Below are positions 1 to 64,000 of a DNA stretch of 64,000 bases, piece after piece (within the stretch, counting starts at the first letter, position 1; every line of letters begins with the position of its first letter). A program made the translations under genes and the position numbers. Location: contig NZ_JAJMLZ010000001.1 in assembly GCF_022227765.1 (NCBI RefSeq), forward strand, positions 310,001 to 374,000. Reading direction: 5' to 3'. The DNA is from Ectothiorhodospira shaposhnikovii (lineage in GTDB: Bacteria; Pseudomonadota; Gammaproteobacteria; Ectothiorhodospirales; Ectothiorhodospiraceae). The notes beneath the pieces were generated by a model. It did no database searches. It had not been told where the DNA came from and was given only the letters and a program-made list of their open reading frames with translations.

Positions 1-1
1 C

Positions 2-538
2 CGCGGCGGGCAGAATGTCCGCCTGGCCTCCCAGCTGACCGGCTGGGAACTCAATGTCATGAGCGAAAAGCAGGCCGTGGAAAAGAGCGAGAGCGAATCC
101 GCCGAACTGCAGCAGATGTTCATGGCCAGTCTGGACGTGGACGAGGAAGTGGCCGCCATTCTGGTGCAGGAAGGCTTTTCCAGCATCGATGAAGTGGCCT
201 ACGTGCCCACGGCGGAGATCATGCAGATCGAGGAGTTCGACGAGGACATGGTCGAGGAACTCAGACGCCGGGCCCGTGATGCCCTGCTGACCCGGGCCAT
301 TGCCACCGAAGAAAAGGTGACCACGGGCGAGCCGGCGCAGGATCTTCTGGAAATGGACGGCATGGATCGTGAACTGGCCTACCGGCTGGCATCCCGTGGT
401 GTCTGCACCATGGAAGACCTGGCGGAACAGTCGGTGGATGACCTGGTGGAATTGGCACAGATCGATGCCGATCAGGCCGCCGGCCTGATCATGGCTGCCC
501 GTGCCCCCTGGTTTGCGGACCAGCCAAAAGACGCATAA
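2..538 (+). CDS. nusA: Transcription termination/antitermination factor NusA, C-terminal part (5' end outside window)
   Basis: The reading frame is open from the first bases, entering with RGGQNVRLASQLTGWELNVM, the end of the second KH domain of NusA, so the ATG at 59 is internal and the gene starts upstream of the window. What remains (178 residues) holds the two acidic repeat domains found at the C-terminus of gammaproteobacterial NusA, roughly residues 40-100 and 110-170 of the fragment. These contact the RNA polymerase alpha C-terminal domain and antitermination partners. It lies 96 bp upstream of infB, the canonical order. Identification is firm from sequence plus context. Confidence 0.95.
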   Translation, partial: RGGQNVRLASQLTGWELNVMSEKQAVEKSESESAELQQMFMASLDVDEEVAAILVQEGFSSIDEVAYVPTAEIMQIEEFDEDMVEELRRRARDALLTRAIATEEKVTTGEPAQDLLEMDGMDRELAYRLASRGVCTMEDLAEQSVDDLVELAQIDADQAAGLIMAARAPWFADQPKDA

Positions 539-634
539 GACAGTTGGACCGGCGTGCGCCAGCCGTGCGCACGCCCCGCGACCCCGGGTCGCGGCCAGGG
601 TTCGCGGAAGCATTCAGATCGGAGGTAACGGCAC

Positions 635-3370
<2,736 letters not shown>

Positions 3371-3411
3371 TCGTCCGCACCTGATACACCACGGCCCGGA
3401 GAGGTTGCGAA

Positions 3412-3801
3412 ATGCCTAGAGAATATTCCCGCGCCCAGCGCGTGGGAGATCAGATCCAGCGGGAGCTGGCCGAGCTGGTGCGCGAGGAGCTCAAGGACCC
3501 CCGGGTGGGGATGCTCACCATCGCCGGAGTGGAGGTGAGTCGGGACCTGGCCCATGCCAAGGTCTTCTTCACCGTGCTCGGGGATGACGAGGCCATCAAG
3601 GTGACCTCCGAGGGTCTGCGCAAGGCGGCCGGCTTTCTGCGTCGGGAATTGGGGCGGCGCATGCGCATCCGCTCCGTGCCCGAGCTGCACTTCCACTATG
3701 ACGACACCCAGCGCGAAGGGGCCCGCATCTCCGCGCTGATCGATCGGGCCGTGGCCGAAGACAAGGCCCGCCATCGGGATGATGCCGACGACCCTTCATG
3801 A
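3412..3801 (+). CDS. rbfA: Ribosome-binding factor A
   Basis: Small KH-like fold protein that binds the immature 30S subunit and helps maturation of the 16S rRNA 5' region; needed for cold adaptation in E. coli. The 129-residue product begins [19 protein letters not shown] and contains the family signature DPRVGMLTI near residues 27-35, followed by the conserved segment with AKVFFTVLG. The start follows GGAGAGG about 8 bp upstream. The stop overlaps the truB start by four bases (ATGA), implying translational coupling. Confidence 0.97.
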
Positions 3802-4724
3802 GCAAGCCAAGAATCCAGCGCCGTGACGTGCACGGCCTGATCCTGCTGGACAAGCCGATGGGGTATACCTCCAACCAGGCCTTGCAGCGGGTGAAGTATC
3901 TATTCAAGGCCAGAAAGGCCGGGCATACCGGCAGTCTGGACCCGCTGGCCACCGGTCTTCTGCCCCTGTGTTTCGGCGAGGCGACCAAGGTGTCCGCCTT
4001 CCTGCTGGACGCGGACAAGCAGTACCGCACCGTCTGCCGCCTGGGGGTGACCACCACCACGGCGGACGCGGAAGGGGAGGTGATCGAGACCCTTCCGGTA
4101 CCTGAACTGGACGATGATCGCATCGAGGCCGTCCTTGACCGGTTCCGGGGTCCCATCGAGCAGGTTCCACCCATGTATTCCGCGCTCAAGCATCAGGGCC
4201 AGAGGCTTTATGATCTGGCTCGCAAGGGGCAGGAAGTGGAACGGGCATCACGCCCGGTGACCATCCACCAATTGCATTGCCTGGCCCGGACCGCGGACAC
4301 CCTGACCCTGGACGTCTCCTGTTCCAAGGGAACCTACATCCGCACGCTGGTGGAAGATATCGGTCGGGCGCTGGGGTGCGGGGCGCATGTGATCGAGCTG
4401 CGGCGGCTGGGGCTGACGCCCTTCGATGCCCCCCGGATGGTGACGCTGGAGCAGATTGAAGCCCTGGCCGAGCAGGGTCCCGAGGCCCTGGATGCGGTAT
4501 TGCATCCGGCCGACGAGGCCCTGATGCACTGGCCCGAGGTGCGCCTGGATGCGGACAGCGCCTTCTATCTCGCCCAGGGTCAGGCGGTGTTCGTGCCGGG
4601 CCTTGCCCGCACCGGCTGGTTGCGGGTCTATGGTCCCGGCGATCGCTTCATGGGCATTGGTGAGCTTCAGGACGACGGCAAGGTGGCGCCCAAGCGGCTG
4701 ATGATCCCTTCCAATTCAGGGTAA
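3798..4724 (+). CDS. truB: tRNA pseudouridine(55) synthase
   Basis: Isomerises U55 in the T-loop of elongator tRNAs to pseudouridine. The catalytic motif [14 protein letters not shown] is present with the nucleophilic aspartate at residue 48; the thumb-loop region and a C-terminal PUA-like tail follow, total 308 residues, normal for the family. It overlaps rbfA by ATGA and precedes rpsO by about 100 bp, as in E. coli. Confidence 0.97.
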
Positions 4725-4828
4725 GGCCCTGTTCCAAACAGGGGGCGCGTGATAGAATCGCGGGCCTTCAACGAATGTAACGATTCCGGCCAAGAGGGTG
4801 CCGGGATCAATGCCAGGAGTCTTAGAGC

Positions 4829-5098
4829 ATGTCCCTTAGCAGTGAAATCAAGTCCGGTATCGTGGAAAAGTACCAGCGCGGTTCTTCCGACACCGGTTCC
4901 CCGGAAGTCCAGGTGGCCCTGCTGTCCGCACGCATCCAGCACCTGATGGACCACTTTGCCAAGCACAAGAAGGATCACCACTCCCGTCGTGGTCTCCTGA
5001 AGATGGTCAACCAGCGCCGCAAGCTGCTGGACTACCTCAAGGGCAAGGACCAGGAACGCTACCAGGAGCTGGTGAGCAGCCTCGGCCTGCGCCGCTGA
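4829..5098 (+). CDS. rpsO: 30S ribosomal protein S15
   Basis: Primary 16S rRNA-binding protein of the 30S platform. At 89 residues it has exactly the usual length. It carries the conserved S15 features: [15 protein letters not shown]-like N-terminus (here [15 protein letters not shown]), [16 protein letters not shown] RNA-binding loop, and [18 protein letters not shown]. The 104-bp gap before it is long for this cluster and could hold its own promoter. Autoregulation through an mRNA pseudoknot is known in E. coli but was not demonstrated here. Confidence 0.98.
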
Positions 5099-5147
5099 GT
5101 CTCGGCCGGAGCCTTCGAACAAGAACCAGTCAAAACCGGGATTCAAC

Positions 5148-7238
5148 GTGCCGTCAATAAGCAAGTCGTTCCAGTACGGTCAGCATACCGTTACCCTCGA
5201 AACCGGCGAAATCGCCCGTCAGGCCTCCGGTGCCGTCATGGTCAATGTGGCCGGCACCGTGGTGCTGGTCACGGCCGTCGGTCGCAAGGAGGCCGTGCCG
5301 GGCCGGGATTTCTTCCCCCTGACCGTGAACTATCAGGAACGGACCTATGCCGCCGGCCGTATCCCGGGTGGGTTCTTCAAGCGTGAAGGTCGCCCCTCCG
5401 AAAAGGAGACCCTGACCTCCCGCCTGATCGATCGCCCCCTGCGTCCGCTGTTCCCCAAGGGCTTCACCAATGAAGTCCAGGTGGTGGCCACGGTGATGTC
5501 CCTGAATCCGGAAGTGGATCCGGACATCCCGGCCCTGCTGGGCGCCTCCGCCGCGGTGGCCCTGTCCGGCCTGCCGTTCGCCGGCCCCATCGGTGCTGCC
5601 CGGGTGGGTTATGTGGAGGGTCAGTACGTCCTCAACCCCGACCTGTCCCAACTCAAGGAATCCGCCCTGGATCTGGTGGTGGCCGGTACGGCCAACGCCG
5701 TGATCATGGTGGAATCCGAAGCCGCCATGCTCTCCGAGGAGGTGATGCTGGGTGCCGTGATCTACGGTCACGAGCAGATGCAGGTGGCGATTCAGGCCAT
5801 CCAGGAACTGGCCGCCGAAGCCGGCAAGCCGGCCTGGAACTGGCAGCCCGCGCAGGACAACACCGATCTGCGTACCCGCGTGGCCGAAGCCTGTCATGCC
5901 GACCTGACCGCCGCCTACCAGGTGGCCGAAAAGCAGGAACGCACCCAGCGCATCGCCGAGGTCCGTGAAGCCGTGGTGGCCCGCCTTGCCGATGGCGAGG
6001 AAGGCTCCCCCTTGGCCGAAGAGGTCAAGGAGATCTTCCACGGTCTGGAAAAGCGCATCGTGCGCGATCGCATCCTGGACGGCCAGCCCCGTATCGACGG
6101 CCGCGACACCCGCACCGTGCGTCCCATCGACGTGCGCGTCGGCGTGCTGCCCCGTACCCACGGTTCCGCCCTGTTCACCCGCGGCGAGACCCAGGCCATC
6201 GTCACCGCCACCCTGGGCACGGATCGGGATTCCCAGATCATCGATGCCATCGAGGGTGAGCGTCGCGAACGCTTCATGCTGCACTACAACTTCCCGCCCT
6301 ACTGCACCGGTGAAACCGGCATGGTGGGCTCGCCCAAGCGCCGTGAGATCGGCCATGGCCGTCTGGCCAAGCGTGGCGTGCAGGGCGTGATGCCGGCGGA
6401 AGGCGACTTCCCCTATGTGCTGCGCGTGGTGTCCGAGATCACCGAATCCAACGGTTCCAGCTCCATGGCTTCCGTCTGCGGTACCAGCCTGGCCCTGATG
6501 GATGCCGGCGTGCCCCTGAAGGCACCGGTGGCCGGTGTGGCCATGGGCCTGATCAAGGACGGCGACCGCTTTGCGGTGCTGACCGACATCCTGGGTGATG
6601 AAGATCACCTGGGTGACATGGACTTCAAGGTGGCCGGCACGGAAGAGGGTGTCACCGCTCTGCAGATGGACATCAAGATCGACGGCATCACCCGTGACAT
6701 CATGGAGACCGCCCTGGCCCAGGCCCGGGAAGGTCGCCTGCATATCCTGGGCGAGATGAACAAGGTCATCAGCACGCCGCGGGTTGAGATGTCCGCCTAT
6801 GCACCGCGCTTCATCACCCTGCGCATCAATCCGGAGAAGATCCGCGACGTGATCGGCAAGGGTGGCGCCACCATCCGTGCCCTGACCGAAGAGACCGGCG
6901 CCACCATCGACATCGATGACAGCGGTGTGGTCAAGATTGCCTCCGTGGACAAGGAAGCCGGTGAAGAAGCCCGTCGTCGGATCGAAGAGATCACCGCCGA
7001 CGTGGAGGTGGGTCGGATCTACGAAGGTCGCGTGGCCAAGATCATGGACTTCGGCGCCTTCGTCACCATCCTCCCCGGTCGTGACGGTCTGGTGCATATC
7101 TCCCAGATTTCCGAAGAGCGCGTGGAAAGCGTTTCCGAGCGTGTCAAGGAAGGCGAGACCGTCAAGGTCAAGGTCCTGGAAGTGGACAAGCAGGGTCGCA
7201 TCCGCCTGAGCATGAAGGCGGTCAACGAGGCTTCCTGA
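5148..7238 (+). CDS. pnp: Polyribonucleotide nucleotidyltransferase (PNPase)
   Basis: Phosphorolytic 3'-5' exoribonuclease of the degradosome. The 696-residue protein contains two RNase PH-like domains, with catalytic-core sequences such as [13 protein letters not shown] and the [10 protein letters not shown] region. A KH domain follows at about residues 553-612 with IGKGGATIR, then an S1 domain near 620-690 with [18 protein letters not shown]-type sequence. Translation starts at a GTG (5148); no in-frame ATG lies closer to the conserved N-terminus, and the Shine-Dalgarno is weak. It is the last gene of the cluster and is followed 12 bp later by a strong intrinsic terminator. Confidence 0.98.
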
Positions 7239-7250
7239 TAAGTCCCCAAA

Positions 7251-7288
7251 GCCCCTCTCCCTGATCAAGGGGAGAGGGGCTTTTTTTT
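7251..7288 (+). terminator. Intrinsic terminator after pnp
   Basis: A perfect 10-bp G/C-rich stem, GCCCCTCTCC (7251-7260) with GGAGAGGGGC (7271-7280), is followed immediately by eight T residues. It closes the nusA-pnp transcription unit. The next gene is convergent and its stop codon lies 6 bp away. Confidence 0.95.
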
Positions 7289-7293
7289 GTCTT

Positions 7294-7848
7294 TTATTCC
7301 CGCAGCAGTCTTTCCACCGCCGCCTCAAAACGCCGGGAATCCGGCGACACCATGCTGGAGAAGGTGGCCACCACCTGTCCCTCCCGGTCCACCAGGTACT
7401 TGTAGAAATTCCATCTCGGCGCCCGGCTTTGCCGTGCCAGTTCCTGGAAGATGGGGTGGGCCGTGTCACCCCGCACGCTGATGGGGGCGAACATGTCGAA
7501 ACTCACGCCGAAGTTCTGAAAGCAGACCCGGGCCGTGTCCGCTTCATCATCGGCTTCCTGACGAAAGTCGTTGGACGGAAATCCCACCACCTTCAGCCCC
7601 TGGTCCGCATACTTGCGATGCATGGCCTCCAGAGCGGAAAACTGTCCGGTGAAACCGCAATGACTGGCGGTGTTCACGATCAGCAGGGGGTGCCCGGCGA
7701 ACCGCTCCCGCAGGTTGACCACCTCGCTGGAGTGCAGGCGCCGCAGTTCATGGTCAAACAGATCGCCATAGCCAGGCGCCTCCCGGGCAAGGAGGCCGGG
7801 ACCCCAGGGCAGGGTGATCAGCAGGGCGGTCAGAAAAAATCGACGCAT
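7294..7848 (-). CDS. Exported glutathione-peroxidase-family thiol peroxidase
   Basis: Thioredoxin-fold peroxidase predicted to reduce hydroperoxides in the periplasm. A signal peptide occupies about residues 1-21. The peroxidatic-cysteine motif appears as NTASHCGFTGQFSALE (family NxASxCGxTxQY), and the C-terminal WNFYKYLVDREG matches the conserved WNFxKFLvdrxG. The normally conserved FPCNQFGxQEP is FPSNDFRQEAD here, so the usual second (resolving) cysteine is a serine. This argues for a one-Cys or low-activity variant. The real electron donor is unknown, since thioredoxin and glutathione systems are cytoplasmic. It converges on pnp. Confidence 0.85.
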   Translation of the reverse strand: MRRFFLTALLITLPWGPGLLAREAPGYGDLFDHELRRLHSSEVVNLRERFAGHPLLIVNTASHCGFTGQFSALEAMHRKYADQGLKVVGFPSNDFRQEADDEADTARVCFQNFGVSFDMFAPISVRGDTAHPIFQELARQSRAPRWNFYKYLVDREGQVVATFSSMVSPDSRRFEAAVERLLRE

Positions 7849-7903
7849 GGCGGGGCTCCGGATGGGTGTGAGCTTTCAGACCCCGGCGCAAAGCCCAAGT
7901 TCT

Positions 7904-8263
7904 CTAGTCGGTTTCTTCCAGGGTGCCGATGAGATAGCGCTGGAGCAGACGTGCCGCGAGACTGCTGTGAGGTTCGCCGTAGCTCTTGGTTTCCCAGGCC
8001 TCGGTGCTCTCCTGCCCGCACCAGACCAGCATCATGCCCGCCGGTCCGGGATGATTCGGCACGTAGGGGGTGAGGTCATAGACCTTGCCGTGAATGGCCA
8101 TCCAGCAGTCATCCGGACTGTGGTGCTCCGCCACCTGTTCGAGGGTGAAGACGGGGAGCGTGGCTTCGGTTTCATTCGCCGTGGCCGGTGTGAAGGCCAT
8201 GGCCGCCAGCAGACAGAGCATCGGCGGCAGCGTGAAGGGAAGACGTGGGTGCGGGAGTCTCAT
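7904..8263 (-). CDS. Exported cytochrome b5-like heme-binding protein
   Basis: The start at 8263 is chosen because it gives MRLPHPRLPFTLPPMLCLLA, a normal signal peptide, whereas the open frame further upstream has no such start; an AAAGG lies just ahead. The mature part (about residues 32-119) is a single cytochrome b5 domain: CWMAIHGKVYDLTPYVPNHP carries the HPG heme histidine, and the second heme ligand is probably the histidine of EPHSSLAARLL. Small periplasmic b5 proteins carry one low-spin heme and transfer electrons; the partner is not evident. It lies 55 bp upstream of the glutathione-peroxidase-like gene in the same direction, so they may be cotranscribed, which would be consistent with a periplasmic redox role (inference). 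Confidence 0.85.
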   Translation of the reverse strand: MRLPHPRLPFTLPPMLCLLAAMAFTPATANETEATLPVFTLEQVAEHHSPDDCWMAIHGKVYDLTPYVPNHPGPAGMMLVWCGQESTEAWETKSYGEPHSSLAARLLQRYLIGTLEETD

Positions 8264-8405
8264 GGCAGGCCTTTTTCTTTGAGGGAGGGAGGCTTCATCT
8301 CCAGCATGCACCGATTTGCCTGCCAAAGCCATGCGTCAGCGCAAGGATGCCCGGGGCCGGATCTGCTAGGGTGACGGGCGCCATCGGAACAAGAGGGTCT
8401 ATGTC

Positions 8406-8600
8406 GTGCGTATCGGTATTGGAATCCTGGTCTTTCTCGCCGGCCTGGCCGGCATCTTCTACGCCCTGCCCAGGGTACCCCCGGAACTGGGCATGTTCGG
8501 GGTGCTGTGGCAGCTGTCTCCCTACCTGGGGGTCATGATCGTGGGCTTGGGCATCTTTGCCTACGGTCGCAGCGAGGACGCCCCCATCGAGCGTCAGTAA
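8406..8600 (+). CDS. Small two-helix membrane protein of unknown function
   Basis: A 64-residue frame starts at GTG (8406) with an AGAGGG motif about 8 bp upstream. It encodes two hydrophobic segments, about residues 3-20 and 32-51, separated by a short PRVPPELG loop and ending in a charged tail. I do not recognise a family. The composition and clean ribosome-binding site support a real gene, but no motif confirms it. Confidence 0.6.
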   Translation: MRIGIGILVFLAGLAGIFYALPRVPPELGMFGVLWQLSPYLGVMIVGLGIFAYGRSEDAPIERQ

Positions 8601-8604
8601 GGAT

Positions 8605-8634
8605 AAAAACCCCTCTCCCCAAGGGGGAGAGGGG
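8605..8634 (-). terminator. Intrinsic terminator for the symporter gene
   Basis: An 11-bp stem, CCCCTCTCCCC (8610-8620) with GGGGAGAGGGG (8624-8634), is flanked on the left by AAAAA, which reads as TTTTT after the stem on the minus strand. It therefore terminates minus-strand transcription from the symporter. The plus strand lacks a T-run. Confidence 0.85.
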
Positions 8635-8657
8635 TGAAGGGCAGGGGGCTTGCGGCT

Positions 8658-10064
8658 TCAGCCGGGGCCTTCCTTCTCGTCCTGCCCGTTCTCTTTCTCC
8701 TTGCGCATTTCCTCCTTCTGCTCCTTGAGGTATTGCACCTTCTCCTTGGCAAGCACTCCCGCCAGCAGGAGGAGGGCGATCAGGTTGGGCGCCGCCATCA
8801 GGCCGTTGAGGGTGTCCGAGATATCCCAGACCGTGGTCAGGCCTCCGATGGCACCTAGATACAGCACCCCTATGAAAATGATGCGGTAAGGCAGGATGAC
8901 CCGTTTGCCGAAGGCATATTCCCAGCTCTTTTCCCCGTAGAAGTTCCAGGTCAGCATGGTGGTGTAGGAAAACAGCACGATGGCGCACAGCACCACCCAG
9001 CCACCCAGGCCGGGCAGGCCGAGGGAGAACGCGCTGGTGGTGAGTTCGGCCCCGGTCTGGCCGGTCTGTATCACCCCGGTCACCAGGATCACCAGGGCGG
9101 TCATGGTGCAGATCACCAGGGTGTCGATGAATACTTCCCACATGCCCCACAGGCCCTGGGCAAAGGGCTTGTTGCGGGCCTGGGCGTGGACGATGGAAGC
9201 GGAGCCCAGACCGGCCTCGTTGGAAAAGATGCCGCGGGCAATGCCGTAGCGGATGGCGCCGGCCACCGTGGCGCCGGCAAAACCACCGATGGCCGAGGCT
9301 GGGGTGAAGGCGCCGCTGATGATCTGTGCGAAGGCACCGGGGATCTGGTCGTAATAGCTGATCAGGATGCCGACGGCGCCGATCACATAGATCAGGGCCA
9401 TCGTGGGCACGATGCGCTCCGCGGTTACCGCGATGCGCTTGATACCCCCCAGGGTGACGGCGCCCACCAGAAGCATGACGCCGATGCCGGTGACCCAGTT
9501 GGGGATGCCCAGTCCGGTTTCCATGGCATGGGCCATGGTGTTGGCCTGTACCATGTTGCCGATGCCGAAGGCGGCCAGTCCCGCCAGGATGGCGTAGACC
9601 ATGGCCAGCCATTTCCAGCGTTTGCCCAGGCCGTTCTCGATGTAATAGAAGACGCCGCCGGAGACCCGGCCGTCATCGTCCACGCGTCGATATTTCAGGC
9701 CCAGCGTGGCCTCGGCCAGTTTGGTGGCCATGCCCACCAGGGCCACCATCCACATCCAGAAGACGGCCCCCGGCCCTCCGAGGGCGATGGCGGTGGCCAC
9801 GCCGGCGATGTTGCCGACGCCGATGGTGGCCGCCATGGCCGAGGACACGGCCTGGAACGGGGTGATGGCGCCCTTGTCCTGGTCGGATTTTCTACGGAAC
9901 AGGGTGGCAAAGGTGCGTTGCCAGGCAAAACGCAGATGGGTGAACTGGAAAAAACCCAGGCGGAAGGTGAGATAGAGACCGGTGCCCACCAGCAGAATCA
10001 TGAAGGGAGGGCCCCAGACGATCCCATTGAGCCAATTGTTAAAGTCGATCAAGGTTTGAAGCAT
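8658..10064 (-). CDS. Sodium:alanine/glycine symporter family (AGCS) transporter
   Basis: Polytopic inner-membrane protein of 468 residues predicted to take up alanine or glycine with Na+. The family signature region GVGNIAGVATAIALGGPGAVFWMW (quoted here only as family hallmark GNIAGVA...GGPGAVFWMW) is present at about residues 80-105, followed by KLAEATLGLKYR. Around ten hydrophobic helices are visible, with a basic/acidic cytoplasmic tail (KEQKEEMRKEKENGQDEKEG). The ATG at 10064 is preceded by AAGGAGA at good spacing, so I prefer it over the adjacent TTG. Its 5' end overlaps the 3' end of the upstream YheT gene by 26 bp, so the two are probably cotranscribed. Substrate is inferred from family only. 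Confidence 0.9.
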   Translation of the reverse strand: MLQTLIDFNNWLNGIVWGPPFMILLVGTGLYLTFRLGFFQFTHLRFAWQRTFATLFRRKSDQDKGAITPFQAVSSAMAATIGVGNIAGVATAIALGGPGAVFWMWMVALVGMATKLAEATLGLKYRRVDDDGRVSGGVFYYIENGLGKRWKWLAMVYAILAGLAAFGIGNMVQANTMAHAMETGLGIPNWVTGIGVMLLVGAVTLGGIKRIAVTAERIVPTMALIYVIGAVGILISYYDQIPGAFAQIISGAFTPASAIGGFAGATVAGAIRYGIARGIFSNEAGLGSASIVHAQARNKPFAQGLWGMWEVFIDTLVICTMTALVILVTGVIQTGQTGAELTTSAFSLGLPGLGGWVVLCAIVLFSYTTMLTWNFYGEKSWEYAFGKRVILPYRIIFIGVLYLGAIGGLTTVWDISDTLNGLMAAPNLIALLLLAGVLAKEKVQYLKEQKEEMRKEKENGQDEKEGPG

Positions 10065-11103
10065 CAATTGTTCTCCTTGTGGGGCCTCGGGGTGTTAATG
10101 TTGTAACGCCGTTCTGATCCTGCGTGCTCGAAAAGATGTCTCCAAGCCAGTCTCCAATCCGCCGCTCCGGCCAGTAACGTCCCACGCCTTCGACGAAACC
10201 CACATGCCCGCCGGCCCGGCTCAGTTCCAGGCGGATGCTCGGGGAAAGTTCATCGGGGGTGGGAACCGTCTCCGGTGTCATGAACGGATCATCACGGGCA
10301 TGCAGGATCAGGGTCGGGCACCGGATGCCGCGCAGATAGGGTCGGGAACTGCAGCGGGTGTAGTAATCATCCACGTCGGCGAAGCCGTGCAGGGGGGCGG
10401 TGACGGCATCGTCGAACTCCCGGAAAGTCCTCAGTCGGGGCAGGGCGGCGCAGTCCAGGGGCATGGGCATGAGCCGGCACTTTCTCAGGGCCGAGCGCTT
10501 CAGTCGCCCCACCAGATACCATTGATAAAATCGGGACAGGCCCTGCTCCATGCGTCGCGCCGAGCGGTCAAGATCGAAGGGAACGGAGATGGCGACGGCG
10601 GCGGCCAGCGGGTTGTCCGGGCCGGTTTCCCCCAGCCATTTGAGCAGGGCATTGCCGCCCAGGGAGACGCCGATGGCGGCCACCGGCCGTGTCGGTTCCT
10701 GCCGCAGCAGATGATCCACCAGCCAGGCCATGTCTCCGGTATCACCGGCAAAATAGCTGCGGGGCAGACGATTGGGTTCGCCGCTGCAGCCCCTGAAGTG
10801 CATGGTCAGGGCCTGAAATCCCTGGTCGTGCAGCCGTCGCATGAGTCCCCCGGCGTAGGGGGAGCGACTTGAGCCCTCCAGTCCGTGGAACAGGATCACC
10901 CGGGGGCCGGGCTGTTCCGGGGCCCAGTCAAGATCGATGAAGTCACCATCGGGCAGCTCCAGCCGTTGCCGTCGCAGGGGGATCGGCGGCCGCCGCCGCA
11001 TCAGGGTGGGGGCCAGGGTCTGCAGGTGGGCACCCGGCAACCACCAGGCGGGGCGAAAGTCACCGTCGATCAGCATCGGTCCAGAATCCTTGGCGTGTGT
11101 CAT
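10039..11103 (-). CDS. YheT-family alpha/beta hydrolase
   Basis: Predicted esterase/hydrolase of the AB-hydrolase YheT family. The N-terminal family motif PAWWLPGAHLQT is at residues 18-29, the nucleophile elbow is GVSLGGN with serine as nucleophile, and the other triad members are likely the Asp of HARDDPF and the His of GGHVGF. No signal peptide, so cytoplasmic. The C-terminus carries about 25 extra residues that overlap the symporter start. An alternative start at 11076 (MLIDGDFRPAWW) has an AAGGA upstream and is plausible. Substrate unknown. Confidence 0.88.
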   Translation of the reverse strand: MTHAKDSGPMLIDGDFRPAWWLPGAHLQTLAPTLMRRRPPIPLRRQRLELPDGDFIDLDWAPEQPGPRVILFHGLEGSSRSPYAGGLMRRLHDQGFQALTMHFRGCSGEPNRLPRSYFAGDTGDMAWLVDHLLRQEPTRPVAAIGVSLGGNALLKWLGETGPDNPLAAAVAISVPFDLDRSARRMEQGLSRFYQWYLVGRLKRSALRKCRLMPMPLDCAALPRLRTFREFDDAVTAPLHGFADVDDYYTRCSSRPYLRGIRCPTLILHARDDPFMTPETVPTPDELSPSIRLELSRAGGHVGFVEGVGRYWPERRIGDWLGDIFSSTQDQNGVTTLTPRGPTRRTIDASNLDRL

Positions 11104-11197
11104 CGTGGTTCAACAGCGTCATGTTACTGCTTTGCTTCGTTCCCTCTCATATCCGGATGTCCCCATCCCGATGAGGAGAGGTAGATGGTATCCCGAC

Positions 11198-11226
11198 TTG
11201 AATCTGTCGTCTCGACTCGTTAAAAC
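11198..11226 (+). promoter_or_regulatory. Possible sigma-70 promoter for the PmtA-like gene
   Basis: TTGAAT (11198-11203) and TAAAAC (11221-11226) are separated by 17 bp in an otherwise featureless 153-bp divergent intergenic region, about 30 bp before the start codon of the methyltransferase. Pattern match only. Confidence 0.4.
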
Positions 11227-11256
11227 AGCCTAACACTCCAATTGTGATCAGACCCC

Positions 11257-11940
11257 ATGGACCTCTCCTCGATCCGCAGTGCCTACCGCCGCTATGCTCG
11301 CTACTACGACCGGGTGTTCGGGCCGATCTTCGCCGGGGGCCGCCGCATGGCCGTGCATCTGGTCAACAATGGCCCCGGTCAACGCATTCTGGAAGTGGGC
11401 GTCGGCACCGGTCTGTCGTTGCCGGAATATCGCCAGGATGCCCGTGTGGTCGGCATCGACATCAGCCCCGACATGCTGCAGCTGGCCCGGGAACGGGCCC
11501 GGGACGGGGCGCTGCCCCAGGTGGAGGCCTTGTTGGAGATGGACGCGGAGGCGCTGGCGTTTCCGGACAACAGCTTTGACGGGGTGGTGGCCATGTACGT
11601 GGCCTCGGTGGTGCCCAATCCTGACAAACTGATGGCGGAGATGCGGCGGGTCTGTGTGCCCGGCGGGGATGTGGTGGTGATCAACCATTTTGCCTCCCGC
11701 CATCCCTTCCTGCGGCGGCTGGAGCAGATGCTGCGTCCGCTGTCCCGCCTCATGGGTTTTCGTCCCGACATGGAACTGGACAGCCTGCCGGAGTGGCCGG
11801 ATCTACATCGCGTGGCGGTACACAAGACCAACCTGTTCGGTTACTGGAAGCTGGTCCATTACCGCAGCAGCGATGCGCCGGTGCCGTTGCAGGGCGGGGA
11901 GACGGTCGCGGTCAAGGCCGCCGCCGACCAACCCGGCTGA
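11257..11940 (+). CDS. pmtA: PmtA-like phosphatidylethanolamine N-methyltransferase (SAM-dependent)
   Basis: Class I SAM methyltransferase of 227 residues. The N-terminus YARYYDRVFGPIFAGGRR followed by ILEVGVGTGLSLP (SAM motif I, about residues 44-56) and VVGIDISPDML is characteristic of the Rhodobacter-type PmtA group, which methylates phosphatidylethanolamine toward phosphatidylcholine at the inner face of the membrane. No strong Shine-Dalgarno precedes the ATG. It lies 48 bp upstream of the ATP-grasp operon in the same direction. Related small-molecule methyltransferases share motif I, so the lipid substrate is a moderate-confidence inference. Confidence 0.72.
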   Translation: MDLSSIRSAYRRYARYYDRVFGPIFAGGRRMAVHLVNNGPGQRILEVGVGTGLSLPEYRQDARVVGIDISPDMLQLARERARDGALPQVEALLEMDAEALAFPDNSFDGVVAMYVASVVPNPDKLMAEMRRVCVPGGDVVVINHFASRHPFLRRLEQMLRPLSRLMGFRPDMELDSLPEWPDLHRVAVHKTNLFGYWKLVHYRSSDAPVPLQGGETVAVKAAADQPG

Positions 11941-11988
11941 AGCACGCCCGTCACCAGCGGGTCCCATTCTGGAACCACGGAACACCCC

Positions 11989-13440
11989 ATGACCATCGAC
12001 TGGAAGTCCTACGACCCGGCCGGATTCTATGATGAACTCATCGCCGCCCCGGGTCAGGCCCGCGAGGCCGCGCTCACCCTGACCAATTATCTGCGCTCCC
12101 TGAGCGATGAAGAGCTGCACGAACGCAAGGCGGCGGCCGAGCACGCCATTGTGGAAATGGGGATTACCTTCACGGTCTACACCGAAGGCGGCAATATCGA
12201 CCGGGCTTGGCCCTTCGACATCATTCCCCGCATCATCTCCCGCCACGAATGGGCCCGGGTGGAAGCGGGACTGGCTCAACGCCTCACCGCCCTGAACCTG
12301 TTCATCAACGATCTCTACAACGAGCAGCGCATCATCAAGGACAAGGTCTTCCCCAAGTCGATCCTGGCCAAGTCCAAAAACTTTCGCGAGCAGTGCATCG
12401 GCATCCAGCCCACCCATGGTGTCTGGGCCCATATTTGCGGTTCCGACCTGGTGCGGGATGCCGACGGCACCTTCTACGTGCTGGAGGACAACCTGCGGGT
12501 ACCGTCGGGGGTGTCCTACATGCTGGAAAACCGTCAGGTCACCAAGCGGGTCTTTCCCGAGTTGTTCGACAACTACAGCATCCGCCCGGTGGATGAGTAC
12601 CCCTCCCAGCTCTTCGACATGCTGGCGGCCCTCTCACCGCGCCCGCTGGATTATCCGGAGGTGGTGGTGCTGACGCCGGGCATCTACAACTCCGCCTATT
12701 TCGAACATGCCTATCTGGCCCAGCGCATGGGGGCGGAACTGGTGGAGGGATCCGACCTGATGGTGGGGGATGATGACTGTGTCTACATGCGCACGGTGGC
12801 GGGCCTGGAGCGGGTGGACGTGATCTATCGTCGGATCGATGACCTGTTTCTGGACCCGGAGGCCTTCAATCCCGATTCCATGCTGGGGGTGAGGGGGCTG
12901 ATGCGGGCCTGGCGCAAGGGCAACGTGGCCCTGGTGAACGCCCCCGGTGCCGGCGTGGCGGACGACAAGGTGGTCTATGCCTTCGTGCCCAAGATGATCC
13001 GCTACTATCTGGATCAGGACCCGATCATTCCCAACGTGCCCACCCATCTGTGCATGGACCCCAAGGAGCGGGAGTACGTGCTGGCCAACCTGGAGCATCT
13101 GGTGGTCAAGCCCGCCAACGAGTCCGGTGGCTACGGCATGATCGTCGGTCCCCATGCCACCCGCAAGCAGCGCCAGGAGTTCGCCGAGCTGATCCGCAAG
13201 GATCCGCGCAACTACATTGCCCAACCCACCCTGAAGTTGTCCACCTCGCCCACCCTGTGCGATGGCCGGCTCGAACCCCGGCACCTGGACCTGCGTCCCT
13301 TCATCCTGCAGGGGGTGCGCACCGATGTGACCGCCGGCGGTCTGACCCGGGTGGCCCTGCGCAAGGGCTCCCTGGTGGTCAACTCCTCCCAGGGCGGGGG
13401 GAGCAAGGACACCTGGATCGTGGATACGGACACGGATTGA
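11989..13440 (+). CDS. Circularly permuted ATP-grasp protein (type 2; DUF404/DUF407)
   Basis: Standalone 483-residue member of the permuted ATP-grasp family proposed by comparative genomics to form amide or peptide bonds (amidoligase). Recognisable stretches are GVWAHICGSDLVRDADG, VLEDNLRVPSGVSYMLENR (about residues 165-183), VVKPANESGGYGM near 369 and QGGGSKDTWIVD at the C-terminus. It is the first gene of a four-gene operon with alpha-E, fused ATP-grasp/alpha-E and transglutaminase genes. In many bacteria these genes accompany the Anbu peptidase, encoded here about 7 kb away. The reaction is not experimentally defined, so I leave the product at family level. Confidence 0.9.
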   Translation: MTIDWKSYDPAGFYDELIAAPGQAREAALTLTNYLRSLSDEELHERKAAAEHAIVEMGITFTVYTEGGNIDRAWPFDIIPRIISRHEWARVEAGLAQRLTALNLFINDLYNEQRIIKDKVFPKSILAKSKNFREQCIGIQPTHGVWAHICGSDLVRDADGTFYVLEDNLRVPSGVSYMLENRQVTKRVFPELFDNYSIRPVDEYPSQLFDMLAALSPRPLDYPEVVVLTPGIYNSAYFEHAYLAQRMGAELVEGSDLMVGDDDCVYMRTVAGLERVDVIYRRIDDLFLDPEAFNPDSMLGVRGLMRAWRKGNVALVNAPGAGVADDKVVYAFVPKMIRYYLDQDPIIPNVPTHLCMDPKEREYVLANLEHLVVKPANESGGYGMIVGPHATRKQRQEFAELIRKDPRNYIAQPTLKLSTSPTLCDGRLEPRHLDLRPFILQGVRTDVTAGGLTRVALRKGSLVVNSSQGGGSKDTWIVDTDTD

Positions 13441-13473
13441 ACCCGCTTCTTACCAACCTGCAGGCCTGACACC

Positions 13474-14424
13474 ATGCTTTCACGTGTTGCCGAACGTCTT
13501 TACTGGATGGCCCGTTACATCGAGCGGGCGGAGAATACCGCGCGCATGGTCACGGCCTTCAATCATCTGGCCCTGGACATGCCGCGCAGCGTGCGCCTGT
13601 CCTGGCGGGGCATGGTGTCCATCACCGGCAATGAATCGATCTACGAGAAGAATTACCGCAAGTACGACGAGCGCAACGTGGTGAAGTTCCTGCTGGCGGA
13701 CGACGATAACCCGGGGTCCATTCTCAATGCCCTGCGGGCGGCCCGGGAAAACGTGCGCACCACCCGGGATCTGGTCCCCAGCGAGGTCTGGGAGACGGTG
13801 AACGAGCTGTATCATCACGCCGACTCCGCCCTGGACACGGGGATGAGCAAACGGGGGCGCTATCAATATCTGGTCAAGGTGATCAGCCACTGCCAGCAGC
13901 TGACCGGCATGCTGGCGGGCACCATGAGCCATGACGCCGCCTATGACTTCATCCGCGCCGGCCGCAATCTGGAGCGGGCGGACATGACCACCCGCCTGCT
14001 GGATGTGGGCGCCATGGGGCTTTTGAGCAATGATCCCCAGGACGAGGCCGCCATGGCCCAGTTCGAGAGCCTGTTGTGGGTGAACATCCTCAAGTCCCTC
14101 AGCGCCTTCCAGATGTATCGCCAGCATGTGCGGCGACGTGTGAACGGCGAGGATGTGCTTAAATACATCTTCCAGGACCGTGAGTTTCCCCGTGCCGTGG
14201 CCCATGCCCTGGGCGAGGTGGAAATCAGCCTGACCAACCTGCCTCGCAACGAGACACCGTTGCGACTGGCGATTCAGGTCCGGCGTCATGTGATGGAAGC
14301 CAATGTGGACAAGCTCCTGGAGGCGGATGAGCTGCACCGCTTCATCGACCAGCTGCAGCAGGAGATGAACGAATTGCACGACATGATCGCCGACACCTGG
14401 TTCAGCCTGGACAGGGCTGCCTGA
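13474..14424 (+). CDS. Alpha-E domain protein (DUF403)
   Basis: A 316-residue all-helical protein beginning MLSRVAERLYWMARYIERAENTAR (hallmark LSRVAExLYWMxRYxERAEN), which identifies the alpha-E family. It is always found with permuted ATP-grasp proteins and is thought to act as their partner in peptide-bond formation or substrate binding; its biochemistry is unknown. Spacing to the ATP-grasp gene is 33 bp and to the following fused gene 24 bp, consistent with one transcript. Confidence 0.9.
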   Translation: MLSRVAERLYWMARYIERAENTARMVTAFNHLALDMPRSVRLSWRGMVSITGNESIYEKNYRKYDERNVVKFLLADDDNPGSILNALRAARENVRTTRDLVPSEVWETVNELYHHADSALDTGMSKRGRYQYLVKVISHCQQLTGMLAGTMSHDAAYDFIRAGRNLERADMTTRLLDVGAMGLLSNDPQDEAAMAQFESLLWVNILKSLSAFQMYRQHVRRRVNGEDVLKYIFQDREFPRAVAHALGEVEISLTNLPRNETPLRLAIQVRRHVMEANVDKLLEADELHRFIDQLQQEMNELHDMIADTWFSLDRAA

Positions 14425-14448
14425 CCGGGCCTTCGCCCGGCCCGTCTC

Positions 14449-17007
14449 ATGTCCACCCCCACGCCCCTGTCGCTGCTGGCCCCGGAATATGCCCTGTCCG
14501 GGAACCGTTTTGACGAACTGCTCACCCCCGAGGGTGTCCTGCGTCCGCAATGGGAGCCGATCATGGGGGCGCTGGTGCAGTTGGGGCCGGAGGGGCTGGC
14601 GGAACGGGCTGCGGATATCGGGCGTCTGCTGCGAGAGAGCGGGGTCACTTACAACGTTTATTCCGATCCCCGGGGGGCGGAGCGGCCCTGGCCCCTGGAC
14701 CCGGTGCCCATGGTGCTGGAGAGCAAGGAATGGGCCGTCATCGAGACCGGTCTGATCCAGCGGGCGGAACTCCTGAACCTGATCCTCAAGGATCTCTATG
14801 GTCCCCGGGAACTGATCCGCAAGGGGCTGCTGCCCCTGGACCTGATCTACGGCTATCCGGGATTCCTGCGTCCCTGCGTCGGCAGCCTGCCCGCCATCCC
14901 CAACCCCCTGGCCCTGTACGCGGCCGATCTGGTTCGCCGTCCCGACGGGCATTTCGTGGTCCTGGGAGATCGCACCCAGGCCCCTTCCGGGGCAGGGTAC
15001 GCCCTGGAGAACCGGGTGATTCTGTCCCGGGTATTCCCCAGCCTGTACCGGGATGCCCAGGCCCATCGGCTCACCCGGTTTTTCCAGACCCTGCGCCGCA
15101 CCCTGGCCACCCTGCGCGCACCGGCCATGGGACAGAATGAACCGCGGGTGGTGCTGCTCTCCCCCGGCCCCCTCAACGAGACCTGGTTCGAGCATGTGTA
15201 CCTGGCCGGCTACCTGGGATACACCCTGGTACAGGGGCAGGATCTGGTGGTTTCCGAGGGACGGGTCTGGTTGCGTTCCCTGAACGGCCCCGAGCCGGTG
15301 GACGTGATCCTGCGACGGGTGGATGACGGCTTCTGCGACCTGCTGGAACTGCGCCAGGATTCCTGGCTGGGGGTGGCGGGCCTGCTGGAAGTGGCGCGAC
15401 GGGGCAGGGTGGCCATCGTCAATCCCCTGGGCAGTGGCGTACTGGAATGTCCCGCCCTGTCCGCCTATCTGCCCGCCATTGCCCGCCACCTGTTGGGGCA
15501 GGATCTGATCCTGTCGACGGTGGAGACCTGGTGGTGCGGTGATCCCCGGCAACGGGATCATGTCCTGTCCCGGCTGGAACGGTTGGTGATCCGTGATCTG
15601 GAACCGGGTCGCAGCAGCGCCGTGTTCGGTGATGCGCTGTCCCGACCGGAACGGGAATCCCTGGAAGCGCGCATCCGCGCCAACCCCGGCGGCTTTGTAG
15701 CCCAGGAGCGTCTGGAACTGTCCACCCTGCCGGCCTTCGGCCCCGAGGGCGACCTGGAGCCCCGTCGGGGTTGGTTGCGAACCTATCTGTGTGCCCGGGA
15801 CGGTGATTACGTGGTGATGCCCGGCGGCCTGTCCCGAGTGGCCGGCGCCAGGGATGCTGCCTGGGTCTCGAATCAGGCGGGCGGGGTGAGCAAGGATACC
15901 TGGGTGCTGGCCTCCGAGGCCGAGCCGTCACCGGCCCTGGTGGGGGCCATGCCCATGGTGGGTGGACTGGGTACCCCGGTATCGTTGTCGGGACGGGTGG
16001 CGGAAAACCTGTTCTGGATGGGGCGCTATGCGGAGCGGGCGGAGGGTACCCTGCGACTCATGCTGGTGGTGCTGATGCGCCGTCGCCTGGTGAGGGAATC
16101 CGGCGGGAGCGGTGCCCGGGATGCCACCCTGCGTACCCTGCTGCGGGCACTGACCCACCTGACGGCCACTTATCCCGGCTTTGTCCTGGAAGGGGCGGAG
16201 ACCGCCCTGACCGATCCGGCGCCGGAGTTGCTGGCACTGATCCTGGACCGTGAACGCATCGGGAGCCTGAGCTTCACCCTGCAGTCCTTGCTGCGGGCCG
16301 GACATGAACTCAGGGATCGCATCTCCGGTGATAGCTGGCGGGTCATCTCGGCCCTGCGGGAGCGCAGCAACGCCCTGGGGCAGTGGCAACCCCGTGATCC
16401 GGAACATCTGGTGCGCCACCTGGATGAACTCATCACCCACCTGCTGGCCATGTCCGGCCTGGCCCAGGAGAGCACGCCCCGGCATCTGAACTGGGTTTTC
16501 CTGGATGCCGGACGCCGCCTGGAGCGGGGCCTGATGCTGGCCGGCCTGCTGCGGGCCACCCTGGTGCGCCCTTGCGCCCCGGAGGACGAGCCGGCCTTGC
16601 TGGAAGCGGTCCTGAACTATGCCGAGAACACCGCCGCCGATCCCCACGCCCTGCGTCCCGAGGCCCTGCTGGACAGTCTGCTCCTCGATGAACGCAATCC
16701 GCGTTCCCTGGGGTTCCAGCTGGCCGCCCTGGAGTGCCATGGCGCCGCCATGCCCCGGACCGAGCGGGATGAGCGCCTGACCCCGGCGGAGCGTCTGATC
16801 CTGGAGGCGCGCAATGAACTGCGTCGCCTGCATCTGCGTGAACTGGCCCTGCCGGACACGGAAGGTCATCGCCAGGCCCTGGATCAGTGTCTGGCGCGCC
16901 AGCAGCACTTGCTCGGCAGCGCCTCCGATGCCCTGAGCCGATCCTATTTTGATTTCACCCGCAGCCAGCATCTGCTGGTTTCCAATCTGCCCGAGCCTGG
17001 GATTTGA
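14449..17007 (+). CDS. Fusion of permuted ATP-grasp and alpha-E domains
   Basis: An 852-residue protein containing a second, divergent copy of the two preceding gene products in one chain. Residues about 1-480 are the ATP-grasp part (TYNVYSDPRGAERPWPLDPVP, APSGAGYALENR, QAGGVSKDTWVLA) and about 510-850 are an alpha-E domain starting SGRVAENLFWMGRYAERAEGT. The fusion directly supports physical partnership of the two families. The stop overlaps the transglutaminase start codon (TGATG). Confidence 0.9.
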   Translation: MSTPTPLSLLAPEYALSGNRFDELLTPEGVLRPQWEPIMGALVQLGPEGLAERAADIGRLLRESGVTYNVYSDPRGAERPWPLDPVPMVLESKEWAVIETGLIQRAELLNLILKDLYGPRELIRKGLLPLDLIYGYPGFLRPCVGSLPAIPNPLALYAADLVRRPDGHFVVLGDRTQAPSGAGYALENRVILSRVFPSLYRDAQAHRLTRFFQTLRRTLATLRAPAMGQNEPRVVLLSPGPLNETWFEHVYLAGYLGYTLVQGQDLVVSEGRVWLRSLNGPEPVDVILRRVDDGFCDLLELRQDSWLGVAGLLEVARRGRVAIVNPLGSGVLECPALSAYLPAIARHLLGQDLILSTVETWWCGDPRQRDHVLSRLERLVIRDLEPGRSSAVFGDALSRPERESLEARIRANPGGFVAQERLELSTLPAFGPEGDLEPRRGWLRTYLCARDGDYVVMPGGLSRVAGARDAAWVSNQAGGVSKDTWVLASEAEPSPALVGAMPMVGGLGTPVSLSGRVAENLFWMGRYAERAEGTLRLMLVVLMRRRLVRESGGSGARDATLRTLLRALTHLTATYPGFVLEGAETALTDPAPELLALILDRERIGSLSFTLQSLLRAGHELRDRISGDSWRVISALRERSNALGQWQPRDPEHLVRHLDELITHLLAMSGLAQESTPRHLNWVFLDAGRRLERGLMLAGLLRATLVRPCAPEDEPALLEAVLNYAENTAADPHALRPEALLDSLLLDERNPRSLGFQLAALECHGAAMPRTERDERLTPAERLILEARNELRRLHLRELALPDTEGHRQALDQCLARQQHLLGSASDALSRSYFDFTRSQHLLVSNLPEPGI

Positions 17008-17882
17008 TGATTTACCGCATCCGGCACGTCACCCGCTACCGCTATCCCAGTCCCGTGGGTCTGTGCCACAACGAGCTTCACCTGGCACCGAGGGATACGG
17101 CGACCCAGTCCCTGCAATCCCTGGCCCTGCAGGTGAGCCCATTGCCGGGCTACCAGGGGGAGCGGGTGGATTTCTTCGGCAACCGGGTCCATCACTTCAG
17201 TATCCAGCAGAGCCATCTGGAACTGGAAATCACCGCCAGCAGCCAAGTGACCTTGCAGCCGTCCGGAGTGGAGCCCCTTGGTCTGCAGTCCTGGGAAACG
17301 GTGCGTGACCGGCTGGAACGGGAGGTGACGCCGGAGATCCTGGACGCCCGACAATATGTCCTGCCGTCGCCTCAGGTGCCGCTGTTGCCGGAATTGCGGG
17401 ACTATGGTGCGGCCTCTCTATTGCCGGGACGGCCCCTGGGGGAAGCGGTGGCGGATCTGATGGGACGGATTTTCCAGGAGTTCGAGTATCGGCCGGGATT
17501 CACTTCCGTGAGTACGGAACTGCCCGTGGTGATGCGTCATCGTTGCGGTGTCTGCCAGGACTTTGCCCATCTGGCCCTGGGCTGTTTGCGCAGCCATGGG
17601 CTGGCGGCACGGTATGTCAGCGGCTATCTGGAAACCCTGCCGCCGCCGGGACAGGAAAAGCTGGAAGGGGCTGATGCCTCCCATGCCTGGTTTTCCGTCT
17701 ACATACCGGGCGAGGGCTGGCTGGATCTGGATCCCACCAACAACCTGATTCCCATGGACCGGCACATCACCCTGGCCTGGGGACGGGACTACACGGATGT
17801 GACCCCGGTCAAGGGGGTGCTGTTCGGGGGCGGAGACTCCCACGACCTGGAGGTCCAGGTGGACGTGGTGCGGGAAGGGTAG
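17007..17882 (+). CDS. Transglutaminase-like cysteine peptidase family protein
   Basis: A 291-residue protein with an N-terminal bacterial transglutaminase-associated domain (MIYRIRHVTRYRYPSPV...) and a core with Cys-His-Asp triad candidates: Cys in HRCGVCQDFAHLALG, His in ADASHAWFSVYIPGEGW and Asp in LDLDPTNN. Members are predicted peptidases or amide-bond reversing enzymes. It closes the ATP-grasp/alpha-E operon. I start at the ATG at 17007, which overlaps the preceding TGA, rather than the adjacent TTG. Confidence 0.9.
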   Translation: MIYRIRHVTRYRYPSPVGLCHNELHLAPRDTATQSLQSLALQVSPLPGYQGERVDFFGNRVHHFSIQQSHLELEITASSQVTLQPSGVEPLGLQSWETVRDRLEREVTPEILDARQYVLPSPQVPLLPELRDYGAASLLPGRPLGEAVADLMGRIFQEFEYRPGFTSVSTELPVVMRHRCGVCQDFAHLALGCLRSHGLAARYVSGYLETLPPPGQEKLEGADASHAWFSVYIPGEGWLDLDPTNNLIPMDRHITLAWGRDYTDVTPVKGVLFGGGDSHDLEVQVDVVREG

Positions 17883-17890
17883 ACGGGCAC

Positions 17891-17925
17891 AAAAAAAGGC
17901 CCTTCTCCCGAAGGAGAAGGGCCTT
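17891..17925 (-). terminator. Intrinsic terminator for actP (UUCG-loop hairpin)
   Basis: A perfect 13-bp stem (17896-17908 with 17913-17925) encloses CGAA, which on the minus strand is a UUCG tetraloop closed by C-G. It is followed on the minus strand by seven T residues. It terminates yjcH-actP. The convergent transglutaminase transcript meets the same stem but without a T-run. Confidence 0.93.
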
Positions 17926-17938
17926 GAAGGGAACGACC

Positions 17939-19570
17939 TTAGTGCTGCGAGGCCTTGTCGATGCCGATGCCCGTCTGGGCACGGATGTACTGGGCTTCGA
18001 ACAGCTGCTTGTCCACCGCCGCCCGCTTGGACTTGTCCATCAGGGAGAAGACCCAGATGCCGACGAAGGCAATGGTCACGGTGAACAGGGCCGGGTTGCT
18101 GTAGGGCACGATGGCCTGTTCATTGCCCAGCACCTGCACCCACACGTTCGGGCCCAGGACCACCATCACCACGGCAGAGACCAGGCCCAGGGTGCCGCCC
18201 AGGACCGCGCCCAGAGTGGTCATGCCGCCCCAGTACATGGACATGATCAGCACCGGGAAGGTGGTGGAGGCGGCAATGGTGAAGGCCAGACCCACCAGGA
18301 AGGCGATGTTCTGACTCTGGAAGGCGATCCCCAGCAGCACCGCGATCACACCCAGCACCAGGGTGGCCACGCGGGATACCCGCACTTCCTGCTGGCTGGT
18401 GGCGTTCTTATTGATCACGTTGGCGTACAGGTCATGGGAGATGGCCGAGGCACCCGCCAGGGTCAGGCCGGCCACCACCGCCAGGATGGTGGCGAAGGCC
18501 ACGGCGGAGATGAAGCCCAGGAACAGGTCGCCGCCCAGGGCATGGGACAGGTGGACCGCCGGCATGTTGGAACCGCCCAGCATGTTGCCGGCTTCGTCGA
18601 AGTAGGCCGGGTTGCCCATCACGAAGGCGATGGCGCCCATGCCGATGATGAAGGTCAGCACATAGAAGTAGCCGATGAAGCCGGTGGCATAGAACACGGA
18701 CTTGCGGGCTTCCTTGGCACTGGGCACGGTGAAGAAGCGCATCAGGATGTGCGGCAGGCCGGCGGTACCGAACATCAGGGCGATCCCCAGGGAGATAGCG
18801 GAGATCGGGTCATTCACCAGACCACCCACATTGAAGATGCTTTCCCCCTTCTGATGGGTTTCGGCCGCGGTGCGGAACAGGGTTTCCAGGCTGAAGTCGG
18901 ACAGATACAGGGCCATCACCGCGATGAAGGTGGCGCCGGAGAGCAGCAGTACCGCCTTGATGATCTGCACCCAGGTGGTGGCCAGCATGCCGCCGAAGGT
19001 CACGTAGGCGATGATCAGCATACCCACGATGATCACGGCCACTTCAAAGCGCAGGCCGAACAGGGTCTGGATCAGGGCGCCCGCGCCTACCATCTGTGCG
19101 ATCAGGTAGAGCAGGACGATGGTGATGCCGGCAAAGGCCGAGAACACGCGGATGGGAGTGCGCTGGAAGCGGAAGGACACCACGTCGGAGAAGGTGAACT
19201 TGCCCAGGTTGCGCAGGCGTTCGGACATGATGAACATGATCACCGGCCAGCCCACCAAAAAGCCGATGGAATAGATCAGGCCGTCGAAGCCGGAGGTGTA
19301 GACCAGCGCGGTGATCCCCAGGAAGGATGCCGCGGACATGTAGTCACCGGCGATGGCCAGGCCGTTCTGGAAGCCGGTGATGCCGCCCCCGGCGGTGTAG
19401 AAGTCGGAGGCGGTCTTGGTGCGCCGGGCCGCCCAGTAGGTGACCCCCATGGTGGCGACCACGAAGATCAGGAACATGATGGTGGAGGCATAGCTGATGC
19501 CTTCACCCGCATAGGCGTTGGCCGAGGCCATCAGCAGGGCGGCTGCCGTCAGAGCAATAAGGATCTTCAT
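17939..19570 (-). CDS. actP: Cation/acetate symporter ActP
   Basis: Sodium:solute symporter family protein of 543 residues that imports acetate and similar short monocarboxylates. It begins with a cleavable-type signal segment ([21 protein letters not shown]), then [20 protein letters not shown] and [15 protein letters not shown], the ActP-type substrate/Na+ region at about residues 50-85; 13 or so helices follow. It overlaps the upstream yjcH by four bases. No acetyl-CoA synthetase gene is in the window. Confidence 0.95.
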
Positions 19571-19875
19571 CGTGCCAGCTCCCTCACCTTGTCACTCAGC
19601 TTGTCGAACTCGGTGTTGGCCTTGTAGACGTAGATGCCGGTCAGCAGGAAGGCAAACACGATGATGCCCACGCCCATGGGAACACCCAGGGTGATGATGC
19701 TGTCGCCGAAGGGGCGGATGGACAGCACGGAGGGTGCGAAGGCCACCAGCATGATAAAGGCGTAGTACACCAGCAGCATGAGCGCGCTCAGTCCCCAGGC
19801 CAGCCTTGCCCGTTTCTTGACGAGCGTCTGGAAATCGGGATCCGCCTTGATACGATCGATCGTACTTTGGTCCAT
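19567..19875 (-). CDS. yjcH: DUF485 membrane protein (YjcH-like)
   Basis: Small inner-membrane protein of 102 residues with two helices (about 30-50 and 65-88), conserved upstream of actP in proteobacteria and apparently needed with it, though the role is not established. The start at 19875 ([19 protein letters not shown]) is chosen because GGGGAGG lies five bases upstream and the family begins with this ADPxFQxLVxKR region. Overlaps actP by ATGA. Confidence 0.92.
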
Positions 19876-19917
19876 GGACCTCCCCTCTATCAGGTTGATT
19901 TTGGTTATGATCAAATA

Positions 19918-19941
19918 ACTTTTTGTTGCACCGCAAAAAGT
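19918..19941. repeat. Short inverted repeat in the yjcH leader region
   Basis: ACTTTTTG (19918-19925) and CAAAAAGT (19934-19941) form a perfect 8-bp inverted repeat with an 8-nt spacer, 43 bp upstream of the yjcH start and 114 bp downstream of the anbu stop. It could be an operator, a leader hairpin, or a weak terminator for anbu. No T-run follows on either strand, so I do not assign a role. Confidence 0.5.
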
Positions 19942-20055
19942 CTGTTGCGCAGTTTACCCACATGCGACTGAACATGGAAAAAAAATGCGGAAATTGGAGA
20001 CAATGTCCGCAGAAAACAGGGATGCCGGTGGCGTGGACAGGGGGGAGAGGCTGAC

Positions 20056-20862
20056 TCAGCCCTTTTTGACCGTCTTTTTGGCGGCTTTGCGCAACGTGGT
20101 GATTTGCGTGCTGCGACGTTTTTGGCCACGGGTGCCTTCCCAATCGAAACGGGGCAGATCCTGAAAGGCCCGCCGGATATTGTCGTCCCAGGCCCGTTTG
20201 AGATCCATCAGATAATCATCGTCCGCGTCCAGGCAGAGGTAGTGTTCGAAGGCCAGGGTGTCCCTTTCGTAGACGATCACCTCGATCGGCGGACCCACGG
20301 TCACGTTGGAACGCATGGTCGAGTCGATGGATACCAAGGCGCAGCGGGCTGCGTCTCCCAGCGAGGTTTCCCGCGCGACGATGCGGTCCAGGATGGGCTT
20401 GCCGTACTTGCTTTCACCGATCTGCAGGAAACGGGTATGGCTTGACGTGGTGATGAAGTTGCCCTGGGGATAGATGAGATAGATTTCCGGCGCCTGCCGG
20501 CCGATCTGCCCTCCCAGGATGAAGGAGGCATCGGCGCTGAAGCCGGCCTTGGTCAGGGTGTCCTCATGCTTTTCCCGTTCTTCCCGGTTGATGCGTCCCA
20601 GGTAGGCGGCCGCGTCGGACAACCCCCGCACGGAATGCAGGCTCTCCTCGGCCTCGTCCTCGATATCCCGTTTGATTCGGGCGAGGACGGCCTGGGAGGT
20701 GGCCAGATTGCCCGCGGTCAGCAGTACGAAGACGCGTTCCTTCTCCAGTTCGAAGGTGTGCATCTTGCTATACATCGCCACCTGATCCGCACCCGCGTTG
20801 GTGCGTGAATCGGAAGCGAATACCAGTCCGTCGTCAAGGGTGATGGCAAGGCAATAGGTCAT
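20056..20862 (-). CDS. Anbu (bacterial proteasome homologue) peptidase
   Basis: Ntn-hydrolase of the HslV/proteasome superfamily, 268 residues. The N-terminus MTYCLAITLDDGLVFASDSR puts a threonine immediately after the initiator Met as candidate nucleophile, with the conserved SDSRTNAGADQ following at about residues 18-28; both are typical of Anbu. Anbu assembles as open helical rings and its substrates are unknown. Its usual operon partners (transglutaminase-like, alpha-E, permuted ATP-grasp) are encoded at 11.9-17.9 kb on the opposite strand, separated by actP-yjcH. The C-terminal tail is lysine-rich (KKTVKKG). Confidence 0.92.
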   Translation of the reverse strand: MTYCLAITLDDGLVFASDSRTNAGADQVAMYSKMHTFELEKERVFVLLTAGNLATSQAVLARIKRDIEDEAEESLHSVRGLSDAAAYLGRINREEREKHEDTLTKAGFSADASFILGGQIGRQAPEIYLIYPQGNFITTSSHTRFLQIGESKYGKPILDRIVARETSLGDAARCALVSIDSTMRSNVTVGPPIEVIVYERDTLAFEHYLCLDADDDYLMDLKRAWDDNIRRAFQDLPRFDWEGTRGQKRRSTQITTLRKAAKKTVKKG

Positions 20863-20956
20863 GAAGGGAGGGAGTCCGGCTCAAGCGTCGCTAGGCATAG
20901 TAGGCGTGGGGGAAACGGGCGTCAATCACGCCGGTCTCGGGCCGAGAGCAGGGGAG

Positions 20957-21751
20957 TCAATCGTGGATGACGTCCACCCGCACGAATAACGGCATGTCCT
21001 GCCAGTCCTGCTGTCGTCGGGTACCGCTGACGCGGGCGGCGTCTTCCCTGCGGTTGGTGCCGGCATGGGTCAGGGGTATCCATTCACCCACCGGGCCGGA
21101 AAGTGTGCTTTCGCTGGCCTGCAGGTCCAGGCGTCCCCCGCCGGTCGGACTTTCCCGCTCGTACACCGTGCGGATGTCCAGGTGCACCCGATCGCCGGAC
21201 AGCAGGCGGGGACGCACCAGGAAGCCGCGTCCCAGGTCCCGGTACTCCACGGATGTCTCCAGGGCGAAGCCGCCCGGCACGGGAACCAGGCGCTGGCTGC
21301 CCACGGGGATGGATTCGCCGCTGCGAATGAAGGCGGCATGGCCTTCCAGGACCCTCAGGGTTTGATGCTCCACGCCCCGGTCGGTGGTGGTACGGCGGGC
21401 GATGCGGGGGGGCTCGGGCGCCATCGGCAGTGCCGGGGCGGCATCCTGGTTTGCGCTTCCCCTGCGCACGCTGATGTACAGATTGCGTGGCGGGGTGTCC
21501 AGGTCGGCGATGACCCGCTGGATTTCCGCCAGGGTCTGGGTACGGCTGCGGACGATGAGCGTGAAGCCGCTGCCGGTGATGACATCGCGGGGACCCAGCA
21601 GGGGTTCGATGAGGGGCAGAATCTCTTCGGCGGGGCGATGTTCCAGGGTGATGACCTGGGCAGTGGGCACGGCGGCTCCGGCGATCCCGGGCAGGAGCAG
21701 GACCAGCGTCAGGATCAGGGCCTTGCTCAGTCCGGCGCAGGGTGATGTCAC
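20957..21751 (-). CDS. Exported protein with secretin-type N-domain
   Basis: A 264-residue protein. The GTG at 21751 is chosen because GGGGAG lies about 9 bp upstream and it gives a clean signal peptide (VTSPCAGLSKALILTLVLLLPG...). After the signal, about residues 28-95 resemble the N1-type domain of secretins (AQVITLEHRPAEEILPLIEPLL ... AEIQRVIADLDTPPRN), which in GspD/PilQ repeats in the periplasmic vestibule. The remainder resembles the start of the secretin core (GESIPVGSQ...) but lacks a membrane-spanning beta domain. No other secretion or pilus gene is nearby, so it is an orphan of unknown role. Confidence 0.7.
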   Translation of the reverse strand: MTSPCAGLSKALILTLVLLLPGIAGAAVPTAQVITLEHRPAEEILPLIEPLLGPRDVITGSGFTLIVRSRTQTLAEIQRVIADLDTPPRNLYISVRRGSANQDAAPALPMAPEPPRIARRTTTDRGVEHQTLRVLEGHAAFIRSGESIPVGSQRLVPVPGGFALETSVEYRDLGRGFLVRPRLLSGDRVHLDIRTVYERESPTGGGRLDLQASESTLSGPVGEWIPLTHAGTNRREDAARVSGTRRQQDWQDMPLFVRVDVIHD

Positions 21752-21816
21752 GGGTGGATCTCCCCAAGGGTCATGACCATTACGACTGTACCGGACGGGG
21801 AAGATTCCCCGCAAAC

Positions 21817-21870
21817 GAGAAGACCCGCGCAAGGCGGGTCTTCTCCGGGTGGCGGCCCGAAAGGGCCGCC
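21817..21870 (-). terminator. Tandem hairpins after the HiPIP gene
   Basis: Two strong stems follow the HiPIP stop codon on the minus strand: an 8-bp stem GGCGGCCC/GGGCCGCC (21851-21870), then a perfect 12-bp stem GAGAAGACCCGC/GCGGGTCTTCTC (21817-21845) trailed by GTTTGC. The T-run is weak, so this may act as terminator, as 3' mRNA stabiliser, or both. Confidence 0.75.
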
Positions 21871-21896
21871 TGCAACCGTCAGCGGTCGTGGCGGGA

Positions 21897-22217
21897 TCAG
21901 CCGCGAGCCACGTAGGCGGTGCACCAGCCGTTGGCGTTCACCAGCTTGTTGGGGAACACGGCGCAGCCGCCCCACTCGGTGGCGCTGGGGTCGGTGTACA
22001 GCAGGCAGTTGATGCACTTCTGACCCGCGGCGTGAGAGGGGTGGTCCACGCTGGCGCCGTCATGCTTGTAGTTCAGGGCCAGGGCCTCGGGGGAGTTCTC
22101 ATCCAGGCGCTCGGCGGCCACGGCGGTGCTGATGCCCATGCTCACGACGGGGATGGCGGCCAGGCCGGCGGCACCGAACTTCAGGAAGCTTCTGCGGCTG
22201 AGGTCTTGCTTCTTCAT
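21897..22217 (-). CDS. hip: High-potential iron-sulfur protein (HiPIP)
   Basis: Periplasmic [4Fe-4S] electron carrier. The 106-residue precursor has a Tat signal (RRSFLKF at residues 8-14, cut near AVAA at 35). The mature part has the four cluster cysteines at 68, 71, 85 and 99 in the HiPIP pattern CxxC...C...C (KCINCLLY, GGCAVFP, NGWCTAY). HiPIPs carry electrons from the bc1 complex to photosynthetic reaction centres in purple bacteria or to oxidases in chemotrophs; which applies here cannot be read from the window. A clear AGGAGA precedes the ATG. Monocistronic, with strong hairpins downstream. Confidence 0.97.
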   Translation of the reverse strand: MKKQDLSRRSFLKFGAAGLAAIPVVSMGISTAVAAERLDENSPEALALNYKHDGASVDHPSHAAGQKCINCLLYTDPSATEWGGCAVFPNKLVNANGWCTAYVARG

Positions 22218-22304
22218 TATGGTCTTCTCCTAACGTCTCGCGATGTTTACATCATGGGGCGCAGCCGCGGGTACATGGCCCGATCCTGGTCTGTGCCTCA
22301 GGAG

Positions 22305-22326
22305 GTGGCGGAAATCGATCCGCCAC
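22305..22326. repeat. Dyad upstream of the HiPIP gene
   Basis: GTGGCGGA (22305-22312) and TCCGCCAC (22319-22326) form a perfect 8-bp inverted repeat with a 6-nt spacer, 88 bp upstream of the HiPIP start. It could be an operator or a leader hairpin of the HiPIP mRNA. The gene-free stretch 22218-22586 otherwise holds an AT-rich patch near 22370-22390 and the REP pair listed separately. Confidence 0.45.
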
Positions 22327-22478
22327 TGAAGATCCCGACAAGAATGTGTGTCGCCATTCCTGATGGGCTTACAAATATAACGGAATATGACGGCCGGTAG
22401 TATCCAACATTGTGATGCCAAGGGCTAGTCCGGAAGCTTGGTGTGTGTCAAAAAAAACGTGGATGTGCCGGATCGGTC

Positions 22479-22544
22479 ATTCCCGCGAAAGCGGGAATCC
22501 AGGGGATGGAGTGAAAGCGTCTGGGCTCCCGCTTTCGCGGGAGC
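22479..22544. repeat. REP-like palindrome pair (inverted)
   Basis: ATTCCCGC-gaaa-GCGGGAAT (22479-22498) and GCTCCCGC-tttc-GCGGGAGC (22525-22544) are two copies of one palindrome family in opposite orientation, the arrangement of a bacterial interspersed mosaic element. They lie just downstream of the DUF3833 gene. The same core recurs at 46153 and 55013-55138. Confidence 0.85.
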
Positions 22545-22586
22545 GACGGTGCAGTGCAGAGAGAGCGACGGCACGGTTTTTCCATT

Positions 22587-23078
22587 TCATGCAGACTCCG
22601 GTTCCCTGTCCTGCTTTTGGAAGAACAGCGTCACTTCCCCCAGGCGGATGCCGAACTTGCTCATCACGGCCCGGTTCACCAGCACCCCGTCCTCGTGCAT
22701 GAACATCCAGTCATCGAAATTGACCTTCACCACCCGGGTACCGATGGGCAGGTTCAGCACGTAACGGAAGTTGAAGGCCTGACCGTAAAGCTTGCCCACG
22801 GCCACCCCGTCCACATCGGCGGCACGGCCTTCATAGGTGTGTTCGTCGAGGCGTCTCAGGCGCCAGACCCGTCGGTCCTCTTCACCGTCCAGGTAGACGA
22901 AATCCTCTTCCAGCACCAGTTCGCCGTCTTCCACGTATCCCCGGATATCCACCGTGAACTGGCGCCTGACCTTGCCGAAACGATCCTGGAACAGTCCCCA
23001 GGCCCGCACGTCGCCGGTGAAATAGGCCTCCAGATCCAGGGCCGGTGTGGTGTTCGCATAGTCTTCGGGTTTCATCAT
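22587..23078 (-). CDS. DUF3833 family protein
   Basis: A 163-residue protein starting MMKPEDYANTTPALDLEAYF, placed at the ATG that overlaps the stop of the cfa-like gene and follows GGAGG. Conserved DUF3833 features are LDLEAYFTGDVRAWGLFQDRFGKV (here split by the signature FxGxVxAWGxxQDRxGxV) and the C-terminal NFDDWMFMHEDGVLVNR. Many homologues carry a lipoprotein signal; this one does not. The family is consistently linked to Cfa-like methyltransferase operons and is thought to act on lipid-like ligands, function unknown. Last gene of the four-gene operon. Confidence 0.88.
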   Translation of the reverse strand: MMKPEDYANTTPALDLEAYFTGDVRAWGLFQDRFGKVRRQFTVDIRGYVEDGELVLEEDFVYLDGEEDRRVWRLRRLDEHTYEGRAADVDGVAVGKLYGQAFNFRYVLNLPIGTRVVKVNFDDWMFMHEDGVLVNRAVMSKFGIRLGEVTLFFQKQDREPESA

Positions 23079-24307
23079 TTCGCCTCCAGCACGGCGTGCA
23101 TCAGGTCCGTGTTGCGGGAGCGGAATCCTGCTTCGCAATAGGCCAGATAGAAACGCCAGGTGCGCAGGAATCGCTGGTCATAACCGCCCAGACTCAGGAT
23201 GGCCGGTGCCTGCTCGCACACCCGCTGGTACCAGTGGTGCAGGGTGTCCGCATAGTCCTGGCCGAAGAAGGCGGTTTCCCTGATCTTCAACCCCGCCTCG
23301 GTGGCGTGTTGTTCAAAGGCCGGTACCGAGGGCAGCATGCCTCCCGGGAAGATGTAGAGCTGAATGAAGTCCGCATGGGTGCGGTAGTAGTCAAAGGCCT
23401 TGACGTCGATGGTGATGACCTGAACGGCGGCACGGCCGCCGGGACGCAGACATTGCCGCACGATCCGGAACCAGGTGGGCCACCACCGTTCTCCCACGGC
23501 CTCGAACATCTCGATGGAGACCACGTGGTCGAACTGCTCTTTCAGGTCGCGGTAGTCCTGCAGTCGCAGTTCCACCCGATCCGACAGTCCGGCGGCCTTG
23601 ATGCGTCGGCGGGCGTAGTCCAGTTGCTCCCGGGACAGGGTGATGCCGGTCACCCGGTAGCCCTGGCGGGCCGCATGTTCGGCAAAGCCGCCCCAGCCGC
23701 AACCGATCTCCAGGATATGCGCACCGGGCGCGGCCTCCAGGCGTTCCAGCAGCCGGGCGTATTTGCGTGTCTGTGCCGTCTCCAGGGATTCCTCCGGCTG
23801 CTCGAACACGGCCGCGGAATAGGTCATGGTGGGGTCCAGCCATTGTTGGTAGAAGTCATTGCCCAGGTCGTAATGAAAGGCGATGTTGCGGCGACTGCCG
23901 GGACGGCTGTTGCCCCGCAGGCGATGGCGCAGGCTGTCCCACAGGTGGGCCGGCCTTGAACCGTTCACCAGATGGGGAATGTGGGGTTGGTTCACCGCGC
24001 CCATGTTGAGCAGGGCGGGCAGATCGGGGCTGTCCCAGTCACCCACCATGTAGCCTTCACCGAATCCCACCAGCCCTCGGGTGAGCAGGCGCCGTACCAG
24101 CGCGAAGGGGCGGTGGATGCGGATTTCTCCGCTGCCGCCGGGATGCCGGCCCTCGATGGTCCAGCGATGGCCATCCGGCGTCTCGATGGTGAGATCCCCC
24201 TGATGCAGGTGCCGAAGATGGCGCAGCAGCAGACGCAGGGCCAGGGACGGGGCGCGGGAGGCGAGGGTGCTGGTGCTGCCTTGGGTGGGGGTCTGTTCCA
24301 GGGACAT
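23075..24307 (-). CDS. Cyclopropane-fatty-acid synthase-family methyltransferase
   Basis: SAM-dependent methyltransferase of 410 residues acting on unsaturated phospholipid acyl chains. The core has HYDLGNDFYQQWLDPTMTYS, the SAM motif ILEIGCGWGGFAEHAA and YRVTGITLSREQL, all Cfa hallmarks; an N-terminal lipid-binding region of about 110 residues precedes. In this operon type (FAD oxidoreductase, DUF1365, Cfa-like, DUF3833) the enzyme is distinct from housekeeping Cfa. Related enzymes in Rhodobacter and Pseudomonas make cyclopropane or methyl-branched/furan fatty acids under photo-oxidative stress. The exact product here is inference. Confidence 0.9.
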   Translation of the reverse strand: MSLEQTPTQGSTSTLASRAPSLALRLLLRHLRHLHQGDLTIETPDGHRWTIEGRHPGGSGEIRIHRPFALVRRLLTRGLVGFGEGYMVGDWDSPDLPALLNMGAVNQPHIPHLVNGSRPAHLWDSLRHRLRGNSRPGSRRNIAFHYDLGNDFYQQWLDPTMTYSAAVFEQPEESLETAQTRKYARLLERLEAAPGAHILEIGCGWGGFAEHAARQGYRVTGITLSREQLDYARRRIKAAGLSDRVELRLQDYRDLKEQFDHVVSIEMFEAVGERWWPTWFRIVRQCLRPGGRAAVQVITIDVKAFDYYRTHADFIQLYIFPGGMLPSVPAFEQHATEAGLKIRETAFFGQDYADTLHHWYQRVCEQAPAILSLGGYDQRFLRTWRFYLAYCEAGFRSRNTDLMHAVLEAK

Positions 24308-24322
24308 CGGTGTTTCTCCTCT

Positions 24323-25072
24323 TCAGGACGGCGTCGGCTTGCTGTAGTACTGTCCACCTTTCCACCAGATCTTCAGGGCATGCCAGTGGATGGCGGCAAT
24401 GACCTTGAGGGTCATGAAGGGAACGGCGACCGTCGCCCTGAGCAGTTCACCGTCGGTGAGGGGACGGGCGTGGCCGGTCTGAGCCGCGGACAGCATCAGT
24501 CGGGAATCCTGGTATTCGTGGATCAGGACATTCAATGCCTCATCGGGCTCCGACAGCCGGAACTGATAGCGGGCGTCCATCTCGATGAAGGGGGAGACGT
24601 AGAACAGCTTCTCCTGTGAGGCGCGCACCGGCCATGTCATGGGGGCACCGTCGGCGTGCAGGAGATAGTGATGGCAGTCTCCCAGGGTGTTGCTGACCTC
24701 GCAGATGATGGCCCGCAGACTGCCGTCCCGGTGCCGGCAGTACCAGAGGCTCAGCGGGTTGAAGGTGTATCCCAGCACTCTGGGAAAACACAGTAGCTGC
24801 ACCTGTCCCCCTTCCAGGTCGATCCCTGCCCGGCCCAGGCAGGCATCCACCCAGGGTCGCCAGGGCGACCCGTCACGGGGGCCGTGATCGCGAACATTCA
24901 GGCTCAGCAGGTTGAAGCGGTTGACCGAAAGCAGGCGCAGGGATCGGTCCAGATCATCCAGCCGGTCCACGTCCACCAACAGGCTGAAGACCCGGTAGAT
25001 GAAGCGATATTCCACCGGGAACAGCCGGCGGTGCATGACCCGGGTGCGGTAGAGGCGGTGAGGTTGCGTCAT
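24323..25072 (-). CDS. DUF1365 family protein
   Basis: A 249-residue protein; the start MTQPHRLYRTRVMHRRLFPV at 25072 overlaps the stop of the preceding oxidoreductase by ATGA. Family hallmarks visible are RVMHRRLFPVEYRFIY, FNPLSLWYCRH and EVSNTLGDCHHYLL (about residues 120-160). The family is of unknown biochemistry but occurs almost only between the FAD-dependent oxidoreductase and Cfa-like methyltransferase, so a role in the same lipid modification is likely. Confidence 0.9.
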   Translation of the reverse strand: MTQPHRLYRTRVMHRRLFPVEYRFIYRVFSLLVDVDRLDDLDRSLRLLSVNRFNLLSLNVRDHGPRDGSPWRPWVDACLGRAGIDLEGGQVQLLCFPRVLGYTFNPLSLWYCRHRDGSLRAIICEVSNTLGDCHHYLLHADGAPMTWPVRASQEKLFYVSPFIEMDARYQFRLSEPDEALNVLIHEYQDSRLMLSAAQTGHARPLTDGELLRATVAVPFMTLKVIAAIHWHALKIWWKGGQYYSKPTPS

Positions 25073-26412
25073 ACCTCGGATGCCTCGACCCGGGGCAGGG
25101 TGCGAACCGGCAGGGCATTTTCGGCCTGGGGCGCCACGGTCCAGGGTGGATTGACACCGAGCTGAGCGGCCACCTGCAGGGCGGAGCGCAGTCCGTCTTC
25201 GTGGAAGCCGTAGCCGGTCCAGGCACCACAGAACCACAGTCGGTCACGGCCCTGGATCGTGGGCAGGATCCGCTGGGCGTCCATGGCCCCCTGATCGAAG
25301 ACCGGGTGGTGATAGATGATCTCCTGTATCACCTTCTCCGGCAGTGGTTCTTCCAGAGGATTGAGGCTGACCAGGTATTCCTCCGGCTCGTCCAGGGCCT
25401 GGAGGCGATTCATCCAGTAGGTGACGGAAACCTCGTTGGCCGGGGCATCGGTCAGACGGTGACGGGCCAGGTAGTTCCAGGAAGACCAGACCTTGCGCAG
25501 CTTCGGCATCAGGCGGGTGTCGGTGTGCAGGATGGTCCGGTTGGGCTGATACTGGAAGGCCTTCAGGATCCGGGTTTCGTCCTCGGAAGGCGCTTCCAGC
25601 ATGTCCAGGGTTTCGTCGGCATGGCAGCCGAACACGACCTGATCGAAAAAGGCCTCCGAGCCATCCTCGATGATCAGGCGGATCCGGGCTTCCTGACGCT
25701 GCACCGCCACCACCCGGCGGGCCACATGGACATTCTCCGGCAGGGCGGCAAGCATCTTTCTCACGTATTCCCGACTGCCGCCGGTGACGGTGTGCCACTG
25801 GGGGCGGTTGCTCAGGTCCAGCAGGCCGTGATTGGCAAAGAAGTTCAGGAAGGACAGCAGCGGAAAGTCCAGCATCTTGTGGGTGGGGCAGGACCAGATG
25901 GCCGCGGCCATGGGCAGCAGGTAGTCATCCCGGAAGCCGGGTCCGTAGCCCTCATTGAGCAGATAGCCCCCCAGGGTCATGTCCGTGCTGGTGCCGGTTT
26001 CCAGCAGGCGCTTGCCGGCCCGGTTGAAGCGCATGATATCCGCCAGCATCCGAAGGAAGCGCGGACTGGTGAGGTTGCGGCGCTGGGCAAACAGGGTATT
26101 GAGGTCCGATCCTGCATATTCCAGGCGCCCATTGCCCACCGAGGCGGAGAAGGACATGTCGGTGGGCTGGCTGGTGATGCCAAGGTGCTGGAACAGGGCG
26201 GTGAGGTGCGGATAGTTGCGGTGGTTGAACACCATGAAGCCCGTGTCCACGCCGCGGGGGCCGTTGCGTCCCGGTATGTCCACCGTGTTCGTGTGTCCGC
26301 CGATGTAATCATTCCTTTCGAACAGGGTGACGTCATAGTGACGGGACAGCAGCCAGGCGGCGGCCAGTCCGGAGATGCCTGCACCAACGACGGCGATACG
26401 TTCACGGGCCAT
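25069..26412 (-). CDS. FAD/NAD(P)-binding amine-oxidase-like oxidoreductase of the cfa operon
   Basis: Flavoprotein of 447 residues with the dinucleotide fold VGAGISGLAAAWLLSRHYDV at residues 8-27 and the following acidic FERNDYIGGHTNT. It resembles phytoene-desaturase/amine-oxidase enzymes and lacks a signal peptide. It is the first gene of the lipid operon. In Rhodobacter a flavin-dependent desaturase acts with a Cfa-like methyltransferase on membrane fatty acids, so a similar acyl-chain oxidation is plausible (inference). It is preceded by a good -35/-10 promoter overlapped by four TnTACA-like repeats. GAGGA lies about 9 bp before the ATG. Confidence 0.9.
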   Translation of the reverse strand: MARERIAVVGAGISGLAAAWLLSRHYDVTLFERNDYIGGHTNTVDIPGRNGPRGVDTGFMVFNHRNYPHLTALFQHLGITSQPTDMSFSASVGNGRLEYAGSDLNTLFAQRRNLTSPRFLRMLADIMRFNRAGKRLLETGTSTDMTLGGYLLNEGYGPGFRDDYLLPMAAAIWSCPTHKMLDFPLLSFLNFFANHGLLDLSNRPQWHTVTGGSREYVRKMLAALPENVHVARRVVAVQRQEARIRLIIEDGSEAFFDQVVFGCHADETLDMLEAPSEDETRILKAFQYQPNRTILHTDTRLMPKLRKVWSSWNYLARHRLTDAPANEVSVTYWMNRLQALDEPEEYLVSLNPLEEPLPEKVIQEIIYHHPVFDQGAMDAQRILPTIQGRDRLWFCGAWTGYGFHEDGLRSALQVAAQLGVNPPWTVAPQAENALPVRTLPRVEASEV

Positions 26413-26441
26413 GTGCTCATTTCCTCAGATCTGGAATTGTT

Positions 26442-26481
26442 CTTATACATTAACTGTACAAGGATTGTAAAATGCTGTACA
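26442..26481 (-). promoter_or_regulatory. CarH/LitR-like operator overlapping the lipid-operon promoter
   Basis: On the minus strand hexamers TGTACA (26481-26476), TTTACA (26471-26466), TGTACA (26460-26455) and TGTATA (26449-26444) follow each other at 10, 11 and 11 bp. CarH, a MerR-type repressor, is known to bind consecutive 11-bp repeats containing TnTACA. The second hexamer doubles as a -35 (TTTACA) and, after 18 bp, TATAAG (plus 26442-26447) is a -10, placing the transcript start about 20 bp before the FAD oxidoreductase gene. The rest of the 345-bp gene-free stretch up to folE (26482-26757) shows no second repeat array and no convincing ORF. Confidence 0.75.
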
Positions 26482-26757
26482 AGCTAACTCGGGATACGTT
26501 TGCACGGCCTGCGTGCCGCCCTCGGCCGGGCCTGACAGAGTGGTTCGACACCCGATGCCGCGTCAACGTTCCTGATCCGTGCCGACGATACCGATTGCCG
26601 TGCACGCCCCATTGGCGAGCATAGCTGCTAGAACACTGGAAGCCAGCATCAGCAAGGCCGGGAAAGCCGGAACACCTGTGAAGATGGTTTGAAAAAGGCA
26701 ACGCACCACTTCCTCCGGGACGGTGGTCATTTCATGAATCATCAGGAGATCAAGACC

Positions 26758-27375
26758 ATGAAGCCAGTTGCGCAGATTGCCGGAGACGGCACCATGAAAG
26801 CCCCGCTCAAGCTGATGTCGGCCGAGGCCCTGGCGGACCATTATCGGAAGATGCTGGTGGGTCTGGGTGAGGACCCGGAACGGGAGGGCCTCAAGGGCAC
26901 GCCCTTGCGGGCCGCCAAGGCCATGCAGTACCTGACCCGGGGTTACCATGAGTCACTGGAAGAGTTGGTCAACGGCGCCCTGTTCGCTTCCAGCAGCGAC
27001 GAGATGGTGCTGGTGAAGGACATTGAGCTGTATTCCCTGTGTGAGCATCACCTGCTGCCCATCATCGGCAAGTGCCACGTGGCCTATCTGCCCGACGGCA
27101 AGGTGCTGGGGCTATCCAAGGTGGCCCGCATCGTGGACATGTTCGCCCGTCGGTTGCAGATTCAGGAAAGCATGACCCGGGAGATCGCCCAGGCCATCAT
27201 GGACGTGACCGGTGCCAAGGGCGTGGCCGTGGTGGCGGAGGCCCGTCACATGTGCATGATGATGCGGGGGGTGGAGAAGCAGAACTCCACCATGGTGACT
27301 TCGGTGATGCTGGGCACCTTCCGGGAGGATGCCCGTACCCGGTCGGAGTTCATGGACCTGATCCGTCGCGGCTGA
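26758..27375 (+). CDS. folE: GTP cyclohydrolase I (FolE type)
   Basis: Converts GTP to 7,8-dihydroneopterin triphosphate, the entry to folate and pterins. At 205 residues it is family-typical. Zn ligands and active site are in [20 protein letters not shown] (Cys, His) and [16 protein letters not shown] (second Cys). The start at 26758 is chosen for the AGGAG about 9 bp upstream; an in-frame ATG at 26734 is less well supported. Placed next to a photolyase and LitR-like regulator, it probably is a stress-induced paralogue supplying pterin or the methenyl-tetrahydrofolate antenna of photolyase (inference). Confidence 0.95.
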
Positions 27376-27415
27376 GAGTGACGGGTTCACGTGGGAGAGA
27401 GGCGTGACGGGGAAT

Positions 27416-28873
27416 TCAGGGCGTCCCCGATGCTTCGGACCGCGAGGCGCCCTTGAGCTGCTCCCATGCCGCCAGGGCCGCCTTGCGACTTTCCCTCAGG
27501 TCGACCCGCGGGCGCGGATACTCCCTTGGCACTAGGCCCGCGGGGGCGGTCCAGGGAGCCTGTAGATACCGATCCGGCAGAGGTTTGAGCTCCGGTACCC
27601 AGCGCCGGATGTACTCACCCCGGCCATCAAAGCGCTCTCCCTGCAGCACCGGGTTGAACACCCGGAAGTAGGGGGCAGCGTCAGCCCCGCAACCGGCGGT
27701 CCATTGCCAGCCCAGGGTATTGGATGCCAGGTCGGCGTCCACCAGGGTGTCCCAGAACCAGCGTGCCCCCGTCTGCCAGGGAATGCGCAGGTTCTTGACC
27801 AGTAGCGAGGCGACGATCATCCGTACCCGGTTGTGCATCCAGCCCGTGTGCCAGAGCTCCCGCATCCCGGCGTCGACCAAGGGGATGCCGGTGCGACCCC
27901 GTCGCCAGGCTTCCAGATCCGCCGCGTAGTCCCGGGCATCACGCCAGGGAAAATCCGCAAATCGTTCATCCAGCGGTTGTTCGGGTGTGTGGGGGAAATG
28001 AAACAGCAGGTGGAAGGCGAATTCCCGCCAGCCGATCTCCCGCATGAAGGCCTCCAGCGAGGCGCCGGCGGCGGCCCCCGCTCCCTGCGCCTGCAGGCGC
28101 CGGCAGGCCCGGATCAGCTGTCTTGGGCCGATTTCGCCGAAATGGAGATGGGGCGACATGCGAGAGGTGCCCGGTTGTCCCGGCAGGTCCCGGTCGGTCT
28201 TGTAGGTCAGGACGGCGCCCGCCAGAAAATGTTCCAGTGCCCGGTGGGCACCGTCCTCGCCCGGCTGCCAGCAGGCAGCCATGCCCTGGTCCCAGGGAAT
28301 GCGGGGCAGCAGATCAAAGAATTCCAGGTGATCGCCGTCGGGCCAGCATGTCGGCGCCGTGATGGATTCCGGTGTGGTTTCCACGTCATCGGGGAGCCCC
28401 GTGGCGCAGCAGGCCTTCCAGAAGGGGGTGAACACCCGGTAGGGTTCGCCGCTCTTGTTGCTGACCGTCCAGGGTTCGAACAGCAGGGCGCTGTTGAAGC
28501 TCTCCGCCACCAGTCCCCGGTCCTTCAGGGCCGCCTTGATCCGGCGATCCCGTTCGATCAGAGCGGGCTCATACACCCGGTTCCAGAGTACCTGCCCGGC
28601 CCCCGTCTCGTCGACCAGCCGCAGGAGCGTTTCCAGGCTGGCTCCCCGGCGCAGGATCAGCCGTGAGCCCGCTGCCTCCAGGGCGCGGGAGAAGGCGACC
28701 AGACTGTGATGCAGCCACCAGCGGGAGGCGGCCCCGGGGGACCAGGGGGCTTCTTCCTCCGGTGCGTGGATGTAGACAGGGATCACCGGCAGCCCTGTCC
28801 GCAGGGCGTGGGCCAGGGCCGGATTGTCCGCCAGGCGCAGGTCGCGGCGCAGCCACAGCAGGATGGGTTTCAT
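27416..28873 (-). CDS. phr: Deoxyribodipyrimidine photolyase (class I CPD type)
   Basis: Light-dependent DNA repair flavoenzyme that splits cyclobutane pyrimidine dimers. The 485-residue protein begins MKPILLWLRRDLRLADNPAL, the start overlapping the regulator stop by four bases (ATGA). An N-terminal alpha/beta antenna domain is followed by the FAD-binding helical domain with SRMSPHLHFGEIG, GWREFAFHLLFHFP, WMHNRVRMIVASLLVKNL and LASNTLGWQWTAGCG. Length and motifs fit the folate (MTHF)-type class I enzymes like E. coli PhrB, which fits the adjacent folE. Cotranscribed with the MerR/LitR-like gene. Confidence 0.95.
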   Translation of the reverse strand: MKPILLWLRRDLRLADNPALAHALRTGLPVIPVYIHAPEEEAPWSPGAASRWWLHHSLVAFSRALEAAGSRLILRRGASLETLLRLVDETGAGQVLWNRVYEPALIERDRRIKAALKDRGLVAESFNSALLFEPWTVSNKSGEPYRVFTPFWKACCATGLPDDVETTPESITAPTCWPDGDHLEFFDLLPRIPWDQGMAACWQPGEDGAHRALEHFLAGAVLTYKTDRDLPGQPGTSRMSPHLHFGEIGPRQLIRACRRLQAQGAGAAAGASLEAFMREIGWREFAFHLLFHFPHTPEQPLDERFADFPWRDARDYAADLEAWRRGRTGIPLVDAGMRELWHTGWMHNRVRMIVASLLVKNLRIPWQTGARWFWDTLVDADLASNTLGWQWTAGCGADAAPYFRVFNPVLQGERFDGRGEYIRRWVPELKPLPDRYLQAPWTAPAGLVPREYPRPRVDLRESRKAALAAWEQLKGASRSEASGTP

Positions 28874-29844
28874 GGGGATTCCATGGGGGAGTTCGATGGC
28901 TGGAGACGACTGCCGATGTGTTCGGCGGCCGCTTGGGGATCCGGGGGCAGCAGGTGAATGCCTCGGCCATGCCAGGCCGACGGGAGGTGTCCGTTGTCTG
29001 TCAGGGCCAGGAAGACCGGGATGCTCAGGGTGGTGGCCCACGGTTCAAGCTGCGCGGCCCGAGGGTGCTGTCCGCACAGGACCATGCCCGCCGGTGCGAC
29101 CTGGCGGGATAGGGATTCGATGGCCGCCAGAGAGACCGGGCCCGAGAGCCGCGTGACCCGCAGCCCACGGATGGCGAGCAGCAGAGACAGCATGAGCAAT
29201 TCCAGGTGATCGGCTTCATGGGGCAGGGGGGCAATGCCCAGCAAGGGTCCGGAGCCGTGGTGCAACTCATGACGCAGTCGGGAACACAGGGCTTGGCAGG
29301 CCCAGGCCTGGAAAAATCGGCTTTCCGCCTCTGCCTCGGCGCCTTGAGCCGTGTGTTGTGCCAGGGCCTGGTGCAACGGGTGGATCAGGCGGCATATCAC
29401 CTGTTGAGGGGGGAACAGGGACATGGCATCGCCATAGACCTTTTCCAGTCTCCGGGTGCTGAATTGCCGTACTGCGTGTTCCATCCGATAGCGGTAGTCC
29501 CGCCAGGCATCCGCCGTGATCCGGGGCGAGGCCGTCTGTGGTGTCACGACAGGGGAGGGTGTTGATGCGGTGGCCGGGGACAGGTCCTGTTCCAGTACAC
29601 CACGAATCCGGCCGATGGAAATCCCCTGTTCCAGAAGGGCTAGTATCTGTTGGATGCGTTCGATGTCCTGGATGCTGTAAAGCCGGTGTCCCTTGGGTGT
29701 CCGCTGGGGCGAGATCAGCCCATGGCGTCGCTCCCATGCCCTCAGTGTCACCGCGTTGACACCGGTGACCGAAGACACGGTGCGGATGGGGTAGAGCCCG
29801 TCTTCGTCCGAAGCGGGAATGGGGAGAGCCGGAGCAGGATTCAT
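28870..29844 (-). CDS. MerR-family regulator, LitR/CarH-like
   Basis: A 324-residue regulator with a MerR winged helix at residues 17-85 (YPIRTVSSVTGVNAVTLRAW, then RRTPKGHRLYS-like HRLYS). A region of about 230 residues follows, resembling the cobalamin-binding half of CarH/LitR. Within it, the helical bundle lacks the Wx9EH cap motif of B12-sensing CarH (the EH position reads ES), and the Co-ligand region reads HEADHLELLMLSLLLAIRG, keeping a histidine but not the following glycine. It therefore resembles class II LitR proteins that do not bind adenosylcobalamin. Likely a repressor of its own phr operon and neighbours. No clear Shine-Dalgarno; the operator ends 10 bp before the ATG. Confidence 0.85.
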   Translation of the reverse strand: MNPAPALPIPASDEDGLYPIRTVSSVTGVNAVTLRAWERRHGLISPQRTPKGHRLYSIQDIERIQQILALLEQGISIGRIRGVLEQDLSPATASTPSPVVTPQTASPRITADAWRDYRYRMEHAVRQFSTRRLEKVYGDAMSLFPPQQVICRLIHPLHQALAQHTAQGAEAEAESRFFQAWACQALCSRLRHELHHGSGPLLGIAPLPHEADHLELLMLSLLLAIRGLRVTRLSGPVSLAAIESLSRQVAPAGMVLCGQHPRAAQLEPWATTLSIPVFLALTDNGHLPSAWHGRGIHLLPPDPQAAAEHIGSRLQPSNSPMESP

Positions 29845-29853
29845 GAGCAGGAT

Positions 29854-29881
29854 TGTACAATCGTTGTATAATATTTGTGTA
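29854..29881. promoter_or_regulatory. Second CarH/LitR-like operator between regulator and SDR gene
   Basis: TGTACA (29854-29859), TGTATA (29865-29870) and TGTGTA (29876-29881) lie at exact 11-bp steps; on the minus strand they read TACACA, TATACA, TGTACA, two of which match TnTACA. The site fills the short divergent region between the MerR/LitR-like gene and the SDR gene and contains a TATAAT (29867-29872) that could serve the SDR promoter. It suggests autoregulation plus control of the divergent pair. Confidence 0.7.
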
Positions 29882-29910
29882 GACCTTTGCGGGACAGGAG
29901 GAAGACGGTA

Positions 29911-30690
29911 ATGAATCAGGTACAAACCGTAACGACCCCACCGCTGGTCTGGCTGGTGGGGGCCAGCACCGGCATCGGCAAGGCACTGGCCCTGCGTCTG
30001 GCCGCCACCGGTCGGCGCGTGGCGGTGACCTCCCGCAGCCGCGAGCGGTTGCAGGCGCTGGCGGAGCAATCACCGGTACCCGGTGCCATTGAGGTCTTCC
30101 CGGGAGACGTCACCGATACCCGGGGACTGGCCGACGTGGCCGCGCAGATCGAGTCCCGGATGGGTCCCATCGGGACGGCCATCTTCAACGCCGGCGACTA
30201 TGAGCCCATGGGCCTGGAGGACTTCGATCCCGACCTGTTCCGGCGCATCATGGAGGTCAACTATCTGGGCGTGGTGAACGGACTGGCGGCGGTGATGCCC
30301 TTCATGCTGTCACGGGGCGAGGGGCGGATCCTGGTGACCGCCAGCCTGGCCGGCTATCGGGGCTTGCCCAGGGCCGCGCCCTATGGGGCCTCCAAGGCGG
30401 CGGTGATCAACATGGCCGAGTCCCTGCAACCGGAACTGGCCATGCGGGGGGTGCAGCTGCGGGTGATCAATCCCGGGTTCGTGAAGACCCCCATGACCGA
30501 CAAGAATCGCTTCCACATGCCCTTTCTCATGGAGTCGGACGCGGCCGTGGACGCCATCATGAAGGGGCTGGAGGGCAAGGGTTTCGAAATCAGTTTCCCT
30601 CGCCCCTTTGCCCTGATCATGAAAAGCCTCAGAATATTGCCCCATCGCCTCTTTCTGGCGCTGACCCGACGCATGGTGGACGGCCGATGA
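29911..30690 (+). CDS. Short-chain dehydrogenase/reductase
   Basis: NAD(P)-dependent oxidoreductase of 259 residues. The cofactor motif GASTGIGKALAL lies near residues 16-27, FNAGDY is the NAG equivalent, and the catalytic Ser/Tyr/Lys are in TASLAG...PYGASKAA. AGGAGG precedes the ATG at 29911 with 9-bp spacing. It is divergent from the LitR-like gene across the TnTACA array and overlaps the next gene by ATGA. SDRs with an NTF2-like partner are recurrent members of the Cfa/DUF1365 neighbourhoods; substrate unknown. Confidence 0.9.
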   Translation: MNQVQTVTTPPLVWLVGASTGIGKALALRLAATGRRVAVTSRSRERLQALAEQSPVPGAIEVFPGDVTDTRGLADVAAQIESRMGPIGTAIFNAGDYEPMGLEDFDPDLFRRIMEVNYLGVVNGLAAVMPFMLSRGEGRILVTASLAGYRGLPRAAPYGASKAAVINMAESLQPELAMRGVQLRVINPGFVKTPMTDKNRFHMPFLMESDAAVDAIMKGLEGKGFEISFPRPFALIMKSLRILPHRLFLALTRRMVDGR

Positions 30691-31127
30691 GCGAATCAAT
30701 GGATGCATGGGCGCGGCGGTATGCCGAATTTTTCTCTCAGCTCAGGGAGCCGGATCTGGCCCGGCTGGACGAGTTCTTCACGGCGGATGCCCGCTTCAAG
30801 GACCCCTTCAACGACGTGACGGGGCTGGAGCAGATTGCCGCGGTGTTCCGGCACATGTTCCGTCAGTGTCCGGCCCCGCGATTCTATGTGCATTGCTGGG
30901 CCGTCCAGGGCAATACGGCCTTTTTCCACTGGCGTTTCATGGACCGGGACGAGGGTGCCGACGGCCGGCTACATCTGGACGTGGACGGCATCAGCCGGGT
31001 GTTGTTCAACGACGAGGGCAAGGTCTTCAGCCATATCGACTACTGGGACCCGGCCGAATACCTGTATGACCAGATCCCCCTGCTGGGCGGCCTGCTCCGG
31101 TTTGTGCGGCGCCGGATCGGGAGTTGA
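30687..31127 (+). CDS. NTF2-like/SnoaL-fold protein
   Basis: A 146-residue protein of the nuclear-transport-factor-2-like fold: an N-terminal helix (YAEFFSQL), LDEFFTADARFKDPFNDVTG (about residues 25-44), and the beta-sheet strands with AFFHWRFMD and VLFNDEGKVFSHIDYWDPAEYLY. Such proteins are small isomerases/hydratases or ligand-binding partners. Translationally coupled to the SDR gene (ATGA), so probably acts on the same substrate. Confidence 0.88.
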   Translation: MSESMDAWARRYAEFFSQLREPDLARLDEFFTADARFKDPFNDVTGLEQIAAVFRHMFRQCPAPRFYVHCWAVQGNTAFFHWRFMDRDEGADGRLHLDVDGISRVLFNDEGKVFSHIDYWDPAEYLYDQIPLLGGLLRFVRRRIGS

Positions 31128-31210
31128 GCCGGCGGGCGAGGAATCTTTGGCTTGAATCCGGGTCCAAATCGGCTATACCCTGCAAACGACTCAAGCTTGA
31201 GGCTGGTATC

Positions 31211-31522
31211 ATGTCCGACCCCATTCGTTCCCAAGCCCTTTCCGGTGACCGCCCCTTTCTGTTGGGTGGTCTGGTGATGCTGACCGGGCTGGTGCTGACC
31301 CTGCAGACGCCCGTGTCACAGGACGCCATGGCCGATCTGTTCAGCGGCATGGAGAGCCCCACCCTGGCCCGGACCCTGGAGATGTGGCCCGGCAACCCGC
31401 CCCCCTGGATGGACGGCGATCAGTTCATGACCGAAGAGGTGGAAGAGTTGCCGATGCTGCTCGGGGCCGATCGCCAGTCCCATGACGGCGCCGCGGCCTT
31501 GCGGGAGCGCCCCGTCAGATAG
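31211..31522 (+). CDS. Small single-pass membrane protein, unknown
   Basis: A 103-residue frame beginning MSDPIRSQALSGDRPFLLGG with a GAGG about 9 bp upstream. One hydrophobic helix at about residues 16-36 is followed by an acidic soluble tail (TEEVEELPMLLGADR). I recognise no family. It follows the SDR/NTF2 pair by 83 bp and may or may not belong to that unit. Confidence 0.5.
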   Translation: MSDPIRSQALSGDRPFLLGGLVMLTGLVLTLQTPVSQDAMADLFSGMESPTLARTLEMWPGNPPPWMDGDQFMTEEVEELPMLLGADRQSHDGAAALRERPVR

Positions 31523-31564
31523 CCGCCAATCCCGGGCCGTGACGGCCGCTCGCGCGGGTGGTCA

Positions 31565-33988
31565 TCACGGCTCGGCGGAAAGGGATGATCCCGCTTGCGG
31601 GCCAAGCAGTTTTTCACACTGCTCCGGGGGGAGTGGCCGGCCGTAGAGGTATCCCTGTGCCTGCTGACATCCCCTCTCCTTCAACCAGGCAGCCTGTGCC
31701 GGGGTCTCGACGCCCTCCGCCACGCAGATCAGGGACAGGCTCCTGGCCATGGCCAGCACCGCCTCGGCAACGGTTTCCGCTTCTTCTCCGGCCCCGGCTT
31801 CCAGATCCTGTACAAAACGCTTGTCAAGTTTCAGGGCGTCCACCGGGAAACGTCTCAGATAGGCCAGGGAAGAATAACCGGTACCGAAGTCATCCACGGA
31901 CAGTGAAATACCCAGTTCCACCAGCTGCCGCAGCACGGAGACCGCGGTGTCCATGTCTTGCATCAGGCCGCTTTCGGTCAGTTCCAGTTCCAGGGCTTCG
32001 GCGGGCAGTCCCGACTGTGTCAGCGCCTGTTTCACCCTTTCCAGCAGGTCCGCCTGGTAGACCTGCACGGTGGACAGGTTGACCGCCATGGTCAGTGTCG
32101 GATGACCGTGTTCCCGCCAGTGCTGAGCCTGACGACACGCTTCCCTCAGTACGTAATCTCCGATTTCAATGATGGTACCGTTAGCCTCGGCCCTGGGGAT
32201 GAACATGTCCGGGGGGACGTTTCCCCGATCAGGGTGATGCCATCGCAACAGCGCTTCCACACTGACGACAAGACCCGTTTGCAGGTCAATCTTGGGTTGG
32301 TAGTGCAGGGTGAACTGCCCTTCCTTCAGTCCTTTTTCCAGGTCATGGTCCAGTTGCTTGAGCGCGGTGTGATTGGCCAGCATCACCGGTTCATACGAGC
32401 GGAACTGCCGCCGGTGGTCGGATTTGGCATGCTCCAGCGCGAAGCCGGCCAGGGCCAGCAGTTCAGTGGCGTGTTCGGGGTAGGGCGGGCAGGTGATCAG
32501 GCCGGCCTTGCCGCTTGTGTCGATCCGTCTTTGCCCCACCTTCAAGGGGGCGTCCAGCACTTTAAGAATCCGCTCCGCGAAGGCTGCTGAATCCCAGGAA
32601 CCCGGTTGGTGTTCGGTGAACAGGGCGAACTGGTCACCATAGATCCGGGCCAGCAGTATGTCGGGGGGGTTGGTGACCCGGATGTTGTCGGTCACCTGCA
32701 TCAGTACCTGATCCGCCACCGACTCGCCCCAGATCCGGTTCACGTCCGCAAATCCCTTGAGGTCCAGCAGGCAAAGGGTGCATGGGGTGTGGGTCGACCT
32801 GGCGGATTGCAGTCTTTGCTCCAGCAGTTCGGTGAAGTAACGTCGATTGGGCAGGTCCGTCAAGGGGTCATGGCGGGCCATGTGAGCGATCCGGTCCATG
32901 GATGCCTGATGCATCCTGTATCGGTGGACGAGATCCCGGGCAATGGCGACCGAGAGCCCCAGGCTCAGACCCAGCAACAACAAAATCGTGCTCAGCAGCA
33001 CGATGACCTCATGCTGGGCCCGTTTCCGGGCGTTCCCGGCCTGGGTCATGATTTCCCCGGTCAGGGTTATCTCAAGCTCCAGCAGGGCATTGATCCGTTC
33101 GGTGGTGACATTGAACCATCGAACGGCGCTCAGGTATTCGGGTTTGGCCGCCACGCCGTAATTGAGGATGGCCGCGCGCGCGGCCAGCAATTCCTGATTG
33201 GCCGGTTGGGCCTCGATGGTGACGAGGCGGTCGGCCAGATGGGGTGGTGCGAGCGCCATGAACTGGCCGCGATGATTGCCCTGAATGGCAACCGCACTGA
33301 CATAATGCTGGAACACCAGTGAATCCGGTTCCCGTGCGCTCAGCCAGGCGCTGCCCAATGCCCGTTCAAGACCTGAATACTCCTTGAGGAGGAGCAATGG
33401 CCGGTAGGCCGTGATGAGTTTTCGGATATCCGCGTTGGGCAGTGTCTCGGGGATGTGGGTGGCGATCAGGATCGTCGCCTCCACCAGGCGGTTGTAAAGG
33501 AGCAGGGCCTCGACAGGCTCCAAACCGAGGTGATCCACCTCGACGCGGTGGTTTTCCAGGTGATCCAGATCGATCAGCAGCCTTCCCATCAGTTGCTGAA
33601 GGACGGGGTCTTCGATATCCAGGGCTTCTCTTGCCAGGGGCATGAAGCGCGCCATGCCGGCATCCGTGCTCCGGCGGGCTTCTTCCAGAATGATCTGGAA
33701 ATCGTTGTCTCGGGCGCTCAGAAAACCCACGGAACTGCCCCGTTCCGCCTGCAGCGCGTGGATCAGTCGCTTGCTCTCCAGGGCGAGACCGGCGACAGCC
33801 AGGCCCTCGGATACATCATGGCTGAACTGTTGCCGGTCAAAGAGTGCCATCCCGGCGATCACCATGAAGGCGATGATGGGGGCGCCGATGGCCAGGCTGA
33901 TGCGGGGGCCAAGTCGATCCATGAGCCCTCCGGAGGGGGGTGATCCACTGATGCCGACAGTATCCTGCGTCGTTGTCCGAGTGTCCAT
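31565..33988 (-). CDS. NIT-domain GGDEF/EAL protein (probable c-di-GMP phosphodiesterase)
   Basis: Membrane sensor of 807 residues. TM1 at about 29-50, a periplasmic nitrate/nitrite-sensing (NIT) domain whose hallmark LIHALQAERGSSVGFLS is at residues 75-91, TM2 near 333-352, then GGDEF (about 375-530) and EAL (about 545-800). The GGDEF signature is degenerate (YGDQF), so cyclase activity is unlikely. The EAL domain keeps EALLRW, ELTES, DDFGTGYSSL, KLDK and AEGVET, consistent with active phosphodiesterase. It ends a tight minus-strand series (11-14 bp gaps). The NIT domain suggests nitrate or nitrite lowers c-di-GMP, possibly related to the nrfAH genes 23 kb away (inference). Confidence 0.88.
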   Translation of the reverse strand: MDTRTTTQDTVGISGSPPSGGLMDRLGPRISLAIGAPIIAFMVIAGMALFDRQQFSHDVSEGLAVAGLALESKRLIHALQAERGSSVGFLSARDNDFQIILEEARRSTDAGMARFMPLAREALDIEDPVLQQLMGRLLIDLDHLENHRVEVDHLGLEPVEALLLYNRLVEATILIATHIPETLPNADIRKLITAYRPLLLLKEYSGLERALGSAWLSAREPDSLVFQHYVSAVAIQGNHRGQFMALAPPHLADRLVTIEAQPANQELLAARAAILNYGVAAKPEYLSAVRWFNVTTERINALLELEITLTGEIMTQAGNARKRAQHEVIVLLSTILLLLGLSLGLSVAIARDLVHRYRMHQASMDRIAHMARHDPLTDLPNRRYFTELLEQRLQSARSTHTPCTLCLLDLKGFADVNRIWGESVADQVLMQVTDNIRVTNPPDILLARIYGDQFALFTEHQPGSWDSAAFAERILKVLDAPLKVGQRRIDTSGKAGLITCPPYPEHATELLALAGFALEHAKSDHRRQFRSYEPVMLANHTALKQLDHDLEKGLKEGQFTLHYQPKIDLQTGLVVSVEALLRWHHPDRGNVPPDMFIPRAEANGTIIEIGDYVLREACRQAQHWREHGHPTLTMAVNLSTVQVYQADLLERVKQALTQSGLPAEALELELTESGLMQDMDTAVSVLRQLVELGISLSVDDFGTGYSSLAYLRRFPVDALKLDKRFVQDLEAGAGEEAETVAEAVLAMARSLSLICVAEGVETPAQAAWLKERGCQQAQGYLYGRPLPPEQCEKLLGPQAGSSLSAEP

Positions 33989-33999
33989 ACCGACCCCGC

Positions 34000-34497
34000 T
34001 TAGAACGCCAGCGCCTCCCGAACGATCTCGTCCAGCAGGGTATCCACCGCTTCCAGGGCCTCCCGGGATTGCGCGTCACCCGGCAGGGTGGGGCGCCGGT
34101 AGGCCAGGTGGATGGTGCCCGGTGCATCCGCCAACTCGTACACGCTGATGACGTAGGGGCAGAAGACGATGTGGTGAGGTTCGGCCTCCATCATGCGCCG
34201 CGACAGCACGGCACTGCAGAACTCCAGGGCCTCGGCCTGGATGAAAATCGCTTCCCCGCCGATGTCCGCTCCGGTGCGGGAGAGCATGGCGCCGATATGG
34301 GCCACATTGTTGATGACGATGCCGCGGTCGATGATGGCCATCTCCAGGGCTTCCCGGTACAGGGCATAGTCGCCCTCGATGCTATAGACCTTCAGGTGTT
34401 CATTCACGATCCTCGGCTCCACGGCCTGGACGGGCAGGCCCAGGGTCAGGCAGCCCAGCAGGACGAGGCACAGGGCACGGACGGACGTCGGCATCAT
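34000..34497 (-). CDS. Exported DUF302 family protein
   Basis: A 165-residue precursor with a signal peptide (residues 1-25, ending PVQA). The DUF302 domain follows, with the typical block FCSAVLSRRMMEAEPHHIVF and CPYVISVYELADAPGTIHLAYRRP (signature ISVYELADxPGxxxxxYRRP) at about 95-140. Function of the family is not established; members bind small ligands or act in the periplasm. GGAG lies 9 bp upstream of the start. Between the NlpC/P60 and NIT-EAL genes with short gaps. Confidence 0.88.
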   Translation of the reverse strand: MMPTSVRALCLVLLGCLTLGLPVQAVEPRIVNEHLKVYSIEGDYALYREALEMAIIDRGIVINNVAHIGAMLSRTGADIGGEAIFIQAEALEFCSAVLSRRMMEAEPHHIVFCPYVISVYELADAPGTIHLAYRRPTLPGDAQSREALEAVDTLLDEIVREALAF

Positions 34498-34511
34498 GGT
34501 CGGGCGCTCCT

Positions 34512-34991
34512 TCAGGGTGAGTAGAAATGGCCGGCATGCAGGAACCGCCGGCTCCAGTAGGGATGATCCAGGTCTTCCGTGGTGACGGGCCGTCCGCTGG
34601 ACGGGGCGTGTACGAAACGTCCGTCACCGATATAGATGCTCACATGGCCGGGACCGGCACGGCCGGTGCGAAAGAACAGCAGGTCACCTGGTGTCAGTGC
34701 CTGAGTCGAGATCCGCCGTACGCCCTCACTCTGGGTGGTGGTGGTGCGAGGTACCGGGATGCCCGCGTGATGGTGGGTGAACCACACCAGTCCACTGCAA
34801 TCGAACCCGTCCTCCGGTGATGTGCCGCCGTATCGGTAGGGCTTGCCCACCATGGACAGGGCATGAAACACGACCTGAGAGCGCTGGGGGTCCAGGGTCT
34901 CGGGGTCCGCGGGCGGACGTGTCGGGCTGGTGCCGCAGGCCCCCAGCAGCAGGGTCGCGGCAACCAGGGCAAGGCGAAGCCATGGACTCAT
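34512..34991 (-). CDS. NlpC/P60 family lipoprotein (cell-wall peptidase)
   Basis: Outer- or inner-membrane lipoprotein of 159 residues with lipobox LLGAC (Cys19). The NlpC/P60 catalytic core is intact: Cys in DGFDCSGLVWF, His in GPGHVSIYIG, and a polar third residue in FVHAPSSG. Related enzymes cleave the D-Glu-mDAP bond of peptidoglycan stem peptides (Spr/MepS-like). GAGG precedes the start. 14 bp before the DUF302 gene. Confidence 0.92.
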   Translation of the reverse strand: MSPWLRLALVAATLLLGACGTSPTRPPADPETLDPQRSQVVFHALSMVGKPYRYGGTSPEDGFDCSGLVWFTHHHAGIPVPRTTTTQSEGVRRISTQALTPGDLLFFRTGRAGPGHVSIYIGDGRFVHAPSSGRPVTTEDLDHPYWSRRFLHAGHFYSP

Positions 34992-35004
34992 CGGATTTGC
35001 CTCG

Positions 35005-36570
35005 TCAGTTTGATGGGGTATACAGCAGTTCCCGTATCTGATTCACCGGTGGGGGGTGGTCTGCCCGGAGGGTGATGACGGGCTCATCCGGTCCCAGCGG
35101 GTCATGGTGTTGCAACTGCATCTCCAGCACTTCCAGGTCGGCGTCCGAGGCATCATCGCCCGCGGTCATGCGGCGGGTGATTCGTTCCCGCAGACAGTCC
35201 GGGTCCGCCTGATAATCCAGCACCCGAAATGGAACACCCAGATCCCGGGCCAGGTCGGCAAACCGGGCGCGGGCGTCCGCCTTGAGAAAGGTGGCGTCCA
35301 CGATCACCGGGTATCCGGCCCGGAGCAGCAAGGTGGACAACGCCGCCAGCCGGTCGTAGGTCTGGGCGGTTCGGTCCTGGTTGTACAGGCCCTGCTGGTA
35401 CTCGTCCTTGCCGCGCTCGTGGGCATCCATGCCCGCCAGGCGCTTGCGCTCCACGTCGGAGCGAATGCGGATGGCGCCGGTGGCTTCCACCAGAGGCTGA
35501 CTCAGGGTGGTCTTGCCGCTGCCGGAAAAGCCGTGGTTGATGAACAGGGCAACCGCGCCCGGCCGGGTGAAGCGCTCCGCCAGTTGCAGATAGTCACGGC
35601 AGGCTGCCGTGGTCGTCCGGACCTCCGCATCGGACAAGTCCGGCTGGTCCAGGCGAATGGCGGCCACCTTGGCCCGCACCATGGCCCGATAGACCTGGTA
35701 GAAACGCAGCAGGGGCATGCCTTCGTAGTCTCCGGTGGACGCCAGCCAGGCATTGAGAAACCGGTGGGCATGGGCTTCCGCGCCCCGGTCGATGAGATCC
35801 ATGGTGAGAAAGGCCACTTCGCTGATGATGTCGATCCAGCGCAGGGCCGGATTGAATTCAATGCCGTCGAACAGGGTGGGTTCCCCGTCCACCAGGGCGA
35901 TGTTGCCCAGGTGAAGGTCGCCGTGGCACTCGCGGATGAAACCGTCCCGATGCCGTTGCTCCAGCAGGGGGGTGAGTGCCCGGTGTTGTGCCCGGGTCCA
36001 GGCTTCCAGGCGCGCCAGCGGCGCAAGATCCAGCCCGACCGGCCGCAGGCCCCGGATGTGTTCGAAGTTCTGCAGCATGGGGGCCAGTACCTGCGCCGGG
36101 CGGCCATGGTCCCGGGTGGCCGGGATGTCGGCGTGGAAGCGAGCCAGCCGGGCGGCAATGGCGTCCATCAGGTCCGGGGTCAAGCGCCCCCGGTCATGGA
36201 GATGATCCAGGGTATCGTCGGGATCAAAGCGGCGCATGCGCACCGCATATTCGAAGACGGGGCCGGTGCCGTTGAAGGCGGGGTGCGTCGGATCGCCGGA
36301 AAAGGCGACGACGCCATCGTATATCTTCGGCGCCAGACGACCGTTCAGGCGCAGTTCCTCTTCACAGAAATGCCGTCTTTGTTCGAGGCTGGAAAAGTCC
36401 AGAAATCCCAGGCTGACCGGCTTCTTGATCTTGTAGGCAAACTCGCCTGCCAGCAGCACCGTGGAGATGTGGGTCTCGATGCACTGCACCTGCGCCACGG
36501 GATGGGGATAGGCCGCCGGATGCTTCAGGCTCCGGATGAGTGTCTGTTGCGTCGTCTGGTCGGGGTGCAT
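35005..36570 (-). CDS. Two-domain kinase-like protein: aminoglycoside-phosphotransferase-like plus P-loop ATPase
   Basis: A 521-residue cytoplasmic protein. The N-terminal half has the protein-kinase-like/APH fold (YKIKKPVSLGFLDFS, ECHGDLHLGNIAL as catalytic loop, FDGIEFNPALRW with the metal-binding Asp). The C-terminal half is a zeta-toxin/AAA-type kinase with Walker A GFSGSGKTTLSQ and DATFLK. The fused family is widespread in proteobacteria; substrate unknown. The start at 36570 is chosen because family similarity begins right after it; the upstream frame overlaps mrcB regulatory DNA. First gene of the NlpC-DUF302-EAL series. Confidence 0.85.
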   Translation of the reverse strand: MHPDQTTQQTLIRSLKHPAAYPHPVAQVQCIETHISTVLLAGEFAYKIKKPVSLGFLDFSSLEQRRHFCEEELRLNGRLAPKIYDGVVAFSGDPTHPAFNGTGPVFEYAVRMRRFDPDDTLDHLHDRGRLTPDLMDAIAARLARFHADIPATRDHGRPAQVLAPMLQNFEHIRGLRPVGLDLAPLARLEAWTRAQHRALTPLLEQRHRDGFIRECHGDLHLGNIALVDGEPTLFDGIEFNPALRWIDIISEVAFLTMDLIDRGAEAHAHRFLNAWLASTGDYEGMPLLRFYQVYRAMVRAKVAAIRLDQPDLSDAEVRTTTAACRDYLQLAERFTRPGAVALFINHGFSGSGKTTLSQPLVEATGAIRIRSDVERKRLAGMDAHERGKDEYQQGLYNQDRTAQTYDRLAALSTLLLRAGYPVIVDATFLKADARARFADLARDLGVPFRVLDYQADPDCLRERITRRMTAGDDASDADLEVLEMQLQHHDPLGPDEPVITLRADHPPPVNQIRELLYTPSN

Positions 36571-36657
36571 GAGGGTGTGAACAGGCTCCGGATGGGAAAC
36601 TGGATTCAAGGGTATAGTGTAGGGCACGAAACCGCAGCCTTCCTGTCGATCAGAGTC

Positions 36658-38985
36658 ATGACCAAGACCCGCAAGCCTTCCACCTCCAGCCGCCCCGGCC
36701 GCGGCAAGGCGCGTACCCGTACCGCATCCCGCAAGGGCGGCAAGTCCCGTCCTCCCCGTCGGTTCCGGCTCTGGCCCCTGCTGCTGGTGATCCTGGTGGT
36801 GGGAGGGGTGTTGCTGGGGCATCACGCAGTGCAACTGGATCGACAGATCCAGGCCCAGTTCGAGGGTAAGCGCTGGGCGCTACCGGCGCGGGTGTTTGCC
36901 CGCCCCCTGGAGCTGTACGTGGGGTTGCCGCTGGATGCCGATGCCCTGGTTCGGGAACTGAGCCTGCTCCACTACCGGGAAGGGGATCGGGAAGGCGAGT
37001 ATCGACGTCAGGGGAACAGCCTGGTGATCCGTACCCGGGGGTTCCCGTTCGCCGATGGTCATGAGCCGCCGCGGCGGGTCCGGGTGAGCTTCGGCGGTGG
37101 TCAGGTCTCGGCCCTGGAGGATCTGGACGCCGGCGGACCCGTCTCGCTGCTGCGTCTGGAGCCGGCGCTGATCGCCAATATCTATCCCTCCCACGGGGAG
37201 GACCGGGTGCTGGTGCGCCTGGAAGACGTGCCGCCGGCGCTGATTCAGGCCCTGCTGGTGGTGGAGGACCGCAAGTTCTACCGGCACTTCGGGGTCGACC
37301 CCATGGGCATTGCCCGCGCCGCCCTGGCCAATCTGCGCGCGGGACGTACCGTGCAGGGGGGCAGCACCCTGACCCAGCAGCTGGTGAAGAACTACTTCCT
37401 CACGCAGGACCGTACCCTGGCGCGCAAGTTCGACGAGGCCATCATGGCCCTGCTGCTGGAACGGCGCTATGACAAGAACGAGATCCTGGAGGCCTACCTG
37501 AACGAGGTTTATCTGGGGCAGGACGGCGCGCGCGCCATTCACGGCTTTGGTCTGGCCAGTCAGTTCTATTTCCAGCGCCGTCTCAATGAGCTGGAGGTGG
37601 CGGAGATGGCCCTGCTGGTGGGCATCATCCGCGGGCCGAATTTCTATGAACCCAGGCGGCGTTCGGAGCGGGCCATGAACCGTCGTAACCTGGTCCTGGG
37701 ACTGATGGGACAGGCGGGATATCTGAGTGCGGATGAACTGGCCGGGGCCCAGGCCCGGCCGCTGAATGTCAGCGCCCAGGCCCCGTCCGGTGTCAGCCCG
37801 TTCCCGGCCTATATCCAGCTGGTGCGGGAGCAGCTGCGTCGGGATTATCGGGATGAAGACCTGCGGGAAGAGGGGCTGCTGATCTTCACCACCCTGGATC
37901 CGATGGCCCAGCTGGCGGCCGAGCAGGCCCTGACCCGGGAACTGGACCGGCTGGAGCGGGAGCGGCGTCTGGAGGCGGGGAGTCTGCAGGGGGCGGTGGT
38001 GGTCACCAGCGCGGACAATGGCGAGGTTCTGGCCCTGGTGGGAGATCGGCAGATGCGTCAGGCCGCCTTCAATCGGGCCCTGCAGGCCCGTCGGCCGGTG
38101 GGTTCGGTGATCAAGCCGATGGTCTATCTGGCCGCCCTGTCCCGGCCGGAACGTTTCACCCTGGCCACCCTGCTGGATGACGAGGCCCTGACCGTGCGTC
38201 TGGAGAACGGCGATACCTGGACCCCGCGCAACGCCAATCGTCAGTACCATGGCTGGGTCACCGCCCAGGAGTCCCTGGTCCAGTCCTACAACATCTCCAC
38301 GACCCGGCTGGGTCTGAATCTGGGCATCGCCAACGTGGTGGATCAGCTCAACGCCCTGGGGCTGGAGCGTCGGGTGCCGCCGTTTCCCTCGCTGGTGCTG
38401 GGGGCGGTGGACATGACGCCGCTGGAAGTGACGGCCCTCTATCAGGGGCTGGCCTCCGGTGGCTACCAGGTCCCCCTGCGGGCGATCCGGGAAGTGGTGG
38501 ATCGGGAGGGTCAACTGTTGCAGCGTTACCCCCTGTCCCTGCGCCTGGCGGCGGATCCCGAGGCGGTCTATCTGGTGACGGCGGCGTTGCATGAGGTGAC
38601 CCGCGGCGGTACCGGTCGCGCCCTGCAGCGGCGGCTGCCGGCGGATCTGCCGGTGGCGGGCAAGACGGGCACCACGGATGAGCTGCGGGATGCCTGGTTT
38701 GCCGGCTACAGCGGGGATGTCCTGTCCGTGGTCTGGGTGGGGCGGGATGACAACCAGCCCACCGGGCTGACCGGTGCCAGCGGCGCCCTGCCGGTCTGGG
38801 GCGAGGTGATGGCCCGGGTGGCCCGACGGGGGCTGTCGCAGACCCCGCCGGAGGAGATCGAGTGGTTGCTGGTGGACCCGGCCTACGGTCTGCGGGCATT
38901 GGAGCAGTGCGAGACCGCGCGCTGGATGCCGTTCATCCGTGGCTCGGCCCCCCGGGAGTATTCCCCCTGCGGGATGATGCCATAG
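36658..38985 (+). CDS. mrcB: Bifunctional penicillin-binding protein 1B
   Basis: Class A PBP of 775 residues with a basic cytoplasmic N-terminus, one TM helix (about 40-60), UB2H-like domain, glycosyltransferase domain with VVEDRKFYRHFGVD (catalytic Glu) and GGSTLTQQLVKNYFL, and transpeptidase domain with GSVIKP (nucleophile Ser), SYNIST and KTGTTD. It polymerises and crosslinks peptidoglycan. The ATG at 36658 was selected because the basic leader and TM begin there; the open frame upstream is antisense to the kinase-like gene. Its Shine-Dalgarno is weak. Confidence 0.95.
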   Translation: MTKTRKPSTSSRPGRGKARTRTASRKGGKSRPPRRFRLWPLLLVILVVGGVLLGHHAVQLDRQIQAQFEGKRWALPARVFARPLELYVGLPLDADALVRELSLLHYREGDREGEYRRQGNSLVIRTRGFPFADGHEPPRRVRVSFGGGQVSALEDLDAGGPVSLLRLEPALIANIYPSHGEDRVLVRLEDVPPALIQALLVVEDRKFYRHFGVDPMGIARAALANLRAGRTVQGGSTLTQQLVKNYFLTQDRTLARKFDEAIMALLLERRYDKNEILEAYLNEVYLGQDGARAIHGFGLASQFYFQRRLNELEVAEMALLVGIIRGPNFYEPRRRSERAMNRRNLVLGLMGQAGYLSADELAGAQARPLNVSAQAPSGVSPFPAYIQLVREQLRRDYRDEDLREEGLLIFTTLDPMAQLAAEQALTRELDRLERERRLEAGSLQGAVVVTSADNGEVLALVGDRQMRQAAFNRALQARRPVGSVIKPMVYLAALSRPERFTLATLLDDEALTVRLENGDTWTPRNANRQYHGWVTAQESLVQSYNISTTRLGLNLGIANVVDQLNALGLERRVPPFPSLVLGAVDMTPLEVTALYQGLASGGYQVPLRAIREVVDREGQLLQRYPLSLRLAADPEAVYLVTAALHEVTRGGTGRALQRRLPADLPVAGKTGTTDELRDAWFAGYSGDVLSVVWVGRDDNQPTGLTGASGALPVWGEVMARVARRGLSQTPPEEIEWLLVDPAYGLRALEQCETARWMPFIRGSAPREYSPCGMMP

Positions 38986-39037
38986 CCCCGTTCGCCGGCG
39001 GACAGGCTCCCACAGGGACTCAATAAGCCATCTTTTG

Positions 39038-40069
39038 TCAGTCGATGGCGGCCGGCAGTTGCATGGTCACGCAATGCAGACTGCCGAACTGATGGATCAG
39101 GGGGCGGCAGTCGATGCCCACGATCTCCCGCTCCGGGAAGGCTTCCGCCAGGCGGGTGAGGGACACCGCATCGGTTGGATCCCCATAGGTCGGCACCAGC
39201 ACCGCCCCGTTGATGATCAGGAAATTGGCATGGGTCGCCGGCAGTCGCCGCCCTTCCTCGTCATGAATCGGGGCCGGCAGGGGCAGGGGGATCAGCCGGT
39301 AGGGCTTGCCCTCCGGGGTTCTGAAGGCCTCCAGCTCCGCCGTCATCGCCGCCAGGGGGGCATGGTGGGGATCTTCGGGGTCATCGCAGACCACATGGGC
39401 AATGGTGTCGGGGCTGCACAGCCGTGCCAGGGTGTCCACATGGCTATCGGTATCATCCCCCGCCAGATGACCCTCGCTCAGCCACAGGATCCGCTCCACG
39501 CCCAGTTCCCGCCGCAGCACGGCCTCGATGCCGGCTTCGTCCAGATCGGGATTGCGGGTGGGCGTCAGCAGGCACTGACGGGTGGTGAGCAGGGTGCCCA
39601 GACCGTCCGACTCGATGGAACCGCCTTCCAGCACGAAGTCCACCGTGGTCAGGGGCAGATTGCCGAAGGCTCCCTGTTGGTGCAGTCGACGGGTGACGGC
39701 GTTGTCCGCCTCCGCCGGGTACTTGCCGCCCCAGCCGTTGAAGGTGAAGTCCAGCATCAACGGGGCGCCGTCGGCCAGCACGGTGATCGGGCCATGATCC
39801 CGCGCCCAGGTATCGTTGGCGGGAGCCAGCCCGGTGATCACCCGGGTCATGTCCACGCCCGCCTCGGTCAGACGCCGACAGACATGGGCCTCGTGGGTCT
39901 CATCCTGACAGGTGACCACCAGGCCCTGGCGCAGGGTGACTTCATGGGCGATCCGGCAGAAGACCGTTTCGGCTTCCTCCAGGATCGGTGCCCAGTCGGT
40001 GTCTTCATGGGGCCAGGTGAGCATCACGGCGCTCTGAGGCGCCCACTCGGGGAGCAGGGTGCGGGACAT
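39038..40069 (-). CDS. Agmatine deiminase / peptidyl-arginine deiminase family protein
   Basis: Guanidine-modifying enzyme of 343 residues. Pentein-fold active-site residues are visible: Asp in ANDTWARDHGP, His in DTDSHVD and the nucleophilic Cys in GSLHCVTMQ near the C-terminus. Agmatine to N-carbamoylputrescine is the usual reaction in bacteria, a putrescine route, but the cysteine loop reads GSLHC rather than the common GGNIHC, so substrate assignment is moderate. Downstream of a small exported protein gene (28 bp). Confidence 0.85.
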   Translation of the reverse strand: MSRTLLPEWAPQSAVMLTWPHEDTDWAPILEEAETVFCRIAHEVTLRQGLVVTCQDETHEAHVCRRLTEAGVDMTRVITGLAPANDTWARDHGPITVLADGAPLMLDFTFNGWGGKYPAEADNAVTRRLHQQGAFGNLPLTTVDFVLEGGSIESDGLGTLLTTRQCLLTPTRNPDLDEAGIEAVLRRELGVERILWLSEGHLAGDDTDSHVDTLARLCSPDTIAHVVCDDPEDPHHAPLAAMTAELEAFRTPEGKPYRLIPLPLPAPIHDEEGRRLPATHANFLIINGAVLVPTYGDPTDAVSLTRLAEAFPEREIVGIDCRPLIHQFGSLHCVTMQLPAAID

Positions 40070-40097
40070 GGACGTATCTTCGGGGGTTATGCGGGGA

Positions 40098-40403
40098 TCA
40101 GGGATGCGGGGCTCGGCTGCCGCGCACCACGGTGTGAATCACGTAACGGCCTTCGAAAACCACGGAAAAGTCGTGGTAGTCCCAACGGGTGATGGGAGGC
40201 CGGCCCACCGTGGGATGACGGACTTCGGGTTCGCCATGGCGATGGAGTACCGTGTTCTTGTGCATGCCACGAACGGGCTGTTCCGGTTGCTGTACCACCC
40301 GGGGGGTGCCGTCGGGCATGACGAGGATGTCGGCGGTCGCGGTGGATACCATGAACAGGGCCCCGGCAAGGACTGCACAGAAGGCGGGCATTCTTGGCAT
40401 CAT
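40098..40403 (-). CDS. Small exported protein with BamE/SmpA-like repeat
   Basis: A 101-residue precursor starting MMPRMPAFCAVLAGALFMVS with a signal peptide to about residue 24; GGAG lies 5-6 bp before the start. The remainder has GMHKNTVLHRHGEPEVRHP, matching the GMxxxxVxxxxGxP turn of BamE/SmpA-like modules, and ITRWDYHDFSVVFEGRYVIH. Function unknown. Probably cotranscribed with the deiminase gene. Confidence 0.75.
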   Translation of the reverse strand: MMPRMPAFCAVLAGALFMVSTATADILVMPDGTPRVVQQPEQPVRGMHKNTVLHRHGEPEVRHPTVGRPPITRWDYHDFSVVFEGRYVIHTVVRGSRAPHP

Positions 40404-40503
40404 GGTCTCCGGACTGGCTTGATGTGTCTGAATATAGCACCGCACCCAGGGTGAGGAAATACTGCTCGTTCCCGCCCGTTCCCCGATGGAGACCCTTTGT
40501 CCG

Positions 40504-41220
40504 ATGATCTTTTCCCAGCCCCTGGCTTCCGGCATCCTGCAGCGGCGTTACAAGCGTTTTCTGGCCGACGTGCTCATGGATGACGGCGAGACGATCACCG
40601 CCCATTGCCCCAATACCGGTTCCATGCTGGGCTGCATGACGCCGGGGTCCCGGGTCTGGCTCAGCCGTTCCGAGGATCCGAAGCGGAAATACCCCCATAC
40701 CTGGGAACTGGTGGAGGCCGACGGGGTCATTGTGGGCATCCATACCGGTCGCGCCAATACGCTGGTGGAGGAGGCGATCCGTGCCGGCAGGGTGCCGGAG
40801 TTGGCACACTTCACCGGCCTGAGACGGGAGGTGAAGTACGGTCTGCACAACAGTCGCATCGATCTGTTGCTGGATCTGGACGGCGTGGACTGCTACGTGG
40901 AAGTGAAGAACGTTACGGCGGCCGTACAGGAGGGGGGCGTGGCCCTGTTTCCCGATGCCGTGTCCAGTCGTGGCAGCAAGCACCTGCGGGAGCTGATCGC
41001 CATGGTGGAGGCGGGGCATCGGGCAGCCCTGATCTTCTGCGTCCAGCGAGAGGATGTCCACGGTGTCCGTCCGGCGGATGCCATCGATCCGGAATACGGG
41101 ATCTGGCTGCGCCGGGCCCATGCGGCCGGGGTGGAGGTGCTGGCACTGGGTGCCCGGGTCTCGCCTTGCGGGATTGAACTCATGCGTCCCCTGCCGGTGG
41201 ACCTGTCGATCCACATATGA
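40504..41220 (+). CDS. sfsA: SfsA family protein (sugar fermentation stimulation / nuclease-like)
   Basis: A 238-residue protein with N-terminal OB-like part (RRYKRFLADVLMDDGETITAHCPNTGSMLG) and PD-(D/E)XK-like core (NSRIDLLLD, YVEVKNVTAAVQ, FPDAVSSRGSKHLREL). E. coli SfsA was isolated as a maltose-regulation factor; nuclease activity is suggested by the fold. An in-frame ATG at 40486 exists but 40504 matches the family N-terminus better. The quoted motifs are non-contiguous. Confidence 0.93.
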   Translation: MIFSQPLASGILQRRYKRFLADVLMDDGETITAHCPNTGSMLGCMTPGSRVWLSRSEDPKRKYPHTWELVEADGVIVGIHTGRANTLVEEAIRAGRVPELAHFTGLRREVKYGLHNSRIDLLLDLDGVDCYVEVKNVTAAVQEGGVALFPDAVSSRGSKHLRELIAMVEAGHRAALIFCVQREDVHGVRPADAIDPEYGIWLRRAHAAGVEVLALGARVSPCGIELMRPLPVDLSIHI

Positions 41221-41250
41221 ATTCACCTTGGCCTGTGATTTAATCCGCCC

Positions 41251-42498
41251 ATGTTTCGACCCCTTGAGATCTTCGTCGGCCTTCGCTACACCCGTGCCAA
41301 GCGCCGCAACCACTTCATTTCCTTCATCTCCCTCATTTCCATGCTGGGGATTGCCCTGGGCGTCACCGCGCTGATCACGGTGCTGTCGGTGATGAACGGG
41401 TTCGAGAAGGAGCTGCGGGAGCGCATCCTGGGCATGGCGTCCCACGCCACCATTGCCGAATTCGATGGCCGCCTGCGCCACTGGCCCGAGGTGATGGCCC
41501 AGGTGGAAGGGGCCGACCGTGTCGTGGGCGTGGCGCCTTTCGTGGAGGCGGAAGGGATGTTTTCCAGTGGCCGGCAGGTCAGCGGGGCGATGATCCGCGG
41601 CGTGGTGCCCGATCTGGAGGCCCGTGTCTCCCAGGTGGGTGAACACATCATCCTCGGCAGCATGGATGGGTTGCAGCCGGGACGGTTCGGCGTGGTGCTG
41701 GGACGGGAGTTGGCGCTGGCGCTGGGCGTGGGCGTGGGCGACAAGGTGACGCTGATCACTCCCCAGGCGGCGGTGACCCCCGTGGGCGTGCTGCCGCGCA
41801 TGCGTCGTCTGGACGTGGTGGGGGTGTTCGAGGTGGGCATGTTCGAATATGACCGCAGCAGTGCCTTCATCCATCTGGACGATGCCCAACAGATCTACCG
41901 GATGGATGATGCCGTCACCGGCCTGCGTCTGAAGCTGGATGACATGATGCGGGCACCGCTGATTGCCCGTCAGGTGGCCTCCGAGCTGGAGGGACGCTTC
42001 TGGGTCAATGACTGGACCCGCCAGCACGCCAACTTCTTCCGTGCCGTGCAGACGGAAAAGACCGTCATGTTCATCATTCTGTCGCTGATCGTGGCGGTGG
42101 CGGCCTTCAACATCGTCTCCACTCTGGTGATGGTGGTGATCGACAAGCAGTCGGACATCGCCATCTTGCGCACCCTGGGCATGACACCGTTCTCGGTGAT
42201 GCTGGTCTTCATGGTCCAGGGGACGCTGATCGGCGTGGTCGGCGCGGTGCTCGGGGTGATTGGCGGGGTCACGCTGGCCCTGAACGTGGAAACCATCGTT
42301 CCCGCCATCGAATCCCTGCTGGGCCTGAAGTTCCTGTCGCCGGATGTGTACTACATCTCCGACCTGCCGTCCGACCTGAAGCTGCACGATGTCACGCGGG
42401 TGGGCCTGCTGGCCTTTGGTCTGACGGTGATTGCCACCCTGTATCCGGCCTGGCGGGCCTCCCGCACCCAGCCGGCCGATGCCCTTCGATACGAGTAG
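41251..42498 (+). CDS. lolC: Lipoprotein-releasing ABC transporter permease (LolC/LolE type)
   Basis: Inner-membrane subunit of the LolCDE complex that extracts outer-membrane lipoproteins. At 415 residues it has one N-terminal TM (about 25-50), a periplasmic domain, and three C-terminal TM helices. The start [20 protein letters not shown] is characteristic, as is [17 protein letters not shown]. Only one permease gene accompanies lolD here, so it may form a homodimer (LolF-type) unless another copy lies elsewhere. Confidence 0.93.
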
Positions 42499-42511
42499 CG
42501 GGAGAACTTTC

Positions 42512-43291
42512 ATGGTGGATTGGCAGATCGATACCCGAGGCCCGGTGATCCAGTGCCGCGGCCTTGGCAAGACCTTCGATGAAGGCGGACTCAAGGTGGA
42601 TGTCCTGAGCGCCGTCGATCTGGAGGTGCAGCCGGGGGAGAAAGTGGCCATCGTTGGTGCCTCGGGTAGCGGCAAGAGTACCCTGCTGCATCTCCTGGGG
42701 GGGCTGGATCTGCCCACCCAGGGCACGGTGAGCATCTGTGGCCAGGACGTGGCCCGCCTTTCCGACGCCAGACGCGGCAAACTGCGCAATCGGCATCTGG
42801 GGTTCATTTATCAGTTTCATCATCTGTTGCCGGAATTCACGGCGCTGGAAAACGTGGCCATGCCGCTGCTGATCCGTGGTGAGAATCCGGGGGTGGCGGC
42901 GGACCGTGCCCGCAGCCTGCTGGAGCGGGTGGGATTGACCAACCGCGTGGCCCACAAGCCGGGTGAACTCTCCGGCGGGGAGCGTCAGCGGGCCGCCATT
43001 GCTCGCGCCTTGATCACCGAGCCCCACGCGGTGCTGGCGGATGAACCCACCGGCAATCTGGATCGAGGGCGGGCGGAGGAGATCTTCCAGCTGATGCTGC
43101 GTCTGAATCGCCAGTTGCGCACCGCCTTTGTGGTGGTGACCCACGACATGCAACTGGCGGAGCGCATGGACCGGGTCATGATGCTGGAAGAAGGGCGGCT
43201 AAGGCCCCTGCGCCGGTCCTCCGCGGCGTCCGAGCCGGGGAAGGCGCCGCCGCTTGAGGTCCAGACGGCGCACGATGTGCAGTCGCCATAG
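42512..43291 (+). CDS. lolD: Lipoprotein-releasing ABC transporter ATPase LolD
   Basis: ATPase subunit with Walker [13 protein letters not shown]-loop region [17 protein letters not shown] (LolD-specific), signature [15 protein letters not shown] and Walker [12 protein letters not shown]. The ATG at 42512 follows GGGAG. At 259 residues it is about 25-30 longer than usual: after EEGRLRPL the C-terminal tail ([18 protein letters not shown]...) is low-complexity and overlaps the convergent DUF2062 gene by 93 bp. Confidence 0.95.
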
Positions 43292-43750
43292 CAACCGTAT
43301 GGCGATGTACCCCGCCAGCCCGGCGACCACGCTCATCACCAGACTGCCCAGCAGCAGCGGTTTCCAGATCACCACCAGTTCCCCGGTGAACCAGGACAGG
43401 TTCAGTTCAAAGGAGAATCCCCGCCGCGGCTCGCCCATCAGGAAACGCCCGATGGTGTAGGCGACGTAGTAGATGGGGGCCATGGTGAGGGGGTTGCTGA
43501 TCCAGACCAGCAGCACGGAAATGGGCAGGTTCACCCGCACGATGATCGCCAGGGCAGCCGCGGTGAGCATCTGGGCCGGGATGGGCAGAAAGGCCACGAA
43601 CAGGCCGACGCCGAACGCCCCGGCCACGGACCGTCGGTTCAGGTGCCACAGGTTGGGATCATTGAGTACCGCGCCGAAGAAGCGCAGGGATTCATGTTCC
43701 CGTACTTTGTGGTAGGTTGGAAACAGGCTCTTGATGAGCTTTTTTGCCAT
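43199..43750 (-). CDS. DUF2062 membrane protein
   Basis: A 183-residue protein with basic N-terminus, then the DUF2062 block [20 protein letters not shown] and [18 protein letters not shown], and a final TM near 130-155. Its basic C-terminal end ([18 protein letters not shown]) is encoded antisense to the lolD 3' end. Function unknown. An upstream in-frame ATG at 43777 is less likely because the family begins with [16 protein letters not shown]. Confidence 0.88.
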
Positions 43751-43839
43751 GGATTCTTGCACGGTTCGGGGGGCCACGGTCCCGCGGCGGATGCCTCGGG
43801 CGGGCCGCCCATTATGGATGCTTTTCCAGGGAGCGGAAG

Positions 43840-46134
43840 ATGCAAAGCCAGGCCTTGGCGTTTCTTCTCGGGGTGCTGGTCCTCCACAGCCTTCCCCATC
43901 TGCCCACGCTTGCGTGGGTCGTTGTCTGCCTGGCCGTGCCCCTATTCTACAGATTCATGCCTTTGGCGCGATGGCCGGCCATCGCCCTGTTAGGCTTTTC
44001 ATGGGCTTTGTTGCACACTCATCTGGTGGCCGGTCCGTGGCTGCCCGCGGGACTCTCCGGACAGGACATGACCCTGATTGGGGTGGTGGACTCCCTGCCG
44101 GAAGCACTGGACCGCGGGGTTCGCTTCGGTTTTCGGGTCGAAGGCCGGGCGGACGGCATGTACGACCCGGATGAGCGGCTGCCCCGACGGGTACGGGTGG
44201 CCTGGTACGGGCAGTCTCCCGACATGGTACCCGGGGAGCGCTGGCAGCTGACCCTGCGCCTGCGCCGGCCCACGGGGTTTCGCAATCCCGGTGGTTTCGA
44301 TTATGAGGGCTGGCTGTTTCGCCAGGGTTACGGTGCCACCGCCTATGTGCGTGAGCCGGACTCGGCACTACGGCTCGGCATGGATGACCGCCCGATCCAT
44401 CGGCTGCATCGCCTGCGGGCCGATCTGGTCGAGCGGATGGGGCAGGGGCTGGACGGGCGCCCCTACGCCGGGATCCTGCGGGCACTGGCGGTCGGGGACC
44501 GTTCCGGTATCGCGCCGGAGCAGTGGACCACCCTGATCGATACCGGCACCAATCACCTGATGGCCATCTCCGGCCTGCATGTGGGCCTGATGGCGGGGAT
44601 GGGATACGGCTTGATGCTCTGGGGCTGGCGACGGGTGCCGGCGCTGGCACTGAGGCTGCCCGCCCAGCGGGCGGCGGTGATCGGTGCCTTGATCTGCGCC
44701 GCCGGTTATGCGGCCCTGGCCGGATTTGCCGTCCCCACCCAGCGGGCCCTGGCCATGCTCGTGGTGGCCCTGGGTGCCCTTTGGCTCGGGCGCGTGGCCC
44801 GGCCGGGCCGGACCTTGGCGCTGGCGCTGCTGGTGGTGCTGGGGCTGGACCCGCGTGCGGTGCTGGATGCCGGATTCTGGCTCTCCTTTGCCGCCGTGGG
44901 GGTGATCCTGTATGCCATGACGGGTCGATTGCAAAGACCCGGCGGGATCAGGGCGGTGCTGCGTATCCAGTGGGTGGCGGGGGTCGGGCTACTGCCCCTG
45001 ACCCTGGTGATGTTCCAGCATGGCTCGCTGGTTTCCCCGCTGGCCAACCTGGTGGCCGTGCCCTGGGTCAGCGTGGTGGTCGTTCCCCTCACCCTGGGCG
45101 GTGTGTTGCTGGCCCCGCTGATCCCCTGGGCCGCCCAGTGGTGCTGGCTGGCGGCCCATCTGGCCGTCAGCCTCCTGTGGCCGTTGCTGGAGCACATGGG
45201 ATCATGGCCCTGGTCCCTGTGGCGGGCGGCGCCCCCGTTCTGGACCCTGTGGCCGGCCCTGCTGGGGCTGGCCCTGATCCTGGCGCCCCGAGCCCTGCCT
45301 GCCCGCTGGTTGGGAGTGCTGTTGCTGCTGCCCATGCTCTGGCCGGCCAGGCCGTCACTGCAGCCGGGGGAGTTTCGGCTCACCGTGCTGGATGTGGGGC
45401 AGGGGCTGGCCACGGTGGTGCAGACCCGTGACCATACCCTGGTTTACGACACGGGCCCGCGCTTCAGCCCGCGCTTTGATGCCGGATCGGCGGCGGTGGT
45501 GCCCTATCTGCGGCACGAGGGACGGGGGCGGGTGGATCGGCTGGTGGTCAGCCACGGCGACAACGATCATATCGGCGGCGCCCCGGCCATCCTGGACAGT
45601 CTTCGGGTGGGCGAGGTGCTGAGCCGGTCTCCGGAGCGGTTGCCCCATGCCCTGAGCCGGGAGTGTCTGCGGGGCGAGACCTGGCAATGGGACGGGGTGA
45701 CGTTCCGCATGCTGCATCCACCGCCGGGCTGGGGGGATGACAACGAGTCTTCCTGTGTGCTCCATGTGAGCGGCCCCGGGGGTTCGGTGCTGTTGCCCGG
45801 GGATGTGGAGCGACTGGGAGAGGCCGTACTGGTGCGCGGTGAAGGGGAGGGACTGTCCGCGGACGTGCTGCTGTTGCCTCACCATGGTTCGCGCACGTCC
45901 TCGTCGGAGGCCCTGCTGGACCGGGTTTCACCCCGGCTGGCCCTGGTGAGCACCGGTTTTGAAAACCGCCTGGGGCATCCCCATGAAGAAACCCTCGAAC
46001 GGCTTCGGGTCCGTGGCATTCCGCTGCTGGACCCCGCCCATGAAGGCGCCCTGCGGGTGGACTTTGTGCCGGGGGAGGGGGTCATCGTGCAGTCGGGGCA
46101 TCGTCACGCGGCCCGCCGCCACTGGCACCGCTGA
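43840..46134 (+). CDS. comEC: ComEC/Rec2 family DNA-uptake channel
   Basis: Inner-membrane competence protein of 764 residues. The start at 43840 has GGGAG upstream. The chain has N-terminal TMs with DUF4131-type OB region, the competence domain (HLMAISGLHVGLMAGM), multiple TM helices to about residue 500, then a metallo-beta-lactamase-like domain with VVSHGDNDHIGG and LLLPHHGSRTSS. It passes single-stranded DNA into the cytoplasm. comEC next to exbB/exbD/msbA is a common gammaproteobacterial arrangement. Confidence 0.94.
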   Translation: MQSQALAFLLGVLVLHSLPHLPTLAWVVVCLAVPLFYRFMPLARWPAIALLGFSWALLHTHLVAGPWLPAGLSGQDMTLIGVVDSLPEALDRGVRFGFRVEGRADGMYDPDERLPRRVRVAWYGQSPDMVPGERWQLTLRLRRPTGFRNPGGFDYEGWLFRQGYGATAYVREPDSALRLGMDDRPIHRLHRLRADLVERMGQGLDGRPYAGILRALAVGDRSGIAPEQWTTLIDTGTNHLMAISGLHVGLMAGMGYGLMLWGWRRVPALALRLPAQRAAVIGALICAAGYAALAGFAVPTQRALAMLVVALGALWLGRVARPGRTLALALLVVLGLDPRAVLDAGFWLSFAAVGVILYAMTGRLQRPGGIRAVLRIQWVAGVGLLPLTLVMFQHGSLVSPLANLVAVPWVSVVVVPLTLGGVLLAPLIPWAAQWCWLAAHLAVSLLWPLLEHMGSWPWSLWRAAPPFWTLWPALLGLALILAPRALPARWLGVLLLLPMLWPARPSLQPGEFRLTVLDVGQGLATVVQTRDHTLVYDTGPRFSPRFDAGSAAVVPYLRHEGRGRVDRLVVSHGDNDHIGGAPAILDSLRVGEVLSRSPERLPHALSRECLRGETWQWDGVTFRMLHPPPGWGDDNESSCVLHVSGPGGSVLLPGDVERLGEAVLVRGEGEGLSADVLLLPHHGSRTSSSEALLDRVSPRLALVSTGFENRLGHPHEETLERLRVRGIPLLDPAHEGALRVDFVPGEGVIVQSGHRHAARRHWHR

Positions 46135-46152
46135 GGTTTTTTTGAATACGTC

Positions 46153-46172
46153 ATTCCCGCGAAAGCGGGAAT
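46153..46172. repeat. REP-like palindrome, single copy
   Basis: ATTCCCGC-gaaa-GCGGGAAT, identical to the copy at 22479-22498, placed between comEC and the LysE-type gene. Confidence 0.85.
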
Positions 46173-46208
46173 CCATTGATCGAATACAGGAACAAAAAGG
46201 TCACATCG

Positions 46209-46832
46209 ATGATCACCAGCCTAAGCACCGGGATGATCCTGGGATTTTCCGCCGGCATGGCGCCGGGTCCCCTGCTGGCCCTGGTGATCTCCGAAACCCT
46301 GCAACATGGTGCCCGCGCCGGGATCAAGGTGGCCCTGGCGCCGGTACTGACGGATCTTCCCATCATTCTGCTGACCCTCTTCGTACTCAGCCGGCTTTCC
46401 GGACTGGATACCCTGCTGGGCCTGATCTCCCTGGGCGGCGGGGTGTTCCTGTGCTACCTGGCCTGGCAGGGACTGACGTTTTCCGGCAGCCCCATGGGGG
46501 CGGAAGCGGCGCCCCGGGAGCGGTCGCTGCAAAAGGCGGTGCTGGTCAATGTCCTGAGTCCCCATCCCTACCTGTTCTGGCTGACCGTGGGAGGCCCCCT
46601 GACGGTCAGGGCGCTGGAGCAGACCTGGTTTGCCGCGGCGGCCTTCATCGGCAGCTTTTATCTGCTGCTGGTGGGTGCCAAGATCGGCATCGCCGTGCTG
46701 GTGGGCCGATCAAGACGGTTGCTCTCCGGCAGACCCTACATCCACACCATGCGCGCCCTGGGCGGGATGTTGCTGGTGCTGGCCCTGCTGCTGCTCCACG
46801 AAGGCTGGGAACTGATCAGTGCCGCTTCATGA
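46209..46832 (+). CDS. LysE/RhtB family exporter
   Basis: Inner-membrane protein of 207 residues with about six helices. The LysE-family signature region GMAPGPLLALVISETLQHG is at about residues 15-33, and NVLSPHPYLFWLTVGGP corresponds to the conserved NPKPxLFF segment. It probably exports amino acids or related compounds. ATG at 46209 chosen for AAAGG about 9 bp upstream. The 3' end overlaps the convergent thioesterase by 6 bp. Confidence 0.9.
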   Translation: MITSLSTGMILGFSAGMAPGPLLALVISETLQHGARAGIKVALAPVLTDLPIILLTLFVLSRLSGLDTLLGLISLGGGVFLCYLAWQGLTFSGSPMGAEAAPRERSLQKAVLVNVLSPHPYLFWLTVGGPLTVRALEQTWFAAAAFIGSFYLLLVGAKIGIAVLVGRSRRLLSGRPYIHTMRALGGMLLVLALLLLHEGWELISAAS

Positions 46833-47327
46833 TGCCGGCGTCGGCCGGTACTGCTGGCGAATCTGCTCGTGCCGGCGTTCGATCTCCTGGCGCAGTTCCC
46901 GGCGCATGGCGGCATTCTCGTAGCGGCGCCGCTCGGTGGGTGTTTCGATGTCAAGTGAAGGCACCCGGACCGGGCGGCCGTTTCCGTCCACCGCCACCAT
47001 GGTGAAGTAGGAGGTCATGGCATGACGGCTGTGGTGTTTGATGATGTCTTCGGCGATGACCCGGATGCCCACTTCCATGGAGGTCTTGCCGGTGTAATTG
47101 ACCGAGGCCAGAAAGGTCACCAGTTCGCCGACTCTGAGCGGTTCGCGGAAAAAGACCTGGTCCACCGACAGGGTGACCACATAGTTGTTGGAGTAACGGG
47201 CCGCGCAGGCATAGGCGGCCTGATCCAGCAGCCGGAGCGTGGCGCCGCCATGGACATGTCCGGAAAAGTTGGCCATGTCCGGGGTCATCAGCACGCTCAT
47301 GGTGAGGGTCTTCTGCTGTTTTTCCAT
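46827..47327 (-). CDS. Acyl-CoA thioesterase (hotdog fold, YciA/BFIT-like)
   Basis: A 166-residue hotdog-fold hydrolase of acyl-CoAs. NFSGHVHGGATLRLLDQAAY (about residues 20-40) is the active-site helix region, followed by VVTLSVDQVFFREPLRVGE. A helical, Arg/Glu-rich tail of about 40 residues follows the domain. The start at 47327 follows AAGGA. Acyl-CoA chain preference cannot be read from sequence. Confidence 0.9.
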   Translation of the reverse strand: MEKQQKTLTMSVLMTPDMANFSGHVHGGATLRLLDQAAYACAARYSNNYVVTLSVDQVFFREPLRVGELVTFLASVNYTGKTSMEVGIRVIAEDIIKHHSRHAMTSYFTMVAVDGNGRPVRVPSLDIETPTERRRYENAAMRRELRQEIERRHEQIRQQYRPTPAS

Positions 47328-47394
47328 TTTTCCTTCAAGCCCCTGTTTCAAGTATCATGCCCTCCAGTCGAATCAACCCGGAGTGACGCAAGAC

Positions 47395-48027
47395 GTGTTT
47401 GAACTGGTCAAGGCCGGTGGCTGGCTGATGCTGCCCATCATCGCATGTTCGGTGATTGCGCTCGCCATCGTGATCGAACGATTCTGGACCTTGCGCCGCC
47501 GTCGGGTCGTCCCACCCCAGCTGGTGGTGCAGATCTGGCAATGGATTCAGGCCGGTGAACTGGACGAAGCCCGCATTCGCGCCCTGCGGGAAGGTTCTCC
47601 CCTGGGGCGAATCCTGGCCACCGGGCTGGTGAATCGGCGCAGTTCCCGGGAGGTCATGAAGGAAACCATCGAGGAAACCGGCCGTCGCGTGGCTCATGAG
47701 CTGGAACGCTTTCTCAATACCCTGGGCACCATTGCCGCCATCACCCCCCTGCTGGGACTGCTGGGTACCGTCGTTGGCATGATACAGGTGTTTTCCGTCA
47801 TCACGGCAGTGGGCGTGGGCAGCCCCGGCGAGCTGGCCGCCGGCATCTCCCAGGCCCTGATCACCACGGCGGCGGGGATCTCCGTGGCCATTCCCGCCAT
47901 GATCTTTCACCGCTATTTTCGCGGTCGGGTGGACGAGCTGGTGCTGGACATGGAGCAAGAGGCCATCAAGCTGGTGGAAGTGCTCAAGGGTGAACGGGTG
48001 GCCGCCCCCGGGGTGAAGCCGTCTTGA
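47395..48027 (+). CDS. exbB: MotA/TolQ/ExbB proton channel family protein
   Basis: A 210-residue membrane protein with three TM helices (about 9-28, 110-132 and 150-172), TM2 containing TPLLGLLGTVVGMIQVF, the ExbB/TolQ channel signature. It starts at GTG 47395 with GGAG 10 bp upstream. Together with the following ExbD it likely energises an outer-membrane or envelope process, in a position that is conserved just upstream of msbA. Not clearly TolQ, since no tol genes are near. Confidence 0.92.
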   Translation: MFELVKAGGWLMLPIIACSVIALAIVIERFWTLRRRRVVPPQLVVQIWQWIQAGELDEARIRALREGSPLGRILATGLVNRRSSREVMKETIEETGRRVAHELERFLNTLGTIAAITPLLGLLGTVVGMIQVFSVITAVGVGSPGELAAGISQALITTAAGISVAIPAMIFHRYFRGRVDELVLDMEQEAIKLVEVLKGERVAAPGVKPS

Positions 48028-48443
48028 ATTTCCGTCGTCGACAGACCGAGGAGATCGGGGTCAACCTTACGCCCTTGATCGACGTGGTGTTCCTGCTGCT
48101 GATTTTCTTCATGGTGTCCACCACCTTTGACCGTCATTCCGTGCTGCAGCTGGAACTGCCCCGGGCCGACTCCCTGGAGCAGGAGAGTCCGCCCCGTGCC
48201 CTGGATCTGGTGATCGATGCCCAGGGACGCTATTTCCTCGACGGCGCCGAGCTGATCAATACCCGCCCCGAGACCCTGCGGGCGGCACTGACGGAGTTCC
48301 TCGGCGGTCGGGAGGACATTCCCCTGGTGATCCGGGCCGATGCCCGCACCCCGCACCAGTCCGTGGTCACCGCCATGGACGTGGCCGGGCGCCTCGGTGT
48401 GTCCCGCCTGTCCATCGCCACCTTGGGCGGTGAGCCGGAATGA
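48024..48443 (+). CDS. exbD: ExbD/TolR family biopolymer transport protein
   Basis: A 139-residue single-pass protein with the channel Asp in NLTPLIDVVFLLLIFFMV (about residues 14-31) and a periplasmic domain. It begins at TTG 48024, overlapping the exbB stop; the family always begins MNFRRR-like just before the TM, which supports this unusual start. The stop overlaps msbA by ATGA. Confidence 0.93.
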   Translation: MNFRRRQTEEIGVNLTPLIDVVFLLLIFFMVSTTFDRHSVLQLELPRADSLEQESPPRALDLVIDAQGRYFLDGAELINTRPETLRAALTEFLGGREDIPLVIRADARTPHQSVVTAMDVAGRLGVSRLSIATLGGEPE

Positions 48444-50224
48444 GCCGTCCTTCATCACTTCCCGGACAGACCCAGTATCAGATCCCCGGCGTGGAGGTCT
48501 ATCGCCGGCTGCTGTCCCATTCCCTGAAATACTGGCCCTACCTGCTGATGGCCCTGGTGGCCATGCTCATCACCGCCGCCACCGAGACCGGCTTTGCCGC
48601 CCTCATGCGGCCCCTGATGGACGGCAGTTTCGTGGACCGGGACCCGGATGCCATCCGCTGGATTCCTCTGGCCATCATCGGCATCTTCTTCATCCGCGGC
48701 GTGGCGGAATTCCTGTCCAACTACACCATGAAGTGGGTGGGGCGGCAGGTGGTGAAGGAACTGCGCGGGCGCATGTTCCGGCATCTGTTGCAGATGCCCG
48801 TGTCCTATTTCGACCGCAATGCCGGCGGTCAGCTCATCTCCCGTCTGACCTACAATGTGGAGCAGGTGGCGGCGGCCTCCACCGACAGCATCACCATCCT
48901 GATCCGGGATACGGTCACGGTCCTGGGTCTGCTCGGTTGGATGCTGTACCTGAACTGGAAGCTCACCCTGGCGGTACTCATCGTGGCCCCGGCGGTGGCC
49001 TTTGCGGTGGACCGGGTGACCCGCCGGTTCCGCAAGATCAGCCGTCGCATCCAGGCCTCCATGGGGGATGTGACCCACGTGGCCGGCGAGGTGATGGACG
49101 GCAACCGGGTGGTCAAGATCTTCGGCGGCGAGGACTACGAACAGTCCCGCTTCGACGAGATCAACGAACGCAACCGTCGCCTGCACATGAAGATGGTGGC
49201 CACCCAGGCCAGCAATCTGCCCATCATCCAGTTCTTCGTCGCCATCGCCCTGGCCCTGATCGTGTGGATCGCCACCCACGAATCCCTGCTCCAGGATGTG
49301 TCGGTGGGGACCTTCGTGTCCTTCATCACCGCCATGCTGCTCCTGCTGACACCCATTCGCCGTCTGGTGAACGTCAACGCCATGCTGCAGAAGGGCATCG
49401 CCGCCGGACAGAACATCTTCGGTCTGCTGGATGAGCCCCTGGAGCGGGACCAGGGCACCCTGTCCCTGGATCGGGCCAGGGGCGAGATCCGGCTGCGGGG
49501 CGTGAGCTTCAGCTACGATGCCGCCAAGGGGGATGTGCTGCGGCAGATCGACCTTGACGTGGCCCCGGGAGAAACCTTGGCCCTGGTGGGCCGTTCCGGC
49601 AGCGGCAAGACCACGTTGGTCAACCTGCTGCCCCGCTTCTATGAACCCCAGCGGGGCGAGGTGCTGCTGGACGGGGTGGACATTCGCCAGTACCGCCTGG
49701 CGGATCTGCGTCGCCAGATCGCCTATGTGGGGCAGCACGTGACCCTGTTCAACGACACCATCGCCAACAACATCGCCTACGGCAGCCAGGTGGACCCCTC
49801 CGATGAACGCCGCATCCTGGAAGCGGCGGAGGCGGCCCAGGCCATGGAGTTCATCCGTCGTCTGCCCGAAGGACTCAACACCCTGGTGGGGGATAACGGG
49901 GTCCTGCTCTCCGGTGGTCAGCGTCAGCGCCTGGCCATCGCCCGGGCCCTGCTCAAGGATGCCCCCATCCTGATCCTGGACGAGGCCACCTCGGCCCTGG
50001 ACACGGAGGCTGAACGGCACATCCAGAAGGCGTTGGATCACCTGCTGCAAAATCGTACCACCCTGGTCATCGCCCACCGTCTGTCCACGGTGGAAAAGGC
50101 CGATCGCATTGTGGTGATGCAGGATGGCCGCATCCTGGAGACCGGCACCCATCGGGACCTGCTGGCCCGGGACGGCATGTATGCCCACCTGCACCGTCTG
50201 CAGTTCAGTGACGATGGGTTGTAA
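48440..50224 (+). CDS. msbA: Lipid A export ABC transporter MsbA
   Basis: Half-transporter of 594 residues that flips lipid A-core across the inner membrane. TM domain (about 20-330) with ADTEx-like ITAATETGFAALM and NTVEQVAAASTD-type (here YNVEQVAAASTDS), then the ATPase domain with VGRSGSGKTTLVNLLPRFY, signature LLSGGQRQRLAIARAL and LILDEATSALD. Followed by lpxK and kdsB, confirming an LPS role. Confidence 0.95.
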   Translation: MSRPSSLPGQTQYQIPGVEVYRRLLSHSLKYWPYLLMALVAMLITAATETGFAALMRPLMDGSFVDRDPDAIRWIPLAIIGIFFIRGVAEFLSNYTMKWVGRQVVKELRGRMFRHLLQMPVSYFDRNAGGQLISRLTYNVEQVAAASTDSITILIRDTVTVLGLLGWMLYLNWKLTLAVLIVAPAVAFAVDRVTRRFRKISRRIQASMGDVTHVAGEVMDGNRVVKIFGGEDYEQSRFDEINERNRRLHMKMVATQASNLPIIQFFVAIALALIVWIATHESLLQDVSVGTFVSFITAMLLLLTPIRRLVNVNAMLQKGIAAGQNIFGLLDEPLERDQGTLSLDRARGEIRLRGVSFSYDAAKGDVLRQIDLDVAPGETLALVGRSGSGKTTLVNLLPRFYEPQRGEVLLDGVDIRQYRLADLRRQIAYVGQHVTLFNDTIANNIAYGSQVDPSDERRILEAAEAAQAMEFIRRLPEGLNTLVGDNGVLLSGGQRQRLAIARALLKDAPILILDEATSALDTEAERHIQKALDHLLQNRTTLVIAHRLSTVEKADRIVVMQDGRILETGTHRDLLARDGMYAHLHRLQFSDDGL

Positions 50225-50242
50225 GGGTGTGGGGCAGGAGAC

Positions 50243-51250
50243 ATGGGGCCGGTGAAATCCCTGGATCATTACTGGAACGACCGCAACCCGGTCGCCCTGG
50301 CCCTCTATCCGCTGTCGCTGCTGTATACCGCCGTGGTCCTGCTCAACCGGGCCCGGCATCGTCACCGCAACCGCTATCGTCCCCGGCTGCCGGTGCGGGC
50401 GGTGATCGTGGTGGGCAACCTGACCGTGGGGGGGACCGGCAAGACCCCCATGGTGGTCTGGCTCTGTGGCCTGCTCAAGGACCACGGCTACCGGCCCGGA
50501 GTGGTCAGCCGGGGGTACGGGGGGCAGGCCCGGCACTGGCCCCAGCCGGTGACGCCGGAGAGCGATCCGGCTCAGGTGGGAGACGAGCCGGTGCTGATCG
50601 CCATCCGCGGTGGTTGTCCGGTCTACGTGGACCCGGATCGCAATCGGGCGGCGCGGGCGCTGCTGGCGGCCCATGACTGCGACATCATCGTCGCCGACGA
50701 CGGCCTGCAGCACCATGCCCTGCGGCGGGATCTGGAGATCGTCATGGTGGATGGCCAAAGACGCTTCGGCAACGGTCTGTGCCTGCCGGCGGGTCCGTTG
50801 CGCGAGCCGCCGGGACGACTGGACGAGGTGGACTTCGTGGTGGTCAACGGTCCGCCCCGACCCGGGGAGCGGGCCATGCAGCTCACCGGCACCCTGGCCC
50901 TGTCGGTGCAACGGCCGGAACAGGTCATGGCCCTGGCGGCGCTGTGCGGCCGGCGGGTCCATGCCCTGGCGGGGATCGGGCACCCGCCCCGTTTCTTCGA
51001 CATGCTCACGGCGGCCGGTCTGGAAGTGATCCCCCATGCTTTTCCGGATCATCATCCCTACACGGTGGATGAGATACGCTTTGACGACGGTCTTCCGGTA
51101 CTGATGACCGAGAAGGATGCCGTAAAATGCCGGGGCATGGCCGGCCCCGAACACTGGTTCGTACCCGTCAGCGCCGTGCCCGAGCCGGCCCTGGCATCGG
51201 CAATACTGCGCGCGGTCCAGGCCCTGGACCGCCTTCACAGCTTGAGGTAA
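50243..51250 (+). CDS. lpxK: Tetraacyldisaccharide 4'-kinase
   Basis: Phosphorylates the lipid A disaccharide at the 4' position. At 335 residues it has the membrane-proximal N-terminus, Walker [16 protein letters not shown] (about residues 58-72), VVSRGYGG, and [17 protein letters not shown] with the catalytic DDGLQ. Lies between msbA and ycaR as in E. coli. Confidence 0.96.
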
Positions 51251-51257
51251 TGGAACG

Positions 51258-51452
51258 ATGGACAAACGCTTGCTCGATATTCTGGTCTGCCCGGTCACCA
51301 AGGGTCCCCTGATCCATGACAAGGAACGGAGCGAACTCGTCTCCCGCGGCGCCCGGCTGGCCTATCCCATCCGTGACGACATTCCGGTGATGCTGGAAGA
51401 CGAGGCCCGCCGGCTGACGGAAGAGGAACTGGAGAAGTGGAAGGACAAGTGA
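51258..51452 (+). CDS. ycaR: Trm112/YcaR family protein
   Basis: A 64-residue protein: [18 protein letters not shown] with a single CPV motif, then [21 protein letters not shown]. The Trm112-like fold acts as activator subunit of methyltransferases in other organisms; its bacterial role between lpxK and kdsB is uncertain. The paired cysteines of eukaryotic Trm112 are mostly absent. Confidence 0.93.
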
Positions 51453-51496
51453 TCCGTCGGGGATCATCCATGGTTGCAGTCACGGAGAGGTACTGA

Positions 51497-52252
51497 ATGT
51501 CCTTCAAGGTGGTCATCCCGGCCCGTTACGGTTCCACGCGCCTGCCCGGCAAGCCCCTGGTGGACCTGGCGGGCAAGCCCATGGTGCAACATGTCTGGGA
51601 GCGGGCCCAGGCCAGCGGAGCCGAGGACGTGGTCCTGGCCACGGACGATGCCAGGATCGAGGCGGCCGCCCGGGCCTTCGGCGCCCGGGTCTGCCTGACC
51701 TCGGTGCATCACGCTTCCGGCAGCGACCGAATCGCGGAGGTGGCGGCGCGAATGGACTGGCCGGACGATGCCATCGTGGTGAACCTGCAGGGGGACGAGC
51801 CCCTGACTCCGCCCTGCATCGTGCGCCAGGTGGCGGAGAATCTGGCCGCCCGTCCGGAAGCCATGATCGCCACCTTGTGCACCCCCATCACCCGGGCTGC
51901 CCAACTGTATGATCCTCACACCGTCAAGGTGGTGCGGGATGCCCGGGATTTCGCCCTCTATTTCAGCCGTGCCCCGATTCCCTGGGAACGGGATGCCCTG
52001 GATATGGAAGTGTCACCGGCCCTGCAGGTCTGCAAGCGCCACATCGGCCTCTACGCCTACCGGGTGGGGTATCTGAAGCGCTTCACCTGCATGGAGAGCT
52101 GTGCCCTGGAACGGCTTGAGAGCCTGGAGCAGTTGCGGGCCCTCTATCATGGCGCCAGGATCCATGTGGACGTGGCCCTGGAAACCCCGCCGGCGGGGGT
52201 GGACACCCAGGAGGACGTGGAGCGGGTCACCCTGGTGCTGCGGCAGGCCTAG
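51497..52252 (+). CDS. kdsB: 3-deoxy-manno-octulosonate cytidylyltransferase
   Basis: Activates Kdo with CTP for LPS inner-core assembly. The 251-residue enzyme begins [21 protein letters not shown], the nucleotide-binding P-loop of the family, followed by [14 protein letters not shown] and [16 protein letters not shown] precedes the ATG. Its stop overlaps the convergent permease gene by four bases. Confidence 0.96.
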
Positions 52253-53196
52253 CCGGCGGCCGGGGAGGGTGCCCGCAGACGTCGGGCACGCCACCACCGC
52301 GCCAACAGTCCATGGCGGGGTGCCAGCAGCAGGGTGATCAGGAACAGCGCCGCCGCCACCAGCACGATGGCGCCCCCCGATGCCACGTCCAGCCGGAAGG
52401 ACAGGTAAAGTCCCACCACCGATGCGGTCACGCCGACGGCCACCGACAGCATCATCATGGTGGTCAGCCGTTCCGTCAGCAGGTGGGCGGTGGCCCCCGG
52501 CGTGATGAGCATGGCCACCACCAGGATGATCCCCACGGTTTCCAGGCTGGCGACGATGGTCAGGGTCAGCAGCAGGATCAACCCGTAATGGATCAGCCCG
52601 GTGTTGAAGCCCAGGGCCTGGGCCTGCATGGGGTCGAAGGTGTACAGCAGCAGCGGCCGGTAGAAGGCCCATACCGCCAGTAATGCCAGCAGTCCCGCGA
52701 ACAGGGTCAGCAGCAGGGCCGGGTACTGGACGCCCAACACGTTGCCGAACAGGATGTGCATGAGGTGGGTGTTGGTGGCGATCTTGCCGATGATGACCAC
52801 GCCCAGGGCAAAGGCCGCCGTGAACATGAGCCCCATGGCGGCATCCGCCTTGAGCCGGGTGTGTCTCTCCAGGGCGCCGATGCCCACCGAGGTGAGGGCG
52901 CCGGCGATGAAGGCGCCGATGAAAAAGGGCCAGCCCAGCAGATAGGCAATGGCCACGCCGGGCAGGACCGCATGGGAGATGGCATCTCCCAGCAGCGACC
53001 AGCGCTTGAGCACCACAAAGCAGGACAGCAGGCCGCAGATGGCGCCCACCAGGATGGCGGTGAGCAGGGCCCGCTGCATGAAGCTGTAACTGAAGGGTTC
53101 CGCCAGGGCATCGGGTAGCAGGCCCACCCCCAGCATCAGTACCCACAGCAGGGCGTCGATCAGCCCGATGCCCAGGGTTTCCAGGATCTCCATCAT
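52249..53196 (-). CDS. Metal ABC transporter permease (Mn/Fe type)
   Basis: A 315-residue inner-membrane permease of the ABC-3 family with eight or so TMs. Hallmarks: [36 protein letters not shown] (about residues 60-80), and [17 protein letters not shown]. The ATG at 53196 overlaps the ATPase stop. A C-terminal basic tail ([16 protein letters not shown]) ends at the kdsB junction. Substrate assigned from the binding protein of the operon. Confidence 0.92.
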
Positions 53197-54017
53197 GGAA
53201 AGGCCTCCAGGGGTGGGTCGCGCCGGGCCACCGGGCGCCATCCGGCCACCGCCGTGCATGCCAGCATCTCGTCCACCAGCATGTTGTCGGGCGCACCCAT
53301 GCCCACGATGGTGCGATTGATCAGCAGTACCTGATCGGCATAGCGTCTGGCACTGTCCATGTCATGGGTGACCATCACCACCGTGCGACCGGCGGCCCGC
53401 TGCCGGGCCAGCAGGTCCAGGATCAGCCGTTCACTGGCGGCATCCACCCCGGCCAGGGGCTCATCCAGCAGCAGCAGCCGGGCTTCCTGGGCCAGGGCCC
53501 GGGCCAGCAGCACGCGCTTTTTCTGTCCCCCGGAGAGGGCGCCGATGGGGCGGCTGGCGAAATCCCGCATGTTCACCGCCTCAAGGCACCGGTGCACCAC
53601 GTCCCAGTGACGGGACTCGGCCCAGCGGGGCGGCAGCAGCCGGCGCCACCAGGGATCTGTGCGCATGTGGCCGAAACGTCCCGTCAGCACCGTGTCCTGC
53701 ACGGAGATGGGGAAGTCCCATTCCACCGCTTCCTGCTGGGCCATGTAGGCGATATGCCCCAGGCGGCGCTGCCGGGCCGGGTCCTCTCCATGCACCGTGA
53801 CCTCCCCGCGCAGCGGTTTCATCACCCCCAGCAGGATGCGGAACAGGGTGGACTTGCCGGCCCCATTGGGGCCGATGATGGCGGTCCACTTGCCCGCGGG
53901 CAGGGCGATGTCCACATCCTCCAGCACGGGCTGGCCGTCATAGGCGGCGCTCAGGCGCTTCACCTCGACGGCCATGGGTTTGGGTGTCAGTCTCAGGACC
54001 ACGTCGGGTTTCCTCAT
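53193..54017 (-). CDS. Metal ABC transporter ATPase (Mn/Fe type)
   Basis: A 274-residue ATPase with Walker A GPNGAGKSTLFR, Q-loop YMAQQEAVEWDFPI (the QxxxxxWDFPISV pattern is characteristic of manganese/iron ABC ATPases), signature LSGGQKKRVLLARAL and Walker B LLLLDEPLAGVD. Overlaps both neighbours by four bases. Confidence 0.94.
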   Translation of the reverse strand: MRKPDVVLRLTPKPMAVEVKRLSAAYDGQPVLEDVDIALPAGKWTAIIGPNGAGKSTLFRILLGVMKPLRGEVTVHGEDPARQRRLGHIAYMAQQEAVEWDFPISVQDTVLTGRFGHMRTDPWWRRLLPPRWAESRHWDVVHRCLEAVNMRDFASRPIGALSGGQKKRVLLARALAQEARLLLLDEPLAGVDAASERLILDLLARQRAAGRTVVMVTHDMDSARRYADQVLLINRTIVGMGAPDNMLVDEMLACTAVAGWRPVARRDPPLEAFP

Positions 54018-54910
54018 GGTGTGCCCAGATGCCGGCGCAGCAAGGCGGCATTATGGCGCATCATGGCGGCATAATCTTCGGCACCGCTACCGGGTTCTCC
54101 CAGGGAGTCCACATAGAGCGGTCCGGCCACGGCCACGCCGGTGTCGGCGGCCACGCTACGCACATGCCGGTCCGAAATCGTGCTTTCCCAGAACAGGGTC
54201 CGGGGCCGGCTTTCGCGGACCCGATCCACGATGCGCATGATTTGTCTGGGGGAGCCCTCGGTTTCCGCATTGGTCCCCCAGACCCCGTCATGCTCGAAAC
54301 CATAGGCGGCGGCAAAGTAGACGAAGGCGGCCTCGCTGGTGATCAGCAGGCGCTGATCATCGGGGATGTCGGCCAGGGTCTGTTCGAGTTCTTCATGCAG
54401 GGCCAAAAGGCGTTGTTCCAGCCGGTTGGCCCGTTGCTGGAAATCCCGCGCCCGCTCCGGCCACTGTCCGGCCAGGGCGGCGGCGATGGCATGGCCGTAG
54501 GCGGCTGCCGCCCGCGGGTCCATCCACAGGTGGGGATCGGGCACGCCCGCGAATTCACCGGTGATGATGGGCCGGGTCTCGAATCCGGAGGCTTCGGCGA
54601 CAGCGATCACGGGAGTCTGGTTGCGCACGGTGCCTTTCACCTGAGGCATCCACTGTTCCAGATCCAAACCGTTGTAGAAGACGATATCCGCCCGTTCCAG
54701 GCTCATGAAGTTGCGTGGCGTGAGTTCCCAGTCGTGGACCTCGGCGCCCACCGGGGTCAGCACGTCAACGGTGATGTCTTCACCGGCGACTTCCCTGACC
54801 AGGTCGCCCAGTATGGAAAAGGTGGCCACCACCCGGCCCTCCCGTGCCCCGACGGGGGCGGTCCAGGCGATCAGAAGTACGAGTAGGGTGAGCAGGCTGG
54901 CGCGGAACAT
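54014..54910 (-). CDS. Metal ABC transporter substrate-binding protein, probable Mn/Fe (cluster A-I)
   Basis: Periplasmic binding protein of 298 residues with a signal peptide (1-22). Ligand candidates are His59 (GAEVHDWE), His127 (DPHLWMDP), Glu193 (ITSEAAFVYFAAAYG) and Asp268 (YVDSLGEPG). The His-His-Glu-Asp set with Glu at the third position is typical of Mn/Fe binders such as PsaA/MntC, whereas zinc-specific ZnuA has a third His and a His-rich loop, both absent. First gene of the importer operon; AAGGAT precedes the ATG. Confidence 0.9.
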   Translation of the reverse strand: MFRASLLTLLVLLIAWTAPVGAREGRVVATFSILGDLVREVAGEDITVDVLTPVGAEVHDWELTPRNFMSLERADIVFYNGLDLEQWMPQVKGTVRNQTPVIAVAEASGFETRPIITGEFAGVPDPHLWMDPRAAAAYGHAIAAALAGQWPERARDFQQRANRLEQRLLALHEELEQTLADIPDDQRLLITSEAAFVYFAAAYGFEHDGVWGTNAETEGSPRQIMRIVDRVRESRPRTLFWESTISDRHVRSVAADTGVAVAGPLYVDSLGEPGSGAEDYAAMMRHNAALLRRHLGTP

Positions 54911-54948
54911 GGGGCAATCCTTTTGGGTGGCTTGGCTTTATGATAATT

Positions 54949-54973
54949 GGACTTATTCCACATTATAAGTTCC
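54949..54973 (-). promoter_or_regulatory. Dyad and -10 element upstream of the Mn/Fe importer
   Basis: CTTAT (54952-54956) and ATAAG (54965-54969) form a symmetric element with 8-bp spacer, extendable to GGACTTAT...ATAAGTTCC with one insertion. It overlaps TATAAT on the minus strand (54962-54967), about 50 bp before the binding-protein gene. A metalloregulator site (MntR, Mur or Fur type) would be expected here, but the sequence is not a clear match to any. Confidence 0.45.
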
Positions 54974-55012
54974 ACGTTGTTCTCCTTTGGTCGCTCTAAT
55001 GCCCCTTTGTCA

Positions 55013-55138
55013 CTCCCGCGAAAGCGGGAGCCCAGGGGCTTTTGGGTTCGTTCCTGGATTCCCGCTTTCGCGGGAATGACCGCGGTGCCGGTCCTGCTTG
55101 CCCACATATTCGACCGGGATTCCCGCCTGCACGGGAAT
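55013..55138. repeat. Cluster of three REP-like palindromes
   Basis: CTCCCGC-gaaa-GCGGGAG (55013-55030), ATTCCCGC-tttc-GCGGGAAT (55058-55077, opposite orientation) and a decayed ATTCCCG...CGGGAAT (55119-55138). They occupy the divergent space between the metal importer operon and the YhiN gene. The first two form an inverted pair like that at 22479-22544. With the dyad listed separately they account for most of the 287-bp gene-free stretch 54911-55197. Confidence 0.85.
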
Positions 55139-55197
55139 GACACCTGGGTGAGGGGGGCTTATCATTTTTCCGCCTGTCTGATCTAGAATCGCCCCCC

Positions 55198-56391
55198 ATG
55201 AATCATTCCCCTATGGCTCGCCACTTCGATGTGGTCATTATCGGCGCCGGTGCCTCCGGGCTCATGTGCGCCGCCGTCGCCGGCGCCCGCGGCCGGCGAG
55301 TGCTGGTGCTGGACCATGCCAACAAGGTGGGCAAGAAGATCCTCATGTCCGGCGGCGGGCGCTGCAATTTCACCAATCGTCATGTGGGACCGGATAACTA
55401 TCTGTGCCGTAACCCCCATTTCGTCAAATCCGCCCTGAGCCGCTATACCCCGGCCGACTTCATTGCCCTGGTGGAGCGTCACGGCATCGCCTATCACGAG
55501 CGCAGCCACGGCCAGCTGTTCTGCGACCATTCCGCCAAGGATATTCTCCGCATGCTGTTGGATGAATGCCGGGCCGGCGGTGTGCGTATCGAGACCCGCA
55601 GTCCGGTCAGCGACCTGCGGATCGGCGAACCCCATCAATTGTTCTGCCCCCAGGGGCCGGTGAGCTGCGAGTCCCTGGTGATCGCCACCGGCGGATGTTC
55701 CATCCCCACCCTCGGGGCCACCGACTTCGGCATGGCGCTGGCGCGCTCTCTGGGCATGACGGTGCATCCGCCCCGGCCCGCCCTGGTGCCCCTGACCCTG
55801 TCCGGACGCACCCTGGAACGGGTGCGCGATCTCTCCGGCATCGCCCTGGAGGCACGGGTGACCGTGGCGGGCCACAGCTTCAAGGAAAACCTCCTGTTCA
55901 CCCACCGCGGACTCAGTGGTCCCGCCGTGCTGCAAGCTTCTTCCTACTGGGAACCGGGTCTGCCGGTGGAGATCGACCTGTTGCCGGAGCTGGATCTGGC
56001 CGCCCATCTCCAACGTCTGCGTCGGGAGCGGCCCAAAATGGCCCTCAAGACCTGGCTGGGGCAGCATCTGACCCGGCGGGTGGCCCAGCGCTGGTGCGAG
56101 TGCTGGGTGGAGGACAAGCCGCTGGAGCAACTCACCACCGGGGATATCGAGGCGGTGGAGGCCGCCTGCAAGCGCTGGACCGTGTGGCCCTCCGGCACAG
56201 AGGGCTACCGGACCGCGGAGGTGACCGTGGGCGGGGTCGACACGGAGGCCCTGTCGTCGAAGACCATGGCCTGCCGGGATCGGCCGGGGTTGTATTTCAT
56301 CGGCGAGGTGATGGACGTGACGGGGCATCTGGGCGGTTACAACTTTCAGTGGGCCTGGTCATCGGGCCACGCGGCGGGGCAGTGCGTATAG
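55198..56391 (+). CDS. YhiN/HI0933-family FAD-dependent oxidoreductase
   Basis: A 397-residue flavoprotein: FDVVIIGAGASGLMCAAVAG (dinucleotide fold, about residues 9-28), then KVGKKILMSGGGRCNFTN, a hallmark of the HI0933 family, and the C-terminal YFIGEVMDVTGHLGGYNFQWAWSSG. The substrate is not established; related proteins are annotated as aminoacetone oxidases. Start is uncertain: ATG 55198 or 55213, neither with a strong Shine-Dalgarno. Confidence 0.9.
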   Translation: MNHSPMARHFDVVIIGAGASGLMCAAVAGARGRRVLVLDHANKVGKKILMSGGGRCNFTNRHVGPDNYLCRNPHFVKSALSRYTPADFIALVERHGIAYHERSHGQLFCDHSAKDILRMLLDECRAGGVRIETRSPVSDLRIGEPHQLFCPQGPVSCESLVIATGGCSIPTLGATDFGMALARSLGMTVHPPRPALVPLTLSGRTLERVRDLSGIALEARVTVAGHSFKENLLFTHRGLSGPAVLQASSYWEPGLPVEIDLLPELDLAAHLQRLRRERPKMALKTWLGQHLTRRVAQRWCECWVEDKPLEQLTTGDIEAVEAACKRWTVWPSGTEGYRTAEVTVGGVDTEALSSKTMACRDRPGLYFIGEVMDVTGHLGGYNFQWAWSSGHAAGQCV

Positions 56392-56407
56392 GACTCGTCC
56401 GGCCCGC

Positions 56408-56863
56408 CTACCGTCGCCCATGGCGCTGTTCCCTCACCGCCGCCACATGGCCCGACTCATGGCAGGCCATGCAGCTGCCCGTCGCCGCCATATAGCCCTC
56501 ATGCCGGGCCAGGAAGAAGGGTTGGTGGACCGCCGCCGTCTCCGTCAGGTGGCAGCCCTTGCAGTTGGCCTGGGTCTTTTCGGGGTATGAGGGCAGCCGG
56601 TCGTGGTGGGGATCCCGCTGTCCGGTGAAGACCAGGAACATCTTGCGCGCGCCTTGCACCTTGTCCCGCATGAAGCCTCCCGTGTGGCAGTCCAGACAAC
56701 CCACCTCGGGGTGTTGCCCCTGATCCCAGGAGACCTTCTCATAGGCATGACAACTGCTGCAGAAGGCATCGGTGGTGGTCATGTGGTGCCCGGCGGTGCC
56801 CCCCAAGGCCAGCAATGCCAACAGGATGAGGAGCGCGGCCATGGTCCGGAACATCTTCATCAT
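56408..56863 (-). CDS. nrfH: NrfH-type tetraheme cytochrome c (quinol dehydrogenase subunit)
   Basis: NapC/NirT-family membrane anchor of 151 residues with one N-terminal TM (about 5-24) and four CxxCH heme motifs (CSSCH, CLDCH, CKGCH, CMACH). It would pass electrons from the quinol pool to NrfA. In Desulfovibrio NrfH the first heme is in CxxCHxM; here it reads CSSCHAYE, so a different sixth ligand or none is likely. GGGGAGGACAG precedes the start. It follows nrfA by 50 bp, so the order is nrfA-nrfH rather than the more usual nrfH-nrfA. Confidence 0.92.
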   Translation of the reverse strand: MMKMFRTMAALLILLALLALGGTAGHHMTTTDAFCSSCHAYEKVSWDQGQHPEVGCLDCHTGGFMRDKVQGARKMFLVFTGQRDPHHDRLPSYPEKTQANCKGCHLTETAAVHQPFFLARHEGYMAATGSCMACHESGHVAAVREQRHGRR

Positions 56864-56913
56864 TCTGTCCTCCCCGCTCGGGCGGGCCGATCGGCCCGCC
56901 GGTGGTCTCGGTC

Positions 56914-58404
56914 TCAACGCAGACGCTGGTTACCGTCCCAGATCAGCTCTGCCTCCGGCAGCAGGGGCAGATAGCCGAGCCAGGGGTGGCTCTCCAGATG
57001 GGCCGGATCCTGCTGCAGCTTGCGGCTGTGTTCCCGGATGGGCGGGACCAGTTCACCGATGGGGCGGTCCATGGATTCGGCGATGGCATGGCCGGTGGCC
57101 CGAATCGCCAGCTGCACCGCCTCGTCGCTGTACTGCTGGGAAGAGGCCAGCGTATCCAGGGCCTTCACCGGGTTGTGGGCACCGGCGCTGTTCTCGGCGG
57201 AGACGTAGTCCCAGAACCATTGCCCCTTGCGTACCTTTTCCCTGGCCTGGGCCAGCAGGGCCTGGTCCACACCGGGCCATTCCATGGCCTGACGCACGGC
57301 CTCATGGGCGCGCACGGATTTTTCCTGGGCGATGTTGAGCTGACGCCATACCCGGGCCTGATTGTATTCGGTGCGTTCCCTGAGTTGGGCCGGGGTGAGC
57401 TGATCGTGGCAGCCCAGGCAGGCGCTGCGGATCATCGCCTCGCTCTTGAGGGGCGAGGTCCAGTGATGGGAGGTGATGGTGGCCGGTCCCACCCGAACCC
57501 GGGGCATGTGGCAATCGGCGCAGCTGACCCCGGCCTGGGCATGGACGCTGTCATGGAACATTTCGTATTCCGGATGCTGGGCCTTGAGCATGGGGGTTTT
57601 CGACACCGCGTGCACCCAGTCCCGGAACTGACCGCTGAAGCCGTCCCGGTCCGGGTCTCCGGCAGACTTGAAGCGGTAGATGTCTTCCGGATTCATGCCT
57701 TCATCCCAAGGCAGGTGGGGCTTGGCGGCAACCCCGTGTTCGCCGGTTTCAAAGTAGTACTCCACGTGACACTGGGCGCAGACCAGGGTGCGCATCTCGT
57801 CCCGCGAAGCCTGTCGCCAGTCTCGTCCCTGGCGTTCGAGGGCTTCGGTCAGCGGGACGCTGGTGATGACCAAGCGCATGTGATCCGACGGGTCGTGGCA
57901 GTTGGTGCAGCCGATGGTGTGCCGGTCCGGGTCCAGGACGGTGCGGAAGCGGTGGAAATTCATGGCCCAGAAGTCGTCACCGTAACGGGTCAGCAGCTGG
58001 GGCATGGCGTTGGTCTTGCAGTTGTAGCAGGTGGCGGGCAGACCGGCGTGTTCATCGTAGCGGTTGACCCGGTCGGTATGGGTGACGTCCCGCAGGGCAA
58101 AGGTATGGCCGCGGGCGCGGTCGTAGTGATACATGAACGGATAGCCCAGCCAGAGGTTCTTCAGATAGGGCTGAGCGTGCTTGTAGCCCTTGGGCAGGGG
58201 ATTGAAGTCATCATGTTTTCGATGGGGGACGGAACCGCCGAATTCGGTCATCCGGGTGTCGTCCCGGTTCTCCAGGTAGGACTGGTACTGGGGCAGATGC
58301 CGGAAGGCGGCATTGCCTTCTCCCGGGTCCAGGTCTTCGGCCATGAGCCATGGCGGCAGGATAACCAGGCCGGTGACGGCAAGCAGGGTAATGAGACTGC
58401 GCAT
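56914..58404 (-). CDS. nrfA: Ammonia-forming cytochrome c nitrite reductase
   Basis: Periplasmic pentaheme enzyme reducing nitrite to ammonium with six electrons. The start at 58404 gives a signal peptide (1-22) and follows GGGGAGGG. The lysine-ligated catalytic heme is CYNCK at residues 126-130; four CxxCH motifs follow at 166-170, 209-213, 295-299 and 329-333. Active-site markers are the Tyr of CHVEYYF and the His of KAQHPE (274-279), both diagnostic for NrfA. Length 496 residues is typical. With nrfH it forms a respiratory dissimilatory nitrite ammonification module. Confidence 0.96.
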   Translation of the reverse strand: MRSLITLLAVTGLVILPPWLMAEDLDPGEGNAAFRHLPQYQSYLENRDDTRMTEFGGSVPHRKHDDFNPLPKGYKHAQPYLKNLWLGYPFMYHYDRARGHTFALRDVTHTDRVNRYDEHAGLPATCYNCKTNAMPQLLTRYGDDFWAMNFHRFRTVLDPDRHTIGCTNCHDPSDHMRLVITSVPLTEALERQGRDWRQASRDEMRTLVCAQCHVEYYFETGEHGVAAKPHLPWDEGMNPEDIYRFKSAGDPDRDGFSGQFRDWVHAVSKTPMLKAQHPEYEMFHDSVHAQAGVSCADCHMPRVRVGPATITSHHWTSPLKSEAMIRSACLGCHDQLTPAQLRERTEYNQARVWRQLNIAQEKSVRAHEAVRQAMEWPGVDQALLAQAREKVRKGQWFWDYVSAENSAGAHNPVKALDTLASSQQYSDEAVQLAIRATGHAIAESMDRPIGELVPPIREHSRKLQQDPAHLESHPWLGYLPLLPEAELIWDGNQRLR

Positions 58405-58441
58405 GACGCCCTCCCCAGGGTATGCCCGCGGGACGGCCCAG

Positions 58442-58500
58442 AACACCTGCTGTCACGGCGGGGTGGATGAATGCCCTTGACCCTGAGAATAGCAGGTGTT
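58442..58500. repeat. Long-spaced inverted repeat upstream of nrfA
   Basis: AACACCTGCT (58442-58451) and AGCAGGTGTT (58491-58500) are perfect complements separated by 39 bp within the 111-bp gap between the DUF2058 gene and nrfA. It could form a leader stem in the nrfA mRNA or be a dispersed operator. No FNR-like TTGAT-N4-ATCAA site was seen. Confidence 0.5.
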
Positions 58501-58515
58501 TCACTCCGCGACCCG

Positions 58516-59067
58516 TTACCACATCAGGTCGTCCGGCACCTCATACCCGGCGTAGGGGTCATCCTCGTCCTTCTGCGTTTTTTGCGCCGGCTCGTTGAGC
58601 AGCACCAGCCGCGAGGCATCCCGTTCGCGGATCTTTTCCGCCGCGTCCCTGGGTACGATGTCGTAGTGTTCGTCATCCAGGGTGACGATGCCCAGGCGGC
58701 CGTTGCCCAGTCGGTCCCGCTGTTCCCGGGTCACCAGGATGCGCCGGACGGTGGTGCCGTGCTGGAAGTGGTAGGGCAGTTCCGCGCCTTCCCGGGACTG
58801 CCGATGGGTGTCCACCAGCTGTCGCACCTGGGCTTCCAGGGCGCGGCGCTCGGCCGCTTCCTTTTGCCGGCGATTCAGTTCCCGTGACCTTTCCGCTTCA
58901 AGGCGACGGGCCTCTTCCGCCGCCTTCAGTGCCGGGTCCGGGGGGGTGTCGGCCGGTTGGCCGGCCTTGCCCTTGCGCTTGCGGGCCTCGTCGTGCCGCA
59001 CCTTCTTGACACGCTTCTCGTCCACCAGCCCCGCTTTGAGGAGCTGTTCTTGAAAGGGGTTGGCCAT
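58516..59067 (-). CDS. DUF2058 family protein (YaiL-like)
   Basis: Cytoplasmic 183-residue protein with start MANPFQEQLLKAGLVDEKRVKKVRHDEARK (family hallmark LxKAGLVxxKxxKK), a long charged coiled-coil segment (about 40-90) and a C-terminal domain YHFQHGTTVRRILVT with AEKIRERD. The family is associated with translation/ribosome binding in some reports but has no firm function. Confidence 0.9.
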   Translation of the reverse strand: MANPFQEQLLKAGLVDEKRVKKVRHDEARKRKGKAGQPADTPPDPALKAAEEARRLEAERSRELNRRQKEAAERRALEAQVRQLVDTHRQSREGAELPYHFQHGTTVRRILVTREQRDRLGNGRLGIVTLDDEHYDIVPRDAAEKIRERDASRLVLLNEPAQKTQKDEDDPYAGYEVPDDLMW

Positions 59068-59151
59068 GGCAATTCCGGGATTTGGGCGATGGGAGTGGGT
59101 GGATTATTCTACCCGCTCACGTCTCAAAGTGCAGATGCACAGGCCCGCCCC

Positions 59152-59640
59152 ATGAGCAAACATCCGTTCTCGCCCCGTCGTCGTCTTTTTCTTCTGTCCG
59201 CCGGCGCCTTGCTGGTATCCGGCTGTGCCGGCATGCGGCCCGGCTACGAGACTCCGTCCTTGCTGCTGGACTCCTTCCGGCCCCTGCCTTCCGATTCCCT
59301 CTCGCCCCGGTTTCTCATCGGGCTGCGGGTGGTCAATCCCAATCCGACGCCGCTGCCCCTGCGGGGCATGAGCTACCACGTGGAGCTGGAGGGGCGGCGG
59401 CTGATCACCGGCGTGGCCAGTGACCTGAAGACGGTGCCCGCCTACGGGGAGCAGCTCATCGAGGTGCAGGCGGGGATCGATCTCATCAATGGGCTGCGGT
59501 TGTTCAATGACCTGCTCGGCCAGACCCAGCGGGATACCTTCCGTTACACCCTGAAGGCCCGGATGGACACGGGGGGACTGAGCCGGTTCCTGACCCTGGA
59601 GGAGGCGGGGGAGATCTCGCTGGCGGGGATGCGGCGGTGA
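59152..59640 (+). CDS. LEA type 2-like lipoprotein
   Basis: A 162-residue precursor with twin-Arg-like basic start, hydrophobic segment and lipobox LVSGC (Cys24), predicted outer-membrane lipoprotein. The rest matches the water-stress/LEA14 fold: LRVVNPNPTPLPLRGMSYHVELEGRRLITG (signature NPNxxPLPLxGxxYxxxL), about residues 60-90. Structural role unknown. ATG 59152 chosen because the signal begins there. Confidence 0.85.
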   Translation: MSKHPFSPRRRLFLLSAGALLVSGCAGMRPGYETPSLLLDSFRPLPSDSLSPRFLIGLRVVNPNPTPLPLRGMSYHVELEGRRLITGVASDLKTVPAYGEQLIEVQAGIDLINGLRLFNDLLGQTQRDTFRYTLKARMDTGGLSRFLTLEEAGEISLAGMRR

Positions 59641-59668
59641 TGCGCATCCCCGCCGGCGAGAGGGCGGA

Positions 59669-60358
59669 TCAGGGGAACAGGCGACCCTGGTCCGCCTGCC
59701 GGCGCCGATAATCCAGTCGCTGGCGGAACCGGTCCCGGTACACCTTCGCCAGCGGCGCCAGCTCGGCCAGGGCCTGGAGGCCGGCATTGTCGGCCTCGGT
59801 GTCCATGTGGACCGCCCAGACCCGGGCAACACTCACCCGGGCGGGATGGGGCTCGATGCGTTCCAGTGGTGCATTCGGCGCCACCCATCCCGGCTCCAGG
59901 GTGCGGTAGAGCCAGCCGATGGCGCCGCTGTGGGACATGCGCCGGCTCAGTCTCGGTGCTTCATGCCGGGCCTCCAGGGTGCTGCAGGGGGAGCGGGGTT
60001 GGCTCACCTGGATCACCGCCTCGCCCCAGCGAAAGCAGTCACCGATGCAGACCTCCCTTTCCGACAGGCCTTCGGTGCTGAGATTCTCGCCAAAGGCGCC
60101 CGGCGCCAGTTCACCCTCCAGAAAAGGGTAGTGCCGGATCCACAGGGCATAGTGCTGGGCCGGGTAGTGACACACGGTCCGGTCGGGGCCGCCGTGATGC
60201 TGTACATTGACCACCCGATCCCCCTTGAACCCGTCCCGGTCCAGCCAGGTCGGGGTATCGGTCGCCTGCTTGTCCATGGCGGAAGGACGACCGCTGGCTT
60301 CCACGATCAGCGGTCGGTCCCGCAGGAAGGGGCCCCGGGCGGGCCAGGTCTCGCTCAT
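59669..60358 (-). CDS. MOSC domain protein (YiiM-like)
   Basis: A 229-residue MOSC protein with VQHHGGPDRTVCHYPAQHYALW, GAFGENLST, and the catalytic-loop sequence VSQPRSPCSTL containing the conserved Cys. YiiM-type proteins use molybdenum cofactor and reduce N-hydroxylated compounds such as 6-N-hydroxylaminopurine. Overlaps gloA by ATGA. Confidence 0.9.
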   Translation of the reverse strand: MSETWPARGPFLRDRPLIVEASGRPSAMDKQATDTPTWLDRDGFKGDRVVNVQHHGGPDRTVCHYPAQHYALWIRHYPFLEGELAPGAFGENLSTEGLSEREVCIGDCFRWGEAVIQVSQPRSPCSTLEARHEAPRLSRRMSHSGAIGWLYRTLEPGWVAPNAPLERIEPHPARVSVARVWAVHMDTEADNAGLQALAELAPLAKVYRDRFRQRLDYRRRQADQGRLFP

Positions 60359-60897
60359 GCGCCGTTGCCCAGCTTGCCCAGACGGGCCGGTTCCAGAATC
60401 TCGATCCAGTAGCCGTCCGGGTCGGTGACGAAGGCCACGTCCTTGAGGGCCCCTTCCTCGGGCCGCTTGACGAAGGGAACCCGGTTTTCGTCCAGCCAGC
60501 GGACGGCGTCATCCAGGTCCGGCACGGCAAAACAGATGTGGCCGAATCCCCGGGGTTCTTCATTGCCGTCGTGGTAGCTGAAATCGGGCTGGTCTTCGGT
60601 ACCCCAGTTGTGGGTCAGTTCCAGGATGCCGCGCTGGCTGAAGGTCCATCGGGTGCGTTCGTCCCGGTCTTCGGGAACGACTTCGTCCGGGTCCAGGCGG
60701 GCCAGGAAATAGAGGGAGAATTCCAGTTCGGGGAAGTCCAGCTTGCGCAGCAGACGCATGCCGAATACCCGGCTGTAGAAGTCCAGGGACCGTTCCGGCG
60801 CCTTGATGCGCAACATGCAGTGGTTGAGACGAAACCCCTCGGTCCGGGGCGCGGGCGCGGCCGTCATGCCGGGTTCATGCTCGGTTTCAAAAGCCAT
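60355..60897 (-). CDS. gloA: Lactoylglutathione lyase (glyoxalase I)
   Basis: Converts the methylglyoxal-glutathione hemithioacetal to S-lactoylglutathione. The start at 60897 (MAFETEHEPGM) has GGAG 8 bp upstream. At 180 residues it is the longer GloA form. The four metal ligands are visible: His in RLNHCMLRIK, Glu in GILELTHNWG, His in GFGHICFAV and Glu in GYWIEILEP. Divergent from the csoS1D-like gene. Confidence 0.95.
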   Translation of the reverse strand: MAFETEHEPGMTAAPAPRTEGFRLNHCMLRIKAPERSLDFYSRVFGMRLLRKLDFPELEFSLYFLARLDPDEVVPEDRDERTRWTFSQRGILELTHNWGTEDQPDFSYHDGNEEPRGFGHICFAVPDLDDAVRWLDENRVPFVKRPEEGALKDVAFVTDPDGYWIEILEPARLGKLGNGA

Positions 60898-60933
60898 GTG
60901 ATGAGCTCCATGGTTGTTGGGTGTACAGTGTAC

Positions 60934-60963
60934 TTGACCGGGCCAGGAGGGCTCGGGTTTCAT
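60934..60963 (+). promoter_or_regulatory. Possible promoter of the CsoS1D-like gene
   Basis: TTGACC (60934-60939) and TTTCAT (60958-60963) with 18-bp spacing lie about 45 bp upstream of the ATG. A TGTACAGTGTAC element (60922-60933) lies immediately upstream, in the divergent space to gloA. Pattern match only. Confidence 0.4.
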
Positions 60964-61006
60964 TAAGACATTCTTACGTCCCGCTTCCGGATGGCGCCCG
61001 CCCGAG

Positions 61007-61621
61007 ATGATCAAGCTTAGAACCTATGTATTCATGGATTCCCTGCAGCCGCAGCTGGCGGCCTACATGGCCACGGTCTCCCAGGGGTTTCTGCCGGTAC
61101 CGGGGGATGCCTGTTTGTGGATCGAGGTCTCGCCGGGAATGGCGGTGCACCGGCTCACCGACATGGCCCTCAAGGCGACGCGGGTGCGTTTGGCCCAGCA
61201 GGTGGTGGAGCGGGCCTACGGCTCGATGGTGATTCACCAGCGGGACCAGAGCGACGTGCGCGAGGCGGGCCGGGTGCTGCTATCCCGCCTTGGGGCACGC
61301 CAGGAAGACCGTGAGACCTGCCGGGTCGCCTGGCAGGAAACCATCCGCGGCATCACCCCGGATCACAGTGTTTTGATCAACCGACAGAACCGCCGGGGGT
61401 CCATGATCCTGCCGGGGGAGAGTCTGTTCATTCTGGAAACGGAACCGGCGGGTTACGTGGTCTACGCCGCCAATCAGGCGGAAAAGGCGGCCAACATCAC
61501 CCTGATCGATGTGCGTGCCGTCGGTGCCTTCGGTCGCCTTACCCTCTCGGGCAGCGAGGCGGATGTGGACGAGGCGGCGGAAGCGGCACTGGCGGCGGTG
61601 AGGCATCCGGCGGGGATCTGA
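61007..61621 (+). CDS. csoS1D: CsoS1D-like tandem-BMC carboxysome shell protein
   Basis: A 204-residue tandem bacterial-microcompartment (BMC-T) protein. The N-terminal half has [38 protein letters not shown] and VVERAYGSM with Glu68-Arg69, the pore-gating pair of CsoS1D. The C-terminal half has [20 protein letters not shown] and [20 protein letters not shown], again CsoS1D-like. CsoS1D trimers stack face to face and are thought to form gated pores in alpha-carboxysome shells. No other carboxysome, Rubisco or carbonic-anhydrase gene is in the window. Confidence 0.88.
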
Positions 61622-61670
61622 GCCGGGTCCCTCGGCGTGAACTCGGGCTTCGCGTTTGTGAGGTAGGCCA

Positions 61671-63449
61671 ATGTTCTTTCCCCGACTGCACAGTGTTGCG
61701 ACACGCCGCTTGGTGACATTGCCCGTCACGGCCACCCTGGCCGACGCACTCGACAGCATGAATCGGCATAACATCCGCACCGTGGTGATTATTGCCGCGG
61801 ATGGCTATCGCCTGATCCTTTCGAGCATGCTGCTGTCATTCCAGGTCAAGGGTGTGGCCATGTCCACGCCACTGTCGGCGCTGGATCTGCCCGAAGCTCC
61901 CATGCTTGATCAGGAAGACTCCGTTCTGGACGGACTCAAGGCGATACGCAATCGTTGCGAGCATGTCTGCTTGGTGGATCAGGGAGGCAAACTGGCCGGC
62001 ATTGTCAGTTACAGCGATCTGGCTGCCAGCCTGGACCCCAGGATGCTGGCCGAGACCCAGAGTCTGGGCGAGCTGTTACAGGGTGGTCAGCCGCTGGCGG
62101 TGGATGATCAACTGCCCGTCAAGGATGTCATGCGCCTGATGGACCTGGGAAAATGTACCGCCACCGTTGCCATTCGTCACGACAGGCCCGTGGGTATCCT
62201 GACCCAGCGGGACGTGATTCGCCTGCTGCAATCCGGTGCTGATCTGAACGGGGCTTTGGCGGATTACATGACTCACCCCGTGCTGACTCTGGACGAGCAC
62301 GCCACCATCGCCGAGGCACTGACGTTTTGCCGTGAAAGACGGATCAAGCGGGTGGTTGTCGTGGATGCCAAGGGGCGCCTCAGCGGCCTTGTCAGCCAGA
62401 AAGATCTGGTCAGCCTCTATTACAACCGCTGGTTCACTCTGCTCAGGAATCATCAGCAAGAACTGGACTTGCTCAACCGCAAGCTTGCGGAAATCAACCA
62501 GGCGCTCACGACACTGACCGATGAGGTGCCTGCGGCTTTGGTTGTTGTCGACGGGAAGGGGCTGGTCATCCGGGTCAATCAGGCGGTATCGGCGTTATTG
62601 GGCTATGGGGTCGAGGAAATGCTGGGTCGGCCCGTGATGGATTTCTTTCAATGCAGCCACCCTGACGACGCCGAGCCCGGTTTGTCAGGGTGGCTGCATT
62701 GCGATCAGACCGATACTTTCATTCCCCGGGGCCAGTGCCGGGTATTGCAGTGCCTGGAGCAGGGGCAGGCCTATCAGGGCGATGAAGTGATGATGCGCAA
62801 GGATGGTCTGGGGGTGGCGGTGGAACTCAAGGCAAAGCCCCTGGGCGGATCCGGTCACTTCCTGTTCCTGCTGCAGGACGTCAGTGCCGCGGTCGTTCGT
62901 TCCCGGCAGCTGGAGCGGGAGCTGAGGCTGTTTACGGGCGGGCCGGTCATGGTCTGTGTGTGGCATCCCAGACCAGGTTGGCCAATGCGTTATGTGTCCA
63001 GCAATGTTCTGAGTGTGCTTGGCTTTTCGGTCGAGTCCATGTTGGCGCCGAATTTTCTGTTCGCGGATCTGGTCCATCCCGAGGATCTGCCCCGACTGGA
63101 ACGGGACACGGCCATGGAGCTGGCCGGTCGTGCGCCCGCCATCGAGCAGCATTATCGATTGCGTAACAAGGCCGGTCGGTATCAGTGGTTTTATGAATAC
63201 TCGGTGCCGGAGTACGATGATGAGGGCAATCCGCTCATGCTGCGGGGGTACCTGCTGGATCAGACCCAGGAGATCAGGACCCGAAAGGCGCTGGAGGAAG
63301 AGGAGCGCAAGTTTCGCATGCTGTTCGATCTGTATCCGGACGGCGTCTTGCTGCTCGACCCGAAGACCACCTTGCCCCTGCAGTTCAATGCCGCCGCTCA
63401 CCAGACGTTGGGTTATGACGCCGATGCGTTCTCCCGATTGCGTATCTAG
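61671..63449 (+). CDS. CBS-PAS sensor protein, open part up to an in-frame amber codon
   Basis: A 592-residue open frame. Two Bateman modules (four CBS repeats; e.g. LVTLPVTATLADALDSMNRH, PVGILTQRDVI, HPVLTLDEHATIAEAL, GLVSQKDLVSLY) span about residues 8-255, followed by at least two PAS domains (about 285-410 and 420-545) and the start of another. The frame ends at TAG (63447-63449) in the middle of a PAS domain, and the same frame continues open to the window end with matching PAS sequence (next entry). It thus looks like the 5' part of one longer sensor, probably a c-di-GMP enzyme or histidine kinase whose output domain lies beyond the window. Confidence 0.8.
   Translation: MFFPRLHSVATRRLVTLPVTATLADALDSMNRHNIRTVVIIAADGYRLILSSMLLSFQVKGVAMSTPLSALDLPEAPMLDQEDSVLDGLKAIRNRCEHVCLVDQGGKLAGIVSYSDLAASLDPRMLAETQSLGELLQGGQPLAVDDQLPVKDVMRLMDLGKCTATVAIRHDRPVGILTQRDVIRLLQSGADLNGALADYMTHPVLTLDEHATIAEALTFCRERRIKRVVVVDAKGRLSGLVSQKDLVSLYYNRWFTLLRNHQQELDLLNRKLAEINQALTTLTDEVPAALVVVDGKGLVIRVNQAVSALLGYGVEEMLGRPVMDFFQCSHPDDAEPGLSGWLHCDQTDTFIPRGQCRVLQCLEQGQAYQGDEVMMRKDGLGVAVELKAKPLGGSGHFLFLLQDVSAAVVRSRQLERELRLFTGGPVMVCVWHPRPGWPMRYVSSNVLSVLGFSVESMLAPNFLFADLVHPEDLPRLERDTAMELAGRAPAIEQHYRLRNKAGRYQWFYEYSVPEYDDEGNPLMLRGYLLDQTQEIRTRKALEEEERKFRMLFDLYPDGVLLLDPKTTLPLQFNAAAHQTLGYDADAFSRLRI
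62649..62701. repeat. Perfect 18-bp inverted repeat within the sensor gene
   Basis: CAATGCAGCCACCCTGAC (62649-62666) and its exact reverse complement (62684-62701) flank a 17-nt loop inside the first PAS domain. It is not like the REP palindromes in the window. Confidence 0.9.
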
Positions 63450-64000
63450 GATTACGAGGCCCTGGAAACTCCGGATGAGGTGGAGGCGCATGTGTCGAAG
63501 ATCATGGCGCGGGGACGAGATGATTTCGAAACCCGGATGCGCCGCGAGGACGGCAGTCTGATCCATGCAAATATTTCCGTGGTTGCCATGGAATTGAGTT
63601 CCGGACCCTGTCTGTTGGTGGTGTTCAGGGACGTCACGGCGCAGAAAAACAATGAAATGCACCTGCTTGAGAGCAGGGAACGGCTCAAGCTCGCCACCGA
63701 GGCGGCCAATATCGGTATCTGGGACTACGACATCGCCAATGACGTGCTGCTCTGGGACGAAGGGATGTTCAGGGTTTATGGCGTGGATCAGCAGATCTTC
63801 GGCGGTCGCTTCAAGGACTGGCAGGCACGGGTCCTGCCCGAATCGCTCCCGACCGTGCTGGGGGCATTCGAGCGCCTGCTGAAGGAGGATGTCCGTTTCG
63901 ACGTGGAGTTCCAGATACAGCGATACCGGGATGGGGCACACAGGACATTGCGTGGTCTGGCCCAGGTCAGGCGCAACGAGGCTGGAGAGGCGGTACGTGT
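63450..64000 (+). pseudogene. Continuation of the CBS-PAS sensor gene after the amber codon (runs off the window)
   Basis: Directly after TAG the same frame continues without stops to the window end: DYEALETPDEVEAHVSKIMA, then ARGRDDFETRMRREDGS completes a PAS domain (these are the usual last strands after xxLRIxDYEA), VVFRDVTAQK is the PAS-to-linker junction and ATEAANIGIWDYDIANDVLLW begins another PAS/PAC unit. The interrupted codon sits in the LRI-x-DYEA motif, where related PAS domains have Ser or Ala; TCG to TAG is one substitution. Either the gene is truncated, the base is a sequencing error, or read-through occurs. An internal ATG (63504) could start a separate product. Confidence 0.75.

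Follow-up and report, generated by a model that had tools for sequence, protein, structure and literature searches.

A conserved array of 11-bp repeats as the predicted operator of a B12-less LitR regulator in Ectothiorhodospira

Ectothiorhodospira are phototrophic purple bacteria. The stretch of DNA analysed here (the window, 64,000 nt) contains a gene cluster in which a MerR-type regulator of the LitR/CarH family (litR) is followed by a photolyase gene (phr), while a short-chain dehydrogenase (SDR) gene and a gene for a SnoaL-like protein diverge from it across the array of repeats under study (Table 1). Beyond phr lie folE and, oppositely directed across a second array, a unit headed by an amine oxidase-like gene, at the far end of which (amine oxidase/cyclopropane-fatty-acid-synthase-like/DUF3833) adjoins a gene for a high-potential iron-sulfur protein with a Tat-signal-like start (21897-22217). 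The Shine-Dalgarno sequence of the SDR gene was found by script in five of seven loci and by eye in the other two, there before an alternative start. An Rfam scan of positions 22000-34000 found no family.

Table 1. Features around the litR array (window positions; predicted elements are marked as such)
Feature	Position	Strand	Basis
LitR operator (predicted): TACACA 29881-29876, TATACA 29870-29865, TGTACA 29859-29854 on the litR sense strand	29854..29881	-	three 11-bp direct repeats, sequence scans and comparison
litR promoter (predicted): TACACA-N18-TACAAT, -35 in the first repeat, -10 overlapping the last; start expected at or next to the ATG	29852..29881	-	consensus scan
litR, 324-aa MerR-type regulator (LitR/CarH family) with replaced B12-motif residues	28870..29844	-	Pfam, PDB sequence neighbours, predicted fold, motif columns
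phr, DNA photolyase, 4-nt overlap with the end of litR	27416..28873	-	
SDR -10 (predicted), TATAAT within the middle repeat; a good -35 was not seen, nor did the scan call the promoter	29867..29872	+	
SDR Shine-Dalgarno, AGGAGG	29896..29901	+	
SDR, short-chain dehydrogenase	29911..30690	+	
SnoaL-like protein (NTF2 of the original prediction), 4-nt overlap with SDR	30687..31127	+	
folE, GTP cyclohydrolase I, on the other side of the second array from the amine-oxidase unit and divergent from it	26758..27375	+	
Second array: TGTACA, TTTACA, TGTACA, TGTATA on the amine-oxidase sense strand, steps 10, 11, 11	26444..26481	-	
FAD-dependent amine oxidase-like protein	25069..26412	-	
DUF1365 protein	24323..25072	-	
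Cyclopropane-fatty-acid-synthase-like methyltransferase	23075..24307	-	
DUF3833 protein, start provisional	22587..23138	-	

Read on the forward strand, the array consists of TGTACA (29854-29859), TGTATA (29865-29870) and TGTGTA (29876-29881) at steps of exactly 11 bp, with a TATAAT (29867-29872) overlapping the middle hexamer and a gap of 9 nt to the regulator ATG (29844). The three phased hexamers and the TATAAT overlap are as originally predicted, and the claim that such periodicity is unlikely by chance is borne out as well. The pattern TGTANA-N5-TGTANA, with up to one mismatch, had seven matches in the window against 0.20 expected, all of them inside the two arrays, and none of 100 shuffles reached seven. 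Across the whole genome, exact hexamer pairs at 11 bp were confined to the two arrays (three placements), and a strict triple of TNNACA at 11-bp steps had a single match in 3,340,068 bases, namely the window array, against none for the control. One-mismatch pairs numbered 15 forward and 15 reverse, arrays counted, versus 9 and 14 for a reversed-pattern control, and since these totals are close to the control the weak pairs carry no meaning. A wider regulon was considered and rejected, exact pairs being limited to the two arrays, one-mismatch pairs lying near the control level and the one N12-spaced site standing before an apparently YefM-like gene (see below).

The array is also conserved within the order. 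We searched 47 genomes, of which 37 contain litR (a match below 1e-25), and compared 30 loci from these litR genomes, the window's own locus among them and the remaining seven outside the comparison. Counting as array hexamers those with at least four of six bases matching TGTACA (the loose score), all 30 loci have an 11-bp phased array next to the start of the regulator gene, with three hexamers in 22 and two in eight; the conservation between orthologous loci on which the original prediction was staked extends to every locus examined. The closest named relative of the window regulator is that of Ectothiorhodospira shaposhnikovii (77%).

The only Pfam domain in the regulator is the N-terminal MerR DNA-binding domain (MerR_1, 4e-17), through which the nearest PDB sequences, Thermus LitR and CarH, were matched. 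A structure model built from 29 aligned relatives (pLDDT 87, pTM 0.68) resembled both full-length CarH (Foldseek 4.7e-14) and the B12 domain of CarH (Z 18.5-19.4, rmsd 2.4-2.9); similar scores were obtained for other B12-domain proteins, photocobilins reaching Z 20.3, which is expected for one shared fold. The C-terminal region is predicted to adopt a CarH-like fold, with a helical bundle and a Rossmann domain. B12-binding LitRs carry a lower-ligand histidine motif. The B12 motif, described as Wx9EH (PMC8156234), is carried by seven of the 29 aligned LitRs, six of which agree on the columns W, E, H and H, and at these four columns the window LitR has T, S, R and D. There was no B12-binding_2 match for the window LitR at E values up to 1, against 17 of 29 relatives with one. 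The protein is a LitR/CarH-family member that probably lacks light sensing through B12, and such sensing, weighed as a candidate, is unlikely from the motif columns despite the kept fold. We have not assigned it to class II either, because the consensus T(G/A)TACA-N12-TGTA(C/T)A does not describe the window array, where the spacing is N5, and because the B12-binding_2 match is missing. In a quick unrooted tree of 107 regulators, which does not include the named PplR/PmlR proteins, the rows from Ectothiorhodospira do not fall within the Pseudomonas clades.

The operators of CarH are described as 11-bp direct repeats of nnnnTnnACAn that overlap the -35 and/or the -10, with three tandem repeats in Thermus and four in Bacillus megaterium (PMC9304148, PMC8156234). 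All three repeats of the window array, read on the litR sense strand, fit the TnnACA core of this unit at the level of sequence. Because the array is unique in the genome as a triple, is kept beside litR and fits the CarH-family consensus, it is very probably the operator of its own LitR, and autorepression of litR through it appears only slightly less certain. LitR would bind the three repeats and, once bound, cover both the litR promoter (first and last repeats) and the SDR -10 (middle repeat), with joint repression of litR, phr, SDR and the SnoaL gene as the expected result.

The second array would do likewise for the amine-oxidase unit and perhaps for folE, although joint control of folE with that unit might be envisaged only as a possibility. 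Its last hexamer overlaps TATAAG (26447-26442), a -10-like box. All six relatives inspected have this array before their amine-oxidase gene, three of them with the TTTACA repeat. Two points of the original prediction had to be revised here, since the second array is not unlinked but part of the same cluster, at 3.4 kb from the first, and its periodicity is not identical, the forward steps being 11, 11 and 10 bp rather than exactly 11-bp phased. The proposal of autoregulation plus joint control of both divergent units holds as the best reading, drawn from the conservation, the operator type of the family and the persistence of the second array in all six relatives. Among these six the distance is 21 bp between the outer hexamers and 11 bp between the last two. 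This 21-bp step (10+11) from first to third hexamer (26444-26481; L056, L057, L063, L199, L200, L201) gives a phasing unlike that of the litR array, and 21 bp is also the second commonest hexamer spacing in 45 non-Pseudomonas loci.

Derepression would then come from light via a partner protein, not from B12. A candidate partner would be a short LOV protein of the Pseudomonas type, acting as a blue-light anti-repressor in the way described for PmSB-LOV on the LitR PmlR2 of P. mendocina (PMC9758184). Two short LOV proteins are encoded in the genome, as seen in a PAS family search; the LOV pattern GRNCRF has no match in the genome because the two read DCRF and HNCRF. The gene of the first (G000:C33:186508-186987, minus strand, 159 aa, photoactive-cysteine motif DCRFLQ) lies on a different contig from litR, flanked by genes read as FNR/CRP-like and tsaB-like. 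Its product matches 3sw1, which we take to be PpSB1-LOV, at E 3.5e-54, and its LYQDCRFLQ-type relatives stand near litR in many Pseudomonas loci. The second (L198:5988-6440, on G000:C35, 150 aa, HNCRFLQ) is more distant from the Pseudomonas LOVs, and a close relative of it occurs also in G003, a genome without litR. A search around both LOV genes revealed no operator. Light control of the window LitR through LOV is plausible, and the first LOV, by analogy, has about an even chance of being the partner. A natural LOV/LitR pair for tests is offered by a Thiothrix record (L108:9445-10001), in which an 11-bp phased array separates litR from a short LOV gene located upstream and encoded on the other strand.

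The main competing reading, to which we give somewhat less than an even chance, keeps binding and repression by LitR and replaces the Pseudomonas-type LOV by another signal, be it oxidative stress, another LOV or a ligand of the C-terminal domain. It draws on five genomes of the same genus (G001, G004, G005, G006, G009) with litR and the array and without a Pseudomonas-type LOV, of which G001, G004 and G009 carry another short LOV and G005 and G006 have only matches in frames of at least 435 aa. A Vibrio cholerae MerR-type regulator beside phr, proposed to respond to reactive oxygen (PMC5241685), points the same way. Against this, litR and the Pseudomonas-type LOV (presence defined as E below 1e-55 in the 47 genomes of the order) tend to occur together, the LOV being found in 32 of 37 litR genomes versus four of ten without litR (Fisher 0.006, relatedness uncorrected) and, among genomes at least 90% complete, in 28 of 33 versus one of five (Fisher 0.008, relatedness likewise uncorrected). 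The presence of a photolyase within the predicted regulated set also favours a light signal.

The predicted litR promoter is part of the same short region. TACACA-N18-TACAAT has 9 of 12 matches to the promoter consensus, in a scan that returned two sites in 3.7 kb against 0.5 expected. A -10-like box, [TC][GA]TA[CT]A[ACG]T, overlaps the last repeat in 30 of 30 loci of the order, and the consensus scan independently picks the same box as this comparison. The litR ATG follows its end by 6 nt in 20 loci and by 7 nt in 10, a constant distance across bases that vary among the 30 loci, and the box itself is weak in some of them (TACAGT, TACACT). No Shine-Dalgarno-like motif was seen at a usable distance before litR in any of the 30, window included; a GGAG that ends one base before the ATG in L039 and L041 was judged too close to serve. 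This is not unique to litR, since phr is without one in four of seven loci. These features point to a litR mRNA that is likely leaderless, and litR would be transcribed as such in the proposed mechanism. The original prediction had noted a regulator without a clear ribosome-binding site, in agreement with our comparison, and had suggested that the operator may overlap the translation start, for which a leaderless mRNA is the better explanation.

It is also conceivable, though unlikely, that the operator is correctly recognised and litR is not leaderless, transcription beginning upstream and translation proceeding from a weak or coupled start. The open frame does extend upstream of the ATG in many loci, the window included. 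Such a start is hard to reconcile with a box-to-ATG distance held at 6-7 nt in all 30 loci while the intervening bases vary, and with five loci (L038, L045, L048, L051, L053) that have an in-frame stop one codon before the ATG, so that translation cannot begin further up in them. Leaderless mRNAs are known for the MerR-type repressor CvkR (PMC9938897) and reported for the MarR-type CrtR (PMC5401885); our literature search, to which subscription journals were mostly closed, found nothing on Ectothiorhodospira LitR or on leaderless CarH/LitR mRNA, the two terms occurring in PMC8582858 only within unrelated references. In L100 and L120, records titled Burkholderiales and Betaproteobacteria whose regulators have an intact B12 motif, 8-9 nt likewise separate the end of an array hexamer from the litR ATG, and the leaderless design may, from these two, be wider than the order.

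The spacing of the repeats was compared across LitR relatives. Using exact hexamers, 25 of 25 close pairs in 29 loci of the order are 11 bp apart, and the same distance is the commonest in 45 other loci (41 pairs, the next distance having 10), five of which (L056, L057, L063, L082, L127) come from order-locus genomes or look identical, the two sets thus overlapping. By contrast, 18 bp is the commonest in 35 Pseudomonas/Stutzerimonas loci, with 37 pairs against 12 for the next distance and two at 11 bp. A looser scan keeps this contrast with more background (Pseudomonas 45 pairs at 18 bp and 15 at 11 bp; others 52 at 11 bp and 12 at 18 bp). That the array binds another regulator, or is only a promoter feature with TGTACA-like words arising from -10 boxes, and stands beside litR incidentally, is very improbable. 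TGTACA does occur at sites of other regulators, such as the one TGTAYA-N12-TGTAYA site of the genome (see below), but neither this dominance of 11 bp nor the fit of the repeats to the LitR/CarH-family consensus next to litR itself would then be expected.

The regulator tree, unrooted, from a short search and with some long branches, holds 107 of 110 loci, L040, L081 and L096 being left out for an unusable protein. Labelled by exact hexamers only, 48 loci are 11, 20 are 18, one is both and 38 are none, the last class including L044, L045, L048 and L051, each with an array by the loose score. The 20 loci labelled 18 all group within a single clade (SH-aLRT 99), which has 21 Pseudomonas/Stutzerimonas rows, and one change on this tree accounts for the 11/18 label. 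Among 22 B12-motif regulators, 14 are labelled 11, seven none and one both; a LOV-linked Pseudomonas-type clade of 15 rows has two labelled 11 and 13 none. The 11 informative Pseudomonas pairs at 18 bp in the looser scan are inverted in six cases, everted in three and direct in two, and as most hexamers are symmetric and orientations mixed, our claim is limited to spacing. The LOV-linked PmlR2 of P. mendocina was footprinted at N12 sites (PMC9758184), and therefore the LitR acting at a locus is not necessarily revealed by the spacing there.

Compared with CarH, the class I LitR of Thermus thermophilus and Bacillus megaterium, the window system shares the MerR head, the CarH fold (predicted here), the tandem 11-bp TnnACA repeats and an operator placed over promoter elements; it differs in the replaced B12 residues, which make direct B12 light sensing unlikely, and in its putative targets, photolyase and membrane-lipid-type enzymes where CarH regulates carotenoid genes. 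The class II LitRs PmlR2/PplR1 of Pseudomonas, as far as they are described in PMC9758184, are likewise B12-less. Both systems have a short LOV of one type encoded in the genome, and their gene sets overlap (phr, SDR, FAD oxidoreductase, fatty-acid-type methyltransferase and folE). The operators of PmlR2/PplR1 follow the N12 consensus, unlike the 11-bp phased one of the window, where the LOV gene is moreover unlinked to litR and the regulator has no B12-binding_2 match. CarA of Myxococcus xanthus is B12-independent and shares the 11-bp-repeat operator with CarH (PMC8156234, PMC9304148), although its B12 motif is canonical and it works with an SH3-like antirepressor, CarS (PMC8156234), neither of which is indicated for the window system. 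CvkR resembles the window LitR in being a MerR-type repressor, in having a gene that diverges from it and in its leaderless mRNA, which is supported by experiment for CvkR and predicted for litR; it differs as the regulator of a CRISPR-associated transposon with a 15-nt inverted-repeat site (PMC9938897).

The array apparently belongs to an established type of light-response repressor operator, the less ordinary parts being the promoter-embedded, apparently leaderless design and the 11-bp spacing in a B12-less LitR. Put together, and as a whole rather doubtful, the most complete picture would be a single unit of about 40 bp in which the operator of LitR serves at the same time as core promoter for a leaderless litR mRNA (last repeat as -10, first as -35), back to back with the SDR promoter. 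The B12-less LitRs of this group would have kept the CarH-type 11-bp repeats, switched by an unlinked short LOV, and one Pseudomonas lineage would have moved to 18-bp spacing, operator geometry changing within one family. A light-response repressor system studied for the most part in non-phototrophic bacteria would thereby extend to a phototrophic purple-bacterial genus. Natural 11-bp and 18-bp operators in one family bear on how a MerR-type domain reads repeat geometry without B12-driven assembly, and the apparent fusion of an operator with a leaderless promoter makes a conserved, testable case.

The sole TGTAYA-N12-TGTAYA site of the genome (L207:1501-1524; G000:C37:224396-224419) lies before a small gene, presumably YefM-like, which is followed by a second small gene. 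It is probably a toxin-antitoxin promoter unrelated to LitR.
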